Positions 1 to 64,000 of a DNA stretch of 64,000 nucleotides are shown here, one piece after another (within the stretch, counting starts at the first letter, position 1; each line of letters starts with the position of its first letter). The notes beneath the pieces are model-generated. The model did not search any database. It had not been told where the DNA came from and saw nothing but the letters and a program-made list of their open reading frames with translations. A program made the position numbers and the translations under genes. Origin of the DNA: Cupriavidus pinatubonensis (GTDB taxonomy: Bacteria > Pseudomonadota > Gammaproteobacteria > Burkholderiales > Burkholderiaceae). Where the stretch lies: the NCBI RefSeq assembly GCF_019602855.1, contig NZ_CP080767.1:806001-870000 (forward strand). The letters are read 5' to 3'.

Positions 1-723
1 GAATCGCCCGCCACCGCGCCCGCGCTCAACCAGACTCAATCCTCGGGTCCCAGTCGCTGGGAACTGATCCGCTGGCAACAGCCCGACGGCACGCTGCGCG
101 ACATCCCGCATGGCGACAACGGCCAGCCCATCATCTTCGAGTTCAACAGCGGCATCGACGCTGCGCAAGGCACCGTCAGCGGCACGAGCGGCTGCAACCG
201 CTTTACCGGCAGCTACGGCAAGACCGATACCGGCATCCGCTTCGATCATGTGGCCGGTACGCGCATGGCCTGTCCGCCGCCGCGCATGGAGCTGGAGTCG
301 GCGCTGCTCAAGGCGATGCAGACACCGTTCGTGACGGTCGGCACGCAGCCCTCGGCAGGTTCCACAGGGCGGCAGATCATCTGGAAAACGGCCAGCGAGG
401 ACCTGCTGCAGTTTGTCGAGCGCGAGGGCGTTGGCCAGCGTGGCGCGCGTGTCGATGCCGCAGGCAGTGTAGAGAAGACCGTCTATATTGATTCGCAGCG
501 TGTGGAGTGCACCGGTGTGGGCCGCATGACCTGCTATCGCTGGCGCGAGTCGCCGGATGCGCCGTGGCAGCTCTGGTATGGCCCGATCGAAGGACTCGAT
601 TTCGAGCCGGGCATCTCATACAAGCTGCGTGTGCGCGAGTACAAGGTGCCGAATCCTCCGGCCGATGCATCGTCGATCCGCTGGCAGCTGCTGAGCGTGG
701 AGTCGCGCACGCGGGCGAACTAG
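1..723 (+). CDS. META and DUF4377 domain protein, 5' truncated by window edge
   Basis: The frame is open from base 1, so the start codon lies outside the window; 240 residues are visible. The first half is a META (HslJ-like) domain: a W-x-L strand near residue 20, the SGCNRFTGSYG motif near residues 62-72 and a T-R-M-A-C-P motif followed by M-E near residue 90. The second half matches the DUF4377 pattern, with a Cys pair, R-E-S-P, W-x-L-W-Y, an I-E-G-L-D-F-E-P-G turn and N-P-P-A-D-A-S near the end. META proteins are usually envelope or periplasmic; a signal peptide cannot be checked here. The exact role is unknown. Confidence 0.8.
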   Translation, partial: ESPATAPALNQTQSSGPSRWELIRWQQPDGTLRDIPHGDNGQPIIFEFNSGIDAAQGTVSGTSGCNRFTGSYGKTDTGIRFDHVAGTRMACPPPRMELESALLKAMQTPFVTVGTQPSAGSTGRQIIWKTASEDLLQFVEREGVGQRGARVDAAGSVEKTVYIDSQRVECTGVGRMTCYRWRESPDAPWQLWYGPIEGLDFEPGISYKLRVREYKVPNPPADASSIRWQLLSVESRTRAN

Positions 724-740
724 GCTGGCACCCAAATCAA

Positions 741-765
741 ACGGGCCGCATTGCGGCCCGTTTTG
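741..765. terminator. Bidirectional intrinsic terminator
   Basis: A 9-bp perfect stem (ACGGGCCGC with GCGGCCCGT, loop ATT) is followed by TTTT on the plus strand. It lies between the convergent META gene and the tolC-like gene and can end both. Confidence 0.75.
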
Positions 766-785
766 CGTCATTCCAGTCGTTTTCT

Positions 786-2279
786 TCAGGAGCGCGGCGT
801 GCCGGCTGCCTGTGCTTCACGCCGGCCGCTGCGGCGCGAAGCCGAGGCAGGGGTGGGCGTGGTCACCGCGCCGATCTTCGCCTTCTGCGGCAACTGATAC
901 ATGGCGCCCGGTGTCGACGTCAGCAGCGTGTTGATCTGGACGATATCGTTTTCCTGCAGCACGCCTGTCGAGGCCTTGAGCCGCAGGCCGTTCATGATCG
1001 TGTCATAGCGTGCCTTGGCCAGGTTCGCGCGCGTCTGGAACAGTTGCGCCTCGGCGTTCAGCACATCGATGTTGATGCGCACGCCGACCTCGTAGCCGAG
1101 CTGGTTCGATTCCACCGCGCTCTGCGCCGAGCGTTCGGCAGCTTCCAGCGCCTTCACCTGTGCCAGGCCGTTCGACACGCCTGAATAGCTCTGGCGCGCG
1201 CTTTGCGCGGCCGTGCGGCGCGCAAATTCGAGGTCGCTGGCGGCCTTGTCGGCCAGTGCGATCGTTTCACGCACGCGCGACTGGATCTGGCCGCCCGCGA
1301 AGATCGGCATGCTCAGCTGCACGCCGATCTGCGACGCGTTGTAGTGCGTCGAGATCGTCTGCGTGGCGCTGCCGGTCTGGTTGGTGAAGCCGTAGGACGC
1401 CACCAGGTCTACCGAAGGCAGGTGCGCGGCCTTTGCCTTGTTGGTTTCGCGCTGGGCGGTTTCAAGGTTGTAGTTGGCCAGGCCTACCTGCAGGTTGCTG
1501 GCCTCGGCCTGGGCAGCCCAGGCATTGGAATCTGCAGGCACTGGCGCCGGCAGATCCGCCTCGGGCCGTAGTCCGAGCAGCTCATCCACGGGCTTGCCGG
1601 TGATCTGCTGCAGGTTGGCGCGGGCCACTTCCAGTGCACTCTGCGCGGCGATCTCCGTCGACGTGGCCAGGTCGTAGCGGGCCTGCGCATCGTTGGCGTC
1701 GGTGATGGTGGCGGTGCCGACCTCGAAGTTGCGCTTCGCCTGCGCAAGTTGCTCGCCGATGGCCTTTTTCTGCGCGCCAGCCAGATAGAGATTGTCCTGC
1801 GCCGTGAGCACGTCGAAGTAGGCCTGCGCTGACCGTGTGATCAGGTCGAGCTGCGCCTGCTGGAACGTGACTTCGCCGGCCATCGCGGCCAGTTCGCCCT
1901 GCTTGTAGGTTTCCCAGCGATCCCAGCGGAACAGCGGCTGGCTCAGCTGCAGCGCCCAGTTGTTGTTATTGAAGAACCGAACGCCCGATGCGCTCGGCAG
2001 CCCCTGCGCCAGTGCCGCAGTCTGGTCAAGCCTGGTCCGCGTGGCGCCAGCGGTGCCCGTGACCAGCGGCAGCAGTCCGGCCCGGCCCTGTGGCAGCTTT
2101 TCACGCGTGGCCAGCAGTTGCGAGCGCGCGCTCGCGAACTGGGCGTCGTTGGACTGGGCATCGCGGTAGACCTGCAGCAGGTCGGCGGCCGAGGCCGTCG
2201 GCACTTGCAGAAGCGCATACAAGGACAGCGCAACTGCCAGTCGCATCCTGCCGGTCGCGGCGAAAGGCGCAAACGTCAT
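786..2279 (-). CDS. tolC: TolC-family outer membrane efflux protein
   Basis: About 497 residues, the usual size for a TolC-type outer-membrane channel of type I secretion or RND pumps. A signal peptide (hydrophobic stretch residues 13-31, cleavage after an A-S-A motif) is followed by the paired helical repeats of the OEP family, which begin with the DLLQVYRDAQSND motif typical of TolC repeat starts. I chose the ATG at 2279 because GGAG lies 7 nt upstream; a GTG directly before it is the alternative. The gene is last in a minus-strand run of PIMT-like methyltransferase, rhodanese and tolC. The RND inner-membrane parts lie upstream in the same direction, so it could serve that pump, but this is inference. 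Confidence 0.9.
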   Translation of the reverse strand: MTFAPFAATGRMRLAVALSLYALLQVPTASAADLLQVYRDAQSNDAQFASARSQLLATREKLPQGRAGLLPLVTGTAGATRTRLDQTAALAQGLPSASGVRFFNNNNWALQLSQPLFRWDRWETYKQGELAAMAGEVTFQQAQLDLITRSAQAYFDVLTAQDNLYLAGAQKKAIGEQLAQAKRNFEVGTATITDANDAQARYDLATSTEIAAQSALEVARANLQQITGKPVDELLGLRPEADLPAPVPADSNAWAAQAEASNLQVGLANYNLETAQRETNKAKAAHLPSVDLVASYGFTNQTGSATQTISTHYNASQIGVQLSMPIFAGGQIQSRVRETIALADKAASDLEFARRTAAQSARQSYSGVSNGLAQVKALEAAERSAQSAVESNQLGYEVGVRINIDVLNAEAQLFQTRANLAKARYDTIMNGLRLKASTGVLQENDIVQINTLLTSTPGAMYQLPQKAKIGAVTTPTPASASRRSGRREAQAAGTPRS

Positions 2280-2376
2280 CACATCTCCAGGTTGCCGGCA
2301 CAGGCGCGGCCAACGGTCGTTTTCTTGTTCGGGTTTGACTTCGTGGCGGCCGGCAAGCTGGCTAGGCTTTGGCCTC

Positions 2377-2700
2377 TCAGTACTTCGGCATGGCCGGGTC
2401 TACCTGGCTCGCCCAGGCGTCGACGCCGCCGGTGAGGTTGTAGACCCTGGCGTAGCCCTGGCGCTCGAGATACGCGGCGACCTGCATGCTGCGCATGCCG
2501 TGATGGCAGATGCAGACGATGTCCGCATCCTCGTCCAGCTCGGCGGCGCGCGCCGGGATGTCGCGCATAGGGATGTGGGTGATGCCAGGCATGGCGCAGG
2601 TCTGCACCTCCCACGGCTCACGCACATCCAGCAGGACCGGCCTGGCGCGGCTGGCATCGGCCAGCCACTGGGCCAGTTCGGTGGGTTGGATCACCTGCAT
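2377..2700 (-). CDS. Single-domain rhodanese-like protein
   Basis: A 107-residue single rhodanese (sulfurtransferase) domain. The L-L-D-V-R-E-P-W-E motif is at residues 23-31 and the active-site loop C-H-H-G-M-R-S at residues 65-71, with Cys65 as the predicted persulfide-carrying residue. No signal peptide, so it should be cytoplasmic. GAGGA stands about 8 nt upstream of the ATG. It sits 12 nt after the PIMT-like gene and is probably co-transcribed with it and with tolC. The sulfur acceptor cannot be predicted from sequence. Confidence 0.88.
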   Translation of the reverse strand: MQVIQPTELAQWLADASRARPVLLDVREPWEVQTCAMPGITHIPMRDIPARAAELDEDADIVCICHHGMRSMQVAAYLERQGYARVYNLTGGVDAWASQVDPAMPKY

Positions 2701-2712
2701 GATGTTGCTTCC

Positions 2713-3366
2713 TCAGAACCGGAATTGCGACGGCTGGGCCGCGCCGACCAGCGGCTTGACCGCGGTCTCGAACAGGTTCACCACCTGGTACTCGGTTTCG
2801 GACAGGCGCGTCACCAGGCGCGCCTCCATCACCGGCAGCGTGCCGACGAACGCGGCGATGCGGCCACCGACCTTGATCTGCGCCAGCATCGACTGCGGGA
2901 TGGCCGGCAGCGAGCCCGAGATGCAGATCACGTCGTACGGGGCAGCAGCGGCCCAGCCGTCGGCGGCGTTGCCTTCGGCCACGTCGACATTGGTGGCGCC
3001 GGCATTGGCCAGGTTCTGGCGGGCCAGGGTCACGAGTTCGGGAACGATATCCACGGTCAGCACGTGACGTGCGCGGTTGGCCAGCAGCGCGGCCATGTAG
3101 CCGGAGCCGGCGCCGATTTCGAGCACGTTCTCATGCTTGCGCACGGCCAGTTCCTGCAGGATGCGGGCCTCCACGCGCGGGGGCAGCATGTTCTGGCCGC
3201 CCGGCAGCGGAATCTCCATGTCGACGAAGGCCAGGCCCTTGTAGGCAGCGGGAACGAACTCCTCGCGCTTGACCACCGCCAGCAGGTCCAGGATTTCCTG
3301 GTCCAGCACGTCCCACGGGCGGATTTGCTGTTCGATCATGTTGAATCGGGCTTTTTCGAGATCCAT
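2713..3366 (-). CDS. Protein-L-isoaspartate O-methyltransferase family protein
   Basis: 217 residues. A class I SAM-dependent methyltransferase fold with motif I V-L-E-I-G-A-G-S-G-Y near residues 88-97 and motif II L-T-V-D-I. The N-terminal region with E-Q-Q-I-R-P and the later C-I-S-G-S-L box fit the PIMT family, which repairs isoaspartyl residues. This betaproteobacterial branch differs from E. coli Pcm, so the repair activity is likely but unproven. The ATG at 3366 is preferred over 3384 because AAGGA lies about 8 nt upstream. It is the first gene of the group with rhodanese and tolC. Confidence 0.82.
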   Translation of the reverse strand: MDLEKARFNMIEQQIRPWDVLDQEILDLLAVVKREEFVPAAYKGLAFVDMEIPLPGGQNMLPPRVEARILQELAVRKHENVLEIGAGSGYMAALLANRARHVLTVDIVPELVTLARQNLANAGATNVDVAEGNAADGWAAAAPYDVICISGSLPAIPQSMLAQIKVGGRIAAFVGTLPVMEARLVTRLSETEYQVVNLFETAVKPLVGAAQPSQFRF

Positions 3367-3484
3367 CTTGCCATTCCTTACCAATGCCGACCGCTATGTG
3401 GGTCATCGCGTCGCAGCCGCGCGGTGCCACGGCCGGACAATCTTGTCAAACCCAGTATTTTAACCCTCTGGTGCGTCGTCCGGC

Positions 3485-6400
3485 TCATTCCGCGCTGCGC
3501 TGTTGTACGACGGCCGCCGCGCCGGCTTCTGCGGTTGGCGCCACCGCCGCCGCGTCTTTGCCGTGCCAGCGTCCCCGGAGCCATGTGGCAAAGTCGTCAA
3601 GATACGTATAAATCACAGGAACGACCACGAGCGTCAGGATCGACGAAGTGATGATCCCCCCGATCACCGTCTGGCCCATCGGCGCGCGCTGCTCGGCGCC
3701 TTCGCCGAGGCTGAAGGCAAGCGGCACCATGCCGAAGATCATCGCCAGCGTGGTCATCAGGATCGGGCGCAGCCGCACGCGCGCGGCTTCGATCAGCGCC
3801 GCTTCGCGCGAGAGCGGCGCATGGCCGTCGGCGCCGTCCACATGCCCGCGCCGCGCCTGATTGGCAAAGTCCACGAGCAGGATCGCGTTCTTGGTCACCA
3901 GCCCCATCAGCATGATGAAGCCGATGATCGAGAACATATTGAGCGTCGAGCGGAACAGCAGCAGCGCCGCGAACACGCCGATCAGCGTGAGCGGCAGCGA
4001 CGTCATGATCGCGATCGGCTGGAAGAAGCTCGCGAACTGCGAGGCCAGGATCATGTAGATAAAGATCACTGCCAGCGCCAGTGCCGACACCGCATAGCCG
4101 AACGACTCGTTCATCGACTTGGTCGAGCCGCCGAAGCGGTACTTGTAGCCGGCCGGCCAAGTCATGCCGTCGAGCGCTGCCTTGACGTCGCGTGCCACTT
4201 CGCCGGCCGAGCGTCCGGCGGTGTTGGCGGTCAGTTCGACTTCGCGGTTCAGGTCGCGGCGGCTGATCTGGTTGGCGCCCGTGGTCTGCACCAGTTCGGC
4301 GACCTGCCGCAGCGGCACCATCTTCGGCGTGCCGTCGGCGTTGGTCTGGTTGCTGGCGATCATCAGCGCGTTGAGATCGGCGAGGCCCGTGCGCGCCTCG
4401 CGCGGCAGCCGCACGCGTACGTCGTAGTTCTGGTCGTCCGGCGCGCGCCACGAGCTGATGGCGTCGCCTGCGAGCAGCGGCCGCAGCGCATTGCCGATCT
4501 GCGCGACCCCGACGCCGAGGTCGGACGCGAGCTGGCGCCGGATGCGCACCTCGATGGTGGGGCGGTCGTCCTTCATGCTCGAATCCAGGTCCGCCAGGCC
4601 GCGAATCGCGAGCATGCGACGGCTCGCTTCCTGTGACAGCCGCCGCAGTTCGTCAAGATCATCACCTTGGATCGACACCTGCACGGCCTTCTGGCCGCCC
4701 GCGCCGTCCGGCATGCCGACCATGGTCAGCGTGATGCCGGCAATACTGCCCAGGCGCTCGCGGATCTTGGGGTTCAGCTGCACGGTGGACAGCTTGCGCG
4801 CGCGGCGATCGACGAGCCGCACCGACACCAGCGCATTGTTGCGCCCGGACGTATTGCCCGCGTTGATCGTGGCGTAGGTATAGGCGACTTCGGGGAAGGT
4901 CTTGAGCGCCGCTTCGACCTGCCGCACCTTGGCCTCGGTGACTTCGATCGAGGTGCCGACGGGCGTGGTGAAGCCGACCTGTGTTTCGCCAAGGTCGGCA
5001 GCCGGTACGAACTCTGTGCCGATCAGCGGTACCAGCGCGAAGCTGCCAAAGAACGTGACGATTGCGATCAGCGTGGTGGCCAGCCGGTGCTTGAGCGCCC
5101 AGCCGAGCATGGCCGCGTAGCCATGGCCCAGCGCATCCATGCGCGCCGAGAACCAGTCGAGCAGCCGGCCGATGGTGCGGCCGTACCAGCTTGTCTTGTT
5201 GCCGGTGCCGTGCAGGTCGGGGTCGTGCCAGACCGAGGACAGCATCGGGTCCAGCGTAAAGGACACGAACATCGAGATCAGCACGGCCGCCACCACGGTG
5301 ATGCCGAACTGGTGGAAGAAGCGCCCGATGATGCCGCCCATGAAGCCCACGGGCAGGAACACCGCGACGATCGAGAACGTGGTGGCCAAAACTGCCAGCC
5401 CGATTTCGGCCGTGCCGTCGAGCGAAGACGTGCGATGGTCCTTGCCCATCAGGTTGTGGCGCACGATGTTCTCGCGCACGACGATCGCATCGTCGATTAG
5501 CAGGCCCACGCACAGCGACAGCGCCATCAGCGTGATCACGTTAAGCGTGAAGCCGCACAGGTACATCACGCCGAAGGTGCCGATCAGCGCAATCGGCAGC
5601 GTAAGCCCGGTGATGACCGTGCTGCGCCAGGAACCGAGGAACAGGAAGACGATCGCCACCGTCAGCAGCGCGCCTTCCAGCAACGTAGACCGGACTTCCT
5701 TCACGCTGCTGCGGATGCCGCGCGCGGTGTCGTTGACCACCGTGAGCTGCACGCCGGCGGGCACAAGCTTGCGCACCTCGTCGGCCATGCGAACCAGGCC
5801 ATCGACGGTATCGACCGTATTCTGGCCCTGCGCCTTGACCACCGAGAGGAAGAGGGCGCGCTTGCCGTCCAGCAGCGCCAGGCTTTCCTGCTCTTCCTGG
5901 CCGTCGCGCACATCTGCGATTTCGCCGAGCGTGACGGGCTGGCCCGCGCGGCGCGCGACGATGATGTGGCGGAACGCGTCCGGCGTGGGCACGCGGCCCT
6001 TGATCTGCACCACGGTCTCGGTGGAGGACGAGCGCAGTTCGCCGGCCGGCAGCTCCTGGTTCTCGCTGCGGATCGCGTTCATCACCTGGTCGATGCCGAT
6101 GCCGAGCGCTTCGAGCTGTGCGGGGCGGATGCGGATCTCTACCTCGCGCTTGGTCCCGCCGACGATGTTGATCGCACCCACGCCGCGCACGGTTTCCAAC
6201 CGCTTGCGCACGATCTGGTCGGCAATCGTCGTCAGCTCGCGCTGGCTGCGCTGCGCGCCCGGCGCGTTGGACACGGACAGGTAGAAGATCGGCGCGTCGG
6301 TCGGATCGTAGCGCAGCACGCGCGGCTCTTTGACCTCGTCGCGTAGTTGCGGGCGGATCAGTGCGAGCTTGTCGCGCACGTCCTGCGCGGCCTGTCCCAC

Positions 6401-6700
6401 ATCGACGCTCAGGTCGAACTTGACGACGACGACCGATGTGCCCTGATAAGAGTGCGAGAAAATCTCGTCAATGCCGGAGATGGTGTTGACGATCTCCTCG
6501 ACCTTGCGCGTGACGTCGGACTCGACCGATTCCGGCGCGGCACCCGGATACTCGGTCTGCACCACCACCACCGGGAAGGTGATATCGGGGAACTGGTCCA
6601 CCGGCAGGCGCTGGTACGAGAACAGGCCCACGACGATGAACGCCATCATCATCATGGTGGCCAGCACCGGGTTCTGGATCGACAGGCGGGTGAACCACAT
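3485..6700 (-). CDS. RND (HAE1-family) multidrug efflux permease
   Basis: 1071 residues, matching AcrB-type inner-membrane proton/drug antiporters. It opens with the typical M-W-F-T-R-L-S-I-Q-N-P start and first transmembrane helix, followed by the porter-domain motif E-Y-P-G-A-A-P-E. The proton-relay Asp pair is visible in G-L-L-I-D-D-A-I-V-V in TM4, and the late helices carry G-L-V-T-K-N-A-I-L-L-V-D-F. The start lies 12 nt after the adaptor gene, so the two are translated from one message. The substrate cannot be told from sequence; the neighbouring TetR regulator suggests a toxic organic compound. Confidence 0.95.
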   Translation of the reverse strand: MWFTRLSIQNPVLATMMMMAFIVVGLFSYQRLPVDQFPDITFPVVVVQTEYPGAAPESVESDVTRKVEEIVNTISGIDEIFSHSYQGTSVVVVKFDLSVDVGQAAQDVRDKLALIRPQLRDEVKEPRVLRYDPTDAPIFYLSVSNAPGAQRSQRELTTIADQIVRKRLETVRGVGAINIVGGTKREVEIRIRPAQLEALGIGIDQVMNAIRSENQELPAGELRSSSTETVVQIKGRVPTPDAFRHIIVARRAGQPVTLGEIADVRDGQEEQESLALLDGKRALFLSVVKAQGQNTVDTVDGLVRMADEVRKLVPAGVQLTVVNDTARGIRSSVKEVRSTLLEGALLTVAIVFLFLGSWRSTVITGLTLPIALIGTFGVMYLCGFTLNVITLMALSLCVGLLIDDAIVVRENIVRHNLMGKDHRTSSLDGTAEIGLAVLATTFSIVAVFLPVGFMGGIIGRFFHQFGITVVAAVLISMFVSFTLDPMLSSVWHDPDLHGTGNKTSWYGRTIGRLLDWFSARMDALGHGYAAMLGWALKHRLATTLIAIVTFFGSFALVPLIGTEFVPAADLGETQVGFTTPVGTSIEVTEAKVRQVEAALKTFPEVAYTYATINAGNTSGRNNALVSVRLVDRRARKLSTVQLNPKIRERLGSIAGITLTMVGMPDGAGGQKAVQVSIQGDDLDELRRLSQEASRRMLAIRGLADLDSSMKDDRPTIEVRIRRQLASDLGVGVAQIGNALRPLLAGDAISSWRAPDDQNYDVRVRLPREARTGLADLNALMIASNQTNADGTPKMVPLRQVAELVQTTGANQISRRDLNREVELTANTAGRSAGEVARDVKAALDGMTWPAGYKYRFGGSTKSMNESFGYAVSALALAVIFIYMILASQFASFFQPIAIMTSLPLTLIGVFAALLLFRSTLNMFSIIGFIMLMGLVTKNAILLVDFANQARRGHVDGADGHAPLSREAALIEAARVRLRPILMTTLAMIFGMVPLAFSLGEGAEQRAPMGQTVIGGIITSSILTLVVVPVIYTYLDDFATWLRGRWHGKDAAAVAPTAEAGAAAVVQQRSAE

Positions 6701-6712
6701 GGCGGTGCGTCC

Positions 6713-7825
6713 TCAGGCCTTCACGCGGCGCACCTGGCTGCCGCTGCGCAGCGTGCCGAGGTTGTTGCGCACGACCTCGGTACCGGTTGTCAATCCCGAG
6801 ACGATTTCCACCATGCCGCTGCCTTCATCGCGGACGCCGGTCTGCACCGCGCGCTCGGCGAGGACGCCGTTTTCGATGACATAGACGAAAGCACGTTCGC
6901 CGTCGCTGCGCACCGCTGAAGCCGGCACCGACACCACACCGCTGCGCTGGCCTAGCACCAGCGCGCCCCGCGCGAACATACCGGCACGCAGCTTGCCGTC
7001 GTCGTTCTGCACGCGCACATAGACCATGATGCTGCGCGTCCCCTGGCTCACGGCCGGGTTGATGCGCACGAGAGCGCCGGCAAACTGCCCGGCGCCTTCC
7101 ACATCGAGCTGTACGGACTGGCCCACCGATGCGCGCGCCACGTCGGCCATCGGCACCGGGGCTTCCAGTTCCAGTACGCGCAAATCGACCACGTCGATCA
7201 GGCGCGTGTCGGGCGATACCTTCTCGCCAGGCTGCACAGCGCGCGCGGCCACCATGCCGTCGAGCGGCGCCTTGACCACGGTGTCGTTCAACGCCTTCTG
7301 CGCGACAGCCAGGCCGCCTTGCGCGGCATCGAGGTTGGCGCGGGCCACATCCAGGTTGGACTGGTAGTTGTCGAACGCGGTCTTCGAGATGAAGCCCTTG
7401 CCGACCAGTTCGCGGTTGCGCTCCCAGGTCTGGCGCGAGTTCTCGAACTGGCCGCGTGCCGCCAGCATCTGCCCGCGTGCCTGGGCAACCTTGGCCTCAT
7501 ATTCGGTCGGGTCGATGCGCACGATCACCTGGCCGGCCCGCACGGCTTCGCCTTCGCGCACGAGCACCTGCAGCACTTCGCCAGAGACCTTGGCCTTGAC
7601 CGAAGCCTGGTTCAGTGCGCGCAGGCTGCCCGACAGCGGCAGTGCCACCCGCAGGTCCTGTGCACCGGCCTGTACCAGGTCGGACTGGAGGAACTCCACC
7701 ACCGAAGGCGCCGCGGTCTGCGTGGGCGCCTGGCGCGCGCTGCTGACCTTGCGCACGGCGGCCGTTGCGCTCAGCACCGCCACGGCTCCAAGCACGGCGA
7801 TCAGGATCTTCTTGTTTCGCTTCAT
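6713..7825 (-). CDS. RND efflux periplasmic adaptor (membrane fusion protein)
   Basis: 370 residues of the HlyD/AcrA adaptor family, which bridges the RND permease and the TolC channel. An N-terminal hydrophobic segment (residues 6-23) anchors or exports it. The first half-lipoyl motif ([15 protein letters not shown]) is near residue 80, then the alpha-hairpin, the second half-lipoyl (V-K-A-P-L-D-G-M-V), the beta-barrel and the membrane-proximal domain. Its ATG overlaps the tetR stop in an ATGA junction, so regulator and pump are translationally coupled. Confidence 0.93.
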
Positions 7826-8643
7826 GTCTTGTCTTGTTGTGCGGTGGCCGCCGGGGCAACCGTGTCGAGATCGTCGGTGCGCTGGCCCAGCCGCTGCGCA
7901 GTCATTTCATCGCGGATCTTTTCCCAGATGTAGGGCCCGGATTTCGGGGGCAGCGGACGGTCACGTGTTTCGCCGGCAGTCAGGCCGAACAGCAGCGTCT
8001 CGAGCAGGTTGTCGAGGTACGCATCCGGGTCGATTTCCTTGTGCGAATACAGGCCGAACGAGCGTTGCCACAGCATCAGGAACACCAGCGGCGCACAGAC
8101 CAGCGTGGTAGTCGGGTTTGGCGGCAGGGCGCGAAACTCGCCGCGCTCGACGCCGCGCGCCAGTACGCGTGTGAACAGCTCGTCTCCGGGCACCATGACT
8201 TCTTCCTGGTAGAAGCGCGCGATGTCGGGGAAGTTGCCGGACTCCGCCATGATCAGCTTGGTCAGCCCCGACACCGGCGTGGCACCGATCAGCCCCCACC
8301 AGCCCCGCAGCAGTTCGCGCAGCAGTTCCGGCGTCGTGCCCTCGAACCGGTCGACCAGGTCCGTGCCCCGGGCGAGCGCGGGCACGAGGCTCTCTCGTAC
8401 CACGGTCTTGAATAGCTCTTCCTTGTTGGCGAAATACAGGTACACCGTCCCCTTGGAGACACCGGCTGCGGCGGCCACGTCTTCCAGGCGCGTGGCCGCG
8501 AAACCGCGCTCCACGAACAGCTCGAGCGCCGCGGCGACAAGTTCCTGCGGGCGCGCGGCCTTGCGCCGGCTCCAGCGGGGGGCTTCGGTGTCCTTGCGGG
8601 GAGCGGAGTGGTCCGTGGCGGTGGTCTTGCCGGAGGTTGCCAT
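7822..8643 (-). CDS. TetR/AcrR-family transcriptional regulator of the efflux operon
   Basis: 273 residues. The N-terminal helix-turn-helix is clear: [15 protein letters not shown] followed by [15 protein letters not shown] near residues 45-75. The C-terminal ligand-binding half is like AcrR-type efflux repressors. I chose the ATG at 8643 over an in-frame TTG at 8667. The stop overlaps the adaptor start by ATGA. As the first gene of the pump operon it most likely represses its own promoter; an inverted repeat over the predicted -10 supports this. Confidence 0.9.
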
Positions 8644-8683
8644 GATGGGATGAGCGGCAGGGCGCAAGCTTTAATAACTTATG

Positions 8684-8720
8684 GGTCAGTAATGTAGGGT
8701 GACCATATTGCAGGGGTCAA
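8684..8720 (-). promoter_or_regulatory. Predicted sigma-70 promoter and TetR operator of the efflux operon
   Basis: On the minus strand TTGACC (8720-8715) is followed after 18 nt by TACATT (8696-8691). An inverted repeat GGTCA-N11-TGACC at 8684-8704 covers the -10 hexamer, the usual place for a repressor site. Spacing and position fit autoregulation by the first gene, but binding is inferred. Confidence 0.5.
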
Positions 8721-8892
8721 CTCGGGTTCGCCCTGCCCCGAACCTGGGACGCGGCACTCGTACAACAGGTGATGCGCGAGGCCCATAGCGGAGGGCGGCT
8801 GCCAAATGGCCGGGAGGCTGGCCTGCGTTCGGGCACAATTGCGGCTTTGCCGCAGTCCCTCGTTGTTCCGCCATCGCCACTGAACCATCGCC

Positions 8893-9180
8893 ATGACTTG
8901 CCAGTCTCACCTTGCTTGCCGCGAAGGCTGTGGCGCTTGCTGCATTGCGCCATCGATCGCATCGCCATTGCCCGGCATGCCTGCCGGCAAACCAGCGGGC
9001 GTGCGCTGTGCGCAATTGCTGCCGGATGCGAAATGCGCGGTGTTCGGTCGCCCCGACCGGCCCGCCTTCTGCGGCGGCCTGCAGCCGTCCGCCGAAATGT
9101 GCGGCGACTCGCGCGAATCCGCGCTGCGCTGGCTGACGCAACTCGAAATCCTGACTGCGCCGGGCACTTTGGGCGCGTAA
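8893..9180 (+). CDS. YkgJ-family cysteine cluster protein
   Basis: 95 residues. Cys-rich small protein with the family signature C-x3-C-G-A-C-C near residues 9-17 and further Cys at about 39, 48, 60 and 70. The UPF0153/YkgJ family is thought to bind zinc or an iron-sulfur cluster through these Cys; its role is not established. No signal peptide. A CACAAT hexamer upstream near 8836 could act as a -10 element. Confidence 0.85.
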
Positions 9181-9225
9181 GGACGGAGCAAGCGGACGCG
9201 CGCTAATCCATCCATCGGAGACCCT

Positions 9226-9786
9226 ATGATCCGGATGTCCCGGAGGCGCTGCACGGGCGCCATCGCCGCCGCGGTGCTGACCGCCTGGCTGGGTGCCTGC
9301 GGTTCCCTCCGCAATGAATACACCTTCTCGCAGAGCCAGTTGCAGTCGGCGCTCGAACGCAAGTTTCCGTTCAACAAGCGCTACCTGGACATCTTCGACA
9401 TCCAGCTTGCCAACCCGCGCCTGACGCTAGACCCGGCACGCAACCGCGTTAACGTGCAGTTCGACGCCACGGTCGACAACAAGCTGTTCTTCCGCCAGGC
9501 ACTGTCCGGCCGCTTTGCCCTCGACAGCGGCTTGCGCTATGACGCGCCGAGCCATTCGGTGGTGCTGCAGGATCCTGAGGTGCAGCAGTTCGACGTGCAG
9601 GGCGTGCCTGGGCAGTTTTCCCGACAGATCAACGCACTCGGCGGCATCCTGGCTGAACAGTTGCTGCAAGGCTACGCGCTCTATACCTTTCGTCCGGATC
9701 AGCTGCGCATTGCAGGAACGGATGTCGAGCCCGGTACAATCACGATCTTGTCCGACGGCATCAACGTCAAGATCAATCGCCCCTGA
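9226..9786 (+). CDS. DUF1439 lipoprotein (YceB-like)
   Basis: 186 residues. A lipoprotein signal peptide ends in the lipobox L-G-A-C near residue 25, so the mature protein should be lipid-anchored. The rest follows the DUF1439 pattern: Y-T-F-S-Q-x-Q-L near residue 32, a K-F-P-F motif and alternating beta-rich segments. YceB-type proteins are predicted envelope lipid-binding (SMP-like) proteins of unknown function. GGAG stands upstream of the ATG at 9226; a second ATG at 9235 is possible. Confidence 0.85.
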   Translation: MIRMSRRRCTGAIAAAVLTAWLGACGSLRNEYTFSQSQLQSALERKFPFNKRYLDIFDIQLANPRLTLDPARNRVNVQFDATVDNKLFFRQALSGRFALDSGLRYDAPSHSVVLQDPEVQQFDVQGVPGQFSRQINALGGILAEQLLQGYALYTFRPDQLRIAGTDVEPGTITILSDGINVKINRP

Positions 9787-9849
9787 GCCAAAAAACAGGC
9801 ATCGGCCCGTCAATATCGGGCATGTCCCCGCCCAACCCATCCCATCCGC

Positions 9850-10731
9850 ATGGAAATCGCACTTGCCCTGAAAGCCGTGATCCTCGGCATCGTCGAAGGA
9901 CTGACCGAGTTTCTGCCCATTTCGAGCACCGGCCACCTGATCCTGGCCGGCCAGCTGCTCGACTTCAACGACGAGAAGGGCAAGATCTTCGAGATCGTGA
10001 TCCAGTTCGGCGCGATCCTGGCGGTGTGCTGGGAGTTCCGCCGGCGCATCGCCAACGTGCTAAGCGGGTTGACGACCGACCCGAAAGCGCAGCGCTTTGC
10101 CATCAACGTGATCGTGGCGACGGTGCCGGCCATCGTGCTGGCGCTGGTGTTCGGCAAATGGATCAAGGCCCATCTGTTCAACCCGATCACGGTGGCGCTG
10201 GCCTTCATCATTGGTGGCGTGGTGATCCTGCTTGCGGAACGACGCGACGCACGCCGCGGCGTGGTGACCAACCCGCGCGGCAATGCCTTGCTGCAAGCCG
10301 CCAAGGCGGGCGCCCCGCGCATTGAATCGGTCGACGACCTGAACTGGCGCGATGCGCTGAAGGTCGGCCTCGCCCAGTGCTTCGCGCTGGTGCCAGGCAC
10401 GTCACGGTCGGGCGCGACCATCATCGGCGGCATGCTGTTCGGCCTGTCGCGTCAGGTCGCGACCGAGTTCTCGTTCTTCCTGGCCATCCCTGTGATCTTC
10501 GGCGCGACGGTGTACGAGCTCTACAAGGCCCGCGCCCTGCTGTCCGTCGATGATCTCGGCATCTTCGGCATTGGTTTCGTTTTCGCCTTCCTGTCGGCCT
10601 TCCTCTGCGTACGCTGGCTCCTGCGCTTTGTCGCGACGCATGACTTCAAGCCGTTCGCGTGGTACCGGATCGCATTCGGCATCATCGTGCTGGCGACGGC
10701 GTACTCGGGATTGATTTCCTGGCACGCCTGA
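9850..10731 (+). CDS. uppP: Undecaprenyl-diphosphatase UppP (BacA)
   Basis: 293 residues. Integral membrane enzyme that dephosphorylates undecaprenyl diphosphate, recycling the lipid carrier of peptidoglycan and polysaccharide export. The first catalytic region is [14 protein letters not shown] near residues 17-30 and the second is P-G-T-S-R-S-G-A-T near residue 183, both diagnostic for BacA/UppP. Several hydrophobic helices follow. A strong bidirectional terminator lies directly after the stop. Confidence 0.96.
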
Positions 10732-10748
10732 TCCGGCAGGCTGAATGC

Positions 10749-10784
10749 AAAAAAGGCGTGGCCACCATGTGCCACGCCTTTTTT
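10749..10784. terminator. Bidirectional intrinsic terminator between uppP and trmB
   Basis: A perfect 14-bp stem (AAAAAAGGCGTGGC at 10749-10762, its complement at 10771-10784) with an 8-nt loop and a T run on both strands. It serves the convergent genes uppP and trmB. Confidence 0.92.
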
Positions 10785-10815
10785 TGTTTGGGCTGCTTGT
10801 GTCGGGTTGCGCCGA

Positions 10816-11598
10816 TCAACCGCGCTTGCGGAACACCACATCCCAGACACCATGCCCGAGCCGCACGCCGCGCCGCTCGAACTTGGTGATGGGCCGGTAC
10901 TCGGGTCGTTCGGAAAAGCCGTCAGCGGCCGACGACGTATTTTCGAGTGCAGGCTCGCCCGCCAGCACTTCCACCATCTGGTGCGCGTATTCTTCCCAAT
11001 CGGTCGCGCAATGGATGTAGCCGCCCGGCTTCAGGCGCGAAGCCAGCAGCTTGACCAGCGGCGGCTGCACCAGCCGGCGCTTGTTGTGGCGCTTCTTGTG
11101 CCAGGGGTCGGGGAAGTAGATATGCACGCCGTCGAGGCAGTCCTCGGTCAGCATGTGGGCGACGACTTCCACCGCATCGTGCTGGATGATGCGGATATTG
11201 CCGATTTCGCGCTCATCGGCCAGCTTGAGCAGCGCGCCGACGCCAGGCTCGTGCACTTCGCAGCCGAGGAAATTGTCTTGCGGGCGCAGTTGCGCGATAT
11301 GCGCGGTCGTCTCGCCCATGCCGAAGCCGATCTCGAGGATGGCCGGGGCCTTGCGGCCGAAAGCGGCTTCCCAGTCGAGCGGCTGCGGTGCGTAGGGCAC
11401 CAGCAGGCGTGGGCCGACTTCGTCGATGGCTCGCTGTTGGCCGGTGGAGGTACGGCCGGCGCGTCGGACGAAGGAGCGGATGCGGCGGGGGTGGGCGACG
11501 CCTTCGGGGTCGCTGGTGGACGACGGCTCGACGCTCTGCATGCGCTGAGCGTCGTCTTCCGAAATCGGTTCGGTACGGGTGGGGTCTTTGGGAAGCAT
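10816..11598 (-). CDS. trmB: tRNA (guanine-N7)-methyltransferase TrmB
   Basis: 260 residues. Methylates G46 in the variable loop of tRNAs using SAM. Clear family motifs: [10 protein letters not shown] (SAM binding) near residue 87, then [20 protein letters not shown] near residues 160-180, and A-T-D-W-E-E-Y-A later. The N-terminal 40 residues are a poorly conserved basic extension common in the Burkholderiaceae. Convergent with uppP. Confidence 0.96.
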
Positions 11599-11678
11599 GG
11601 CAACAAGAAAACCGCCGGACGAGTCACGGCGGCTGGTGCTCCGGTGTGGAAGCGGGATTCTACCTGATGGGCGATCGC

Positions 11679-13022
11679 CTACTGAGCGCCCTGGGCCGCG
11701 CGCTGTGGAGCAGTCACGGCAGCCTTTCTCTTATCGATGAAGGCGATGAAGGTGGCAATGCCTACTGCATAGAAGGGGAAGACCTCCCACCAAAGGAATA
11801 CCACGTCCGTGAGGCCAAGCACAAAAATGCCGGCGCACAAGCTGGCACCCATGCAGGCCGCGGCGCGGACTTCCTTGTCACGGTGCCTGAGATCGCGGGC
11901 GAAATAGCAGGCTGGCACGAGGTACAGGGCCAGCAGGGCGACAATGCCAAACAGGCCGAGTCTGGCGGCATTGAAGAGAAACTCGTTGTGCGAGTGGGCG
12001 AACTCGGATGCGGCGGGAGTAATAATTCCCCGATTTTTCAAATCTGCGAGTGCATCTCGATATCCATCTACACCTACGCCAAAAAGCGGATGCTCGCGGA
12101 AGATCACGACGGAACCCCGCCATAGCTGAAAGCGGAAGCCGATTGAAGTGTCGACATTGGTTCCGCTCACGTATTGCTCGATATCGGTCCGTGCAACATC
12201 AATCCGGTCTTTAACCAGCCTGGCCTGGCTCATCGCGCCAACGAGTGCAAGCGCTATCAGAACCGCCATCAGCAACCTGCGGCCTTTCGCCAGAACGCCG
12301 CTCGAGTACAGCGCAATCGCACAAAAAACGGGTATGGTTATCCACGCCCCCCGTGATTGCGAAAGGTAACTGCCATACAGGATCGCCGCTGCCGCCAGAA
12401 TTTTCAAAACGGTCTGAACCCTCTCATGCCTTGAATTCCATGCGAGCGACAGCATGCCGTATGTGCCCAGCAGCAAAGCCATTTCAATGAAAATGGTGAT
12501 GGGGATGAAATCGGTCCCATACCTCAGTTCACCACCATGGGAGAGTTGGTAGATCTTGATGGTGGACAACAAGGCGCCGGCCATAAATGCCCACTGCACC
12601 TGGCGCAGATAGCGCATTGGGATGATCGAAATCGACCAGAGCACTAAAGCAAAAAGTGCGAGACGGGATGGCGCATCAAGACTGCGGCTCGAGAATTGGG
12701 ATCTCGATATCTCGTTCGCCAGTACGGCCAACATCGGGGCGGCCATTGCCAGGCAAAGTGGCCAATAACGTCTGATCTGACCACCAAGCAGGGCGCTCTG
12801 AGATTTCCAGCGATAAATCAGTGTGACCAGGCCCAATACAATCAGCACACCGTACAGGACGCCCGCCGCGCGATCGATAATCAACGCAAGCATGTAAAAA
12901 GCCACGAGGGCCGCTGCTGCGAGTCGGGCAATGAGGCGGAACGCTGCTGTATCTCTTTCCATGGAAACAAAGCCGGGCATTGAAGCCGGTGAAGCGGGGC
13001 TTTGATTGAGTTGTTGAGGCAT
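11679..13022 (-). CDS. O-antigen ligase/polymerase-like membrane protein (Wzy_C)
   Basis: About 447 residues with 10 or more hydrophobic segments. The Wzy_C signature is seen: S-Q-S-R-G-A-W in the middle, then a large periplasmic loop with R-F-Q-L-W-R-G and A-H-S-H-N-E-F-L. This family includes WaaL ligases, which join O-antigen to lipid A-core, and related pilin O-oligosaccharyltransferases. I chose ATG 13022 (purine-rich upstream) over GTG 13040. The DNA here is visibly lower in GC than the flanks. The GT8 gene just upstream points to LPS core or O-antigen assembly rather than protein glycosylation, but the latter cannot be excluded given the pilin operons in the window. Confidence 0.8.
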
Positions 13023-13076
13023 TCTCGTCTTGGTCTGCACTCACTGGTGCAAAACTGTGATTCGCAGGCGAAGGGC

Positions 13077-14066
13077 TTATGAGGATTTCAGCTTCTGCAT
13101 CAGCCGCGATTTCAGGTAGCGGCAATGCCAGTAGATGCCTTCGGCAATACGGTGTTGTGTGATCAGAAACTTGGAGAACAGCTTTAGTTCCCGGGCCGTC
13201 CTGGGCGCGTCCAGTGGCGATTCCGCCCATGGCGAGCGGGACTGGATCGCGGTGAATAGTTCGCGAACGTCATGCAGGCACCAGTTGTGCCACGGCTTTA
13301 CCGGGCCGGTGAAGTGCATGAACACATATGGCTGCGCGATGTTCAGCTTGGTCTCGCCGCGTGTCAGGTAGTCCACAAGGTGATATCGAAAGTTCCATTT
13401 CGGGTCGATATACCTGATGCGTCCGTCGAGTGCGATGTTCAGGGCGTCCTGGTCAGCGAATCGCATGTCGAGCGTGGTGAGCGACTTCAGGGCGGCTTGC
13501 TGGACGTCGGCGGCAACCCAGTTCCGGACATCGATATACATGACCCCGGCATTGAAGTAGTGGCCGTGCTTTAGCCCCAGTGCCGGAATCTGCGTCTTGA
13601 CAGTAGTGTCTTTCTCGTCGGCCACCGCCGCCGCGATGTTGTCGCCCAGATCGAGGGTCAGCAGTTCCGACAGGTCGCCAAAGCATAACAAGTCGGCGTC
13701 CAGGTACAGCACCTTATCCGTGACGTCGCGCAGCCGCGACGGAATCAGCAGGCGGATAAAGGTGCCCAGCGAATGCTTGCTAAAGCACGGGAACTGACGA
13801 AAATCATCGAGCGTTGCCGTGTCAAGCAGATGGAGACGGACAGTGACGCCTAGCTGCTTCTCGAGCTTCTCCAGCTTGTCCCGGTTGTCGTCGGTAATGG
13901 AGAATGCAAACACATGGAAGACAAAGTCCCGCCCCGGGTTGTTTTCCACGACCGACGTGATGGTCACACCCATACCACGATAGTATCCAGCGTCCACACC
14001 GAATGCGACGTGAACCGGTTCTTTGCCGGAGCGCGGGGCGGATACATCTCGCAGTTCAGATGGCAC
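13077..14066 (-). CDS. Glycosyltransferase family 8 (LPS core type)
   Basis: 329 residues of the GT8 family, GT-A fold, related to LPS alpha-1,2-glucosyl/galactosyltransferases such as WaaJ/RfaJ. Motifs: H-V-A-F-G-V-D near residue 20, the metal-binding Y-L-D-A-D-L-L near residue 122, F-N-A-G-V-M near residue 176 and H-F-T-G-P-V-K-P-W near residue 257. It starts at GTG 14066 with AAGGA 6 nt upstream. The ligase-like gene follows after 54 nt. Both genes are less GC-rich than their neighbours, suggesting an LPS-variable region. Confidence 0.88.
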   Translation of the reverse strand: MPSELRDVSAPRSGKEPVHVAFGVDAGYYRGMGVTITSVVENNPGRDFVFHVFAFSITDDNRDKLEKLEKQLGVTVRLHLLDTATLDDFRQFPCFSKHSLGTFIRLLIPSRLRDVTDKVLYLDADLLCFGDLSELLTLDLGDNIAAAVADEKDTTVKTQIPALGLKHGHYFNAGVMYIDVRNWVAADVQQAALKSLTTLDMRFADQDALNIALDGRIRYIDPKWNFRYHLVDYLTRGETKLNIAQPYVFMHFTGPVKPWHNWCLHDVRELFTAIQSRSPWAESPLDAPRTARELKLFSKFLITQHRIAEGIYWHCRYLKSRLMQKLKSS

Positions 14067-14489
14067 TTGTCATCCTTGTAGTGGGGAGCGAACCGTGTGA
14101 GCCAGGGGTAACTCCGGCGGAAAGCCAGAGTGAAATGTCGATCACGACACGTCGAATGAGCGACGTCGCCGTATCACGGGACAGCATTGTGTCCTCTTGC
14201 CTGCTACCAATCGGCTTGCCGGGAACCGCTCGTGCACACGATGGGGTTGGCAGTGGAGCGGGCGATGGGAATCGAACCCACGTCTTTAGCTTGGGAAGCT
14301 AAGGTAATAGCCATTATACGACGCCCGCTTTGGCTAACTTGGGGGCGGATTCTAGCACAAGTTGTTGCAGTCCCGCCGCGATGTCAGGAGCGTGACCTGC
14401 CGCCATTGCCTCCTGCCGCGGCGGCCCCGTATGCTTGCCTGTGCGCCGCCGCAACCATCCATTACCGCTTCAAGACACAAGGACCCACC
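14067..14489. other. Intergenic region with tRNA-Gly
   Basis: Between the GT8 gene (minus) and a small conserved gene (plus). It holds the tRNA-Gly at 14254-14328. In the rest (14067-14253 and 14329-14489) I see no convincing gene. Confidence 0.5.
14254..14328 (-). tRNA. tRNA-Gly (anticodon CCC)
   Basis: Cloverleaf on the minus strand: acceptor GCGGGCG/CGCCCGC, D arm with TATAATGG, anticodon stem TTAGC/GCTAA around loop TTCCCAA (anticodon CCC), and T arm TGGG-TTCGATT-CCCA. The 3' CCA is encoded (14256-14254). Confidence 0.95.
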
Positions 14490-14870
14490 TTGACCACCGA
14501 CTTCATCGCGCGTTTCGAAGCCGACTGTATCCCGCGCATCGTCGAGGCGATCGTCCGCCTTTATCCGCACCGATTGCGCGTGGAAGTCTTGCCCGGAGCA
14601 CGGGCCGACTGGCCCGCGCGGGTCCGGATTCAGGGGAAGGGCGCGCCAGAGCTCCAGCGTTTCACGTATCCGCTCGACGTCACCCTTGCCTGGGATGGAC
14701 TCGAAGTCGAAGCCCTCTTCGCAGCGAACGGCGCGCAGCGCTTCGCCGGCTACCTCGACGCATTGCCCGCCAAGCTCAGGGCTTGGCAGGAGCCGCGCCA
14801 GCTTGACTGGAGTTCGCTGTCGCAGGCCGACCCCGCAGTCCTGATCGGCGGGCTCGATTTCGAGCGCTGA
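14490..14870 (+). CDS. Small conserved hypothetical protein (DUF5594-like)
   Basis: 126 residues starting at TTG 14490, chosen because AAGGA lies 7 nt upstream. The open frame extends further 5' but crosses the tRNA-Gly gene, so the upstream part is not coding. The protein has no signal peptide or membrane segment; it looks like a small soluble alpha/beta domain with a C-terminal L-I-G-G-L-D-F-E-R. It resembles the DUF5594 family of Burkholderiaceae from memory; I cannot confirm this. Function unknown. Confidence 0.7.
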   Translation: MTTDFIARFEADCIPRIVEAIVRLYPHRLRVEVLPGARADWPARVRIQGKGAPELQRFTYPLDVTLAWDGLEVEALFAANGAQRFAGYLDALPAKLRAWQEPRQLDWSSLSQADPAVLIGGLDFER

Positions 14871-14879
14871 CGCCGAGAC

Positions 14880-15779
14880 TCAGGCGACGACGCGCACACG
14901 GCAGACGGCGGTCTCGTGCTCGCCGGGCTCGAGCCAGCGCAGTCCGTGGCCGTGATGAATAGCATCCGGCAGGCCGAGCCAAGGCTCGACGCAGTAGAAG
15001 TCGGCGTCTTCACTTTCCGTCCATGTGGTCACCGCATGCCATGCGACGCAGCCCGGTACGTCGAGGTCGATTGCCAGCGTCCTGCCGGGCATGGCCAGGG
15101 TGACGGAGCCGCCGCCCGGCAGGGCATGAAACGTATCCTGCAAGCGGTCGTCGTCCAGCGCATACGCCGGTTCGCCCTGAATGGCGTGAGTCAGCCGACC
15201 GTCCGGCTCCTGCCTTAGGCGTATCGCTTCTGGCAGCAACAACCGGGTGTCGGGCCGGTGCGCGGCGGGCAAGCTGAAATAGAAATGGTGCCCGGCGTAG
15301 TAGGGCAGGCGATCGCTGCCGGTATTCTCGGAGCGTAGTGCCACTTCCACGCCATCTTCGAGCATGACGTAGCTTGCCTCGAAGCGGAATGCGTACGGGT
15401 AGCCAGCCCGCGTGCTGTCTGACGACTCCAGGGCCATGACGATCTTGTCGTCGTCGGCGGCGACGACGGTGAAGGGGAGGTCCCGCGCAAAGCCATGCTG
15501 CGGCAACGTGTGGGTCGTGCCGTTCGCATCGCGCCAGCGGCCGGCCTCGCCGTCGGCGAAGTGCCGTCCGATGAACGGAAACAGGAGCGGATTTCCACCC
15601 CGGATCTTCGCCGGCCGGCTCCAGTCGGCAGCTTCGGGCCAGTAAAGGATCTCTTCCCCGTGGCGAACCCAGCGGACAAGCCGGCCCCCGTAATGGGGCG
15701 CCAGCAGTAGATAGTTGTCGTCGTTGCCGACGCGGATCAGATCCTGGTTCTGGAAGCGTTGAATGTTTTGAAAGGCCAT
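14880..15779 (-). CDS. Aldose 1-epimerase family protein
   Basis: 299 residues of the galactose mutarotase-like superfamily. Features: P-H-Y-G-G-R-L near residue 29, G-N-P-L-L-F-P near residue 61, P-Q-H-G-F-A-R near residue 93 (likely catalytic His), G-H-H-F-Y-F near residue 164 and a conserved late C-V-E-P-W region. These epimerases interconvert alpha and beta anomers of hexoses or hexose phosphates; the substrate here is not predictable. Convergent with the preceding small plus-strand gene. Confidence 0.88.
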   Translation of the reverse strand: MAFQNIQRFQNQDLIRVGNDDNYLLLAPHYGGRLVRWVRHGEEILYWPEAADWSRPAKIRGGNPLLFPFIGRHFADGEAGRWRDANGTTHTLPQHGFARDLPFTVVAADDDKIVMALESSDSTRAGYPYAFRFEASYVMLEDGVEVALRSENTGSDRLPYYAGHHFYFSLPAAHRPDTRLLLPEAIRLRQEPDGRLTHAIQGEPAYALDDDRLQDTFHALPGGGSVTLAMPGRTLAIDLDVPGCVAWHAVTTWTESEDADFYCVEPWLGLPDAIHHGHGLRWLEPGEHETAVCRVRVVA

Positions 15780-15844
15780 CGCTTTGCCGGGTGTTTGACG
15801 ACGCGCCGAATTCTACGTGGCTGCGGCCGCCCGGGCCTGTTTGC

Positions 15845-17068
15845 TCATGCCGCGAGCTCGTTCGTGTAGATCGTGTCGCGCACCAGCGGATACACCTGCG
15901 TCTCCCAACGCTTGCCATTGAATACGCCGTAGTGGCCCACGCCCGTCTGCACATGGTGCATGCGCATGTAAGGGTGCAGGCTGTCGCACAAGTCCTGGGC
16001 GGCCATGGTCTGGCCGATGGCGCAGATGTCGTCGCGCTCACCTTCCACGGTCAGCAATGCGGTACGGCGGATTGCGCGCGTGGAGACGCGGCGCCCGCCC
16101 ACATCCAGCAGTCCCTGCGCGAGCAGGAAGCGCTGGAACACCATGCTGACGGTTTCGAGATAGAACTCTGCCGCAAGATCCATGGTGGCGAAGTACTCGA
16201 CATAGAAATCCTGGATGGCGTCGGCTTTTGCATGTTCGCCGCGGGAACGCAGCGCGTGCATTTCGCGCAACGTCTGTTCGTGCCGCTCCAGGTTCATGCT
16301 CATGAACGCCAGCAATTGCACAAAGCCCGGATAGACGCGGCGCAGTCCGCCGACAAAGCGCAGCGGCACAATGCCGATCAGCGTGCTCTCGAACCACTCG
16401 ATCGGCCGGCTCATGGCCAGTTCATTGACCTTGGTCGGGTTGACGCGCGCATCGATCGGGCCGGCCATCAAGGTGAGGCTGGGCGGCTGGGCCGGATCAT
16501 CGTCCTCGGCCATCAGCGCGGCGGCGGCCAGCGCGGCGACCGTGGGCTGGCATACGGCCATCAGGTGCGTGTGACCACCAAGTTCTTGCAGGAAGGTAAT
16601 CAGGTGTCCCACGAACTCGTCGAAACCAAAGCGCCCGGCAAACAGCGGGATGTCGCGCGGATTGTGCCAGTCGGTAATGTAGACGTCATGGTCCGCCAGC
16701 ATAGTCTGCACGGTCCCGCGCAGCAGGGTGGCGAAGTGGCCGGACATGGGGGCGACCAGCAACACGCGAGGCTGGCCGGTGACACCGTGGCGGCGAAAGT
16801 GCAGCAGCGAGCAGAAGGGCGTCTGCGCCACCACCTCTTCGGAAACCTGCACAGGCAGCCCGTTGACGACTACGCTGTCAATACCGAATGCGGGCCGATG
16901 GTGGGTCAGGCGTGCCAGCGACAGGATCTCGCAAGCGGCCCAGAGCGATCGCAGGGATTCACACTCGGCGGCGTGCTTGTTGGTGGCGATCACCGAGGCG
17001 GTGTAATCGGCCAGCGTGCAGCCAGCGTGCATCATATCCGCATAGGTCTGGTATGCCTGGTACAGCAT
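15845..17068 (-). CDS. phaZ: Intracellular polyhydroxybutyrate depolymerase
   Basis: 407 residues, close to the roughly 420 of PhaZ1 of Ralstonia eutropha. It degrades storage PHB granules in the cytoplasm. The nucleophile motif A-V-C-Q-P-T near residue 170 has Cys in place of the lipase-box Ser, as known for PhaZ1. Late Asp (G-E-R-D-D-I) and His (G-V-G-H-Y-G-V-F) complete the expected triad. No signal peptide. ATG 17068 has a strong GGGAGG 6 nt upstream; longer frames lack one. Acetoacetyl-CoA synthetase 1 kb away fits a role in using PHB breakdown products. Confidence 0.95.
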   Translation of the reverse strand: MLYQAYQTYADMMHAGCTLADYTASVIATNKHAAECESLRSLWAACEILSLARLTHHRPAFGIDSVVVNGLPVQVSEEVVAQTPFCSLLHFRRHGVTGQPRVLLVAPMSGHFATLLRGTVQTMLADHDVYITDWHNPRDIPLFAGRFGFDEFVGHLITFLQELGGHTHLMAVCQPTVAALAAAALMAEDDDPAQPPSLTLMAGPIDARVNPTKVNELAMSRPIEWFESTLIGIVPLRFVGGLRRVYPGFVQLLAFMSMNLERHEQTLREMHALRSRGEHAKADAIQDFYVEYFATMDLAAEFYLETVSMVFQRFLLAQGLLDVGGRRVSTRAIRRTALLTVEGERDDICAIGQTMAAQDLCDSLHPYMRMHHVQTGVGHYGVFNGKRWETQVYPLVRDTIYTNELAA

Positions 17069-17112
17069 GGCTCGCCTCCCGTGATCCCGTGAGACCCGTA
17101 TGCGCAATATAT

Positions 17113-17146
17113 ATGCCATCGGCATGAATGGTGGCACAAGCTTTGC
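17113..17146 (+). promoter_or_regulatory. Candidate sigma-54 promoter and adjacent palindrome
   Basis: TGGCAC-N5-TTGC at 17132-17146 matches the -24/-12 consensus with GG and GC 12 bp apart. A palindrome ATGCC-ATC-GGCAT lies just before it at 17113-17125. The promoter would read toward the GST gene at 17312. No enhancer-binding protein gene is nearby, so this is a motif match only. Confidence 0.35.
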
Positions 17147-17311
17147 GAAGCGCGTGGTGATGGACACGCAAAACCCATCGCGGGTGAAGTGGCGGGCGCG
17201 TGAGTGGTTAGCGCGCTTCACACTGGTGCCTACGCGCTGCACTGCATGGGTGCGCGGCGCGGGCGTATATCTAGTCGTGGCGATCGTCCCGACGGGCGAC
17301 AAGGAGGCGAG

Positions 17312-17965
17312 ATGGGCAAGACCACACTCACCATCAGCAGCAAGACCTATTCGTCATGGTCGCTGCGCGGCTGGCTGCTGGCACGCTTCGCCGGGCTGGA
17401 GTTCGAAGAGGTGCTGGTGACCCCGGACGACCCGGCCGTGCGCGCGGAGATCCTCCTGCTGTCGCCGTCTATCCTCGTGCCTTGCCTGCGCCATCAGGGC
17501 GTGACCGTGTGGGACACGCTCGCGATAGCCGAGTACCTGAACGAAATCAGTCCCAAGGCGGGGCTGCTGCCCGACGACCGCGCCGCCCGCGCGCACTGCC
17601 GCGCGATCTGCGGCGAAATGCACTCGGGCTTTGCGGCCATGCGAGCGGCGCTGCCGATGAACCTCAAGGGGCATTTCCCCGGGCTGAAGGTGTGGTCGCG
17701 GGCGCAGGCCGATATCGACCGCATCACGGCGATTTGGACGGAGTGCCTGACGCGCTATGGCGGGCCCTACCTGTTCGGCACGCGCACGATGGCGGACGCC
17801 ATGTATGCGCCAGTCGTGACCCGCTTCGTGACCTACGGCGTCATGCTCGACCCGGTGCCGGTCGAATACTGCAAGCAGATCCTGTCGATGCCCGAACTGC
17901 AGGAGTGGACGGCGGCAGCGCGCGAAGAGCCCGACGAAATCAGCGAACTCGACGTCGAATTCTGA
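17312..17965 (+). CDS. Glutathione S-transferase family protein
   Basis: 217 residues. N-terminal thioredoxin-like domain with S-S-K-T-Y-S-S-W-S-L-R (likely catalytic Ser/Tyr region), the cis-Pro motif I-L-V-P-C-L and the glutathione-binding W-D-T-L-A-I-A-E-Y-L near residues 67-76. The C-terminal domain is all-helical. A strong AAGGAGG precedes the ATG; the frame extends upstream without a better start. Divergent from phaZ. The physiological substrate is unknown. Confidence 0.9.
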   Translation: MGKTTLTISSKTYSSWSLRGWLLARFAGLEFEEVLVTPDDPAVRAEILLLSPSILVPCLRHQGVTVWDTLAIAEYLNEISPKAGLLPDDRAARAHCRAICGEMHSGFAAMRAALPMNLKGHFPGLKVWSRAQADIDRITAIWTECLTRYGGPYLFGTRTMADAMYAPVVTRFVTYGVMLDPVPVEYCKQILSMPELQEWTAAAREEPDEISELDVEF

Positions 17966-17989
17966 TACTCGCCGGGGTATGGGGCAGCG

Positions 17990-20005
17990 TCAGGCGGTTG
18001 CTGACTCCGCCTGCCGTGCCGCGAGGTAGCGCCTGGCGTAGTCGAAGTACCAGTCGAGGCTGTCCGGGTTGGCCATGGCATCCCGATTGGCGATGCCAAC
18101 CGGCGCATGCCCGAGCAGCAACTTCTTGATCGGCACCTCCATCTTCTTGCCGGACAGTGTACGCGGCACGGCCGGTACCTGAACGATCTCGTTGGGCACG
18201 TGGCGTGACGACAGCGCCTCCCGGATGCGCATGCGCAGAGTGTCGCGCAACGCATCGTCAAGGGCGATTCCCTCGCGCAGTACGACGAACAGCGGCATGT
18301 ACGATTCGCGGCCGAGGTACTCGAGGTCCACCACCATGCTGTCGATGACCTCGGGCAGGTCTTCTACTACACGGTACAGCTCGCTCGTGCCCATGCGGAT
18401 GCCGTGCCGGTTGATGGTGGCGTCGGAGCGCCCGTAGATGATCGCGCCGCCGCGCGCCGTGATCTTGATCCAGTCGCCGTGCCGCCAGGCGCCGGGATAG
18501 GTGTCGAAGTAGCTGTCGCGGTAGCGCTTGCCGTCGGCATCTCCCCACAGGAACAGCGGCATCGACGGCATCGGCTCCGTGCAGACCAGTTCGCCAACGG
18601 TGTCGATCAGCGCTTGTCCGTTGTCGTCAAAGGCCTCCACTTTGGCGCCGAGACAACGGCATTGCATCTCCCCGGCATACACCGGCAGCAGCGGACAGCC
18701 CGCGACGAAAGAGCCCGCGAAATCGGTGCCGCCAGACATCGGCACGAGCCAGATATCGCTGCGCACATGGCGGTAGATCCAGTCGTACGCTTCCACCGGC
18801 AGCGGCGAGCCGGTTGAGCCGAGCCCGCGCAGCCGGGATACATCCGCAATGCGTGCCGGTTCCACGCCAGCCTTCATGCAGTTGGTGAAGAACGCCGCGC
18901 CTGCGCCAAACAGCGTCACACGTGCGTCGTCGACAAAGCGCCACAGCACGCCGGCATCCGGCCACGCCGGGTTGCCGTCATAGAGCGCGATGGTCGTGCC
19001 CAGCAACAGGCCAGCGACCTGCGCGTTCCACATGATCCAGCCACTGCTGCTGTACCAGTGGAAGACATCGTCGGGGCCGAGGTTGTTATGGAACGCCATC
19101 AGCTTGAGCTGCTCGATGACGATGCCGCCATGGCCGTGCACGATCGGCTTGGGCATGCCCGTGGTGCCCGACGAATAGACGATCCACAACGGGTGGTCGA
19201 ACGGCACGGATTCGATCGCCAGCGGCACGCGGTGGGCCAGCACGTCCTGCCATCCGTGCAAACGGACGCCCTCGCGCGCAGCGGTGGGATTGCCGTTGTG
19301 CGGCACGATGATGACATCGGTCAGAGATGGCAATGCGGCGACCAGGTCCGCTATCACAGGCGCACGGTCATAGTCCTTGCCGCCGTAGCGGTAGCCATCG
19401 ACGGCGATCAGCACCTTGGGTTCGATCTGGCGAAAGCGGTCGATCACGGCGACCTGACCCATGTCCGGCGCGCAGCCGGACCACACCGCGCCGAGGCTGG
19501 CGGTGGCGAGGAAGGCGACGATGGTGGCGGGGATATTCGGCAGGTAGCCCGCCACGCGGTCGCCACGGCCCACGCCCATCTGGCGCAGCGCATGCGCGAG
19601 CGAGGCGACCTGCGCTTCCAGCGCATCCCAGCTCACTTCTTCCAGTGCACGGTTTTCTCCGGCGTGGCGGATGGCTGCCCGCTGGCGGGCCACGCCGCTG
19701 CCGGCATGGCGGAATACCTGCTGCACGTAGTTCAGGCTGGCGCCGTCGAACCAACGCGCTCCCGGCATCACGCGCCGGTCCAGCACACCTCGCGCGGGCG
19801 TGTCGAAGTGCACGTCGAAGTAGGCGCGCACCGCATCCCAGAAATTCTCGATCTCGGTGACCGACCATTGCCAGAGGCTGGCGTAGTCGTCGAAGGCGAG
19901 CCCTCGCTCGCGCTGGAGCCAGCGCATGAACTGCGCGAGCTGGCTGCCGTCGCGGAATGCGTCCGACGGCGTCCACATCAGTTGCCCTTCTGCGAGGGTG
20001 GTCAT
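17990..20005 (-). CDS. Acetoacetyl-CoA synthetase
   Basis: 671 residues of the acyl-adenylate-forming superfamily, of acetoacetate-CoA ligase length and layout. The AMP-binding motif Y-S-S-G-T-T-G-M-P-K-P is near residue 268; the C-terminal catalytic Lys motif L-S-G-K-K-M-E-V-P near residue 625. It activates acetoacetate to acetoacetyl-CoA, linking ketone bodies and PHB degradation to central metabolism; the phaZ gene close by supports this. AGGAG precedes the ATG at 20005. Confidence 0.93.
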   Translation of the reverse strand: MTTLAEGQLMWTPSDAFRDGSQLAQFMRWLQRERGLAFDDYASLWQWSVTEIENFWDAVRAYFDVHFDTPARGVLDRRVMPGARWFDGASLNYVQQVFRHAGSGVARQRAAIRHAGENRALEEVSWDALEAQVASLAHALRQMGVGRGDRVAGYLPNIPATIVAFLATASLGAVWSGCAPDMGQVAVIDRFRQIEPKVLIAVDGYRYGGKDYDRAPVIADLVAALPSLTDVIIVPHNGNPTAAREGVRLHGWQDVLAHRVPLAIESVPFDHPLWIVYSSGTTGMPKPIVHGHGGIVIEQLKLMAFHNNLGPDDVFHWYSSSGWIMWNAQVAGLLLGTTIALYDGNPAWPDAGVLWRFVDDARVTLFGAGAAFFTNCMKAGVEPARIADVSRLRGLGSTGSPLPVEAYDWIYRHVRSDIWLVPMSGGTDFAGSFVAGCPLLPVYAGEMQCRCLGAKVEAFDDNGQALIDTVGELVCTEPMPSMPLFLWGDADGKRYRDSYFDTYPGAWRHGDWIKITARGGAIIYGRSDATINRHGIRMGTSELYRVVEDLPEVIDSMVVDLEYLGRESYMPLFVVLREGIALDDALRDTLRMRIREALSSRHVPNEIVQVPAVPRTLSGKKMEVPIKKLLLGHAPVGIANRDAMANPDSLDWYFDYARRYLAARQAESATA

Positions 20006-20119
20006 GTCTCCTCCTTGCGCCCGTCTACGCGGGGATCGGATGGTGTGGTCGAACGGGGCAGGGCGGGTGCCTTTCGATGCGCCCCGAGGTTCAGCCTGAC
20101 ATGATAGCGGCGGCCGCGC

Positions 20120-21649
20120 TCACGTGCCGACGGGGCGGTCGAACAGCGTCGCCATCATGCCGTCGACCTTTGCCTTGACCGCCGGATCCATGCTGATGGT
20201 GCGGCCCCATTCGCGCGTGGTTTCGCCCGGCCACTTGTCGGTGGCGTCGATGCCCATCTTGGAGCCAAGCCCGGACACCGGCGAGGCGAAGTCGAGATAG
20301 TCGATCGGCGTGTTCTCGACCAGCACCGTGTCGCGCGCCGGATCGACGCGCGTGGTGATGGCCCAGATCACCTCCTTCCAGTCGCGCACATCCACGTCGT
20401 CGTCCACGACCACGATGAACTTCGTGTACATGAACTGCCGCAGGAAGCTCCACACGCCGAACATCACGCGCTTGGCGTGGCCGGCGTATTGCTTCTTCAT
20501 GCGCACCAGCGCCATGCGGTAGCTGCAGCCTTCGGGAGGCAAATAGAAGTCGGTGATCTCCGGGAACTGCTTCTGCAGCAGCGGCACGAACACCTCGTTG
20601 AGCGCCACGCCGAGCACGGCGGGCTCGTCGGGCGGTTTGCCGGTATAGGTCGAGTGGTAGATCGGGTCGCGCCGCATGGTGATGCGGTCGATCGTGAAGA
20701 CCGGGAACCAGTCCTGCTCGTTGTAATAGCCGGTGTGGTCGCCGTAGGGGCCTTCGAGCGCATGCTGGTAGCCCGATGGATGGTCCGGGTCGGGCTGGAT
20801 ATGGCCTTCCAGCACGATCTCTGCCGATGCCGGCACGCTTAGTTCGGACAACGTGGGCGTCAGGCATCCGGCCAGCGCCGTGCGGCTGCCTCGCAGCAGG
20901 CCGGCGAACTGGTACTCCGACAAGGTATCCGGAACCGGGGTCACCGCGCCGAGGATCGTTGCAGGATCGGCGCCAAGCGCCACGGCGATCGGAAACGGCT
21001 TGCCGGGATTGGCCAGCGCGTGTTCGCGGAAATCGAGCGCGCCGCCCCGATGCGCGAGCCAGCGCATGATGACCTGGTTGCGGCTGATCACCTGCTGGCG
21101 GTAGATCCCAAGGTTCTGCCGCTTCTTGTGCGGGCCCTTGGTCACGACCAGCCCCCAGGTGATCAGCGGCGCGGCGTCGCCGGGCCAGCAGGTCTGGATC
21201 GGCAGGCGTGCCAGGTCGACGTCATTGCCTTCCCAGACGATCTCCTGGCAGGCCGGGCTGCTGACACGCTTGGGCGCCATGTCCCACACCGACTTGGCCA
21301 GCGTGAACAGCTTGCCGGCCTCGCGGAGTCCGCGCGGCGGCTCGGGTTCCTTGAGGGCCGACAGCACGCGGCCGATGTCGCGCAGGTCCTCTAGTGATTG
21401 CGCCCCCATGCCGAGCGCGACCCTGTGTGTCGTCCCAAACAAATTGGCGAGCACCGGGACGCTATAGATGCCTTCAGGGCTGCGGAAGCCTGCCGGCCGA
21501 TCGAACAGGACTGCCGGCCCGCCAGCGCGCAGCAGGCGGTCGCAAATCTCCGTCATCTCCAGATTCGGAGACACCGGCGTGCTGACGCGCCGCAGCTCTC
21601 CCAGTTGCTCAAGCTGGCTGATGAAATCGCGCAAGTCTTTGTATTGCAT
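20120..21649 (-). CDS. ubiD: UbiD, 4-hydroxy-3-polyprenylbenzoate decarboxylase
   Basis: 509 residues. Prenyl-FMN-dependent decarboxylase of ubiquinone biosynthesis. Conserved stretches include M-Q-Y-K-D-L-R-D-F at the start, [13 protein letters not shown], the N-L-G-I-Y-R-Q-Q-V metal/cofactor region, the catalytic E-x-x-x-R/E segment in [11 protein letters not shown] near residue 290, and D-D-V-D-V-R-D-W. The ATG at 21649 begins the conserved N-terminus; the extra upstream codons in the frame are not conserved family sequence. The prenyl-FMN-producing UbiX is not in the window. Confidence 0.95.
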
Positions 21650-22295
21650 GGTGAATTCAGTTCTTGGTGCGGCACTGCGGAAGGGCCGTGGCATCGAAAT
21701 GATGTGTGCCACGATACACACGTGCAGGCGTCCCGGCAAAAAAATCGCTTGTTTGCGTCAATGCGAATTGTAAGTTTTTTGACGCTGCAAGCGCTGTCAG
21801 AATCGGGGAAAGCCTAGGCCCTGCCTACGATTCCGGGCATTCAGGTGGCGTTCGGTCAACCTGCAGACAACTGTTACAAATAACAAAAAGTATGATTATT
21901 TGAAATCGTTATGCTTGACTGGTTATAAAAGGGTTCCTACAATCGCGTCTGTTCGATGGGGTGTTGCGTCGCAACATGGAATTTTGCCCTGTGTCAAGGG
22001 GCGCACAAAAATTTTGTGGGCAGAAAATTCCACCATCCACACCGATCATTCGAGGCCCGACAGACACGAGGCCCGATCGGTCGCTTCCGGCGGATCGCCG
22101 GAGCATGTTGAGTTGTCCGTGGCAGGGCGCGTTCCCCCAAGAGCGTGCCCTGTTTCCAGTTGGGCGCATGGGGAGCGCCTGCCAACAGGTGCTGGCCGCC
22201 ACTGCTAGGCGGCGCGGCATCCTTACTTGAGTACGTTGAGATCGGGTGTGTGCCGCTGTCAGGGCGCGCGCAGCGGGCAACGGATGGAGGTAAGC
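21650..22295. other. 650-bp intergenic region with long leader of the transglycosylase gene
   Basis: No gene is evident. The part 21750-21950 is AT-rich for this genome. It holds a near-consensus promoter facing the transglycosylase, then about 345 nt of transcribed leader with at least one hairpin near 22121-22150. See separate entries. Confidence 0.6.
21915..21943 (+). promoter_or_regulatory. Strong sigma-70 promoter upstream of the lytic transglycosylase
   Basis: TTGACT (21915-21920), 17-nt spacer, TACAAT (21938-21943). Predicted start near 21950, leaving an untranslated leader of about 345 nt before the ATG at 22296. Confidence 0.65.
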
Positions 22296-23360
22296 ATGAG
22301 CGGTTGGAAAACCCTTCATCTTCCCGGCATCGGGCGGGCATTGCAGGTCCGCTTCAGAAAGCCGGTACCCGGAGTGAATCGGTCGTTTCAGTTCCGATTT
22401 GCGCATCCGGTCGCGGGCCGCGCCTTGCGCACGGGCCGTACAACCTTGAAGTACGCGCTGAACAGCCTCGGCGTGGTGTCGGTCGTTACGGCCGTCTCGC
22501 TGTCGTTGAGCCAGGAATGGCGAACCACGCTGGCCGCGTTGCTGGCTGGCGATGAAGCGCCGGCAGTCCTCGTGACTGCAGCCGCGCCTGCCGTGGCGAC
22601 AAACACTACCGTTGCCGCCGTGCCTGCAAGCTCGGCCGACGTAGCGGCAGCCAAGCTCGGCTTTGGCCGGGCCGGCCTGCCGACGGTATCGGGCGTCGAT
22701 GAATGGAGCGTTGCTGCAGCTGCCAAGGTGCCGTCCGTGGCCCATCTGGCCGCGCAGATCCCGGTGACGCGCGTGGCGCTCGACGCCCGCGGCAACAGCG
22801 CGCTTGGCACGGCACGCGAACAGGCGGCCGTGGCCGACTACATCGCGCGCAAGTACCGCGTGGCGGCGCAGGCCACCGCGCAACTGGTCAAGGCGGCCTA
22901 CCTGACCGGCCGCGAGGTCGGCATCGACCCGCTGCTGATCCTGGGTGTGATCGCCATCGAGTCCAGCTTCAATCCGTACGCCGAAAGCGGCGTGGGGGCG
23001 CAGGGCCTGATGCAGGTGATGACCAAGGTCCACCAGGACAAGTACGAAGCCGTCGGCGGCGTGGCCGCTGCGCTGAATCCGTACGCGAACATCAAGATCG
23101 GCGCGCTGGTGCTGAAGGATTGCATCGCGCGTGCGGGCTCGCTCGAAGGCGGGCTGAAGTACTACGTCGGGGCGACCACCAATACCGATGGCGGCTATGG
23201 CGCCAAGGTGCTGGCTGAACGCGCGCGCCTGCGCCAGCTGCTGGGGGTGCGTGTTGCCGACGCGCAAGCCGAGAAGGCTGGCGACGGCAAGACGCAGGCG
23301 GAGCGCCATCAGAATGGCGAGAAGCTGGAGGCGGCGAGCAATACGCAGCAGAGCGCCTGA
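22296..23360 (+). CDS. Membrane-anchored lytic transglycosylase (SLT domain)
   Basis: 354 residues. A basic N-terminus is followed by one hydrophobic segment (about residues 50-70) that should anchor or export the protein, then an Ala/Val/Thr-rich linker. The SLT domain begins near residue 200, with the catalytic Glu in A-I-E-S-S-F-N-P-Y and the G-A-Q-G-L-M-Q-V-M motif typical of family 1 lytic transglycosylases, which cleave peptidoglycan glycan strands. GGAGG at 22286-22290 supports ATG 22296. It follows a long leader, and a strong terminator follows. Confidence 0.9.
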   Translation: MSGWKTLHLPGIGRALQVRFRKPVPGVNRSFQFRFAHPVAGRALRTGRTTLKYALNSLGVVSVVTAVSLSLSQEWRTTLAALLAGDEAPAVLVTAAAPAVATNTTVAAVPASSADVAAAKLGFGRAGLPTVSGVDEWSVAAAAKVPSVAHLAAQIPVTRVALDARGNSALGTAREQAAVADYIARKYRVAAQATAQLVKAAYLTGREVGIDPLLILGVIAIESSFNPYAESGVGAQGLMQVMTKVHQDKYEAVGGVAAALNPYANIKIGALVLKDCIARAGSLEGGLKYYVGATTNTDGGYGAKVLAERARLRQLLGVRVADAQAEKAGDGKTQAERHQNGEKLEAASNTQQSA

Positions 23361-23380
23361 AGCAACGATCGCCCTCAAAG

Positions 23381-23408
23381 AAAAAAGCACCCCGCGGGGT
23401 GCTTTTTT
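23381..23408. terminator. Bidirectional intrinsic terminator
   Basis: AAAAAAGCACCCC and its complement separated by 2 nt, with T runs on both strands; serves the convergent transglycosylase and aminotransferase genes. Confidence 0.92.
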
Positions 23409-23434
23409 GCTTTGGCCGTTTTCGGCGCCGCCGC

Positions 23435-24616
23435 TCAGCGAAACAGCTTCTGCAGCCGGGCCATGGCTTCCTCGATGTTCTGGCGCGAGGTCGCGTACGA
23501 GATCCGGATGTAGTCCTGCGCCGTGTGAGGCCCGAAATCCTGGCCCGGCACCATGACTACGCCGGCGTCGTGCAGCATCGCCTGGGTCAGCTTGTCGGCA
23601 TCGCCGGCCGCGGGGTGGTTGACCTGGCGGCAATCCGCATAGACATAGAAGGCACCGTCCGGCATGACCGGCACGTGCAGGCCGAGCGATTCCAGCGCCG
23701 GCACGATCAGGTCGCGGCGGCGGCGGAATTCTGCCTTGCGTTCGTCATAGATCGCCATGGCTTCGGGCGAGAAGCACGCCAGTGCGGCATGCTGGGCCAC
23801 GGCCGAGGCGCAGATGAACAGGTTCTGCGCGACTTTCTCGAAATCCGCCACGAGCGCGTCAGGCACCACGAGCCAGCCGAGGCGCCAGCCGGTCATATTG
23901 AAGTACTTCGAGAAGCTGTTGACCGTGACGACGTTGTCGTCGAGGCTCAGTGCGGATACCGGCGGCGCGTCATACGACAGGCCCTGGTAGATCTCGTCGA
24001 GGATGGCGAAGCCCTGGCGCGCACGCACCGCCTGCAGGATGCGGCCGAGTTCGTCGGGCAGGATCGACGTGCCGGTCGGGTTTGACGGCGACGCCAGCAG
24101 CACGCCGCGCGTGCGTTCGTTCCAGTGCGCTTCGACCTGCGCGGCGGTGAGCTGGAAGCGCTCGGCCGGGCCGCTCGGAATCATGCGCGCCGCGCCATCG
24201 AAGGCCGCGACGAAATGCCGGTTGCACGGATAGCTCGGGTCCGGCATCAGCACCTCGGCGCCGATCTCCACCAGCACCGCGCAGGCCAGCAGCAGCGCGC
24301 CCGATGCGCCGGCCGTGACGATCACGCGCCGCGCCGGGATCTCGAGCCCGTACATGGTCTTGTAGTAGCCGGCGATGGCTTCGCGCAGCGCGTGGATGCC
24401 GAGCGCACCCGTGTACTGCGTCACGCCGCGCCGCATGGCGGCCTCCGCGGCGCGCACCACGGGCTCGGCGGCGGTGAAGTCGGGCTCGCCGATCCCCATG
24501 TGGATGATGTGGCGGCCCGCGCGTTCGAGTTCATTGGCCTGCTTGGCCAGTTCCATGACGTGGAACGCGTCGATATTGGCAAGGCGGGAGGCGGTGGCGA
24601 GGCGCTGCGGGTCCAT
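23435..24616 (-). CDS. PLP-dependent class I/II aminotransferase
   Basis: 393 residues. Fold type I aminotransferase: I-G-E-P-D-F near residue 42, S-P-S-N-P-T-G-T near residue 175, D-E-I-Y-Q near residue 206, and the PLP-lysine motif S-F-S-K-Y-F-N-M-T-G-W-R-L-G near residues 236-249. The motifs fit aspartate/alanine/aromatic-type aminotransferases; the substrate is not resolved by sequence. It lies downstream of the ribB-ribH-nusB group but a terminator separates them. Confidence 0.92.
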   Translation of the reverse strand: MDPQRLATASRLANIDAFHVMELAKQANELERAGRHIIHMGIGEPDFTAAEPVVRAAEAAMRRGVTQYTGALGIHALREAIAGYYKTMYGLEIPARRVIVTAGASGALLLACAVLVEIGAEVLMPDPSYPCNRHFVAAFDGAARMIPSGPAERFQLTAAQVEAHWNERTRGVLLASPSNPTGTSILPDELGRILQAVRARQGFAILDEIYQGLSYDAPPVSALSLDDNVVTVNSFSKYFNMTGWRLGWLVVPDALVADFEKVAQNLFICASAVAQHAALACFSPEAMAIYDERKAEFRRRRDLIVPALESLGLHVPVMPDGAFYVYADCRQVNHPAAGDADKLTQAMLHDAGVVMVPGQDFGPHTAQDYIRISYATSRQNIEEAMARLQKLFR

Positions 24617-24661
24617 GGCGATTCGGCGATGCCCGTTGCCGGGCGGGTGATAGAAGTGAAA

Positions 24662-24681
24662 ACACCCGCGTCAGCGGGTGT
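24662..24681 (-). terminator. Terminator after nusB
   Basis: ACACCCGC/GCGGGTGT stem with a 4-nt loop, followed on the minus strand by TTTT. It ends the ribB-ribH-nusB transcript before the aminotransferase gene. Confidence 0.75.
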
Positions 24682-24717
24682 CGTATCCGTTGCGGCTGGG
24701 CGTTGAACCCCGGCGCT

Positions 24718-25221
24718 TCAGCGGCGCGCCGCGACCTCGGCCGACCGTACCTGGGCGGCCAGCTTGTCCAGCACCCCGTTCACGTACTTGTAGCCCTCGA
24801 CTCCGCCAAAGGTCTTGGTCAGCTCGACGGCTTCATTGATGACGACCTTGTACGGAATGTCGACGCAGTGCACGAGTTCGTAGCTGCCCACCAGCAGGGC
24901 GGCACGCTCGACCGGCGACAGTTCCTCGACCTTGCGGTCCAGGAACGGCTCGAACGCCGCCGTCAGGCGCGCTTCTTCGCGCACGGCGCCATTGAGCAGC
25001 GCGTCGAAGTGCTCGCTGTCGGCCTTGTTGAAGCCCTGGGCGTCATGCAGGTGGGCCTGGATCGCGCCGATGTCGTTGCGGTTCAGCAGCCATTGGTACA
25101 GGCCCTGCAGAGCCAGCTCGCGCGAGCGGCGGCGCGCGCTCTTGGGCGGCGCCTTGGCCTCGGTGCGGGCAGCGGGCTTGGTGCCAGCCGCCGGCTTGCC
25201 GGTTTCAGGCGTGTCACTCAT
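24718..25221 (-). CDS. nusB: Transcription antitermination factor NusB
   Basis: 167 residues. Binds boxA RNA with NusE in rRNA antitermination. The N-terminal 30 residues are a Pro/Ala/Lys-rich extension; the NusB fold starts at [15 protein letters not shown] and ends with G-V-L-D-K-L-A. The ATG at 25221 overlaps ribH by 8 nt, so the two are co-translated, as is usual for ribH-nusB pairs. Confidence 0.95.
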
Positions 25222-25717
25222 CGTCGTCCTCGTCTTCTTCATCTTCCTGATCGCGCAGCGAATCGAGCGCGACAACCAGGTTGGCCATTTCCACGGCGGC
25301 GCGGGCGCAGTCGCGGCCCTTTTCGCGCGTGCGGGCGTGGGCCTGCTCGTCGGTATCGACGGTCAGGATGCCGTTGGCGACCGGCATGTTGAAATCCAGG
25401 CCGACGCGCGTGATGCCGGCTCCCGACTCGTTCGAGACCAGCTCGAAATGGTAGGTCTCGCCGCGCACCACGGCGCCCAGCGCCACCAGTGCGTCGAACT
25501 GGCCGCTTTCAGCCATCTTCTGCAGTGCCAGCGGCACTTCCAGCGCGCCCGGCACGGTCACCACCAGGGTGTCTTCGCCTTCGACGCCGAGCTTTTCGAG
25601 CTCGGCCACGCAGGCTTCGAGCAGTTCGGCGCAGACCGGCTCGTTGAAGCGGGCCTGCACGATGCCGATACGCAGGCCTTCACCGTCGAGGTTGCTGGGG
25701 TAGAAGCCGTGATCCAT
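25214..25717 (-). CDS. ribH: 6,7-dimethyl-8-ribityllumazine synthase
   Basis: 167 residues. Condenses 5-amino-6-ribitylaminouracil with 3,4-dihydroxy-2-butanone 4-phosphate. Family motifs: A-R-F-N-E near residue 22, V-P-G-A-L-E-V-P near residue 55, [11 protein letters not shown] near residue 81 (His88-type catalytic residue). The C-terminus carries a run of about 12 acidic residues that is not part of the fold. It lies 58 nt after ribB and overlaps nusB. Confidence 0.96.
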
Positions 25718-25775
25718 TGTTCAGTTCTCCAGAGTTCGCTATGGTGGCGACGCCAGGGCGTGGCCACCAGGATAT

Positions 25776-26891
25776 TCAGTTTTGCTTGGCCTGCCCGTTC
25801 ATGGGCTGGTAGCCGGTCACTTCCAGATCGTAGCCCGTCATGCTCGGCATGCGCTGCGCAGCGGCCAGCACGCGCATCTTGCCGACGCCCACATCCTTCA
25901 GGATCTGCGCGCCCATGCCATAGGTGCGCAGGTCCGGCTTGCGGCGCGGGCGGTTCTGCGGTTCGTCGAGCGCGGTGAATTGCGTGAAAAGCTGATCGGC
26001 CGAGTCGCCGCAGTTCAGCAGCACCATCACGCCGCTTTCGGCCTTGGCGATGGCCTCGAGGGCAGCCGGCATGCTCCACGAGTGCGTGGTGCGGGACACT
26101 TCCAGCAGGTCCAGCACCGACAGCGGCTCATGCACGCGCACCAGCGTTTCCTTGTCCGCCGAGGGCGTGCCCTTGACCAGCGCCAGGTGGGCGTGGCCGG
26201 TCGGCTTGTCGCGGTAGGCGATGCTGTGGAACGTGCCATACGGCGTTTCCATGGCGCGCTCGCCAACGCGTTCGACGATGCTCTCGGTGCGGCTGCGGTA
26301 GTGGATCAGGTCGGCGATGGTGCCGATCTTCAGGTTGTGCTCCTGGGCGAATTCGATCAGGTCCGGCAGGCGCGCCATGGTGCCGTCGTCCTTCATGATC
26401 TCGCAGATCACGGCGGCGGGCGTCAGGCCGGCCAGCGCGCCCAGGTCGCAGCCGGCTTCGGTATGGCCGGCGCGGATCAGCACGCCGCCGGGCTGGGCGG
26501 TCAGCGGGAAGATGTGACCGGGCTGGACCAGATCCGAAGGCTTGGCGTCGCGCGCGACGGCCGCCTCTACGGTACGGGAACGGTCAGCCGCCGAAATGCC
26601 GGTGGTCACACCTTCCGCTGCTTCGATCGACACCGTGAAGTTGGTGCCGTGCTGGGTGCCGTTGCGGCTCACCATCGGCTGCAGGTTCAGCTGGCGGCAA
26701 CGCTCGGCGGTCAGTGTCAGGCAGATCAGGCCGCGGCCGTGCTTGGCCATGAAGTTGATCGCTTCCGGTGTGACGAAATCGGCAGCCAGGACCAGGTCGC
26801 CCTCATTTTCGCGGTCTTCTTCATCCACGAGGATGACCATGCGGCCGGCACGGATGTCGGCAATGATGTCTTCGGTACGGGCGATTGTCAT
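25776..26891 (-). CDS. ribB: 3,4-dihydroxy-2-butanone 4-phosphate synthase with GCHII-like domain lacking zinc ligands (RibBX type)
   Basis: 371 residues in two parts. Residues 1-205 are a complete RibB: D-E-E-D-R-E-N-E-G-D-L near residue 23 and R-A-G-H-T-E-A-G-C-D-L near residue 140, which make dihydroxybutanone phosphate from ribulose 5-phosphate. Residues 210-371 align with GTP cyclohydrolase II, keeping the V-R-V-H-E-P and Y-G-M-G-A-Q-I-L-K-D-V-G parts. The Cys zinc ligands and the catalytic R-G-G-R-type motif of RibA are absent (L-L-N-C-G-D-S-A-D-Q-L instead). Such RibB-X hybrids are known in proteobacteria and need a separate ribA. No FMN riboswitch is visible upstream. Confidence 0.9.
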   Translation of the reverse strand: MTIARTEDIIADIRAGRMVILVDEEDRENEGDLVLAADFVTPEAINFMAKHGRGLICLTLTAERCRQLNLQPMVSRNGTQHGTNFTVSIEAAEGVTTGISAADRSRTVEAAVARDAKPSDLVQPGHIFPLTAQPGGVLIRAGHTEAGCDLGALAGLTPAAVICEIMKDDGTMARLPDLIEFAQEHNLKIGTIADLIHYRSRTESIVERVGERAMETPYGTFHSIAYRDKPTGHAHLALVKGTPSADKETLVRVHEPLSVLDLLEVSRTTHSWSMPAALEAIAKAESGVMVLLNCGDSADQLFTQFTALDEPQNRPRRKPDLRTYGMGAQILKDVGVGKMRVLAAAQRMPSMTGYDLEVTGYQPMNGQAKQN

Positions 26892-27295
26892 GGCTGCTGG
26901 GCGGCAAATAGGGGCGAGGGGCGGCCAGCTGTCAGGCGGCCGCTCAAACATGCGGTGGAATGCTGCGGAGTGTGCGCCGGCCGGGCATGGGCAACGGCCG
27001 GGACGCGTATCGTCAAACCGGATATTGTACGCCAAGGCAGGCAATGGAGGAGCGCGCCCGGGCCAGCCGCTTGGATAGCCGGGTGCTGGCGCGACGCCCG
27101 AGGCACGCCGCGCAAGATTTCGACCGGGCTTCAGTGGCAGGGTGGTTGCCCGTGGTCGTGGACGAATTGAAATGAACGCGTCCCACCCGTGAGCGGTGGA
27201 ATCAAGGATCTTGAGGTGGATCCTCACGGGCTAACGGTATCGAGGTGGTCAAGTGGGAAGATGTACACCTTTCCCGGCAATCGGAGGATCCAGAA
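26892..27295. other. Intergenic region between ribB and the IS110 transposase
   Basis: About 290 bp of non-coding DNA upstream of ribB, then the left end of the IS110 element. I see no FMN (RFN) riboswitch: the conserved helix sequences are missing. No clear promoter for ribB could be placed. Confidence 0.5.
27186..27230 (+). ncRNA. Candidate left-end structured RNA of the IS110 element (bridge RNA region)
   Basis: Outer stem CCCGTGA (27186-27192) with TCACGGG (27224-27230), inner stem GGATC (27206-27210) with GATCC (27219-27223), 8-nt loop and a 13-nt one-sided bulge. IS110 elements encode a guide (bridge) RNA in a non-coding end, so this is a plausible part of it; the right flank is an equal candidate. 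Confidence 0.35.
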
Positions 27296-28315
27296 ATGAA
27301 TTGTACGGCCGTGGGTGTGGATATCGCGAAGACGGTGTTTCAGGTGCACTACATCGACCAAGCGACGGGCGAGATCGTGAACAAACCGATCAAGCGGGCC
27401 AAGTTTCTCGAGCACTTTGCGAACCGTGCTCCCTGTCTGATTGGAATGGAGGCATGCGGCGGTGCCCATCATTGGGCAAGGCAACTGACGAAGATGGGCC
27501 ACCAGGTGAGGCTGATGCCGGCAGAGTTCGTGAAGGCGTTCAACATCCGCAATAAGAATGATGCGGCCGATGCCCGGGCGATTTGGCTGGCAGTCCAGCA
27601 ACCAAGTAAGGCGATTGCGGTGAAGACCGAGGTGCAGCAGGCAATGCTGGCACTGCACCGTATGCGAGAGCAATTGGTGAAGTTTCGCACCATGCAGATC
27701 AACGCATTGCGCGGACTGCTGACAGAGTACGGCGAAGTGATGGGCAAAGGCCGGACAGCCTTGGATAAGACGATACCGGAAGTGCTCGCGCGGGTTGCGG
27801 AGCGCCTACCCGCGGCGCTGATCGACACATTGCGCGAACAGTGGAACGGGCTTGCAAGGCTGGACGAACAGATCGCCGACATCGAGCGGCGAATGCGCGA
27901 CTGGATCAAGGAGGACAAGGCCGTGAAGGCGATCAGCGAGATTCCTGGCGTGGGACTGCTGACGGCAACAGCGGCGGTCGCGATGATGGGCGACGCGAAG
28001 ACATTCCGGTCCGGTCGTGAGTTTGCCGCATGGGCCGGCCTTGTGCCGAAGCAGACCGGATCGGGCGGCAAGGTGAACCTGCACGGAATCAGCAAGAGAG
28101 GAGATACCTATCTGCGCTCGCTCTTGATCCACGGTGCGCGCAGCGTCGTGACGCGTGGGAAGGATCCCGGTCCCTGGGTGGAGCAAATGAAAAAGCGGCG
28201 GCCTCCGAACGTGGTGGTCGTTGCGCTGGCCAACAAAATGGCGCGCATGATATGGGCGGTACTGGCCCATGACCGGTCGTACCAGAAGGATTACGTGAGC
28301 GTGAAGCCGGTTTGA
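27296..28315 (+). CDS. IS110-family DEDD transposase/recombinase
   Basis: 339 residues. N-terminal RuvC-like DEDD domain: V-G-V-D-I-A-K near residue 8, G-M-E-A-C-G-G near residue 50 and N-D-A-A-D-A-R near residue 88. The C-terminal Transposase_20 domain carries I-P-G-V-G-L-L-T-A near residue 215 and the Ser-bearing L-I-H-G-A-R-S-V motif near residue 277. All catalytic positions appear intact and there is no frameshift, so the enzyme may be active. The ATG at 27296 starts the conserved domain; AGGA lies upstream. Confidence 0.95.
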   Translation: MNCTAVGVDIAKTVFQVHYIDQATGEIVNKPIKRAKFLEHFANRAPCLIGMEACGGAHHWARQLTKMGHQVRLMPAEFVKAFNIRNKNDAADARAIWLAVQQPSKAIAVKTEVQQAMLALHRMREQLVKFRTMQINALRGLLTEYGEVMGKGRTALDKTIPEVLARVAERLPAALIDTLREQWNGLARLDEQIADIERRMRDWIKEDKAVKAISEIPGVGLLTATAAVAMMGDAKTFRSGREFAAWAGLVPKQTGSGGKVNLHGISKRGDTYLRSLLIHGARSVVTRGKDPGPWVEQMKKRRPPNVVVVALANKMARMIWAVLAHDRSYQKDYVSVKPV

Positions 28316-28570
28316 CTGGTGAGCACCACGTTGGAGATTGACGTTCTTACCGGGTGAAACGTCGAAGGTTGCGTTGGTAATCGAGTGTGATGACAAGTCA
28401 GGTAGGACCGGGACCTGCCAAGCCTGCGGGGTAATACGAGCCTTGAGCTCGAAGGACGAATGAGGCGCGGGTCAGCGTATTTCATAGGGGCCAGCAGCGG
28501 TATTACCGGCTGCAAGAAGGCCGGATATAGAGCTGCAGCCCATCCTGTCAGTGTCTGAACAAGCGAAAAC

Positions 28571-29617
28571 CTAGCGCAAACGGGACGCGTTCATATAGAT
28601 TACCCCATACCAACCCATGCCGGGGTAGGTTTCGTAGCCCGGCGTACGCGCAAAGGCGACCAGCCGGCCCGCCTTGTCCGTATAGAAGCCGGATGGGGCG
28701 TTCCCATCCTGGAGCGGGAACACCTCGTCGAGCACGCCGACGCCATCGGATGCGGCGATCACGCGGCGTCCGGAATCGAGCAGCAGGCAACGCGTGCCGC
28801 GCCATTCCTCCTGCGACAGCCGCACATGCTTCACCACCGCGTCGGCTTGCGGAGCCCAGTCGAAGAAGATCGCCAGCACGCCGATCGGCTCTCCATCGGC
28901 CTTGCCATCGGCGCGGATCGCGGTGGCGTAGGTGGCCACTTCGGACTGGTTCAGGAAGCGCGACACGGCGATGTCGTGCGAGATGTAGTCCTGGCCCGAG
29001 GCAGTGCCCATGGCGCGGCGAAACCAGTCCACGCCCGACACCATCTTCCCGGTCACGCTGCCGTAGGTGCCGGGCCGGCCGTTGGCCAGCACGCGGCCCT
29101 GCGCGTCGATGACCCACAGATCCAGATAGACCGTATAGCTGTCCAGGATCACGCCGAGCCGCTTGCTGGCCCACGCGCATGTCGATGGCTCAGGCTGCGC
29201 GGCGGCGGCCACGATGGCTGCGTCGGTGGCCCACCAGCGGACATCGCACGAGCGCTCGTAGAGGTTGCGGTCGATCAGTTCGATCATGTTCAGTGCCATG
29301 TCGGCAAAGCGCTGGCCCTGGTGGTCGCGCATCTGCCGGATCATGGCGTCGCCGAGCTGCCTCAGTTCCGCGATCGAGCCTGCGAGCTCGCTGTTGAGTT
29401 CGGCTGTGATCGCCGAGATGCGTTCGGACACCTGCTTGACCTGGCTGGCCACGACGCTGAAGCCGCGGCCCGCATCGCCGGCGCGCGCGGCTTCGATCAA
29501 CGCGTTCAGCGCCAGGAATTTCGTTTCGCGGTTGATCTCCGCAATGCCCGAGATCTTTCCGTCCGCGACGCGGCCGACGTGGTGGGACAGTTCAACGATG
29601 CGGTCGGCACTTGCCAA
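28571..29617 (-). CDS. Cytoplasmic chemoreceptor-like protein: methyl-accepting tip first, cache-like domain last
   Basis: 348 residues from TTG 29617, chosen because AGGGAG stands 7-8 nt upstream. Residues 10-65 hold a short methyl-accepting hairpin with the conserved tip E-I-N-R-E-T-K-F-L-A-L-N-A-L-I-E-A-A-R-A-G-class motif, which binds CheA/CheW in MCPs. Residues about 110-345 look like a Cache-type sensor (D-L-W-V-I-D-A-Q-G-R-V-L, D-W-F, I-G-V-L-A-I-F-F-D-W). There is no transmembrane segment, and the order is the reverse of classical MCPs. It likely senses a cytoplasmic ligand. It lies between the IS element and the GT41 gene but after a terminator. Confidence 0.75.
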   Translation of the reverse strand: MASADRIVELSHHVGRVADGKISGIAEINRETKFLALNALIEAARAGDAGRGFSVVASQVKQVSERISAITAELNSELAGSIAELRQLGDAMIRQMRDHQGQRFADMALNMIELIDRNLYERSCDVRWWATDAAIVAAAAQPEPSTCAWASKRLGVILDSYTVYLDLWVIDAQGRVLANGRPGTYGSVTGKMVSGVDWFRRAMGTASGQDYISHDIAVSRFLNQSEVATYATAIRADGKADGEPIGVLAIFFDWAPQADAVVKHVRLSQEEWRGTRCLLLDSGRRVIAASDGVGVLDEVFPLQDGNAPSGFYTDKAGRLVAFARTPGYETYPGMGWYGVIYMNASRLR

Positions 29618-29776
29618 TTGCTTTCTCCCTTTGATGATTATTCTTTCGGGCGCCTGATCGTGGCGAGGCGCCCTTGCTTCGGGGGAATGGCAAGATTTGT
29701 GCCAATCATTGCGCACTTTTGGTGCGTAGAGGGTGTGCTGTGGATTACTGCAAAGACCGATGGCGTCGCCGCAAAG

Positions 29777-29806
29777 AAAAAAGCCGCCCGGCATGCGCCG
29801 AGCGGC
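29777..29806 (-). terminator. Terminator after the GT41 gene
   Basis: GCCGCTCGGC/GCCGGGCGGC stem (one mismatch) with a 4-nt loop, followed on the minus strand by six T. Ends the glycosyltransferase transcript. Confidence 0.85.
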
Positions 29807-29829
29807 TTCTGCATGGAGCGCCGTTCAGC

Positions 29830-31665
29830 TCAGCCCAGGGCGCCGACCAATTGCGTGAACTGATCTTCGAGGTGGCCGACGAAGCGCGGCGTATCGAACA
29901 GCTTTCCGCTTTCCCGCACTTGGTGCAGTTTGTCGCGGATGCGACGGCAGCGTTCCGGAGCGTTGGCCAGAGCGACCGCGGTTTCCTCGTAGTCGTTCGG
30001 GCTGTAGGTGATCAGTTCGTCCAGTTCGGCAGCCGTAAGTAGTGCGCCGGCCATGCGCGACGCAAAGCTGCGGCCGGAACGGGTCAGCACCGGCAGGCCG
30101 GTCCACAGCGCATCATTGGCCGTCGTGCCCGCATTGAACGGGAAGGTATCGAGGAACAGGTCGGCAGCGGCGAAGCGTGCCAGGTAATTTTCCGGCGCAA
30201 CGCGTGGTGCGAAGATCAGGCGGCCGCCATCCACGCCCAGCTTTTCGGCTTCCTTGCGCAGGTTCGCCTCGGCCCATTCGTTGTCCGCCAGCAGCCACAG
30301 GACACTGCCGGGCACGCGGCTCAGGATACGCATCCAGGTGCCGAAGACCTCGGGCGTGAACTTGTAGTTGTTGTTGAACGAGCAGAAGACGAAGCCATCT
30401 GCCGGCAGGTTGCAGCTTTCGCGCGACGGGGGCGTGCCGGTGATTCGTTTGCGATCGCTGACCTGGTACACATCGGGCATGTACAGCGGCTTCTCGGAAT
30501 AGAAGCGCGCGTATTCTTCGGGGATCAGAAAGCGATCGGCGATGACGTAGTCGACAAACGGGAAGCCCGTGGTCGCGGGCAGACCCAGGTACGTGATCTG
30601 GATCGGGGTCGGGCGATAGGCGAGGATGCCCGCGCGTGCGCCGAGCGTCTGGCCGTGGAGATCGACCAGGATGTCGATCTCGTGCTCGCGGATCAGCCGC
30701 GCCGCAGCCTCATCGCTCATGCCCTGGATGCGCTCGAAGCGATCCATCGACGCGATAATTCGCTTGCGCATGGCCGAGTTGTCTTCGCGCGACCAGCAGT
30801 AGCCGTACACCTCGAAGCGGTCGCGGTTGTGCAACTCGAACAGCTCGGCCGTCAGCATGGCGACCGGGTGCAGGCAAAGGTCCGACGACAGATAGCCCAC
30901 GCGGATCTTCTTGTGGCCATACGGCTTTGCCGGGGCCAGCGTCGGCACGTTGCAGTTGATCTTGTTCGCCACGTAGTTCTGCGCGGCGGTGAGCTGTTCC
31001 TGCGGGTCGTCCGACAGGGCGATCATTGCCAGCGCTGATGTCGAGCGGCGCATCAGCTCGGGATCGACGCCTTCCACTTGCGCATAGACCGGCCATTCGC
31101 ACTGCTTGGCGCGAAGGAACACCCAGTGGTGCAGCACGTCCGGCTGGTTCGGCTCCATTTCGAGGCTGCGCTGCAGGTACACGAGCGCATCGGCATATTT
31201 CCGTTCGTTCTCGAGCAGGCGGCCCAGGTTGTTGAGCGCCGAAAGTTGCAGCGGGCGGTTCTCGGTGTCCTTGGCCGAGACGGTATTGGCAACCCACAGC
31301 CATTGGGCAATCGCCGCGCTGGGATTGCCGAGACGTTCGTAGACCAGTCCGAGGTTGAAATGCGGCTGGACAAAGGCGGGGGAGAGTTCGATCGCGCGCA
31401 GGTATGCCTGGCGGGCGTCTTCCAGCTTTTCCAGCGTGGACAGCGACGTGCCCAGATTGAAATGTACGAAGTGGTTCAGCGGCGTGTTGTTGTGCTCGAG
31501 CCAGGTCCGGTAGAGCACGCATGCCAGTTCATGTTGCCGGGCGGCTTCCAGCTGGCTGGTGTGGTGGAACAAGTCTGCCAGCGTGAGTTGCCCGCGCCAG
31601 GCCTGCAGCACCAGCGATGAATAGTCTGCCGTGGCCACGGCCACGCCTTGGTTCGAATCGTACAT
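29830..31665 (-). CDS. TPR plus GT41 glycosyltransferase (SPINDLY/OGT-like)
   Basis: 611 residues. TPR helices occupy about 60-200 (F-N-L-G-x-S-L-x-x-L-E-K-x-E-D-A-R motifs); the GT41 catalytic region covers 240-600. Visible landmarks: V-G-Y-L-S-S-D-L near 256, His266 in L-H-P-V-A-M, Lys435 in N-N-N-Y-K-F, and D-T-F-P-F-N-A-G-T-T near 505. His266 and Lys435 match the UDP-sugar binding positions of OGT; the usual second His of H-P-x-x-H is Met270. Family members add GlcNAc or hexose to Ser, Thr or Asn of proteins in the cytoplasm. ATG 31665 is preferred; the longer TTG start falls in a terminator stem. It follows the Ser/Thr-rich repeat gene. Confidence 0.88.
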   Translation of the reverse strand: MYDSNQGVAVATADYSSLVLQAWRGQLTLADLFHHTSQLEAARQHELACVLYRTWLEHNNTPLNHFVHFNLGTSLSTLEKLEDARQAYLRAIELSPAFVQPHFNLGLVYERLGNPSAAIAQWLWVANTVSAKDTENRPLQLSALNNLGRLLENERKYADALVYLQRSLEMEPNQPDVLHHWVFLRAKQCEWPVYAQVEGVDPELMRRSTSALAMIALSDDPQEQLTAAQNYVANKINCNVPTLAPAKPYGHKKIRVGYLSSDLCLHPVAMLTAELFELHNRDRFEVYGYCWSREDNSAMRKRIIASMDRFERIQGMSDEAAARLIREHEIDILVDLHGQTLGARAGILAYRPTPIQITYLGLPATTGFPFVDYVIADRFLIPEEYARFYSEKPLYMPDVYQVSDRKRITGTPPSRESCNLPADGFVFCSFNNNYKFTPEVFGTWMRILSRVPGSVLWLLADNEWAEANLRKEAEKLGVDGGRLIFAPRVAPENYLARFAAADLFLDTFPFNAGTTANDALWTGLPVLTRSGRSFASRMAGALLTAAELDELITYSPNDYEETAVALANAPERCRRIRDKLHQVRESGKLFDTPRFVGHLEDQFTQLVGALG

Positions 31666-31751
31666 AGGGGTTGTCGGATTAGGCCGGATTGCATGGAGGA
31701 TGCCCAGCTTTCCATGGTATTGGCCCCCCGGTACGGTGCGTGCCAAGAACA

Positions 31752-31789
31752 AAGGCCAGGTACGCCGCTACTTTGGCGTACCTGGCCTT
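31752..31789 (-). terminator. Intrinsic terminator after the repeat-protein gene
   Basis: Perfect 15-bp stem AAGGCCAGGTACGCC (31752-31766) with GGCGTACCTGGCCTT (31775-31789), 8-nt loop, then TTGTTCTT on the minus strand. It separates the repeat gene from the GT41 gene. Confidence 0.8.
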
Positions 31790-31880
31790 GAACTGCCATG
31801 CTACGGATGGCTACCGCGTTGCTTCGCCGCTTCCTGGCGCGGCACTCGCGAGAGCGCCGCGCCAAGGGCGGTTCAGCCGG

Positions 31881-34800
31881 TTACGCTCCGATATGCAGGT
31901 GCTGGATCTGATCGGTCGACAGTGCATTCACCTGGCTGTTGGTCAGGTATGCCACTTGCGCGCTCGACAGGGCTTCCAGTTGGGTCGTCGACATGTCGCC
32001 CACATTCAGACCGGAAATCTGGCTGGTCTTCAGCGCGGCGATGTCTTCGGTCTCCAGGGCACGGGTCTGGCTCGAGGTCAGTGCCGACAGCGCCGAGGTG
32101 CTCAGTGCCGCGGCTTGTGCCGTGGTCAGAGCGGCGACTTCGCTGGTGGTCAGCGTGACGGCCTGCGACGTCGTCAGGGCGGCGACCTGAGTGGTCGTGA
32201 AGACACCCACCTGGCTGCTCGACAGCTTGGTCAGGTCAAGTGCGGCGACCTGGCTGGTCTTCAGCGCAGCGACGTCTTCCGTGTCGAGGGCTTGCAGCTG
32301 ATCAGAGCTCATCGCCGTCAGCTGGTTGTTCGACAGCGAAGCCACCTGCTGATACATCATGGCCTTCACCTGGCTCGTGGACATGTCGCCGACGTTCAGG
32401 CCAGTGATCTGGCTGGTCTTCAGTGCAGCGATGTCTTCGGTTTCCAGCGCGAGGGTCTGGCTCGAGCTCATGGCGGCGAGTGCGCTGGTGGTCAGTGCCG
32501 CTGCCTGTGCCGTGGTCATTGCCGCGATCTCGGCCGTGCTCAGGGTGCCGATCTGGCCGGTGGTCAGACCTGCCATCTGCGTGGTCGTGAACACGCCGAC
32601 CTGGCTGCTGGAGAGCTTCGTCAGGTCAAGTGCAGCAACCTGGCTCGTCTTCAGGGCAACCACGTCTTCCGTATCCAGCGCCTGCAGTTGTCCCGAGCTC
32701 ATTGCCGTCAGCTGATTGTTCGTCAGCGCGGCCACTTGCTGGTACATCATGGCCTTGACCTGGCCCGTCGTCATGTTGGCGACGTCCAGCGCGGCGACCT
32801 GGTTGGTCTTCAGCGCGGCGACGTCGTCAGTGCCGAGGGCGGCGGTCTGGGCCGAGGTCAGGGACTTCACTGCGGCAGTGCTCAGTGCCGAAGCCTGGGC
32901 CGTAGTCAGCGCCTCGATTTCAGCGGTGCTCAGCGAAGTGACCTGAGTCGTATTGAGCGCGGCCACCTGGGCAGTGGTGAGGGCGCCGACCTGGCTGCTC
33001 TTCAGATTGGTCAGGTCAAGGGCTGCAACCTGGCTGGTCTTCAGGGCGGCCACGTTGTCCGTGGACAGCGACTGGAGCTGATCCGAGCTCAGTGCCTTCA
33101 GTGCGGCGGTGCTCAGTGCCGAAGCCTGGGCGGAGCTCAGCGCATCGATCTCGGCGGTGGTCAGCGAAGCTGCCTGAGCCGTGGTCAGTGCGCCAACCTG
33201 GGCGGCCGTGAAGACGCCAACCTGGCTGCTCGCGAGCTTGGTCAGATCGAGTGCGGCGACCTGGTTGGTCTTCAGTGCGGCGACGTCTTCCGTATCCAGG
33301 GCCTGGAGCTGCGAGGAGCCCATGGCGCCCAGCTGGGCCGAGGTCAGTGCGGTCACCTGCGTCGAGGTCAGGGCCTTGACCTGGCTCGTCGTCATGTTGG
33401 TGACGTCCAGCGCGGCGACCTGGCTCGACTTCAGCGCGGCGACGTCGTCGGTGCCGAGGGCAGCGGTCTGGGCCGAGGTCAGGGCCTTCACCGCGGCGGT
33501 GCTCAGTGCTGCAGCCTGTGCCGTGGTCAGGGCGTCGATCTCGGCGGTGCTCAGCGAAGCGACCTGTGCCGTGGTCAGTGCGCCAACTTGCGTGGTCGTG
33601 AAGGCGCCGACCTGGCTGCTCTTCAGGTTGGTCAGGTCAAGGGCAGTAACCTGGCTGGTCTTGAGAGCAGCGACGTTGTCCGTGGACAGCGCCTGGAGCT
33701 GGTCCGAGCCCATGGCCTTCAGGGCGCCGGTGCTCAGTGCCGAAGCCTGGGCGGAGCTCAGGGCGTTGATTTCGGCGGTGCTCAGCGTGACGGCCTGAGC
33801 CGCGGTCAGTGCGCCAACCTGGGCGGCCGTGAAGACGCCAACCTGGCTGCTCGCGAGCTTGGTCAGATCGAGTGCGGCGACCTGGTTGGTCTTCAGCGCG
33901 GCGACGTCTTCCGTATCCAGGGCCTGGAGCTGCGAGGAGCCCATGGCGCCCAGCTGGGCCGAGGTCAGTGCGGTCACCTGCGTCGAGGTCAGGGCCTTGA
34001 TCTGGCTCGTCGTCATGTTGGCGACGTCCAGCGCGGCGACCTGGCTCGACTTCAGCGCGGCGACGTCGTCGGTGCCGAGGGCAGCGGTCTGCGCCGAGGT
34101 CAGAGCCTTCACTGCGGCGGTGCTCAGTGCTGCAGCCTGTGCCGTGGTCAGGGCGTCGATCTCGGCGGTGCTCAGCGAAGCGACCTGTGCCGTGGTCAGT
34201 GCGCCAACTTGCGTGGTCGTGAAGGCGCCGACCTGGCTGCTCTTCAGGTTGGTCAGGTCAAGGGCTGCAACCTGGCTGGTCTTCAGGGCCGCGACATCGT
34301 CGGTACCGAGGGCCTGGAGCTGGTCCGAGCTCATGGACTTCAGCGCGGCGGTGCTCAGTGCGGAAGCCTGCGCCGTGGTCAGGGCGTCGATTTCGGCTGT
34401 GCTCAGCGTGGCAACCTGTGCCGTGGTCAGTGCACCGACCTGGGCGGTCGTGAAGACGCCGACCTGGCTGCTCGACAGCTTGGTCAGATCCAGTGCGGCG
34501 ACCTGGTTGGTCTTCAGTGCAGCGACGTCTTCCGTATCCAGGGCCTGGAGCTGCGAGGAGCCCATGGCGCCCAGCTGGGCCGAGGTCAGTGCCGACACTT
34601 GTGCCGAGGACAGGGCCTTGATCTGGCTCGTCGTCATATTGGCGACGTCCAGCGCGGCGACCTGGCTCGACTTCAGCGCAGCGACGTCGTCGGTGCCGAG
34701 GGCAGCGGTCTGGGCAGAGGTCAACGACTTCACTGCAGCGGTGCTCAGAGCCGAAGCCTGGGCCGTGGTCAGTGCGTCAATTTCGGCAGTGCTCAGCGAA

Positions 34801-36617
34801 GCGACCTGAGCCGTGGTCAGTGCGCCAACCTGGGCGGCCGTGAAGACGCCAACCTGGCTGCTCGCGAGCTTGGTCAGATCGAGTGCGGCGACCTGGTTGG
34901 TCTTCAGCGCGGCGACGTCTTCCGTATCCAGGGCCTGGAGCTGCGAGGAGCCCATGGCGCCCAGCTGGGCCGAGGTCAGTGCGGTCACCTGCGTCGAGGT
35001 CAGGGCCTTGATCTGGCTCGTCGTCATGTTGGTGACGTCCAGCGCGGCGACCTGGCTCGACTTCAGCGCGGCGACGTCGTCGGTGCCGAGGGCAGCGGTC
35101 TGGGCCGAGGTCAGGGCCTTCACCGCGGCGGTGCTCAGTGCTGCAGCCTGTGCCGTGGTCAGGGCGTCGATCTCGGCGGTGCTCAGCGAAGCGACCTGTG
35201 CCGTGGTCAGTGCGCCAACTTGCGTGGTCGTGAAGGCGCCGACCTGGCTGCTCTTCAGGTTGGTCAGGTCAAGGGCAGTAACCTGGCTGGTCTTGAGAGC
35301 AGCGACGTTGTCCGTGGACAGCGCCTGGAGCTGGTCCGAGCCCATGGCCTTCAGGGCGCCGGTGCTCAGTGCCGAAGCCTGGGCGGAGCTCAGGGCGTTG
35401 ATTTCGGCGGTGCTCAGCGTGACGGCCTGAGCCGTGGTCAGTGCGCCAACCTGGGCGGCCGTGAAGACGCCAACCTGGCTGCTCGCGAGCTTGGTCAGAT
35501 CGAGTGCGGCGACCTGGTTGGTCTTCAGTGCGGCGACGTCTTCCGTATCCAGGGCCTGGAGCTGCGAGGAGCCCATGGCGCCCAGCTGGGCCGAGGTCAG
35601 TGCGGTCACCTGGGTCGAGGTCAGGGCCTTGACCTGGCTCGTCGTCATGTTGGTGACGTCCAGCGCGGCGACCTGGCTCGACTTCAGCGCGGCGACGTCG
35701 TCGGTGCCGAGGGCAGCGGTCTGGGCCGAGGTCAGGGCCTTCACCGCGGCGGTGCTCAGTGCTGCAGCCTGTGCCGTGGTCAGGGCGTCGATCTCGGCGG
35801 TGCTCAGCGAAGCGACCTGTGCCGTGGTCAGTGCGCCAACTTGCGTGGTCGTGAAGGCGCCGACCTGGCTGCTCTTCAGGTTGGTCAGGTCTAGGGCTGC
35901 AACCTGGCTGGTCTTCAGGGCGGCCACGTTGTCCGTGGACAGCGCCTGGAGCTGGTCCGAGCCGAGGGCCTTTAGGGCGCCGGTGCTCAGTGCCGAAGCC
36001 TGGGTGGAGCTCAGGGCGTTGATCTCGGCGGTGCTTAGCGAAGCGGCCTGTGCCGTGGTCAGGCCCGCCACCTGGGCGGAGTTGAACGCGCCAACCTGGC
36101 TGCTCGACAGCTTGGTCAGGTCAAGCGCGGCGATCTGGCTGGTCTTCAGCACGCTGATGCCGCCGGTGCCGAGTGCCTGCAGCTGGTCCGAGCCCATCGC
36201 CTTCAGGCTGCCGGTGCTCAGCGCAGCGATCTGGGCGGTGCCCATGGCCGCAACCTCGGCCGTCGTCAGGGCCGCAGCCTGTGCGCTGCTCAGGGACGCC
36301 ATCTGGCCGGTGGACAGTGCGCCGACCTGGTTGCTGCTCAGGTTCGTCAGGTCCAGTGCGGCAAGCTGGGAAGTCTTTAGCGCAGCAATATCATCGGTGC
36401 CCAGACCCACCGCCTGCGCGGAGGTAAGGCTGGCAATGGCTGCGGTGCTCAAGGTTACGATTGCAGATGCACTGATCGCCCCAAGTTGGTCTGAATTCAG
36501 ACCGGCGACTTGCGCTGTCGACAAGGCTTGGACATCTGCCGTCGACAGGGATTGCATCTGCGCTGTTGTCAGTGCCGCGACTTGGGCCGCCGACATCGCG
36601 GAAATGATTGAAGGCAT
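31881..36617 (-). CDS. Giant octapeptide-repeat protein, Ala/Ser/Thr/Gln-rich
   Basis: 1578 residues, nearly all repeats. The unit is eight residues, consensus A-L-[ST]-[ST]-x-Q-[VLA]-x, about 160 copies. At 22 points the unit is stretched to 13 residues (A-L-D-L-T-[NK]-L-x-S-S-Q-V-G or A-L-D-V-[TA]-N-M-T-T-S-Q-[VI]-K). These define super-repeats of 77 or 53 residues. Only P2, no Cys or Trp seen, net acidic. No signal peptide, membrane segment or anchor; the last residues are H-L-H-I-G-A. I do not recognise a characterised family. Repetitive Thr-Gln proteins of this style are often labelled adhesin-like, without proof. The GT41 gene downstream could modify it. The start has only a weak AGGGG upstream. 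Confidence 0.85.
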   Translation of the reverse strand: MPSIISAMSAAQVAALTTAQMQSLSTADVQALSTAQVAGLNSDQLGAISASAIVTLSTAAIASLTSAQAVGLGTDDIAALKTSQLAALDLTNLSSNQVGALSTGQMASLSSAQAAALTTAEVAAMGTAQIAALSTGSLKAMGSDQLQALGTGGISVLKTSQIAALDLTKLSSSQVGAFNSAQVAGLTTAQAASLSTAEINALSSTQASALSTGALKALGSDQLQALSTDNVAALKTSQVAALDLTNLKSSQVGAFTTTQVGALTTAQVASLSTAEIDALTTAQAAALSTAAVKALTSAQTAALGTDDVAALKSSQVAALDVTNMTTSQVKALTSTQVTALTSAQLGAMGSSQLQALDTEDVAALKTNQVAALDLTKLASSQVGVFTAAQVGALTTAQAVTLSTAEINALSSAQASALSTGALKAMGSDQLQALSTDNVAALKTSQVTALDLTNLKSSQVGAFTTTQVGALTTAQVASLSTAEIDALTTAQAAALSTAAVKALTSAQTAALGTDDVAALKSSQVAALDVTNMTTSQIKALTSTQVTALTSAQLGAMGSSQLQALDTEDVAALKTNQVAALDLTKLASSQVGVFTAAQVGALTTAQVASLSTAEIDALTTAQASALSTAAVKSLTSAQTAALGTDDVAALKSSQVAALDVANMTTSQIKALSSAQVSALTSAQLGAMGSSQLQALDTEDVAALKTNQVAALDLTKLSSSQVGVFTTAQVGALTTAQVATLSTAEIDALTTAQASALSTAALKSMSSDQLQALGTDDVAALKTSQVAALDLTNLKSSQVGAFTTTQVGALTTAQVASLSTAEIDALTTAQAAALSTAAVKALTSAQTAALGTDDVAALKSSQVAALDVANMTTSQIKALTSTQVTALTSAQLGAMGSSQLQALDTEDVAALKTNQVAALDLTKLASSQVGVFTAAQVGALTAAQAVTLSTAEINALSSAQASALSTGALKAMGSDQLQALSTDNVAALKTSQVTALDLTNLKSSQVGAFTTTQVGALTTAQVASLSTAEIDALTTAQAAALSTAAVKALTSAQTAALGTDDVAALKSSQVAALDVTNMTTSQVKALTSTQVTALTSAQLGAMGSSQLQALDTEDVAALKTNQVAALDLTKLASSQVGVFTAAQVGALTTAQAASLTTAEIDALSSAQASALSTAALKALSSDQLQSLSTDNVAALKTSQVAALDLTNLKSSQVGALTTAQVAALNTTQVTSLSTAEIEALTTAQASALSTAAVKSLTSAQTAALGTDDVAALKTNQVAALDVANMTTGQVKAMMYQQVAALTNNQLTAMSSGQLQALDTEDVVALKTSQVAALDLTKLSSSQVGVFTTTQMAGLTTGQIGTLSTAEIAAMTTAQAAALTTSALAAMSSSQTLALETEDIAALKTSQITGLNVGDMSTSQVKAMMYQQVASLSNNQLTAMSSDQLQALDTEDVAALKTSQVAALDLTKLSSSQVGVFTTTQVAALTTSQAVTLTTSEVAALTTAQAAALSTSALSALTSSQTRALETEDIAALKTSQISGLNVGDMSTTQLEALSSAQVAYLTNSQVNALSTDQIQHLHIGA
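33181..35900 (-). repeat. Long near-identical tandem DNA repeats inside the octapeptide gene
   Basis: Anchor sequences recur at about 33211, 33832, 34843 and 35464, i.e. steps of 621, 1011 and 621 bp (207, 337 and 207 codons). The blocks 33181-33798 and 34813-35430 are almost identical over 618 bp, differing in the antisense frame by a single residue. Such blocks are substrates for recombination and for assembly collapse. Confidence 0.85.
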
Positions 36618-37017
36618 GCTTGTTTCTTACCCCTGAATGTAGTTAGTTCTGTCCGGCCCACTCGTTCGCGGCAAACGCGACTTTGTCGCCGAGCATTCCA
36701 GCGGGAAATCGGTGCTCTACTGCTCTACCAACCCCTGTTGGGTGATCGGCGCTGCATGCCGAAACTTTAGGAACGGGTCGGGAGCGGACAGCCCCGGCGC
36801 GGGCTTGACAGGGGGCGGAGAGAGGCGTGGTGAGGGCCGGTTTTGCCACGCGGGGCGCGCGGCCGGCGAGAACTGCCATTCCGGAGAAGAAACGCCACCT
36901 TACGGATACAGGCTTACGGCAGGAATGCACGCGGGTTTTACCCCACACAAGTGGGGGCAACTCGCATCAGGCTTGTTGGAGTCCGGCGTGGAACAGGTGC
37001 ACCGGACGTCCACCGGT
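36618..37017. other. 400-bp intergenic region upstream of the repeat gene
   Basis: No gene is evident. A hairpin CCCCAC-ACAA-GTGGGG (36941-36956) lies just after the 265-aa gene and may help end its transcript, though it lacks a good T run. A tRNA D-arm-like stretch near 36715 is discussed under rejected items. I could not place a convincing promoter for the repeat gene. Confidence 0.5.
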
Positions 37018-37815
37018 CTATCGCAGACGATCCCGTACCTGTGCGAAGGCCGAGGTGTAGTCGCCGAATCCCTGCTCGCGCATGGCGATCTTGAGCGCGT
37101 CGCTCAGGACCGCATCGAGCTTGAACTGCCCCAGCCGTGTTGCGGACCACGCGCACGCAAAGGTGCTGTAGGCCTTGACACGCCACGCCGGGTTCAGCGT
37201 CAGCAGCAGCGACGCAATACGCTCCATCAGGAAAACCTTGCGCTGTACCTGGCCGGGATAGGGCGTAGCAAAGGTCAGGGCGGACTTCAGTTCGCTGTCT
37301 TCACCCTCGCAGATGGCGAACAGCTGCTCGTTCAGTGCAAGCCACGCGCGCCAGAACGGCGGCTTCGCGGCGAAGTAGTTGCTGAATACGATCTGGCGCG
37401 AATCCATGATCAGGCCGGCCAGGTCCGCCTGAACGCCGGCAAACTCAAGGAAGGCCTGGCTGGCTCGGAGAAAGCCAGGTTCGAACAGTTCTTCCTGCTC
37501 GAACACATTCAGGAAAAAGGCGCCCATATCAGGTTGCGGGCTGAACGTGACCACATCGGTATCCGCGGGACACGATTCGATGAAGCGCACGACATCGGCG
37601 TGGCCGAGCCCGGTCTTTTCCAGGAAGCGCGGCGAAAAGAAGCCGTAGTAGCAGTCATCCGCCAACTCGTTCTCGAGCAGGAATTTGCGCATGGGCCAGT
37701 ACTCGCGCCAGTCATGGCGGTCGTGGCCCATGTTGATCAGGGGCAGGTATCCGGGATCCAGGCGCTGCAGGACGGCTTCGGAATACGCAATCTGGTAGAG
37801 CTGGATTTGGCTCAT
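37018..37815 (-). CDS. Conserved hypothetical protein, possibly glycan-related
   Basis: 265 residues from ATG 37815. No signal peptide or membrane segment. The N-terminus (Y-Q-I-A-Y-S-E near residue 8, then L-D-P-G-Y-L-P-L, W-R-E-Y-W-P-M-R-K-F-L and Y-Y-G-F-F-S-P-R-F near residue 58) resembles a family I associate with bacterial glycosyltransferase clusters, in which an N-terminal Y-Q-x-x-Y-x-E and P-L-D/N segment recurs; I cannot verify this. No DxD-type glycosyltransferase motif is evident. It is upstream of the octapeptide-repeat gene and GT41 gene in the same direction, which suggests a shared role. Function unknown. Confidence 0.7.
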   Translation of the reverse strand: MSQIQLYQIAYSEAVLQRLDPGYLPLINMGHDRHDWREYWPMRKFLLENELADDCYYGFFSPRFLEKTGLGHADVVRFIESCPADTDVVTFSPQPDMGAFFLNVFEQEELFEPGFLRASQAFLEFAGVQADLAGLIMDSRQIVFSNYFAAKPPFWRAWLALNEQLFAICEGEDSELKSALTFATPYPGQVQRKVFLMERIASLLLTLNPAWRVKAYSTFACAWSATRLGQFKLDAVLSDALKIAMREQGFGDYTSAFAQVRDRLR

Positions 37816-37953
37816 GAAATAGGATCCAAGGCGTGATTTGCCAGAATCCGGTGATTCTATGAGCCGGGATCGGCGCGCCATCTGGCGAACAGAGCCCGAT
37901 TGATGGGGTATTTGGGCTGGCGAATGACGCCCTGGCGACGGGAATGAGCCGGA

Positions 37954-37986
37954 AAGGCGGTTCGCCGGGGAGCCGAACCGCGCCTT
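37954..37986 (-). terminator. Probable terminator after ribE
   Basis: GGTTCG/CGAACC extended by AAGGC/GCCTT with a 2-nt bulge, followed by a short T stretch on the minus strand. It sits 18 nt after the ribE stop and would stop transcription before the following unrelated genes. Confidence 0.5.
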
Positions 37987-38004
37987 CCCCGATCGTTGCA
38001 CGGA

Positions 38005-38634
38005 TCAGGCGTTATCCTTGGCCGCCGACAACATCCGCTCCACATACCGCGCGATCAAGTCAATCTCCAGATTCACCCGACTTCCCGCCTTGAGCTCCTG
38101 CAGCGTAGTCACTTCAAGCGTATGAGGAATCAAATTGATGGAGAACACGCAGCCATCGGCCTCGTCCGTGACACGGTTGACGGTCAGCGACACGCCGTTG
38201 ATCACCACCGAGCCCTTGTACGCCAGATACCGCCCCAGTTCGCGCGGGGCGCGGATGCGCAGTTCATGCGATTCGCCAACTGGGGCAAAGTGCACGACTT
38301 CACCGAGACCGTCGACATGGCCAGAAACCAGATGCCCGCCGAGGCGGTCTGCCAGTCGCAGCGCCTTTTCCAGATTGACGCGGCCAGCGAGTTCCAGACC
38401 GACGGTCTTATTCAGGGATTCGCGGGAGACTTCCACGTCGAAGCTGTCGGCAGTCATGGCGATCACGGTCATGCACGCGCCCTGGATGGCGATGCTGTCG
38501 CCGATGACCACATCCGAAAGATCCAGGCCGCCAGCCGCGACGCGCAGGCGCACCCCGGTGTCAGCGGCGCTATCCGAGCCGAGCGGGGTGACGGTCTCGA
38601 TGCGGCCAACGGCCGCCACAATGCCAGTAAACAT
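38005..38634 (-). CDS. ribE: Riboflavin synthase (alpha subunit)
   Basis: 209 residues. Dismutates two lumazine molecules to riboflavin. Two lumazine-binding repeats: the first opens with M-F-T-G-I-V-A and has S-R-E-S-L-N-K-T near residue 68, the second contains G-G-H-L-V-S-G-H-V-D-G near residue 97 and S-L-T-V-N near residue 148. It lies 65 nt after ribD. The next riboflavin gene (ribB) is 11 kb further on. Confidence 0.96.
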   Translation of the reverse strand: MFTGIVAAVGRIETVTPLGSDSAADTGVRLRVAAGGLDLSDVVIGDSIAIQGACMTVIAMTADSFDVEVSRESLNKTVGLELAGRVNLEKALRLADRLGGHLVSGHVDGLGEVVHFAPVGESHELRIRAPRELGRYLAYKGSVVINGVSLTVNRVTDEADGCVFSINLIPHTLEVTTLQELKAGSRVNLEIDLIARYVERMLSAAKDNA

Positions 38635-38699
38635 GATGTGTTCTCGAAAGTTCGGGTGTTGGTAAGCAGCGCGGCTGGCGCGCTGTCGATAAGTTGGGG

Positions 38700-39815
38700 T
38701 CAGGCGTCGCTGCGACGCGCGATCAGGCGAAGATCCTCGCCGATCTGGCGCACATCGTGCCAGCGGAAGGAGGCGGCATCCTGCAACCGGGACAGCGGCG
38801 GCAGGTTGAACATGCCTTGTGCATCGCCGAGCAGTTTGGGCGCGAGGTAGATCAGCAGTTCGTCGGCACAATGCTCGCGGATCAGCGAGCCATTGAGCTT
38901 GAAACCTGCTTCGACGTGCAGTTCGTTGATGCCGCGTCGGCCCAGTTCCTCCAGCATCTTGCGCAACTCGACCTTGCCGTGCGGATTCGGCAACACCACG
39001 ACCTCGGCGCCGCGGGCCTCAAGCGCGTGGCGGCGTTCCTGGTCGTCCACGGCACTGAACACCAGTACCGGCTTGGCAAGGTCGCCCGAGTCCGGGGTCA
39101 GGATGCGTGCATCAAGCGGCACTTCTAAGCGCGAATCGACCAGCACTCGCTGCGGCTGGCGCGGCGTCGGGATGGCTCGCACGGTCATCTGCGGATTGTC
39201 GTCACGTACCGTGCCGATGCCGGTCAGGATGGCGCAGGCGCGCGCGCGCCAGGCGTGCCCATCGTCACGTGCGGCCTGACCGGTGATCCACTGGCTCGTG
39301 CCATCGTGCAGGGCGGTACCGCCGTCCATCGACGCCGCGACCTTGACCCGCACCCACGGCAGGCCGCGCGTCATGCGCGACACGAAGCCGATGTTGAGGT
39401 CGCGCGCTTCCTTTTCCAGCAGGCCGCAGCGCACGTCGATGCCGGCGTCGCGCAGCCGCTGCAGGCCACGGCCTGACACGCTCGGGTTGGGATCTTCCAT
39501 TGCCGCCACCACGCGCGCGATGCCGGCGCGTACCAGCGCGTCGGCACAGGGGGGCGTGCGGCCGAAATGACTGCAGGGCTCAAGCGTCACATAGGCAGTG
39601 GCCCCGGCCGGGTCGATGCCGCGCGTCTGCGCATCCTTCAAAGCCTGGATTTCGGCGTGATCCTGTCCAGCCGGCTGGGTGAAGCCCTGGCCGATGATCT
39701 GCCCGTTCTTGCTCAGCACGCAACCGACGCGTGGATTGGGGGTGGTGGTGAACATGCCTCGCGCAGCAAGCGCGAGCGCTTGCTGCATGGCGGCGTGGTC
39801 GGAATCGGAAAACAT
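38700..39815 (-). CDS. ribD: Bifunctional diaminohydroxyphosphoribosylaminopyrimidine deaminase / 5-amino-6-(5-phosphoribosylamino)uracil reductase
   Basis: 371 residues. The N-terminal deaminase has zinc motifs H-A-E-I-Q-A near residue 53 and P-C-S-H-F-G-R-T-P-P-C near residues 79-89; the C-terminal reductase domain includes V-K-V-A-A-S-M-D-G near residue 156 and E-A-G-F-K-L-N-G-S-L near residue 315. It performs the second and third steps of riboflavin synthesis. It starts 47 nt after the last gene of the minus-strand pilin operon, with no terminator between, so read-through is possible. Confidence 0.96.
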   Translation of the reverse strand: MFSDSDHAAMQQALALAARGMFTTTPNPRVGCVLSKNGQIIGQGFTQPAGQDHAEIQALKDAQTRGIDPAGATAYVTLEPCSHFGRTPPCADALVRAGIARVVAAMEDPNPSVSGRGLQRLRDAGIDVRCGLLEKEARDLNIGFVSRMTRGLPWVRVKVAASMDGGTALHDGTSQWITGQAARDDGHAWRARACAILTGIGTVRDDNPQMTVRAIPTPRQPQRVLVDSRLEVPLDARILTPDSGDLAKPVLVFSAVDDQERRHALEARGAEVVVLPNPHGKVELRKMLEELGRRGINELHVEAGFKLNGSLIREHCADELLIYLAPKLLGDAQGMFNLPPLSRLQDAASFRWHDVRQIGEDLRLIARRSDA

Positions 39816-39862
39816 TTGGCCGGTGACTCTTGCCCGCTGGGCGTTGGGTGTGCGTGCCGCTG

Positions 39863-40420
39863 TCAGGGCGGGGCAGGTTCGCCCGATGCCTCGCAGTCCT
39901 TGTCATGCCCGGGCGTGCAAAGGCGGATCCGTCCTTGCGCTCCCATGCGGACCTGGCGCTGCTCGCCGCGGCAGCTGAGCGTGAAAGTGGCGGCCTGAAA
40001 TCCGCCTTGCTCAGACCGAGAGTATCCCACAGCTGTGAATCGCAGGATGTTGCTGGCGCGTGCGGTCTGGCGCAGGGAGACGGCGAGGCAGGGGGCGCCG
40101 AGTTGGACCACGGACATGGCGATGGCACTCTGCCCGGTTTGGCGGTCCCCGGTTGTGGCCACGAGTTGCCAGCCTTGGTCCAGCGTGGTGTTGCCGTCGA
40201 GCGGTTGCAGCGCAACTTCGGCCCGCCGTGCCATGGCCGTGCTGCGCGCCTGTGCCAGCGAAGCTGCCAGCCTGTCCGCGGCGACAGCTACCTGATGGCG
40301 AGCCATCAGCACGTCGACGGCCTGACAGGCGGCCACCGCCAGCACGGCGATGATCGACAAGCAGACCAGCAGCTCTGCCAGCGTGAAGCCATGCTTGCGG
40401 TGAAGTGCTGATTGCGGCAT
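39863..40420 (-). CDS. Minor pilin, FimT/GspH type (minus-strand operon)
   Basis: 185 residues. A short leader ends at H-G, with the cleavage site before F-T-L-A-E-L-L: Gly at -1 and Glu at +5, the classical prepilin peptidase site. A hydrophobic helix of about 20 residues follows, then a GspH/FimT-type globular domain. It is the last gene of the six-gene operon and starts 1 nt after the pilE-like stop. Confidence 0.85.
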   Translation of the reverse strand: MPQSALHRKHGFTLAELLVCLSIIAVLAVAACQAVDVLMARHQVAVAADRLAASLAQARSTAMARRAEVALQPLDGNTTLDQGWQLVATTGDRQTGQSAIAMSVVQLGAPCLAVSLRQTARASNILRFTAVGYSRSEQGGFQAATFTLSCRGEQRQVRMGAQGRIRLCTPGHDKDCEASGEPAPP

Positions 40421-40421
40421 G

Positions 40422-40889
40422 TCAGCAGTCGGGGCCAGGACTGGCCGCCTGGGTCATGCCTGGGGGAAGGGTCAGCCATTGGCCCGTACTGCGCAGGATG
40501 AGCACACCGCAGCGATGGTCCACCATGACTGGCGTGGCCCGGACTTCGACGCAAGCATCCAGCCCCGCGTGAGGGCATGCAGCCGCCGTGATGACGTGGC
40601 GAGGATTGGCGCCTTGCGGCACTGGCCGAGGCCAGCTGCCCGCGGCGATATTGCCGCCCGGCTCTAGCGCGAACGTCATGGCAGCCTTGGCATGCTGCTC
40701 GAGCTCCAGCATCGCGGCGACCAGTTCGGAACGAGCCTGCGCGCGCCAGCCGCGCGCAACGTACCGCTCCCACGACGGTACGGCGAATGCGGCAAGGATG
40801 GCCAGCATGGCAATCGTGATCAACAGTTCGATCAGGGTGAATGCCCGCTGCGGCAAGGTAAAGTGTACTGATGCAATGTCGCGCGTCAC
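40422..40889 (-). CDS. PilE-like type IV minor pilin
   Basis: 155 residues from GTG 40889, whose GTGA overlaps the stop of the PilY1-like gene; the longer frame upstream is inside that gene. The prepilin site is R-A/F-T-L-I-E-L-L, with Ala instead of Gly at -1 and Glu at +5, followed by the hydrophobic helix. The globular part carries Cys pairs near the end (C-P-H-A-G-L-D-A-C and C-G-V) that may form pilin disulfides. Homologous in position to the plus-strand PilE. Confidence 0.82.
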   Translation of the reverse strand: MTRDIASVHFTLPQRAFTLIELLITIAMLAILAAFAVPSWERYVARGWRAQARSELVAAMLELEQHAKAAMTFALEPGGNIAAGSWPRPVPQGANPRHVITAAACPHAGLDACVEVRATPVMVDHRCGVLILRSTGQWLTLPPGMTQAASPGPDC

Positions 40890-42721
40890 GGAATGTCCTG
40901 CTGAATGGGTGCCATGATTTCCCGCCAGCTGATACGTCCGGTACGGCGCGTGGCCATGGCTGTTGACTGGTGCCTGGCAGACGTTCCGTCCACGACCCAC
41001 AGCGTGACCCTGTGGGCCTGCGCGCCGCTTGTTCCCGAAGACGGTTGCGGGGACGGTCCCGGGACACTGGTCGCCACGAAGGACGCCGCAGAGCTGGCTG
41101 CTTGCCCGGTTACGAACGTCTGGAGCGGCGCGCCTTCCCGCGCCCGTCCCGCGGATTCGCCCGTCGCCGCCAGTACAAGGTAGGCGCGCTGAAATCCGTC
41201 TGCGGCGCGTGTCGTGAACTGGAGATAGCCGGGAAAGACTTCACCGAGTGTATCCAGTTGTTCTCCGGGATTCGGCAGTGTCAGGTGCCAGCCGGTGCCT
41301 CGCTGACCGGGTATGGACCGTAGCAGAAACCCTCCGTCAGCGGGCTCGGCGACGATGCGAGCCGGGACGCCAGCAGGCCGCGAGGGGATGGCCACGACTT
41401 CACGGCCCTGGCCGAACACAATGAGCGGCGAGGCAACGGCGCCCACGAGCAATGGGGGTTCCGCTTGTCTCGAATTACCGGCCGTCGGCAGCTTGTGCAG
41501 GCAAACCGGTGTCCCCAGCGCAAGGCGCTGGGGCGCCCGCGGGACCGGAAAGTGCCAGAGCTGGCCGCTGTCGTCGGTGGCATAGATGGCCTGCGCCATG
41601 CCCATCATGTCGCTCAGAATACTCACCCCTGTGAGCGCCGATGTCGTGGGCGACCCAGAGCAATCGCGTTCCGGGAGCGGCCAGGTTAGTGCGGGGCCAG
41701 CCGTTTTCTCCAGAGGGATCAGTGCCAGGCCTGCACGGGATGCGCCGGCGTCCACCGTGGTGACAGCGAACCAACGAGGCCCTTCGTCGTAGACAAACGC
41801 GGCCGCGCGAACCGGACCGCGGGCGGACAGTGGCAGCGCAGGCGTTGCAGTGAGTTCCCAGATCAGGCGGACTGGTGCGACATCCGCCGCATTGCTGATG
41901 TCCAGCACGAATGCACCGGCCGTGCTGCCGCCCTCGTTCGCGGCAGGGATACCACAGAGCAACACGGTGCGCCATTCGCGATGCATGACGACATCGGCGG
42001 CTTCCGGCCGCGGACACGGTACCGGCGCCAGCGCGCCCTTCGGCGCAGTCATTACAGCTGCCAGCGGCAGCAAGGCTCGTGGCATGTAGCCGACAAGCTC
42101 GTCTCCAGTGGTGGCGCTGAATCCGTGAAGCCATGCGTCCGTGGTGCCGAGCCAGACCGTGTGCGGGCGATTGCGATGGCGTTCGCGGAACGCGGCATGG
42201 CCGGCTTTCCCCGGTTGCCAGACGGGCGGCGGCACTACCAGTACGCGCGCACCGCGGGCATCGGCCAGGCGGGTTTCGCGCGGGCGCAATGCGGCGTTGC
42301 CGCGTTCGCCTCGCAACCACGCCAGTTTGTCCGCACCGGATGCTGCGGTACTAGTGCCGTCGGCCATTGACTGCTGACTGGCTGCATCGAGTGCGGACCA
42401 CTGCAACGGAACAAGGCGTTCCGACTCCATGCCAGCGGGCGCGACCGACGTGTAGAGATGCCGTGACGCAGTCGCGTTAGTGTCGAGCCGTGCGCCGGCT
42501 TCCCACATGGTGGTGTGAGGTGTCGGTTCCGACGTTCTCGCCAGCTGGGGATTCCAGGCGAGCGCACGCAGGCGGCCGGTCCATGGGTAGGCGCCAGCCT
42601 GCGCGAGGTATGTCAGCGGGAGATTGCCGGCGGGTTGGTCGACGATCCCGGCCCACGCGGCCGCCGAGGCTGACGAAAGCAGCCAGGCCAGGACCCAGGT
42701 GTTGACGTGCTGCCGGCTCAT
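40886..42721 (-). CDS. Short PilY1-like protein lacking the von Willebrand domain
   Basis: 611 residues from ATG 42721 (ATGA overlap with the pilX-like gene). Signal peptide residues 1-24 (cleavage at A-W-A). From about residue 180 the protein follows the PilY1 C-terminal beta-propeller: G-D-E-L-V-G-Y-M-P-R-A-L-L, E-W-R-T-V-L-L-C-G-I, G-A-F-V-L-D-I-S-N and A-T-D-D-S-G-Q-L-W-H-F-P-V. The N-terminal vWA region with its D-x-S-x-S site, found in the plus-strand PilY1, is absent. PilY1 proteins prime pilus assembly and may act as tip adhesins. Confidence 0.78.
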   Translation of the reverse strand: MSRQHVNTWVLAWLLSSASAAAWAGIVDQPAGNLPLTYLAQAGAYPWTGRLRALAWNPQLARTSEPTPHTTMWEAGARLDTNATASRHLYTSVAPAGMESERLVPLQWSALDAASQQSMADGTSTAASGADKLAWLRGERGNAALRPRETRLADARGARVLVVPPPVWQPGKAGHAAFRERHRNRPHTVWLGTTDAWLHGFSATTGDELVGYMPRALLPLAAVMTAPKGALAPVPCPRPEAADVVMHREWRTVLLCGIPAANEGGSTAGAFVLDISNAADVAPVRLIWELTATPALPLSARGPVRAAAFVYDEGPRWFAVTTVDAGASRAGLALIPLEKTAGPALTWPLPERDCSGSPTTSALTGVSILSDMMGMAQAIYATDDSGQLWHFPVPRAPQRLALGTPVCLHKLPTAGNSRQAEPPLLVGAVASPLIVFGQGREVVAIPSRPAGVPARIVAEPADGGFLLRSIPGQRGTGWHLTLPNPGEQLDTLGEVFPGYLQFTTRAADGFQRAYLVLAATGESAGRAREGAPLQTFVTGQAASSAASFVATSVPGPSPQPSSGTSGAQAHRVTLWVVDGTSARHQSTAMATRRTGRISWREIMAPIQQDIP

Positions 42722-43326
42722 GGCTGAATCACGCTCTGGACCACAGCAGTGATGTCGCGGTTGCGGCCGAAGCCAATGGCGGTGACGCGAAGGCGCGGCA
42801 TCGCAGTCTGCCGGCCGTATTCCATGGGCGCAGCGCCATCGCCAACCCACTCGGCAATGTAGCGCGGCGGAATTGTCGTGCCAGCGATACCTTGGGGCAA
42901 AACTGGCATTGTCTTTCCGGTGAAAGTGCCAAACGGCACGCCTATGTCATCGGCGGACGCCGTGCCTGACAGCCATGCTTGCCAGACGGGCAGGCTGCCG
43001 GTGGCAGGCACGCAGATTCCGGCCTGCATGCCTCGGCCGCACGCCCCGCTTGCCGGAACGGGATCAAGGCGGTCTGGCGGACCGTTGCCCGCCATGGCTG
43101 CCATCAGATCGGCCTCGCCGTCGAGCAACGCTACTTCAGCGGCGCGGAATGCGATTTCCCGGTCAAGCTGCAAGCCGGCAAGCTGGCGGCTGGATAGCAG
43201 GAATTGCAACGTGGCAGTTGCGGTGAGAACCGCGAGCAGCAGAAGCGTCGCGGCAAACATCAGCGTCGCACCTCCATGTGGGCGAGGGCCGGGCTTGTGT
43301 GTGGCTAGCACAATGTCTCCTGACAC
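42718..43326 (-). CDS. PilX-like minor pilin
   Basis: 202 residues. Short N-terminus then G-G-A-T-L-M-F-A-A-T-L-L-L-L-A-V-L, the PilX-type start without Glu at +5, followed by the R-A-A-E-V-A-L-x-D-G-E motif near residue 60 that is typical of PilX N-terminal domains. It overlaps the pilW-like gene by 22 nt upstream and the PilY1-like gene by ATGA downstream, so the operon is translationally coupled. Confidence 0.8.
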   Translation of the reverse strand: MSGDIVLATHKPGPRPHGGATLMFAATLLLLAVLTATATLQFLLSSRQLAGLQLDREIAFRAAEVALLDGEADLMAAMAGNGPPDRLDPVPASGACGRGMQAGICVPATGSLPVWQAWLSGTASADDIGVPFGTFTGKTMPVLPQGIAGTTIPPRYIAEWVGDGAAPMEYGRQTAMPRLRVTAIGFGRNRDITAVVQSVIQP

Positions 43327-44225
43327 CGAGGGGCGTTCCGCAGGCGGACCGTCGTCGCGAAGATCCGCGACGTGTATCGGCCCTGGGGGGACAACCTGTC
43401 ATAGAGGTCAGTCATGGCGCCAGCGCCCGCGACCTGCATGCCGCTCTGTGCGGCGCCACGCCGCCCCAGCCTGACCGCTAGCGCTATCTGAACTGCGACG
43501 ACGCGATGCCATGCGTCGTCGCCCATGGCCGTGACCTGATCGGCGCGCAGGAACGTGTCCGGAAGCCGGTCGCCACGGGAGTCGACACCGTAGCGTATCT
43601 GCATCGATTCCACGCCTCGTACGATCGCCCCGGAGGTCCAACCGCTGCCATCGATGCGGCCGTTCCGCCGTGCCGGATAGCGGCAAAGCAGCTGGGGCTC
43701 GTCGTCGCTGGCAGTGGCGACGTAGAGGAGATTCGCAGTCACGTAGCCTGCGTCGGCAGGTGAGTCGGATTGCCGGGCGGCAACGGCGTAGCCGCTGCAG
43801 TCGATCATCGTCTGATCGGGCAGGCTGGCATCGATGGCCTGGCCACTGCCGCTGAAGCGGACCAGCAGCGCGTCGCTGCCTGTCACGCCGGACTTGCCGC
43901 ATGCCGGCACCGTAGCGATCGACGGCTGGCCGCAGTCGTCCGCGCCGCTTATCGCGGGCTTGGCGTGGGGCATGCCGGTTGCATCAGGAACCCAACCGCT
44001 CTGTCGGATCAGGGCGGACAGAATATTGAGCGCGCGCTGGCCGCGTTCCTCCAGCAAGGTTCGCTCCGCGGCGGACAGATAAGCTGCGCGACATAGCAGG
44101 AAAGCGGTGCCTGCCACCGCGGTGACAAGCACGCCCAGGGCCAGGCCGACCATCGTCTCGGTCAGCGTGAAGCCTTCCATCCGCGGACCGCTTCGCCGAT
44201 AGCCAGCAGGCATGCGTGATCTCAT
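43305..44225 (-). CDS. PilW-like minor pilin
   Basis: 306 residues from ATG 44225, which overlaps the pilV-like stop as ATGA. Prepilin site E-G/F-T-L-T-E-T-M-V-G with Glu at +5, hydrophobic helix, then an R-A-x-x-I/L-L-S-x-L-I-R-Q-S-G-W motif (residues 85-95) characteristic of PilW. The C-terminal part ends with a V-V-A-V-Q-I-A-L segment and a T-T-V-R-L-R-N-A motif, also typical. Confidence 0.83.
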   Translation of the reverse strand: MRSRMPAGYRRSGPRMEGFTLTETMVGLALGVLVTAVAGTAFLLCRAAYLSAAERTLLEERGQRALNILSALIRQSGWVPDATGMPHAKPAISGADDCGQPSIATVPACGKSGVTGSDALLVRFSGSGQAIDASLPDQTMIDCSGYAVAARQSDSPADAGYVTANLLYVATASDDEPQLLCRYPARRNGRIDGSGWTSGAIVRGVESMQIRYGVDSRGDRLPDTFLRADQVTAMGDDAWHRVVAVQIALAVRLGRRGAAQSGMQVAGAGAMTDLYDRLSPQGRYTSRIFATTVRLRNAPRCQETLC

Positions 44226-44566
44226 GGCTGCAGCCATAGTGCAATGCCGCGCAATGATGCCGGGGCGCCCGGCTCGCCGACCGCCAGTCCTGCCATGGCC
44301 AACTTGCCGGTACGCGGGCCTTCGGCCGAGACCGCATTGGATCGGTTCATGGGAGCCACGGGTATGCCCATGATTTCCGCAGATTCCCCGACAGACCGGA
44401 TCGCCTGCGCGAGCTGTTCATGGCCACGCAGCCACGCCAGGCCGGTGGTCCCAAGGCTGGCCAGCGGAACCAGGCCCAGGCTGACAATGGCCAGCGCGCA
44501 GAGCGATTCGGCCAGAACATGGCCGCGGCCGGCGCAAAGACGCGGCGGTGGAGAGCAAACCTGCAT
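44222..44566 (-). CDS. PilV-like minor pilin, short
   Basis: 114 residues from ATG 44566; the frame also allows 44662. Prepilin site R-G/H-V-L-A-E-S-L-C-A-L with Glu at +5, then a hydrophobic helix. It is shorter than the plus-strand PilV (193 residues) and lacks most of the globular domain, so it may be a reduced pilin. First gene of the minus-strand operon. Confidence 0.75.
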   Translation of the reverse strand: MQVCSPPPRLCAGRGHVLAESLCALAIVSLGLVPLASLGTTGLAWLRGHEQLAQAIRSVGESAEIMGIPVAPMNRSNAVSAEGPRTGKLAMAGLAVGEPGAPASLRGIALWLQP

Positions 44567-45057
44567 GGCGATCAAAGGATGGCGACGAAGACTGCCAACG
44601 TACCGCCCGGCGGCCCGACAGTCCGTGGATAAACGTAGCGAGACTGGCAAATTTGGTTGCATGCGCGGCCGTTGTACGGCTTCGACATTTGCGAAATGTT
44701 CTATTGCTAAGTGCTATTGACATCTCATCGCGAAGTCCCCCACTATGGCGGGCATCAACAGAGCCGCAGTCTGGCAGGGCTTCGTACGACGTACGTCTGC
44801 CGGCTTCGATCGGCCAATAACAGAATCAAAGAACGTATTCGGGTGGGTTGCAGCGCCGCTCCGGAAGAGAGGGCCTGCTACCGCAACGGTTTCTACCGGG
44901 GGTCATATGAACTGGGTTATCTCAAAGCATTGCCAGAAGGCATTGCCAGTCGGCGTTTCGTTGCGCTGACATGGACTGCCTTTCCCGTGCCCGGCTGACC
45001 GGGTGCGGAGGGCGTTTGCCGCCGGCCGGTCACGAGCAGCGGGCCGGGATCGGTGGC
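44567..45057. other. Divergent promoter region of the two minor-pilin operons
   Basis: 490 bp without a gene. It is less GC-rich around 44690-44760. A TTGACA is present at 44717-44722 with only a poor -10 partner, and a palindromic CGTACG-A-CGTACG lies at 44783-44795. No firm promoter can be assigned to either operon. Confidence 0.5.
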
Positions 45058-45606
45058 ATGCGTGCTTCGCGCCCGCGCATTGTCCGGCCGCTTCGCGGCT
45101 TCACACTGATCGAGCTCATGGTGGTGGTATCGCTGATCGCCATCACGATGTCGTTCGCCGTGCCCTCGTTCCAGGGGTTTCTCGATCGCGCTCGCACCGA
45201 TGGCGCGGCAGCCGAACTTGCCGGGCTGCTGTCGCTCGCGCGCAGCGAAGCCATCCGCCGCAATGCCCCGGTCACGGTCTGCCGTGCCACGGCGGCAAAT
45301 TCCACGACCTGTGCGCAGGATTCGCAGGCGGATTGGTCCGGGCGGTGGATTCTCTTCCAGGACACGAACAACGATCAGGTACGCGCGCCTGCCGAGGAAA
45401 TCATCCGCCTGCATGAGGCGGTCAATACCGGCCTTGCCGTGACGCTGGCCGCGCCGCTGCGCTCGATTCAGATCACGTCGCGCGGCTATCTGCTCGCGGA
45501 CAGTGCACTGGCCTTCCAGGTCGCCGCTTCCAGCTCCGATCGCCGCAACCTGAACGTCTGCGTGTCCCGCGCGGGCCGTGTCGACCAGAGGACGGCAGCA
45601 TGCTGA
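45058..45606 (+). CDS. fimT: Minor pilin, FimT/GspH type (plus-strand operon)
   Basis: 182 residues from ATG 45058. Prepilin site R-G/F-T-L-I-E-L-M with Gly -1 and Glu +5, hydrophobic helix, then the GspH domain with L-A-R-S-E-A-I-R-R-N-A-P-V-T-V-C-R near residues 60-76 and G-R-W-I-L-F-Q-D. First gene of the plus-strand operon. It overlaps pilV by a few bases. Confidence 0.88.
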   Translation: MRASRPRIVRPLRGFTLIELMVVVSLIAITMSFAVPSFQGFLDRARTDGAAAELAGLLSLARSEAIRRNAPVTVCRATAANSTTCAQDSQADWSGRWILFQDTNNDQVRAPAEEIIRLHEAVNTGLAVTLAAPLRSIQITSRGYLLADSALAFQVAASSSDRRNLNVCVSRAGRVDQRTAAC

Positions 45607-46184
45607 ACGCACGCGTCAACCAACGCCAAGCCGGGGCCAGCCTGATAGAAGTGCTGATCACGCTGGTGCTGATTGCCATTGCCCTGCTCGGCATGCTGTC
45701 GCTGCAGGCCGCATCGCTGCGCTACCGCGCAGGTGCCAGCGTGCGACACAGCATCGTCGATGCCGCCACCGATCTTTCCGAGCGCATCCGCGCCAATGCT
45801 TCGGGGCTGGGCGAGGGGAGCGATTTCAACGCTTACCTGAGCGCGCTGAGCGTGCAGCCCCCCGCGGCACCGGCCAAGGACTGCAGCAAGGTCATCTGCG
45901 AGGGCAATGAATATGCCGCCTGGGATGTTTCGCAATGGTGGACATTGATGACCACGCAGCTTCCCGGCGCGGGCGTGGCGTCCTGGACGTCGCCGGACGT
46001 CAGCGCGGCGGCGGGAACGATTCCGTCCGGCTTTGTGAGCTATCGGCTCGAACTGTACTGGAAGGATCCGTCGACCTCCGACGTGTCGGTCGGCTGTTCT
46101 AAAGCCGCGACGGACTATTTTATTACGCTGCCTGCATTCGATGCCAGGGGGGTCACATGCGCCACCATTACCCTGCGGCCCTGA
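45600..46184 (+). CDS. pilV: Minor pilin PilV
   Basis: 194 residues. Prepilin site A-G/A-S-L-I-E-V-L-I-T-L with Glu +5, hydrophobic helix with L-L-G-M-L-S-L-Q, then R-H-S-I-V-D-A-A-T-D-L-S-E-R-I-R-A-N (residues 47-65), the PilV signature. Two Cys pairs lie in the globular part. Its stop overlaps pilW by 28 nt. Confidence 0.88.
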   Translation: MLNARVNQRQAGASLIEVLITLVLIAIALLGMLSLQAASLRYRAGASVRHSIVDAATDLSERIRANASGLGEGSDFNAYLSALSVQPPAAPAKDCSKVICEGNEYAAWDVSQWWTLMTTQLPGAGVASWTSPDVSAAAGTIPSGFVSYRLELYWKDPSTSDVSVGCSKAATDYFITLPAFDARGVTCATITLRP

Positions 46185-46978
46185 AGCGGCGCCGTTCCAG
46201 CCGCGGGCGCTCGCTCGTGGAGATCATGATCGCTCTGGTCATCGGCCTGCTGCTGCTCAGCGCGATCATCGCCTTTTACCTGTCGAGCCAGCGCAGCAGC
46301 CGGACTCAGGAAGGACTGCGCAGCGCCGATGACGGTGCTCGCTGGGCGTTGTCGGTCATCGGCGACCAGTTGCGTCTGGCCGGCCTGGGCCGCGTCGACC
46401 TGTCGCTGCTTGGCGCGCGACCCGTGACGTTCGACAGTGCACCGGTACAAGGGTGCGAGGGCGGGTTCTCCAACGTGGTGACGGGCGCGTGCATCGCAGT
46501 CGCGAACAGTAACCCGGACGCTGTCACGGTCCGCTACCTGCGCATTGACGGCTCCTTGTCCAGCACGACGGATTGCAATGGCCGCGCGATACCCGTCGCA
46601 CGCGCGATGGCGGAGAACGCCTTTTACGTCGCGGGCAATACGCTGATGTGCAGGGGGTCGGACCAGAACACGACTGCACTGTCGACGCCCGAACCCCTTC
46701 TCGAGAACGTGCAGGACCTGCAACTGACCTATGGGCTTGCGCAGGATGCGGACTCAGCCAACGTCACGCAGTACACGCCGGCAAGCGGCATGGTCGCGGC
46801 CGATTGGAACCGCGTGGTCAGCGTGCGCGTATGCCTGCTGGTGTTCGATGCCACGCCGGCGAATGGGGATGTCGCTACGACTTACCGCGACTGCAACGAC
46901 GCGGTGCAGAACGTTGCCGACGGCAGGGTGCGCCGCCGTTTCTACAGCAGCTTTGCGCTGCGCAACCGGGTGGGATAG
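46157..46978 (+). CDS. pilW: Minor pilin PilW
   Basis: 273 residues. Prepilin site R-G/R-S-L-V-E-I-M-I-A-L with Glu +5, then helix and the G-A-R-W-A-L-S-V-I-G-D-Q-L-R-L-A-G segment (residues 62-78) of PilW. The C-terminal V-V-S-V-R-V-C-L-L-V and R-R-R-F-Y-S-S-F-A-L-R-N-R are also typical of the family. TAG is directly followed by the pilX ATG. Confidence 0.9.
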   Translation: MRHHYPAALKRRRSSRGRSLVEIMIALVIGLLLLSAIIAFYLSSQRSSRTQEGLRSADDGARWALSVIGDQLRLAGLGRVDLSLLGARPVTFDSAPVQGCEGGFSNVVTGACIAVANSNPDAVTVRYLRIDGSLSSTTDCNGRAIPVARAMAENAFYVAGNTLMCRGSDQNTTALSTPEPLLENVQDLQLTYGLAQDADSANVTQYTPASGMVAADWNRVVSVRVCLLVFDATPANGDVATTYRDCNDAVQNVADGRVRRRFYSSFALRNRVG

Positions 46979-47605
46979 ATGAGCAGGCATCGGGCAAACC
47001 TTGGGCTCCCGGCGTCGGGCGGCAGGCGCCATGCAAGGGGCGTGGTACTGGTGGTGGCGCTCGTGCTCGTCGTGGTCATCTCGCTGCTGGCTGCCTGGAG
47101 CATGCGCGGCAGCCTGTTCGATGAACGCCTGGCCGGCAACAACCGAGACCACCAGGTGGCATTCCAGGCGGCCGAACTCGGCCTGCGCTTTTGCGAGGGC
47201 GTCGTTGTCACCGGACAACCTGCGGCACTGTTCAACCGCATGTACCGCAAGGACATGAGCAGCGTCGTGAATGCCAGCGCGCCCATCCTCGACAGCGCGG
47301 GCAATTTAAAGCTCGGCTATCTGGATGCCAACGGCAAGCAGTTCTGGGAAGTGCCGACCAACTGGGACACCAGCGTGAACAGCGAACCGAACACCAATGT
47401 CATCGTCGTCCCGGCGACCAGCGGCGTGACGCTGAGCGAGGCGGCCGCCACGCCAAGGTGCTTCATCGAGGAAATCCGCACCCCGTCCCGCGTGCGCAAT
47501 CCGCAGACGGGCATGCCGATCAACATTCACTATCGGATCACCGCGCTGGGCACCGGTATCAATGCCCAGACCCAGGTCACGCTCCAGTCGGAGGTACGGC
47601 AATGA
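46979..47605 (+). CDS. pilX: Minor pilin PilX
   Basis: 208 residues. R-G-V-V-L-V-V-A-L-V-L-V-V-V-I near residue 21 is the PilX-type hydrophobic start without Glu at +5. The following D-E-R-L-A-G-N-N-R-D and F-Q-A-A-E-L-G-L-R segment (residues 46-65) is diagnostic of PilX. The stop overlaps the pilY1 start by ATGA. Confidence 0.9.
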   Translation: MSRHRANLGLPASGGRRHARGVVLVVALVLVVVISLLAAWSMRGSLFDERLAGNNRDHQVAFQAAELGLRFCEGVVVTGQPAALFNRMYRKDMSSVVNASAPILDSAGNLKLGYLDANGKQFWEVPTNWDTSVNSEPNTNVIVVPATSGVTLSEAAATPRCFIEEIRTPSRVRNPQTGMPINIHYRITALGTGINAQTQVTLQSEVRQ

Positions 47606-50600
47606 CAGGCTATACCCGATATACCAAGGCGTTCCGCAGGGCGCTGGCGGCAACCCTGGCGGGGCTGATGGCTCTTGCGCCCGTGGCGACAAGCTTTGCC
47701 GCGGTGTCGCAGCAGCCGCTGATCTTTGCAACGTCGGTCGCACCGAACGTGATGTTCACGCTGGATGACTCGGGCTCGATGATGTTCGAGATCACGCCCG
47801 AGAGCCTGTCGCCGAACGGTACGGAGAGCAACTGGGACCTGACGCCGGACAGCGGTGGCTGGCTGATCTACGCATTCCCGCTGCCATCCGGCGGGCAGGT
47901 CTATTCGGCGAACGGTTCCGTCTATTCGGGCAACAAGGCGTCGGTCGTCAATTTCAGCAGCACATCGCTGGCGGCGGCGCGATACAGGACGGCGGCGCTG
48001 AACCTCTCTTACTACAACCCGGACGTGACCTATCGGCCGTGGTACGACCCTTCCGGCAATCTCAAGAATGCAGATCCGGCGAAGGCCTACTACAACCCGA
48101 TGATGACCAGCAACGGTTCCATGAACCTGACGCAGGACAATACCGTCACGGCGTACTGGCTCAGCGACGACGGCAAGAGCTACTCAAGCAAGTCGGTGAA
48201 GTTCTATCCCGCGCTCTACTACCGCTACGACTCGACGCTGTCGGGCTGCAATAACAGCACCTCGAACCTGAAGTGTTTCAGCCGCATCGAAATCCGCTCT
48301 GGCTCCACGTATGCGCAGAATGGCAAACGCACCGATTGCGCGTCGAGGACTGCCTGCACCTACGCCGAGGAAATCCAGAACTTCGCCAACTGGTTCCAGT
48401 ACTACCGATCGCGGATCCTGGCGATGCGCGCGGCCGTCGGACAGGCGTTCGCGTCGCAGAACCAGTCGATCCGCGTCGGCTATACCACCATCAACGACAA
48501 CACCAAGTCGGGGAGCGGTTCGTACACGGGGATCAAGCGGCCCGTGGCACCGTTCGACGATACGAGCAAGGCTGCCTTCTATCAGGATTTCTATTCGCTG
48601 GACATCACCGCCAACGGTACGCCGCTGCTCGGTGCCATGGACACGGTCGGCAAGTACTTCCAGAATAATTCGCAGCCGTGGATCGAGTCGGCTGGCCGGC
48701 CGGAAAGCGCGTGCCGCGCCAGCTATCACATCCTTTCCACGGACGGCTACTACTCCGACTCCACGTCAGTCGGCGATGTGGACAGCACCAAAGGTTCCAG
48801 CATTGCACCGGTATCGGGCACCGCTTACCAGTACTCGCCAAAGAATCCCTATAAGGACAGCTACAGCAATACGCTCGCGGACGTTGCCATGAAGTACTGG
48901 GTCAACGATTTGCGCAGCGCCGAGAACCGTGTGCCGACCAACGCGCGCGACGAGGCCTTCTGGCAGCACCTGGTCACGTTCACGCTGGGCGTCGGCGTGA
49001 AAGGAACACTGGAGTCGGCTCCGGCCAACCAGCCCAGCAATCCCAATACGCCGCGGGCCGACGTGCTTTCGGCGATCCTCGACAAGCTGAAGGCAGGCAC
49101 GATTTCCTGGCCCAAGGCTTCAACCAGCGACCAGACCAAGATCGATGATCTGTGGCACGCCGCCGTGAATGCGCGCGGCGACAACTACAGCGCGGGCGAT
49201 GCGTCCGGGCTGACGGCGGCATTGAACAATGCGCTGTCGCAGATCGCATCGCGCAGCGGCTCGTCGTCGTCGGCCGCGACCAACTCGACCACGCTGAACA
49301 CTGACACGGCACTGTTCCTGACGCGCTTCCGCTCCGGCGCGTGGACCGGCGAACTGTTGTCGCAAGCCTACAATCCTGACGACCAGGCCTTCTCCACGCT
49401 GAACTGGAATGCGTACCAGCAAATGCCTGCGGCGGGGAGCCGCAGCATTTACACGTGGTCCGCGGGCACCGCGCCGGTTGGCAAGCCATTCACGTGGGCC
49501 AGTGATACCGATACCTCGTTGTCCACGACGCAGAAGACCGCGCTCGGGGGCGACAAGGCAATGGTGGCCTACCTGCGCGGCGATACGACGCTGGAAAAGC
49601 GCAACGGCGGCAAGTATCGCGACCGCGTGACCGACAACGGCACCGGCACACTGGTGTCGAACATCCTGGGCGATATCGTCAATTCGTCGCCGATCTACGT
49701 GAAGGCAGCTGATTCGGGCTACGACTTCCTGAAGTCCACGGAAGGGCGCAGCTACTTCTCGTTCCTGTCTAACAATCGCGCCAATCGCCGCGCCATGATC
49801 TACGTGGGCGCGAACGACGGCATGCTGCACGGATTCGATGCGCTGACCGGCGTCGAGAAGTTTGCCTTCATGCCCAACCAGGCGATCGTCGGCGGAAACG
49901 CAGTGAAATCGCTGGCCTCGCCGGACTATATCCATCGCTTCTTCGTCGACGCGACGCCTGCTTCAGGAGACGCCTACTTCCAGCGTACCAGCGAGACCTC
50001 GGCCAGCTGGAAGACCGTGCTCATCGGCGGCATGGGTTCGGGCGGCAAGGCGATGTTCGCGCTGGACATTACCGATCCGGCGAATTTCGACGCCAGCAAG
50101 GTCATGTGGGAAATTTCGGGCGATACCGAAACCGACCTTGGCTACACCATCGGCACGCCGGTGATCGGGCGCCTGAACAGCGGCAAGTGGGTAGCGATCT
50201 TCGGCAATGGCTACGAGAGCGGATCGGGCAAGGCGGTGCTCTATGTCGTTGACCTGGCCAATCCCTTCGGTACCGGCGGCATCCGCAAGATCTATGCGGA
50301 CCCGAAGGAAACGGCTACGTCAGGCAACGGCAACGGCCTTGGCAGTCCGGAAGTGGTGTACGACACCAACCTCACCATCCAGGCGGCCTACGCGGGCGAC
50401 CTGAAGGGCAGGTTGTGGAAGTTCGATCTTTCCGACACCAACCCGACGGCATGGGCAGCGCGCATGGGCACCACGCAAGGTGTGCCGCTGTTCACCGCTG
50501 TGGACGGCGTGAACAAGACGCCGGTGGCGCAACCGATCACCGCCGCGCCTACGGCGCTGATCAATCCGAAGGATCCGAAAAAGGGGTTCCTGCTGACCTT

Positions 50601-51264
50601 CGGCACCGGCCGCTTCTACGACACAGCAGACTCGGGTGCGACCGGATACAACTCGGTGTATGGAGTCTGGGACGATCAGACGACCACGGCCACCCGGGCA
50701 AATCTGCAACCCCAGACACTGACCTCGGGGAGCATGACCGTAGGCGGTGTGTCGCGCACGGTGTACACGCTCACTGGCAATACAGTGGATTACACCAAGC
50801 AGAAGGGCTGGGTCATCGACTTGCTGACGCAGGGCGAGCGCGTCGTCGTGAAACCGAAAGTGGACGCGGAGCGCCTGGTGATCACGACGCTGACGCCGTC
50901 CACCGACGAGTGCGTGGGCGGGATCAGTTCCAACCTGCTCGACTTCTCGGCACTGAACGGCTCCGCGCTGAACTATTCGGTACTTGACGTCAACAGCGAC
51001 GGCAAGATCGACGCCTCGGACAAGGTGACGAACTCGAGCAACAAGTTATTGGTCGTCTCGGGTTTGTCCCAGCAAGGCAACTTCGGCTCGACCATCTTCC
51101 TCGGTGGCGGCGGAGGCGGCGGTGGGGGAGGGGGCGGCGGTGGAGGCGGAGGAGGGGGTGGCCACCTGAAAGTGGCCAGCGCGACAACCGGCGAGGTCAT
51201 CAGCGTCGTCGAACAAGGCAACGTCGCACGCAACCGCCTTTCATGGAGGCAGATTTCGCAATGA
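47602..51264 (+). CDS. pilY1: Type IV pilus tip-associated protein PilY1
   Basis: 1220 residues. Signal peptide to about residue 34, then a von Willebrand A region with the metal site D55-D-S57-G-S59. The C-terminal beta-propeller (about 700-1100) has G-D-I-V-N-S-S-P-I-Y, G-A-N-D-G-M-L-H-G-F-D, W-K-T-V-L-I-G-G-M-G-S-G-G-K-A-M-F-A-L-D and Y-A-G-D-L-K-G-R-L-W-K-F-D-L. An EF-hand-like calcium loop D-V-N-S-D-G-K-I-D-A-S-D is at residues 1129-1140. A run of 20 glycines at 1168-1187 precedes the last 33 residues; this tract is unusual. PilY1 primes pilus assembly with the minor pilins and regulates retraction or adhesion through calcium. Confidence 0.93.
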   Translation: MTGYTRYTKAFRRALAATLAGLMALAPVATSFAAVSQQPLIFATSVAPNVMFTLDDSGSMMFEITPESLSPNGTESNWDLTPDSGGWLIYAFPLPSGGQVYSANGSVYSGNKASVVNFSSTSLAAARYRTAALNLSYYNPDVTYRPWYDPSGNLKNADPAKAYYNPMMTSNGSMNLTQDNTVTAYWLSDDGKSYSSKSVKFYPALYYRYDSTLSGCNNSTSNLKCFSRIEIRSGSTYAQNGKRTDCASRTACTYAEEIQNFANWFQYYRSRILAMRAAVGQAFASQNQSIRVGYTTINDNTKSGSGSYTGIKRPVAPFDDTSKAAFYQDFYSLDITANGTPLLGAMDTVGKYFQNNSQPWIESAGRPESACRASYHILSTDGYYSDSTSVGDVDSTKGSSIAPVSGTAYQYSPKNPYKDSYSNTLADVAMKYWVNDLRSAENRVPTNARDEAFWQHLVTFTLGVGVKGTLESAPANQPSNPNTPRADVLSAILDKLKAGTISWPKASTSDQTKIDDLWHAAVNARGDNYSAGDASGLTAALNNALSQIASRSGSSSSAATNSTTLNTDTALFLTRFRSGAWTGELLSQAYNPDDQAFSTLNWNAYQQMPAAGSRSIYTWSAGTAPVGKPFTWASDTDTSLSTTQKTALGGDKAMVAYLRGDTTLEKRNGGKYRDRVTDNGTGTLVSNILGDIVNSSPIYVKAADSGYDFLKSTEGRSYFSFLSNNRANRRAMIYVGANDGMLHGFDALTGVEKFAFMPNQAIVGGNAVKSLASPDYIHRFFVDATPASGDAYFQRTSETSASWKTVLIGGMGSGGKAMFALDITDPANFDASKVMWEISGDTETDLGYTIGTPVIGRLNSGKWVAIFGNGYESGSGKAVLYVVDLANPFGTGGIRKIYADPKETATSGNGNGLGSPEVVYDTNLTIQAAYAGDLKGRLWKFDLSDTNPTAWAARMGTTQGVPLFTAVDGVNKTPVAQPITAAPTALINPKDPKKGFLLTFGTGRFYDTADSGATGYNSVYGVWDDQTTTATRANLQPQTLTSGSMTVGGVSRTVYTLTGNTVDYTKQKGWVIDLLTQGERVVVKPKVDAERLVITTLTPSTDECVGGISSNLLDFSALNGSALNYSVLDVNSDGKIDASDKVTNSSNKLLVVSGLSQQGNFGSTIFLGGGGGGGGGGGGGGGGGGGGHLKVASATTGEVISVVEQGNVARNRLSWRQISQ
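51103..51162 (+). repeat. Twenty consecutive glycine codons in pilY1
   Basis: Sixty bp of GGN codons in mixed order (GGC, GGA, GGT, GGG). The mix means it is not a mononucleotide tract, yet runs of up to six G occur and could slip. Confidence 0.9.
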
Positions 51265-51752
51265 ACGCACGCACTCTGGCACACCGGGGTAGCACGGGTC
51301 TATGCCGCACCCGGCGCCTGGCTCAAGGCATGACGCTGATGGAACTGATGGCCGTCGTGGCCATCCTCGGCATCCTGGCCGCGATCGCCATTCCCAACTA
51401 CACAGAGTATGTGCGGCGCGGCTACCGCGCCGACGCGCGCGGCATGATGACGGAAGCCGCGCAGGTGCTCGAGCGGTTCCGCTCAGTCAACGGGCGCTAC
51501 AACCAGGACGTGGGCGGGAATGCTTTTGCGTTGCCGGCGGGGCTGCGGACGTCGCCGCGCGACAGTACGCGCGTGCGCTACAACGTTTCGATCGTTGCCA
51601 ATTCGCTGACTGCGAACAGTTATCTGCTCCAGGCTGTTCCCGTGGATGCCACGGATGCCTGCGGCACCTATACGCTGGATCAGGCCGGCACGCGTCTGAA
51701 TACCGTTGGCGCGAACCCGGCGGCGTACCTGCAGAATTGCTGGGAGCGCTGA
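51261..51752 (+). CDS. pilE: Minor pilin PilE
   Basis: 163 residues from ATG 51261 (ATGA overlap with pilY1). Prepilin site Q-G/M-T-L-M-E-L-M with Gly -1 and Glu +5, then a hydrophobic helix A-V-V-A-I-L-G-I-L-A-A-I-A-I-P-N-Y and Y-V-R-R-G-Y-R-A-D-A-R (residues 50-60). The C-terminal A-C-G-T-Y-T-L plus a final Cys in N-C-W-E-R can form the pilin disulfide. Last gene of the plus-strand operon. Confidence 0.9.
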   Translation: MNARTLAHRGSTGLCRTRRLAQGMTLMELMAVVAILGILAAIAIPNYTEYVRRGYRADARGMMTEAAQVLERFRSVNGRYNQDVGGNAFALPAGLRTSPRDSTRVRYNVSIVANSLTANSYLLQAVPVDATDACGTYTLDQAGTRLNTVGANPAAYLQNCWER

Positions 51753-51773
51753 CGCCGAGGGGGCGGCCACGCT

Positions 51774-52238
51774 CTAGCGCTTGCTATTCCCTGACGTCAC
51801 CTCGGCCAGCACATCGGAAAACTCGGCGACATCCTCAAAGCTCCGATACACGGAAGCAAACCGGATATAGGCGATCTTGTCGAGCTTGCGCAGTTCGCGC
51901 ATGACCAGTTCACCGACCTGGCTGCTGGGAATTTCCTTCTGGCCGAGGGCGAGCAGCTTTTCTTCGATGCGGGTAATGGCCTCGTCGATGGCTTCAGCCG
52001 ACACGGGGCGCTTGCGCAGCGCCAGGCGCATGGAATCCTTCAGCTTGGCGCGGCTGTAGTCCACGCGCGAGCCGTTCTTCTTGACGATGGCCGGAAAGAA
52101 TAGTTCGATCCGCTCGTAAGTGGTGAAGCGGCGGTCGCAGGCTTCGCAGCGCCGGCGCCGGCGTACGGCATCGCCGTCTTCCGACATGCGGGTGTCGAGC
52201 ACCTGGGTATTGGAATGTCCGCAAAAGGGGCATTTCAT
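51774..52238 (-). CDS. nrdR: Transcriptional repressor NrdR
   Basis: 154 residues. N-terminal zinc ribbon C-P-F-C near residue 3 and C-E-A-C near residue 31, then R-R-F-T-T-Y-E-R and the ATP-cone domain. NrdR represses ribonucleotide reductase genes in response to ATP/dATP. AAGGTGG precedes the ATG. It follows glyA, a common gene order in betaproteobacteria. A hairpin lies between them. Convergent with pilE. Confidence 0.96.
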
Positions 52239-52351
52239 GCCTGACCACCTTCAGAATTGAGCCCGGCCGCCTTGGTATCTTGTCCTTCTATGGCAGTAGG
52301 GCAGGTTGGCGAGGCCCGCAAGCGGCGCGGTGGCGCGCCCGCGGGGCTGCC

Positions 52352-52371
52352 GGCCGCCCTCGCGGGCGGCC
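52352..52371 (-). terminator. Hairpin between glyA and nrdR
   Basis: GGCCGCCC-TCGC-GGGCGGCC perfect 8-bp stem. No good T run follows, so it may only weaken read-through from glyA into nrdR. Confidence 0.45.
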
Positions 52372-52381
52372 ATGCACAGCA

Positions 52382-53629
52382 TCAGCCGTAGACCGGAAAA
52401 CGCTTGGTCAGGGCGGAAACCTGCTCGCGCACGCTGGCGATGTTGCCCGCGTCGTGCGGGTTGTCCAGCACGTCGGCGATCAGGTTGCCGACGATACGCG
52501 CTTCTTCTTCCTTGAAGCCGCGCGTGGTCATGGCCGGCGAGCCGACGCGAATGCCCGAGGTCACGAACGGCTTTTCCGGATCGTTCGGGATCGCGTTCTT
52601 GTTCACGGTCAGGTGCGCTTCGCCCAGGATGCGCTCGGCTTCCTTGCCGGTGATGTTCTTGGCGCGCAGGTCGACCAGCATCACGTGGCTTTCGGTGCGG
52701 CCCGAGACAATGCGCAGGCCGCGCGCGATCAGCGTTTCGGCCAGCACGGCGGCGTTCTTGACCACCTGTTCCTGGTAAGCCTTGAATTCCGGCGTCAGCG
52801 CTTCCTTGAACGCGACGGCCTTGCCAGCGATCACATGCATCAGCGGACCGCCCTGGATGCCCGGGAAGATCGACGAGTTGATGGCCTTCTCATGCTCGGC
52901 CTTCATCAGGATCACGCCGCCGCGCGGGCCGCGCAGGCTCTTGTGCGTGGTGGTGGTGACGAAGTCGGCGTGCGGCACCGGGTTCGGGTACACGCCCGCG
53001 GCGATCAGGCCGGCGTAGTGGGCCATGTCGACCATGAAGTAGGCACCGATCGACTTGGCGACCTTGCCGATGCGCTCGAAGTCGATGCGCAGCGCGAAGG
53101 CCGATGCGCCGGCGATGATCAGCTTCGGCTTCTTCTCTTGTGCCAGCTTTTCCAGCGCGTCGTAGTCGATGTCTTCCTGCGCGTTCAGGCCGTAGCTGAC
53201 CACGTTGAACCACTTGCCGCTCATGTTCAGCGCCATGCCGTGGGTCAGGTGACCGCCTTCGGCCAGGCTCATGCCCATGATGGTGTCGCCCGGCTTCAGC
53301 ACGGCGAAGTACACGCCCTGGTTGGCCTGCGAGCCCGAGTTCGGCTGCACGTTGGCGGCTTCGGCGCCGAACAGCTGCTTGACGCGGTCGATGGCCAGCT
53401 GTTCGACGATGTCGACGTACTCGCAGCCACCGTAGTAGCGCTTGCCGGGATAGCCCTCGGCGTACTTGTTGGTCAGTTGCGAGCCTTGCGCAGCCATCAC
53501 GGCCGGCGAGGTGTAGTTTTCGGAGGCGATCAGCTCGATGTGGTCTTCCTGGCGCTGGTTTTCCTTCTGGATAGCGGCAAAGACCTCGGGGTCGATCTGG
53601 TCGATCGTATAGCGGCTGCGTTCGAACAT
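52382..53629 (-). CDS. glyA: Serine hydroxymethyltransferase
   Basis: 415 residues. Converts serine and tetrahydrofolate to glycine and methylene-THF. Signature: I-A-S-E-N-Y-T-S near residue 33, [13 protein letters not shown] near residue 55, the PLP lysine in [15 protein letters not shown] near residue 228. ATG 53629 begins the conserved sequence. A 380-bp leader upstream contains a ZTP riboswitch (see entry), so expression should rise when the folate-stress signal ZTP/ZMP accumulates. Confidence 0.97.
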
Positions 53630-53756
53630 GGCGAAACTCGTCTGAAAAAAGGGAATCCGATCACTGCATCGGGGTAGGGCGCGCGGGGAAAGCGATTGGC
53701 GGCCGACGCCGGCGGGTCGATGAACCGTCGGCGCAGGGCGCACCCTGCTTCCCATT

Positions 53757-53850
53757 CGCTGCCCAGGCGAGCGGCAGGCGTCTGAACTTCACGCCAGAGA
53801 ACTTGCGCTTCCTCGTGGTAGTACCCACTGACATCGCCAGTCGCGCAAGG
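53757..53850 (-). promoter_or_regulatory. ZTP (pfl) riboswitch upstream of glyA
   Basis: Reading the minus strand: CTTGCGC pairs with GCGCAAG (P1); G-C-G-A-C-U-G-G-C-G internal loop; GUGG/CCAC stem (P2); GAGGAAGCGC; a short GGCGU/ACGCC linker hairpin; then the hallmark CGCCUGGGCA at 53769-53759. This is the conserved core of the pfl motif, which binds the purine intermediate ZTP/ZMP and is known upstream of glyA. The expression platform is unclear: GCAGGG/CCCTGC (53733-53748) follows, without a T run. Confidence 0.88.
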
Positions 53851-53996
53851 TGGAATGGTTGGCCGCAGTGTAGCGTGAGGCGGGGATTTGCCGCAAGCCG
53901 CGGCAAACGGCCCGCAACCCAAGCCCTGGCGCGCCCCGCAACTTGCTGTTGCAAACTCGTCCTGCGGGTTAACACCGAAGCTGTCGTGCTCTCCGT

Positions 53997-54002
53997 TACA
54001 AT
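53997..54002 (+). promoter_or_regulatory. Putative -10 element directly upstream of ybgC
   Basis: TACAAT ends 7 nt before the ATG at 54010. If used, transcription would begin at or next to the start codon, giving a leaderless or near-leaderless message. No good -35 is visible. Confidence 0.35.
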
Positions 54003-54009
54003 CCCGGCC

Positions 54010-54414
54010 ATGACAAACTTTGTCTGGACCCTGCGCGTGTACTGGGAAGACACCGACGCGGGCGGCGTAGTGTTCTACGCCAACTATCTCAAATTCTTCG
54101 AGCGCGCCCGTACGGAGTGGCTGCGCTCGCTTGGTGTCGAACAGCAGGTGCTGGCCGATGAGGCCGGCGTGGTCTTTATCGTCCGCAGCACGGCAGTGGA
54201 CTACAATGCGCCCGCCCGGCTCGACGACCAGCTTGAGATTCGCACGCGTATCGAACGGGTCGGACCGGCCTCGGTGCAGTTCGCGCAAGAGGCCTGGCGC
54301 GGCGAGACGTTGCTCGCCAGCGGCCAGATCCGCGTTGGCTGTGTCGACCGAAGCACTTTCCGCCCGTCTCCCATTCCCGCCCCTGTCCTGGCCACCATCA
54401 AGACCGCCCGATGA
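54010..54414 (+). CDS. ybgC: Tol-Pal system acyl-CoA thioesterase YbgC
   Basis: 134 residues of the hot-dog fold 4HBT family. The N-terminal V-Y-W-E-D-T-D-A-G-G-V-V-F-Y-A-N-Y motif (residues 10-26) contains the catalytic Asp. It hydrolyses acyl-CoA and is the usual first gene of the tol-pal operon. The longer frame upstream overlaps the glyA leader and is not used. Stop overlaps tolQ by ATGA. Confidence 0.94.
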   Translation: MTNFVWTLRVYWEDTDAGGVVFYANYLKFFERARTEWLRSLGVEQQVLADEAGVVFIVRSTAVDYNAPARLDDQLEIRTRIERVGPASVQFAQEAWRGETLLASGQIRVGCVDRSTFRPSPIPAPVLATIKTAR

Positions 54415-55094
54415 ATCCCGTGACCGTCACGCAAGACCTGTCGATCATTTCGCTGGTGCTACATGCCAGCCTGCTCGCACAGGCCGTCATGGCGCTGCTG
54501 CTCGTCATGTCGCTGTTTTCCTGGACTTATATCTTCCGTAAGCATCTGGCGCTGCGCTCGGCGCGCACGCAGACGGAAGGTTTCGAACGCGACTTCTGGG
54601 CCGGCGGCGACCTGCAGGCGCTATATAACAGTGCCGTCAACAACCGGCACAACACCGGCGCCCTCGAGCGGATCTTCGAGTCCGGCATGGGCGAATTTTT
54701 GAAGGCGCGCGAGCGCGGCAACGAAGCCAGCGCACTGCTCGACGCCGCCCGCCGCGCGATGCGCGCGGCCTACCAGCGCGAAATGGACGTACTCGAATCG
54801 CACCTGCCGTTCCTGGCCTCGGTCGGCTCGGTCAGTCCCTATATCGGCCTGTTTGGGACCGTCTGGGGGATCATGAACGCGTTCCGCGGCCTGTCCAATG
54901 TGCAGCAGGCGACGCTCGCATCGGTGGCGCCCGGCATCGCGGAAGCCCTCGTGGCGACCGCGATCGGCCTTTTCGCCGCTATCCCGGCCGTGATCGCCTA
55001 CAACCGCTACGCCACCGAGATCGATCGTCTGGCCATCCGGTTCGAAAGCTTCATGGAAGAATTCCTGAACATCCTGCAGCGGCAGACCCGCTGA
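54411..55094 (+). CDS. tolQ: Tol-Pal system protein TolQ
   Basis: 227 residues. Inner-membrane proton-channel subunit related to ExbB/MotA. Three hydrophobic segments (about 15-40, 133-155, 170-195); the G-L-F-G-T-V-W-G-I-M segment near residue 142 and A-T-A-I-G-L-F-A-A-I-P-A near residue 180 are diagnostic. Works with TolR to energise TolA. Confidence 0.96.
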   Translation: MNPVTVTQDLSIISLVLHASLLAQAVMALLLVMSLFSWTYIFRKHLALRSARTQTEGFERDFWAGGDLQALYNSAVNNRHNTGALERIFESGMGEFLKARERGNEASALLDAARRAMRAAYQREMDVLESHLPFLASVGSVSPYIGLFGTVWGIMNAFRGLSNVQQATLASVAPGIAEALVATAIGLFAAIPAVIAYNRYATEIDRLAIRFESFMEEFLNILQRQTR

Positions 55095-55120
55095 CCGATT
55101 GAACGCCCAGGAGACCAGCA

Positions 55121-55558
55121 ATGGCAGCCATTCAGCGCCGCGGCGGATCACGCCGCCGGGCCAGTGCCGAGATCAACGTCGTACCGTATATCGACGTGAT
55201 GCTCGTGCTGCTGGTCATCTTCATGGTGGCGGCACCGATCGTCAGCCCCGCCGTCGTCGACCTGCCGACCGTGGCCAATGCCACGCCGCAACAGAAGGCC
55301 CCGCCGATCGTCGTCACGGTGCGGGAGGACGGGGTCCTGACCGCGCGCGGCAAAGACAACGCCGGCAACTCGTTCGAGCACAAGCTCGACAAGAACGGCC
55401 TGCTCGATTTCGTGCACCAGCGCCAGAACGAGAACCCGGACCAGCCCGTAGTGATCGCCGCGGACCGCTCGGTCAAGTACGAGTCCGTGCTCGACGTCAT
55501 GTCCGTGCTCAAGGCCGATGGCATCAAGCGTGTCGGCCTGATGGTGAAGTCAAAGTAG
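55121..55558 (+). CDS. tolR: Tol-Pal system protein TolR
   Basis: 145 residues. Single N-terminal transmembrane helix starting at I-N-V-V-P-Y-I-D-V-M-L-V-L-L-V-I-F, with the key Asp in Y-I-D-V near residue 24 for proton use. ExbD/TolR family periplasmic domain follows. 26 nt after tolQ. Confidence 0.96.
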   Translation: MAAIQRRGGSRRRASAEINVVPYIDVMLVLLVIFMVAAPIVSPAVVDLPTVANATPQQKAPPIVVTVREDGVLTARGKDNAGNSFEHKLDKNGLLDFVHQRQNENPDQPVVIAADRSVKYESVLDVMSVLKADGIKRVGLMVKSK

Positions 55559-55577
55559 AACGCGCCGCCTGCGTGAG

Positions 55578-56789
55578 ATGCCTGTCCGAATGCCGCGCCC
55601 CATGACGACCGCTGTTGCCTATCCTTACCAGCCGGTGAAGGAGCGGGGGACCCTGCGTTCCTTCCTGCTCGCGCTCCTCATGCACCTGCTGCTCGGCATC
55701 GTGCTGTACTACGGCGTGCATTGGCAGAGCAGCACGCCGGTCGGCTCCGAAGCCGAGTTGTGGGACGAAATCCCGGCCACGACCGCGCCGCCCCCGCCTC
55801 CGCCTGCGCCCGAGCCGGTGGTCCAGCCGCGGCCCGCGCCGCCGGCGCCCGAGGTAAAGAGCAAGATCGAGGAAGACGCCGATATCGCGCTTGAGCGCCA
55901 GAAGCGCCGAGCCGCCGAGCAGGCCGCCAAGGAAGAGGCTGCGCGCAAGGAAGCCGCACGCAAAGAGGCCGATCGCAAAGAGGCCGATCGCAAAGAGGCC
56001 GAACGCAAGGAAGCCCAGCGCAAGGAAGCCCAGCGCGAGGAAGCGGAGCGTAAGGAAGCGGAGCGTAAGGAAGCGGAGCGTAAGGAAGCGGAGCGTAAGG
56101 AAGCGGAGCGTAAGGAAGCGGAGCGTAAGGAAGCGGAGCGTAAGGAAGCGCAACACAAGGAAGACGCGAAGAAGAAGGCCGCGCAACAGGATCAGCAACG
56201 CCGCGAGCAGGCCGAGCGCGAGCGCAAGGAAGCGGATGCCAAGGCAAAAGCCAAGGCAGAGGCCGACGCGAAGGCCAAGGCTGAAGCGCAGGCCCAGGCT
56301 AAGGCGAAGGCTGACGCCGAAGCCAAGGCCAAGTCCGAAGCTCAGGCGAAGGCCAAGGCGGATGCGGAAGCCAAGGCCAAGCGCGAGGCCGCAGCGAACG
56401 CGCAGCGCAAAGGCGAACTGGCGCGCCTGCAGGCGCTGGCCGGCGGTGCTGGTGCGGGCGGGCAGGGCGGCGGCGGTGTGGGCAATACCGCGGGCGCCGG
56501 TGCCGGCGGCGGTGGCAAGGCCTCGCCGGGTTACCCAGACCGCGTGCGCCGCCGCGTGAAGCCGAACATCGTGTTCACGGAAGACGTGCCTGGCAATCCG
56601 ACCGCGGTGGTCTCGGTGCAACTGGCGCCGGACGGCTCGCTGATGTCGGCGCGCCTGTCCAAGTCCAGCGGCAATTCAGCCTGGGATAACGCCGTGCTGC
56701 GCGCGGTCGAGCGGTCGGATCCGCTGCCGCGCGACGAGAACGGCAAGGCGCCCGCGAGCTTCACCATCACTTTCCGACCCAAGGATTAA
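55578..56789 (+). CDS. tolA: Tol-Pal system protein TolA
   Basis: 403 residues, or 395 if the ATG at 55602 is used. One transmembrane helix (about residues 28-45), a Pro-rich stretch, then a very long charged helical domain (about 95-275) of K/E/A/R repeats, including seven exact A-E-R-K-E pentads, and K-A-K-A-x-A blocks. A Gly-rich hinge precedes the C-terminal TonB/TolA-like domain, with Y-P-D-R-V-R-R and W-D-N-A-V-L-R-A-V. TolA links the inner membrane motor to Pal in the outer membrane. Confidence 0.95.
   Translation: MPVRMPRPMTTAVAYPYQPVKERGTLRSFLLALLMHLLLGIVLYYGVHWQSSTPVGSEAELWDEIPATTAPPPPPPAPEPVVQPRPAPPAPEVKSKIEEDADIALERQKRRAAEQAAKEEAARKEAARKEADRKEADRKEAERKEAQRKEAQREEAERKEAERKEAERKEAERKEAERKEAERKEAERKEAQHKEDAKKKAAQQDQQRREQAERERKEADAKAKAKAEADAKAKAEAQAQAKAKADAEAKAKSEAQAKAKADAEAKAKREAAANAQRKGELARLQALAGGAGAGGQGGGGVGNTAGAGAGGGGKASPGYPDRVRRRVKPNIVFTEDVPGNPTAVVSVQLAPDGSLMSARLSKSSGNSAWDNAVLRAVERSDPLPRDENGKAPASFTITFRPKD
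56043..56147 (+). repeat. Seven exact copies of a 15-bp unit in tolA
   Basis: GCGGAGCGTAAGGAA repeated seven times without a mismatch, encoding A-E-R-K-E. Gain or loss of units keeps the frame and changes TolA helix length by 5 residues. Confidence 0.95.
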
Positions 56790-56988
56790 GTGACCCGGGC
56801 GCCATGAATTGCAACATAATGCAACCTTCATTAACCGGTGCCAGTCCCACCGCTACCATGACAGGTTGCCTGACGCGGCCGGCAGCGTGCGATCTGCACG
56901 CGGAACGGGCATGCGCCGTGCGCATCCACGCCTGTTCCGCTGTCTGCCTGCCGTGCCCGATGAATCTTGAAATCGACTGAGGAGCAGC

Positions 56989-58341
56989 ATGCGAAAGCTT
57001 TGGGCCCCCAACTGGCTGTCCGCGAAGCGGCACCACGCAAACCAGGCCGCGACCCGATTGATTGGCCGGCACGCACTGATGGCCTGGCTGGCCGCCGCGC
57101 TGGCCTTGTCCGCCGGCGCCGCACAGGCGCAACTGAACGTGGAGATCTCCGGTGTTGGCGCGAGCCAGATCCCGGTCGCCACGGCGAACTTCCAGGGCGA
57201 GGCCCAAGCCCCGCAGAACCTAACCGCCATCATTCGCAGCGACCTCGCGCGCAGCGGCCGTCTCCGCAACGTTGATCCGGGCGGTGCCACGGTGGCCGAG
57301 TCGGCCAATGTCGATCTCGGAAGCTGGAAAAGCCGCGGCGCCGATGCCTTCGTTGCCGGCAGCGTGACGCCTTCGGGCAACGGCCAGTACGAGGTGCGCT
57401 TCCGCCTTTACGACACCGTCAAGGGCCAGAGCCTGGGCGGGCTGGCGTTCAACGTCAACCAGGGCCAGTTGCGTGTCACGGCTCACAAGATCGCCGACTA
57501 CATCTACGAGAAGCTGCTCGGCGAGCGTGGCGTGTTCGCGACGCGCCTGTCCTATGTGTCGCGTGTCGGCGGCCGCTACCAGTTGCTGATCTCCGATTCG
57601 GATGGCCAGAACTCGCAGGTTGCGCTGACCAGCAACGAGCCGATCATCTCGCCGTCGTGGTCGCCGGACGGCCGCCGCGTGGCCTATGTCTCGTTCGAAG
57701 CCAAGAAGCCGGTGGTGTACGTGCACGACCTGGCCACGGGCAAGCGCACGCTGGTGTCGAACCAGAAGGGCAATAACAGCGCGCCGTCGTGGTCGCCCGA
57801 TGGGCAGCACCTGGCCGTGGCGCTGTCGCGCGATGGCAATACCCAGGTGTACCAAGTCAATGCCGATGGTTCGGGTATTCGCCGCCTGACCCGCAGCAGC
57901 GCGATCGACACCGAGCCGCAGTATTCGCCTGACGGCAAGAGCATCTATTTCACCAGCGACCGCGGCGGTGCACCGCAGGTCTATCGCATGCCGGCAGGCG
58001 GCGAGGAAGCGGGCAGCGCGCAGCGCGTGACCTTCAAGGGCAGCTACAACGTGAGCCCGCGGATTTCGCCGGACGGCAAGTATCTGGCGTACATCACGCG
58101 CTCGGGCGGCTTCAAGCTGCAGCTGCAGGACCTGACCAACGGCGACGTCACCTCGCTGACCGATACGTCCAATGACGAAGCGCCGAGCTTTGCCGCGAAC
58201 GGCAAGTACATCCTATACGCCACCCGCGTGGGCGGCCGCTCGGTACTGGCGGCGGTGTCCACTGACGGGCGTACCCGGCAGGTTCTGTCTCTCCAGTCCG
58301 GCGATGTCCGCGAGCCGTCCTGGGGTCCTTTCATGCAATAA
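56989..58341 (+). CDS. tolB: Tol-Pal system beta-propeller protein TolB
   Basis: 450 residues. Strong GAGGAG before ATG 56989 fixes this start; the signal peptide then has an unusually long basic N-region, its hydrophobic core being at residues 31-48 (cleavage after A-Q-A). N-terminal alpha/beta domain, then a six-bladed propeller with repeated [10 protein letters not shown] motifs. Periplasmic partner of Pal. A 199-bp gap before it may hold its own promoter. Confidence 0.96.
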
Positions 58342-58364
58342 CGCAATAACAGGAGTCTCTCGCC

Positions 58365-58877
58365 ATGCCCCAACTGATGACTAAAACCCTTGCCGTCGCC
58401 GCCCTGCTGGCCCTAGGTGCCTGCAGCTCCGGCGTGAAGCTGGACGACGCCGCCAATGCCGGCGCCAACAAGGGCGGCACCGGTGCCGATGCCCGCACGG
58501 TGCAGCCGGTGGACGTTTCGCGTGACCCGCTGAACGATCCGAACAGCCCGCTGGCCAAGCGCAGCGTGTACTTCGACTTTGATAGCTACAGCGTCAAGCC
58601 CGAATACCAAAGCATGCTCGGCGAGCACGCCAAGTACCTGGGCTCGAACAAGGGCCGCAAGATCCTGATCCAGGGCAATACCGACGAACGCGGTACCAGC
58701 GAGTACAACCTTGCCCTGGGCCAGAAGCGTGCCGAAGCGGTGCGCCGTTCGCTGGCGACCATGGGCGTGTCCGATAGCCAGATGGAGGCCGTGAGCCTGG
58801 GCAAGGAAAAGCCGAAGTCGACGGGCCACGACGAAGCCGCCTGGGCCGAGAACCGCCGCGCCGACATCAACTACTGA
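58365..58877 (+). CDS. pal: Peptidoglycan-associated lipoprotein Pal
   Basis: 170 residues. Lipobox L-G-A-C near residue 21, a Gly/Ala-rich linker, then an OmpA-like domain with V-Y-F-D-F-D near residue 67, Q-G-N-T-D-E-R-G-T-S-E-Y-N near residue 105 and A-E-N-R-R-A-D-I at the end. Anchors the outer membrane to peptidoglycan. 23 nt after tolB. Confidence 0.97.
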   Translation: MPQLMTKTLAVAALLALGACSSGVKLDDAANAGANKGGTGADARTVQPVDVSRDPLNDPNSPLAKRSVYFDFDSYSVKPEYQSMLGEHAKYLGSNKGRKILIQGNTDERGTSEYNLALGQKRAEAVRRSLATMGVSDSQMEAVSLGKEKPKSTGHDEAAWAENRRADINY

Positions 58878-58900
58878 TCTGATCCGCGTACAGGCCATCC

Positions 58901-59659
58901 ATGAAAGCACGCGTTTCCACCCTGTTGTGGCTTGCCGCCGTTTCCGGTGCAGCCATGCTGCCCCTTGCTCCGGCCCGTGCCGGCGTGTTCGATGATGACG
59001 AGGCGCGCCGCGCCGTGATCACCCTGCGCGACCAGTTCAACGGTTTCCAGGCGACCGCGACGCAGCGCATCGAGCAGAACAGCCGCACGACGATCGACAT
59101 CCAGAACCAGCTGGAAGGCCTTCGCCAGGAGGTCGCCCGGCTGCGCGGCCAGAACGAGGTGCTGCAGAACACGGTGGAAACGCTGCAAAAGCAGCAGAAG
59201 GACTACTACGCGGACCTCGATGCGCGCCTGAAGAAATTCGAGCCGCAGCAGGTCACCGTGGAAGGCCGCGAGGGCACGGTCCAGCCCAATGAAAAGCCCG
59301 AGTACGACGCCGCGCTCAAGCAGTTCCAGGCCGGCGACTTCAAGAGCTCCGGCAATTCGTTTGCGGCGTTCGTCAAGAAGTATCCGCAGAGCCCGTACCT
59401 GCCGCTCGCGCAGTATTGGCTTGGAAATGCTCTTTACGCGCAACGCGACTACAAGGGCTCGACCACCGTGCTGCAGAACATGCTGCAGGCGAACCCGACG
59501 CACCCGAAGGCGCCCGATGCCATGATCGCCATCGCCAACAACCAGCTGGAGTCCGGCCAGAAGGCTGCGGCGCGCAAGACGCTGGAGCAGGTGGTGGCCA
59601 AGTATCCGGGTACCGAAGGCGCGCAGGCCGCAAGCAACCGGCTCAAGACGCTGAAGTAA
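58901..59659 (+). CDS. cpoB: Cell division coordinator CpoB (YbgF)
   Basis: 252 residues. Signal peptide to about residue 28, a coiled coil (residues 45-110) and C-terminal TPR repeats with Y-D-A-A-L-K-Q-F-Q-A-G-D-F and Y-W-L-G-N-A-L-Y. CpoB is the periplasmic protein that links Tol-Pal with peptidoglycan synthesis. Last gene of the operon; a terminator follows. Confidence 0.93.
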   Translation: MKARVSTLLWLAAVSGAAMLPLAPARAGVFDDDEARRAVITLRDQFNGFQATATQRIEQNSRTTIDIQNQLEGLRQEVARLRGQNEVLQNTVETLQKQQKDYYADLDARLKKFEPQQVTVEGREGTVQPNEKPEYDAALKQFQAGDFKSSGNSFAAFVKKYPQSPYLPLAQYWLGNALYAQRDYKGSTTVLQNMLQANPTHPKAPDAMIAIANNQLESGQKAAARKTLEQVVAKYPGTEGAQAASNRLKTLK

Positions 59660-59684
59660 GCCGGTACGGCACCAGATTGACTGC

Positions 59685-59710
59685 AAAGCCCGCGTTCAGC
59701 GGGCTTTTTT
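59685..59710 (+). terminator. Terminator of the tol-pal operon
   Basis: GCCCGC-GTTCA-GCGGGC stem preceded by AAA and followed by six T; 25 nt after the cpoB stop. Confidence 0.9.
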
Positions 59711-59779
59711 CCGTCTCGCGCTAAAATACGCGATTCGCCTGCAATTTTCGCGTGCCGCCTGCGCGGCGCGACTGCCATC

Positions 59780-60460
59780 ATGACCAAACGCGCCATTGTC
59801 CTGCTTTCGGGCGGGCTTGATTCCGCCACCGTTCTTGCCATGGCCAAGGCCCAGGGCTTCGAGACCTATGCGCTGTCGATGCGCTATGGCCAGCGCCATT
59901 CTTCCGAGCTTGATGCGGCCAAACAGGTCGCCAGCGCGCTCGGCGCCGTGCGCCACGAAATCGTCGACCTGGACCTGCGCCGCTTCGGTGGCTCCGCGCT
60001 GACCGACGACAAGCTCGACGTGCCGACCGGCGGCGCGTCGTCGGGTATTCCAATCACCTACGTGCCAGCGCGCAACACCATCATGCTGTCGCTGGCACTC
60101 GGCTGGGCCGAAGCCGTTGGCGGGCGCGACCTGTTCTTCGGTGCGAACGCCGTGGACTACTCGGGCTATCCTGATTGCCGTCCCGAATACGTCGCAGCCT
60201 ACGAGACGCTGGCCAACCTCGCCACCAAGGCCGGCGTGGAGGGTGACCGCTTCCATGTGCATGCGCCGATCATCGACATGACCAAGGCCGAGATCATCCG
60301 CGCGGGTATTCGCCTCGGTGTCGATTACAGCATGACGGTGTCATGCTACAAGGCCGACGACGACGGCCGCGCCTGCGGCGTCTGCGATTCCTGCCGTATC
60401 CGCCGCGCCGGCTTCGAAGCAGCCGGTGTTCCCGACCCGACTCGTTACCAGAACGCCTGA
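59780..60460 (+). CDS. queC: 7-cyano-7-deazaguanine synthase QueC
   Basis: 226 residues. ATP-dependent enzyme making preQ0 in queuosine biosynthesis. P-loop-like [10 protein letters not shown] near residues 8-17, and the zinc Cys cluster S-C-Y-K-A and C-G-V-C-D-S-C near residues 189-208. A TAAAAT box at 59722-59727 may be its -10. I see no preQ1 riboswitch. Confidence 0.96.
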
Positions 60461-60493
60461 GCAGCCCCCAGCTTTTTCTTCATCGCCCCCGAC

Positions 60494-61615
60494 ATGCCCG
60501 AGATCGATATCGCCGCGCTTTCGCGCACCGTGCTGCTGAGCACTTTTGTCCTGACCTTCCTGTTCGGCGCCATCCTGCAGCGCACGCACTTCTGCACCAT
60601 GGGCGCGGTCTCGGACATCGTCAACATGGGCGACTGGAGCCGCATGCGCATGTGGGGCCTGGCCATCGGCGTGGCGATGATCGGCACCGGCGTGCTGGCG
60701 TGGGCCGGGCTCATCGATCCGACCAAGACCATTTACGCGGCGAACAAGCTGGGCTGGCTGTCGGCGCTCTCGGGCGGCCTGATGTTCGGCTTCGGCATGG
60801 TGCTGGCCTCGGGCTGCGGCAGCAAGACGCTGGTGCGGATCGGCGCGGGCAACCTCAAGTCCCTGGTGGTGTTCGTATTCCTCGGGCTGTCCGCCTATAT
60901 GACACTGCGCGGCCTGTTCGGCGTGGTGCGCGTCAATACCGTTGACGCGGTCTCGGTCACGTTGCCGGTCACACAGGATCTGCCGTCGCTGCTGTCGCAA
61001 GGCACCGGTGTCGCGCGCGGCGCGCTGCAGCTCGGGCTAGGCCTGGTACTTGGTGGAGCGCTGGTGGTCTGGGCGCTCGTGGCACGCGGTTTCCGCACGT
61101 TCGACAACATGCTCGGTGGCGTCGGCGTCGGCCTGATCATCGTCGCGATGTGGTACGTGTCGGGTCACATCGGCTATGTAGCCGAAGATCCGAACACGCT
61201 GGAAGAGCTGTTCGTCGCTACCAACAGCGGCCGCATGGAAAGCCTGAGCTTCGTGGCGCCGTACGCCTATACGCTCGACTGGCTGATGATGTTCAGCGAC
61301 AAGAGCAAGGTGCTGACCATCGGCATCGTCAGCGTCTTCGGCGTGATTGCCGGTGCGTCGGTGTATGCGCTGGCTACTCGCACATTCCGCTGGGAAGGGT
61401 TCGGCAATGCGGAGGACGTCGCCAACCACATGATCGGGGGCATCCTGATGGGAGCAGGCGGTGTGACGGCGCTCGGCTGCACGGTGGGGCAGGGGCTGTC
61501 CGGCGTGTCGACGCTGGCCATCGGCTCGTTCATCGCCTTCGGCGGCATTCTCGCGGGCGCAGTGCTGGCATTCCGCTACCAGATATGGCGCCTTGAGCGC
61601 ATGGCATTCGCCTGA
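60494..61615 (+). CDS. YeeE/YedE family sulfur-compound transporter
   Basis: 373 residues with nine or so hydrophobic segments. Characteristic Cys motifs: T-H-F-C-T-M-G-A near residue 32, A-S-G-C-G-S-K-T near residue 99 and L-G-C-T-V-G-Q-G-L-S-G near residue 325. Members such as TsuA carry thiosulfate across the inner membrane through these Cys. It follows queC by 33 nt; the link, if any, is unclear. Confidence 0.88.
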   Translation: MPEIDIAALSRTVLLSTFVLTFLFGAILQRTHFCTMGAVSDIVNMGDWSRMRMWGLAIGVAMIGTGVLAWAGLIDPTKTIYAANKLGWLSALSGGLMFGFGMVLASGCGSKTLVRIGAGNLKSLVVFVFLGLSAYMTLRGLFGVVRVNTVDAVSVTLPVTQDLPSLLSQGTGVARGALQLGLGLVLGGALVVWALVARGFRTFDNMLGGVGVGLIIVAMWYVSGHIGYVAEDPNTLEELFVATNSGRMESLSFVAPYAYTLDWLMMFSDKSKVLTIGIVSVFGVIAGASVYALATRTFRWEGFGNAEDVANHMIGGILMGAGGVTALGCTVGQGLSGVSTLAIGSFIAFGGILAGAVLAFRYQIWRLERMAFA

Positions 61616-61630
61616 GCCGGTGATCCATGC

Positions 61631-61660
61631 TTGACACATCGGGAGGTGTGTCACTATAAT
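61631..61660 (+). promoter_or_regulatory. Near-consensus promoter of tRNA-Lys
   Basis: TTGACA (61631-61636), 18-nt spacer, TATAAT (61655-61660): both hexamers are perfect sigma-70 consensus, in keeping with a stable-RNA gene. Confidence 0.88.
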
Positions 61661-61677
61661 CGCGGTTCTGTTTTTTC

Positions 61678-61753
61678 GGGTCGTTAGCTCAGTCGGTAGA
61701 GCAGCGGACTTTTAATCCGTTGGTCGCGTGTTCGAGTCACGCACGACCCACCA
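61678..61753 (+). tRNA. tRNA-Lys (anticodon TTT)
   Basis: 76-nt cloverleaf: acceptor GGGTCGT/ACGACCC, D arm AGCTCAGTCGGTAGAGC, anticodon loop CTTTTAA (TTT), T arm GCGTG-TTCGAGT-CACGC, encoded CCA. Confidence 0.97.
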
Positions 61754-61762
61754 GCATTTCGA

Positions 61763-61794
61763 AGGGCCTGTGGCGCAAGTCACAGGCCCTTTTT
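61763..61794 (+). terminator. Terminator after tRNA-Lys
   Basis: AGGGCCTGTG/CACAGGCCCT 10-bp stem, 8-nt loop, then TTTT; 9 nt downstream of the tRNA. Confidence 0.93.
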
Positions 61795-61998
61795 GCATTG
61801 TTGCGCGCCGAGCCACACCGCCCGTTGGCCCCATACGGGCTGCAAACACTAGGCCACTCCCCACCAGAGTGTGGACAAGTCCGTATTAACCTCTTCGAGT
61901 TAGAGACATCGCCCATCCCGCCACGGACAATGAACAGCAATCCTGGCAGCAAGGTTGTGTCCCGCCACGCTGCCGGCGCCCCAACCGTCGGAAGTCCT

Positions 61999-64000
61999 AT
62001 GCGGCAAGCAGGCAAGTCTTTGCCGGGCGATGTGCATGCATTGCGCGTTATCTGGCCGTTCGTTCCTGTGGTCATCGCGCTGGCGCTGTTTACCATCGCC
62101 AGTGTCGACGTACTGTCTGCCGCGCGCGCGCTTGTTGCGGGTGAGAGTCAGTGGTCCAGGGGCCAGAAGAACGCCGTCATGCACCTGCTGCGTTATGGCG
62201 AAGACCGCGACGAGGCCGATTTCCGGGCTTATCTATCGGATATTGCCGCGCCGATGGGCGACCACCGTGCGCGCATCGAGCTGGATCGCGACAAGCCCGA
62301 CTACGAGCGCGCGCGTGCCGGCTTTCTCGCGGGCGCCATCCACGCCGACGACATCGCGGGCATCTTCCGTCTCTACCGCAACTTTCGCCATGTCGAGGAA
62401 GTGGATGCGGCGATCCGCATCTGGGCGGAAGGCGATCGCGAGATCGCGGCCCTGCATGAGCAGGCGATGGCGCTGCGTCAACTGGTTGCCGAGCCCGGCT
62501 GTGGCGTCGCGTGCGTCGAGCCGGTGTTGCAGGGCATTGTCGCCATCGACGCACGGCTGACGCCGCTCGAAGCGGCGTTTTCGCAGCAGTTGGGCAAGGC
62601 GTCGCGGCGCGTAACACGATGGCTTACAGTCGGTGCAGTCGTGGTCGCATTGGCGCTGCTGCTGTCCGGCATCCTGCTTTGCCAGGGACGGCTGCGGCGC
62701 GAACGCCGGCTGCGTGAAGCGCTGGCCACCAGCGAGGAGCGTCTGCAACTGGCCGTGGGCGGCAGCAACGACGGGCTGTGGGACTGGGATGTGCGCAGCG
62801 GCAAGCTGTATTTTTCGCCGCGCTGCGCGCAGATGCTCGGGTTCGAGCCGGACGCCTTGCCGCACGCGCGGGAGACGCTGCTCGGCCTGCTCCATCCAGC
62901 TGACCTGAATGGCTTTGACGACAAGCTCTGGCGCCATCTGCGGCGCGGCGATCCGTACGATGCCAACTTCCGGTTGCGTACGAGCGGCGATGGCTATCTG
63001 TGGGTCCGCGCACGCGGCCGGCTCGTACGTGGCGACGATGGACGAGTGATGCGCATGGCTGGTTCGCTCACGGATATCTCCGAGCACAAGCGCTACGAGT
63101 CCCAACTGTTCGCCGAGAAGGAACGGGCCCAGGTCACGCTGCAGGCAATCGGCGATGCCGTGGTCACCACCGACGTCTGGGGCCGCATCGAATCGCTAAA
63201 TCCGGCCGCCGAGGCGTTGACCGGCTGGCGCGAGGAAGAGGCGCGCGGCCGCCTGCTCCAGCAGGTTTGCGCGCTTTGCGACGAGGGCAGCGAGGCGCCG
63301 CTGCGCAACCTGGTCGCGCTGGCGCTGCAGCAGCGGTGGCCCGGCATGACGGCATTGCTGACCGGCCGCGGCGGGCGCACGGTGGCGGTGAAGCCATCGG
63401 TCGCGCTGATTCGCGACCGCTCGGCGCAGGCGATCGGCGTCGTCGTCGTGCTGCACGACATCAGCCACGAGCGCGAACACGCGGCCCGGCTGGCGCACGA
63501 AGCCAGCCACGACGCGCTCACTGGCCTGGTCAACCGGACCGAGTTCGAGCGCCGCCTGGCGGCAGCGATTGCGCGGGTGCGGGTCACCAGCGGCACGCAT
63601 GCGCTGATGTACCTGGACCTCGACCAGTTCAAGGTTGTGAACGATACCTGCGGCCACGCCGCCGGCGACGAACTGATTCGCCAGATGGCGGCGGTCATGC
63701 GCGCCCAGTTGCGCAAGGGCGATACGCTCGCACGGCTTGGCGGCGACGAATTCGGCATTCTGCTCGAACATTGTCCGGCGCCGGACGCAGAGCGGATGGC
63801 CGAGTCGCTGCGGCGTGCGGTGGCCGGATTCCGCTTCACTCACCGTCAGCGCACCTTTGCTGTGGGCGTCAGCATCGGCCTGGTGGCGCTGGACGGCGAC
63901 ACCGGCGGCGTGGCGGAAGCAATGAGCGCAGCCGACGCGGCCTGCTATGTGGCGAAGGAGAATGGCCGTAACCGGGTGCAGGTCTACCATCCGCAGGACA
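61999..64000 (+). CDS. Membrane PAS-GGDEF signalling protein, 3' truncated by window edge
   Basis: 667 residues visible, no stop. TM1 (about residues 16-38), a periplasmic domain to about 205, TM2 (210-232), then two PAS domains (first with S-N-D-G-L-W-D-W-D near residue 260, second with A-I-G-D-A-V-V-T-T-D near residue 380) and a GGDEF domain with R-L-G-G-D-E-F near residue 582. An R-K-G-D inhibitory-site motif lies 5 residues before GGDEF. So it should make cyclic di-GMP with product inhibition; an EAL domain may follow beyond the window. GGAAG before ATG 61999 supports this start; ATG 61930 is in frame and adds 23 residues. Confidence 0.9.
   Translation, partial: MRQAGKSLPGDVHALRVIWPFVPVVIALALFTIASVDVLSAARALVAGESQWSRGQKNAVMHLLRYGEDRDEADFRAYLSDIAAPMGDHRARIELDRDKPDYERARAGFLAGAIHADDIAGIFRLYRNFRHVEEVDAAIRIWAEGDREIAALHEQAMALRQLVAEPGCGVACVEPVLQGIVAIDARLTPLEAAFSQQLGKASRRVTRWLTVGAVVVALALLLSGILLCQGRLRRERRLREALATSEERLQLAVGGSNDGLWDWDVRSGKLYFSPRCAQMLGFEPDALPHARETLLGLLHPADLNGFDDKLWRHLRRGDPYDANFRLRTSGDGYLWVRARGRLVRGDDGRVMRMAGSLTDISEHKRYESQLFAEKERAQVTLQAIGDAVVTTDVWGRIESLNPAAEALTGWREEEARGRLLQQVCALCDEGSEAPLRNLVALALQQRWPGMTALLTGRGGRTVAVKPSVALIRDRSAQAIGVVVVLHDISHEREHAARLAHEASHDALTGLVNRTEFERRLAAAIARVRVTSGTHALMYLDLDQFKVVNDTCGHAAGDELIRQMAAVMRAQLRKGDTLARLGGDEFGILLEHCPAPDAERMAESLRRAVAGFRFTHRQRTFAVGVSIGLVALDGDTGGVAEAMSAADAACYVAKENGRNRVQVYHPQD

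Follow-up and report, generated by a model that had tools for sequence, protein, structure and literature searches.

Bacterial homologues of OGT are common, and natural substrates are, to our knowledge, known for few of them. HMW1C and the glycosyltransferases of serine-rich repeat proteins act in the cytoplasm; in HMW1 the modified residue is Asn and secretion is of the two-partner type, serine-rich repeat proteins leave through accessory Sec, and we know of no helical octad in either kind of protein. Both are described as glycosyltransferases with a dedicated adhesin (HMW1C/HMW1 in Haemophilus and the serine-rich repeat adhesins; PMC3012730, PMC6973325, in the portions of these papers used here). 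In Caulobacter, FlmG is a soluble TPR-glycosyltransferase that modifies an exported fibre protein, flagellin, in the cytoplasm (PMC7591256, in the part drawn on here). In the text of the review PMC12645811 that was open to a term search, OGT and GT41 have zero occurrences and FlmG has one.

For the repeat with which this paper deals, the ALTTAQ repeat, the Pfam entry PF20080 as retrieved consists of a name and a 38-position profile, with function or partner absent. Text searches of open-licence PubMed Central found no functional description of PF20080, and no publication on ALTTAQ, on HeliScrew/9zem or on GT41 together with such a repeat. The strings pf20080 and 9zem do occur in the literature, in what look like chance matches from the titles and abstract beginnings, and the string matches with PF13844 or Glyco_transf_41 are, in the portions of text returned, plant papers.

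Here we analyze a window of 64,000 nucleotides from Cupriavidus pinatubonensis (NZ_CP080767.1, positions 806,001 to 870,000), in which a very long ALTTAQ gene stands beside a GT41 glycosyltransferase gene. Our best explanation of the locus as a whole, to which we give a probability of about 0.55, has three parts. The repeat protein would form a rod, a screw-like coil with one short alpha helix for every eight residues. The adjacent TPR-GT41 enzyme would O-glycosylate this rod in the cytoplasm, the main acceptor being an exposed Ser/Thr at position 4 of the octad, the first residue of the helix, giving a regular array of as many as about 170 sites. Once glycosylated, the rod would probably be exported by a type I secretion system (T1SS) and become an extracellular or surface fibre. 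The repeats, the family, a confident fold prediction, the gene pairing and the correlation between position 4 and GT41 are computed in this analysis; that GT41 modifies this protein, that position 4 is the acceptor, that the rod is exported and that it has a surface role we infer.

Results

A known repeat family with a nearly private punctuation

The octad-repeat open reading frame at 31881..36617 (minus strand, ATG start) encodes 1578 residues. Segmentation by dynamic programming divides these into 182 octads (1456 residues), 160 of them plain and 22 carrying a preceding five-residue insert, which makes 22 thirteen-residue units. The inserts (variants ALDLT, ALDVT, ALDVA and GLNVG) follow one another at distances of 77 or 53 residues and span 31998..36359 on the minus strand, from residues 87-91 (36345-36359) to residues 1536-1540 (31998-32012). 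Besides the inserts, the only residues outside the octads are 1-6 and the final six, and the N-terminus, MPSIISAMSAAQV, runs directly into the repeat. The octad consensus is A-[LM]-[ST/K/G]-[ST]-x-Q-[VLI]-x, with Ser or Thr at position 4 in 170 of the 182 octads; Cys and Trp are absent from the protein and Pro is confined to position 2. An earlier, sequence-only reading of this DNA had described about 160 octads broken by 22 thirteen-residue units, super-repeats of 77 or 53 residues and this same composition, all of which the segmentation and composition bear out.

That reading also took the protein to be undescribed, with no characterised structure for its unit, and named a match to a known repeat family as the observation that would speak against novelty. 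Such a match exists. The protein hits PF20080 at E 7e-285 and 918.8 bits (gathering cut-off 26.4 bits) in 74 separate stretches, and is a member of this catalogued family. A solved octad protein exists too: PDB 9zem, 'HeliScrew4', which reads as a designed protein judging from its name, is the closest solved sequence and the sole close one found (phmmer E 2e-12 over 109 residues). Other Pfam rows (AbiEi_4, CAAP1 and others, two of them above cut-off) we set aside as composition noise, no single stretch passing by itself, and likewise the Toll-like receptor and LRR rows from database searches with the protein.

At the DNA level, the gene contains repeats of 231 and 390 bp, which together with the 74 PF20080 stretches place the repetition well beyond chance, and the segment 33096..34326 recurs at 34728-35958, shifted by 1632 bp with 97% identity over 1230 bp. 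Copies this close to identical indicate that the array expanded recently. A 1401-aa frame at 31689-35894 on the plus strand also stands open opposite the repeat gene, probably as a by-product of the repeat's codon usage, and database matches on that strand are the antisense of the octad repeats themselves. One might take the whole frame for a repeat artefact and no real gene, since the antisense frame is likewise open and the DNA is partly near-identical. We give this next to no credence and regard it as refuted in practice: the family match is confident with relatives in many genera, the N-terminus is common to relatives, and the partner gene is conserved alongside.

The punctuation is what sets this member apart. 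By an anchor method, 21 of 156 spacings here are thirteen residues long, against 15 of about 15,300 when one open reading frame is taken from each of 77 relatives (top-scoring loci of the genome-collection scan described below). Among the relatives compared, the 13-residue spacing is thus nearly private to this protein.

The octads are predicted to form a regular helical solenoid

AlphaFold2 models of the two ends, together 630 of the 1578 residues, are confident: residues 1-330 reach a mean pLDDT of 94.7 and a pTM of 0.82 (alignment of 35 N-termini), and residues 1279-1578 reach 94.1 and 0.83 (alignment of 23 C-termini). In the models, almost all octads form a single helix four to six residues long. 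In this register, position 3 (Ser/Thr/Asp and others) would be the helix cap and positions 4-8 the helix, while the Leu at position 2 probably belongs to the core. Where a five-residue insert separates two octads, the models show either a loop or a helix of three residues. We are highly confident in the predicted solenoid with one short helix per octad, bearing in mind that AlphaFold2 can over-regularise repeats. The fold is probably a screw as in the solved octad protein, the form of 9zem being taken from its name and sequence. The very regular solenoid that the earlier reading had expected agrees with both regular end models (pLDDT about 94), and full disorder, which it had named as evidence to the contrary, is not predicted in the 630 residues modeled.

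Fold searches of a PDB library extending to 2026-04-08, and of a viral library, gave no confident match to a natural PDB fold. As 9zem is not among the rows of these searches, the likeness to HeliScrew4 is one of sequence comparison. Low-ranking rows include mesothelin (TM 0.24-0.31) and beta-catenin (Z up to 8.0), values which are not decisive for repeats; we attribute the beta-catenin and importin rows (VIA-align, Z up to 8.0, rmsd mostly 9-11) to generic repeat similarity.

ALTTAQ proteins are sparse and widely scattered

ALTTAQ genes are carried by 4 of 100 genomes sampled in the host's own family, by 20 of 398 across the phylum (at E 1e-7), by 36 of 247 in a second family and by 6 of 385 in one class; the host genome has a single locus. 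A scan of a genome collection, from which we took the best 80 of at least 564 confirmed stretches, yields 77 distinct loci, which are not independent, since several share a genus and at least three pairs share a genome (one genome also recurs across two samples, as L067 and G037). Among the matches listed are Rhizobium, Pseudomonas, Duganella, Massilia, other Burkholderiales, Acetobacteraceae, Methylomonas, Oryzomonas, Holophagaceae and others, with protein lengths from below 900 to above 5,000 residues, and many of the complete proteins among them share an N-terminus like M-T-S-I-I-S-S-L-S. One of the Pseudomonas strains with such a locus is P. putida ASAD (L094).

Several features of individual relatives deserve mention in their own right. 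Some repeat proteins (L103, L078 and other loci) carry a C-terminal domain of 250-300 residues with EF-hand-like motifs (LDLNGDG...); the two such domains scanned have zero NCBIfam model matches. In a further family, f47 (G140, G200, G204, G216 and others), ALTTAQ open frames reach 6436 aa, while frames of up to 3781 aa carry several GT41 domains, with up to 41 GT41 matches per genome. At L206 (NZ_CP047266.1), where the repeats are spread over three open reading frames, a repeat protein is labelled 'heme utilization protein', and our searches found no basis for that label.

A TPR-GT41 gene accompanies the repeat gene

Directly downstream of the repeat gene, on the same strand, lies the gene of the proposed modifying enzyme (29830..31752, minus strand; 640 aa as listed from a TTG start). 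Its product scores 277.7 bits against Glyco_transf_41 (cut-off 25) and exceeds the cut-off of several TPR models. Going by eye through the printed alignments, we find SSDxxxHP, YK and TTxxD retained, which we take to be the catalytic and donor-site residues His498, Lys842, Thr921/922 and Asp925 of OGT; the His that precedes TT in OGT is Gly here. As an HMW1C-type N-glycosyltransferase the protein scores far too low (27.1 bits against the NCBIfam NGTferase cut-off of 1000).

The pairing recurs well beyond this genome. In the host's own family, GT41 lies beside ALTTAQ in all four carriers, the three other enzymes being 37-66% identical to that of the window. Among the 77 best loci, GT41 is visible in 45 and within 1 kb in 44; on the same strand it is downstream in 32 and upstream in 2, and in the remaining 10 it is on the opposite strand. 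Where at least 3 kb is available on both sides, GT41 falls within 1 kb in 27 of 33 loci. In the second family, ALTTAQ and GT41 lie within 20 kb of each other in 19 of the 24 measured genomes that have both genes, against 0.5 expected by random placement (linkage being read from coordinates and the GT41 count per genome estimated from domain matches).

Could the enzyme instead modify some other target, such as flagellin, pilin or other surface proteins, and be adjacent by virtue of a shared surface structure? FlmG, a TPR plus GT-B protein, modifies flagellins in Caulobacter (PMC7591256, in the part drawn on here), and in the host's family GT41 is found in 46 of 100 genomes against 4 of 100 for ALTTAQ, which implies that most GT41 enzymes have other jobs. 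Against this, the only GT41 gene of the host genome is the one adjoining its ALTTAQ locus, and the correlation described below is centred on one residue of the repeat. We consider this alternative unlikely, and judge it likely, from gene order and sequence, that the GT41 enzyme acts on the repeat protein.

Ser/Thr at position 4 tracks the presence of GT41

Among the first 23 ALTTAQ genomes checked, two are without GT41, and their octads have mostly Pro or Ala at position 4, an observation that prompted a test in the second family. There, 31 of the 36 ALTTAQ genomes were measured over about 3 kb around one match each (no locus was returned for G520, G602, G624, G677 and G696, of which G520 and G677 lack GT41), and 9 of the 36 are without GT41, 7 of them measured. 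The Ser/Thr fraction at position 4 is 0.21-0.61 in these 7 genomes against 0.58-0.98 in the 19 linked genomes (p 2e-5 by genome, 0.0011 by genus), and the contrast persists when all 24 GT41-bearing genomes are used (p 2.5e-4). Of the other positions, position 1 gives p 0.018 and the remainder are not significant. Leaving out the genome that raised the idea, we obtain p 7e-4 (6 vs 19 genomes) and 0.004 (3 vs 12 genera), both computed from rounded position-4 fractions.

Some details of this test matter for how it is read. Five genomes with GT41 away from the measured ALTTAQ stretch were kept outside the linked group: G583 is at 0.48, while G500, G647, G665 and G574 are at 0.86-1.0; in G574, a different ALTTAQ stretch lies about 9 kb from a GT41. 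Our first octad pattern admitted off-register octads (Ser/Thr at positions 6 and 7) and separated the groups fully (0.17-0.42 where GT41 is absent vs 0.43-0.71 where linked); the stricter pattern, from which the reported numbers come, shows slight overlap with the same trend, and some GT41-lacking genomes reach about 60% Ser/Thr at position 4. With three to four GT41-lacking genera in the main test, phylogeny could be behind part of the correlation.

Two other sets of genomes bear on the same point. In five further genomes from another sample, the position-4 fraction is 0.96, 0.95 and 0.68 where linked, 0.22-0.25 with a GT41 about 365 kb off, and 0.29 with GT41 lacking; four fit clearly and one (G901) is neutral because the fraction in its GT41-distant gene (0.54-0.83) does not fall below that in its linked gene (0.68). 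We also searched whole genomes for GT41 at loci where none was visible, covering 19 loci in 18 genomes; 20 of the 32 GT41-less loci had been chosen with their position-4 values known beforehand, the other 12 being left out. GT41 is missing in 2 of the 18 genomes, L073 (0.45) and L084 (0.36), which have the two lowest values of that set (the rest are at 0.63-1.0), a coincidence expected 1 time in 153 by chance. L084 was assembled from a metagenome, and GT41 may be missing there because the genome is incomplete.

A counter-case is G441, in which the Ser/Thr fraction of the GT41-linked gene is just 0.37 at position 4, against 0.77 at position 5, and that of the unlinked gene is 0.12 at position 4; Ser/Thr at position 5 is high in several other families as well. 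Weighing these observations, we lean modestly toward position 4 as the main acceptor, a proposal drawn from residue statistics.

The persistence of ALTTAQ genes in GT41-lacking genomes means that modification cannot be essential to all members, and it is the starting point for a different account, in which these are exported fibres or adhesins that work without glycosylation and the link to GT41 is a lineage habit. The 9 second-family genomes without GT41 favor it, four of which (G545, G585, G655 and G711) have ALTTAQ frames of 1419-2639 aa. So does HeliScrew4, whose position-4 sites mostly have no Ser/Thr: they are mostly Pro, so Ser/Thr is not needed there for such octads. The linkage, however, is seen in Rhizobium, Pseudomonas, Burkholderiales, Acetobacteraceae and some non-Proteobacteria (Holophagaceae, Oryzomonas), a spread too wide for one lineage habit, and we hold this account to be improbable beside glycosylation of the rod by its neighbor.

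A further gene and hairpins around the pair

Upstream of the repeat gene, on the same strand, is a 265-aa protein of no known family (37018..37815, minus strand; open reading frame listed as 37018-38001), with no Pfam, NCBIfam or PDB match. Its relatives among the 77 best loci are confined to L108, where one comes right after GT41, and L115, where one is fused to GT41 with a second copy present. Among 72,556 plasmid records the sole match is on a Rhodovastum plasmid, in a gene whose annotation reads methyltransferase and which has GT41 and ALTTAQ as neighbors. This protein may extend or alter the glycan.

Between the repeat gene and GT41 is a terminator-like hairpin with a 15-bp stem (31752..31789, minus strand), a possible attenuator; none of 40 simple shuffles reaches its stem length. 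Of 36 loci examined, the window included, 18 have a stem of at least 9 between the two genes; the sequences differ and a T run is not present in all. Such a hairpin could lower the amount of enzyme relative to substrate. A second terminator-like hairpin after the GT41 gene (29779..29810, minus strand) is weak, as the stretch has 2 such sites against an average of 2.2 in shuffles.

Elsewhere in the window, the open reading frame at 28571-29794 (minus strand), just downstream of GT41, encodes part of a chemoreceptor signalling domain and has a dCache match that stays under the cut-off; the ALTTAQ locus on a Pseudomonas asturiensis plasmid has two chemoreceptor genes too. Short-period DNA repeats of 15, 18, 24, 48 and 54 bp lie at 55933-56417, inside a 403-aa open reading frame (55578-56789).

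Type I secretion genes lie near some relatives

Genes for HlyD, ABC or TolC of the T1SS type fall within 8 kb of 22 of the 77 best loci (genes were assigned by cluster, one representative per cluster being classified); the other 55, many of which break off at contig ends, show none in that range. On the Pseudomonas asturiensis plasmid, the ALTTAQ frames (one of them labelled 'heme utilization protein'), GT41, TolC, HlyD and ABC are contiguous, and one relative (L131) has RTX repeats. In the 1578-aa protein, Pfam finds neither RTX nonapeptides (HemolysinCabind) nor any recognised secretion domain. A representative T1SS ABC protein searched against the host genome at E 1e-30 has no match in the window; its closest hit elsewhere in the genome, 33% identical, lies about 172 kb away from the repeat gene. 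The case for export of the 1578-aa protein thus rests on its relatives. Gene neighborhoods make type I export of the family reasonably likely; for the 1578-aa protein, by analogy, we put it at a little under even odds.

The lack of a Pfam secretion domain and of a T1SS ABC gene nearby would also suit a scaffold that stays in the cytoplasm, such as a platform to which the TPR domain of the GT41 enzyme binds. We find this very unlikely, since a sizeable share of the relatives have T1SS genes alongside, one relative has RTX repeats and the Ser/Thr arrays are regular.

Discussion

What appears new here is not the repeat but the general pairing of ALTTAQ with GT41 and its residue-level signature. 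If the pairing holds, it would supply a function for a Pfam repeat for which none was found, and it would offer dozens of enzyme-substrate pairs with one predicted acceptor position per octad, natural controls in the form of GT41-lacking genomes with more Pro or Ala at position 4, and a regular, tunable glycan-bearing scaffold. More tentatively, and with rather less confidence than we have in the reading of this locus, the relatives may together represent a widespread unrecognised system: an alpha-helical, screw-shaped rod of 1,000 to more than 5,000 residues that would receive an O-glycan on each octad, at the first helix residue, from a dedicated GT41, sometimes with a partner of unknown family, and leave by T1SS. 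If true, bacterial mucin-like glycoproteins would gain a new architecture.

HeliScrew4 has octads that are mostly A-L-[ST]-P-[ED]-[QK]-[IVF]-A in a register identical to that of the 1578-aa protein, but its positions 4 and 5 are mostly Pro and Glu/Asp where ours are Ser/Thr and mostly Ala/Ser, and it is 120 residues long against 1578. Within PF20080, the five-residue punctuation is rare. The enzyme resembles OGT (E 5e-88 to an OGT entry), XcOGT (4e-86) and SPINDLY (6e-53) in having TPRs and a GT41 catalytic domain, and differs from them in that its gene is paired with that of a repeat protein. Type I secreted RTX adhesins are likewise long repeat proteins, and T1SS genes lie near 22 of the 77 best-matching relatives; the 1578-aa protein, however, has no RTX nonapeptides and its repeats are helical by prediction. 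The nearest working analogue is FlmG with flagellin, as presented in the part of PMC7591256 used here: there the substrate is flagellin, whereas here it would be a proposed alpha-helical octad rod.
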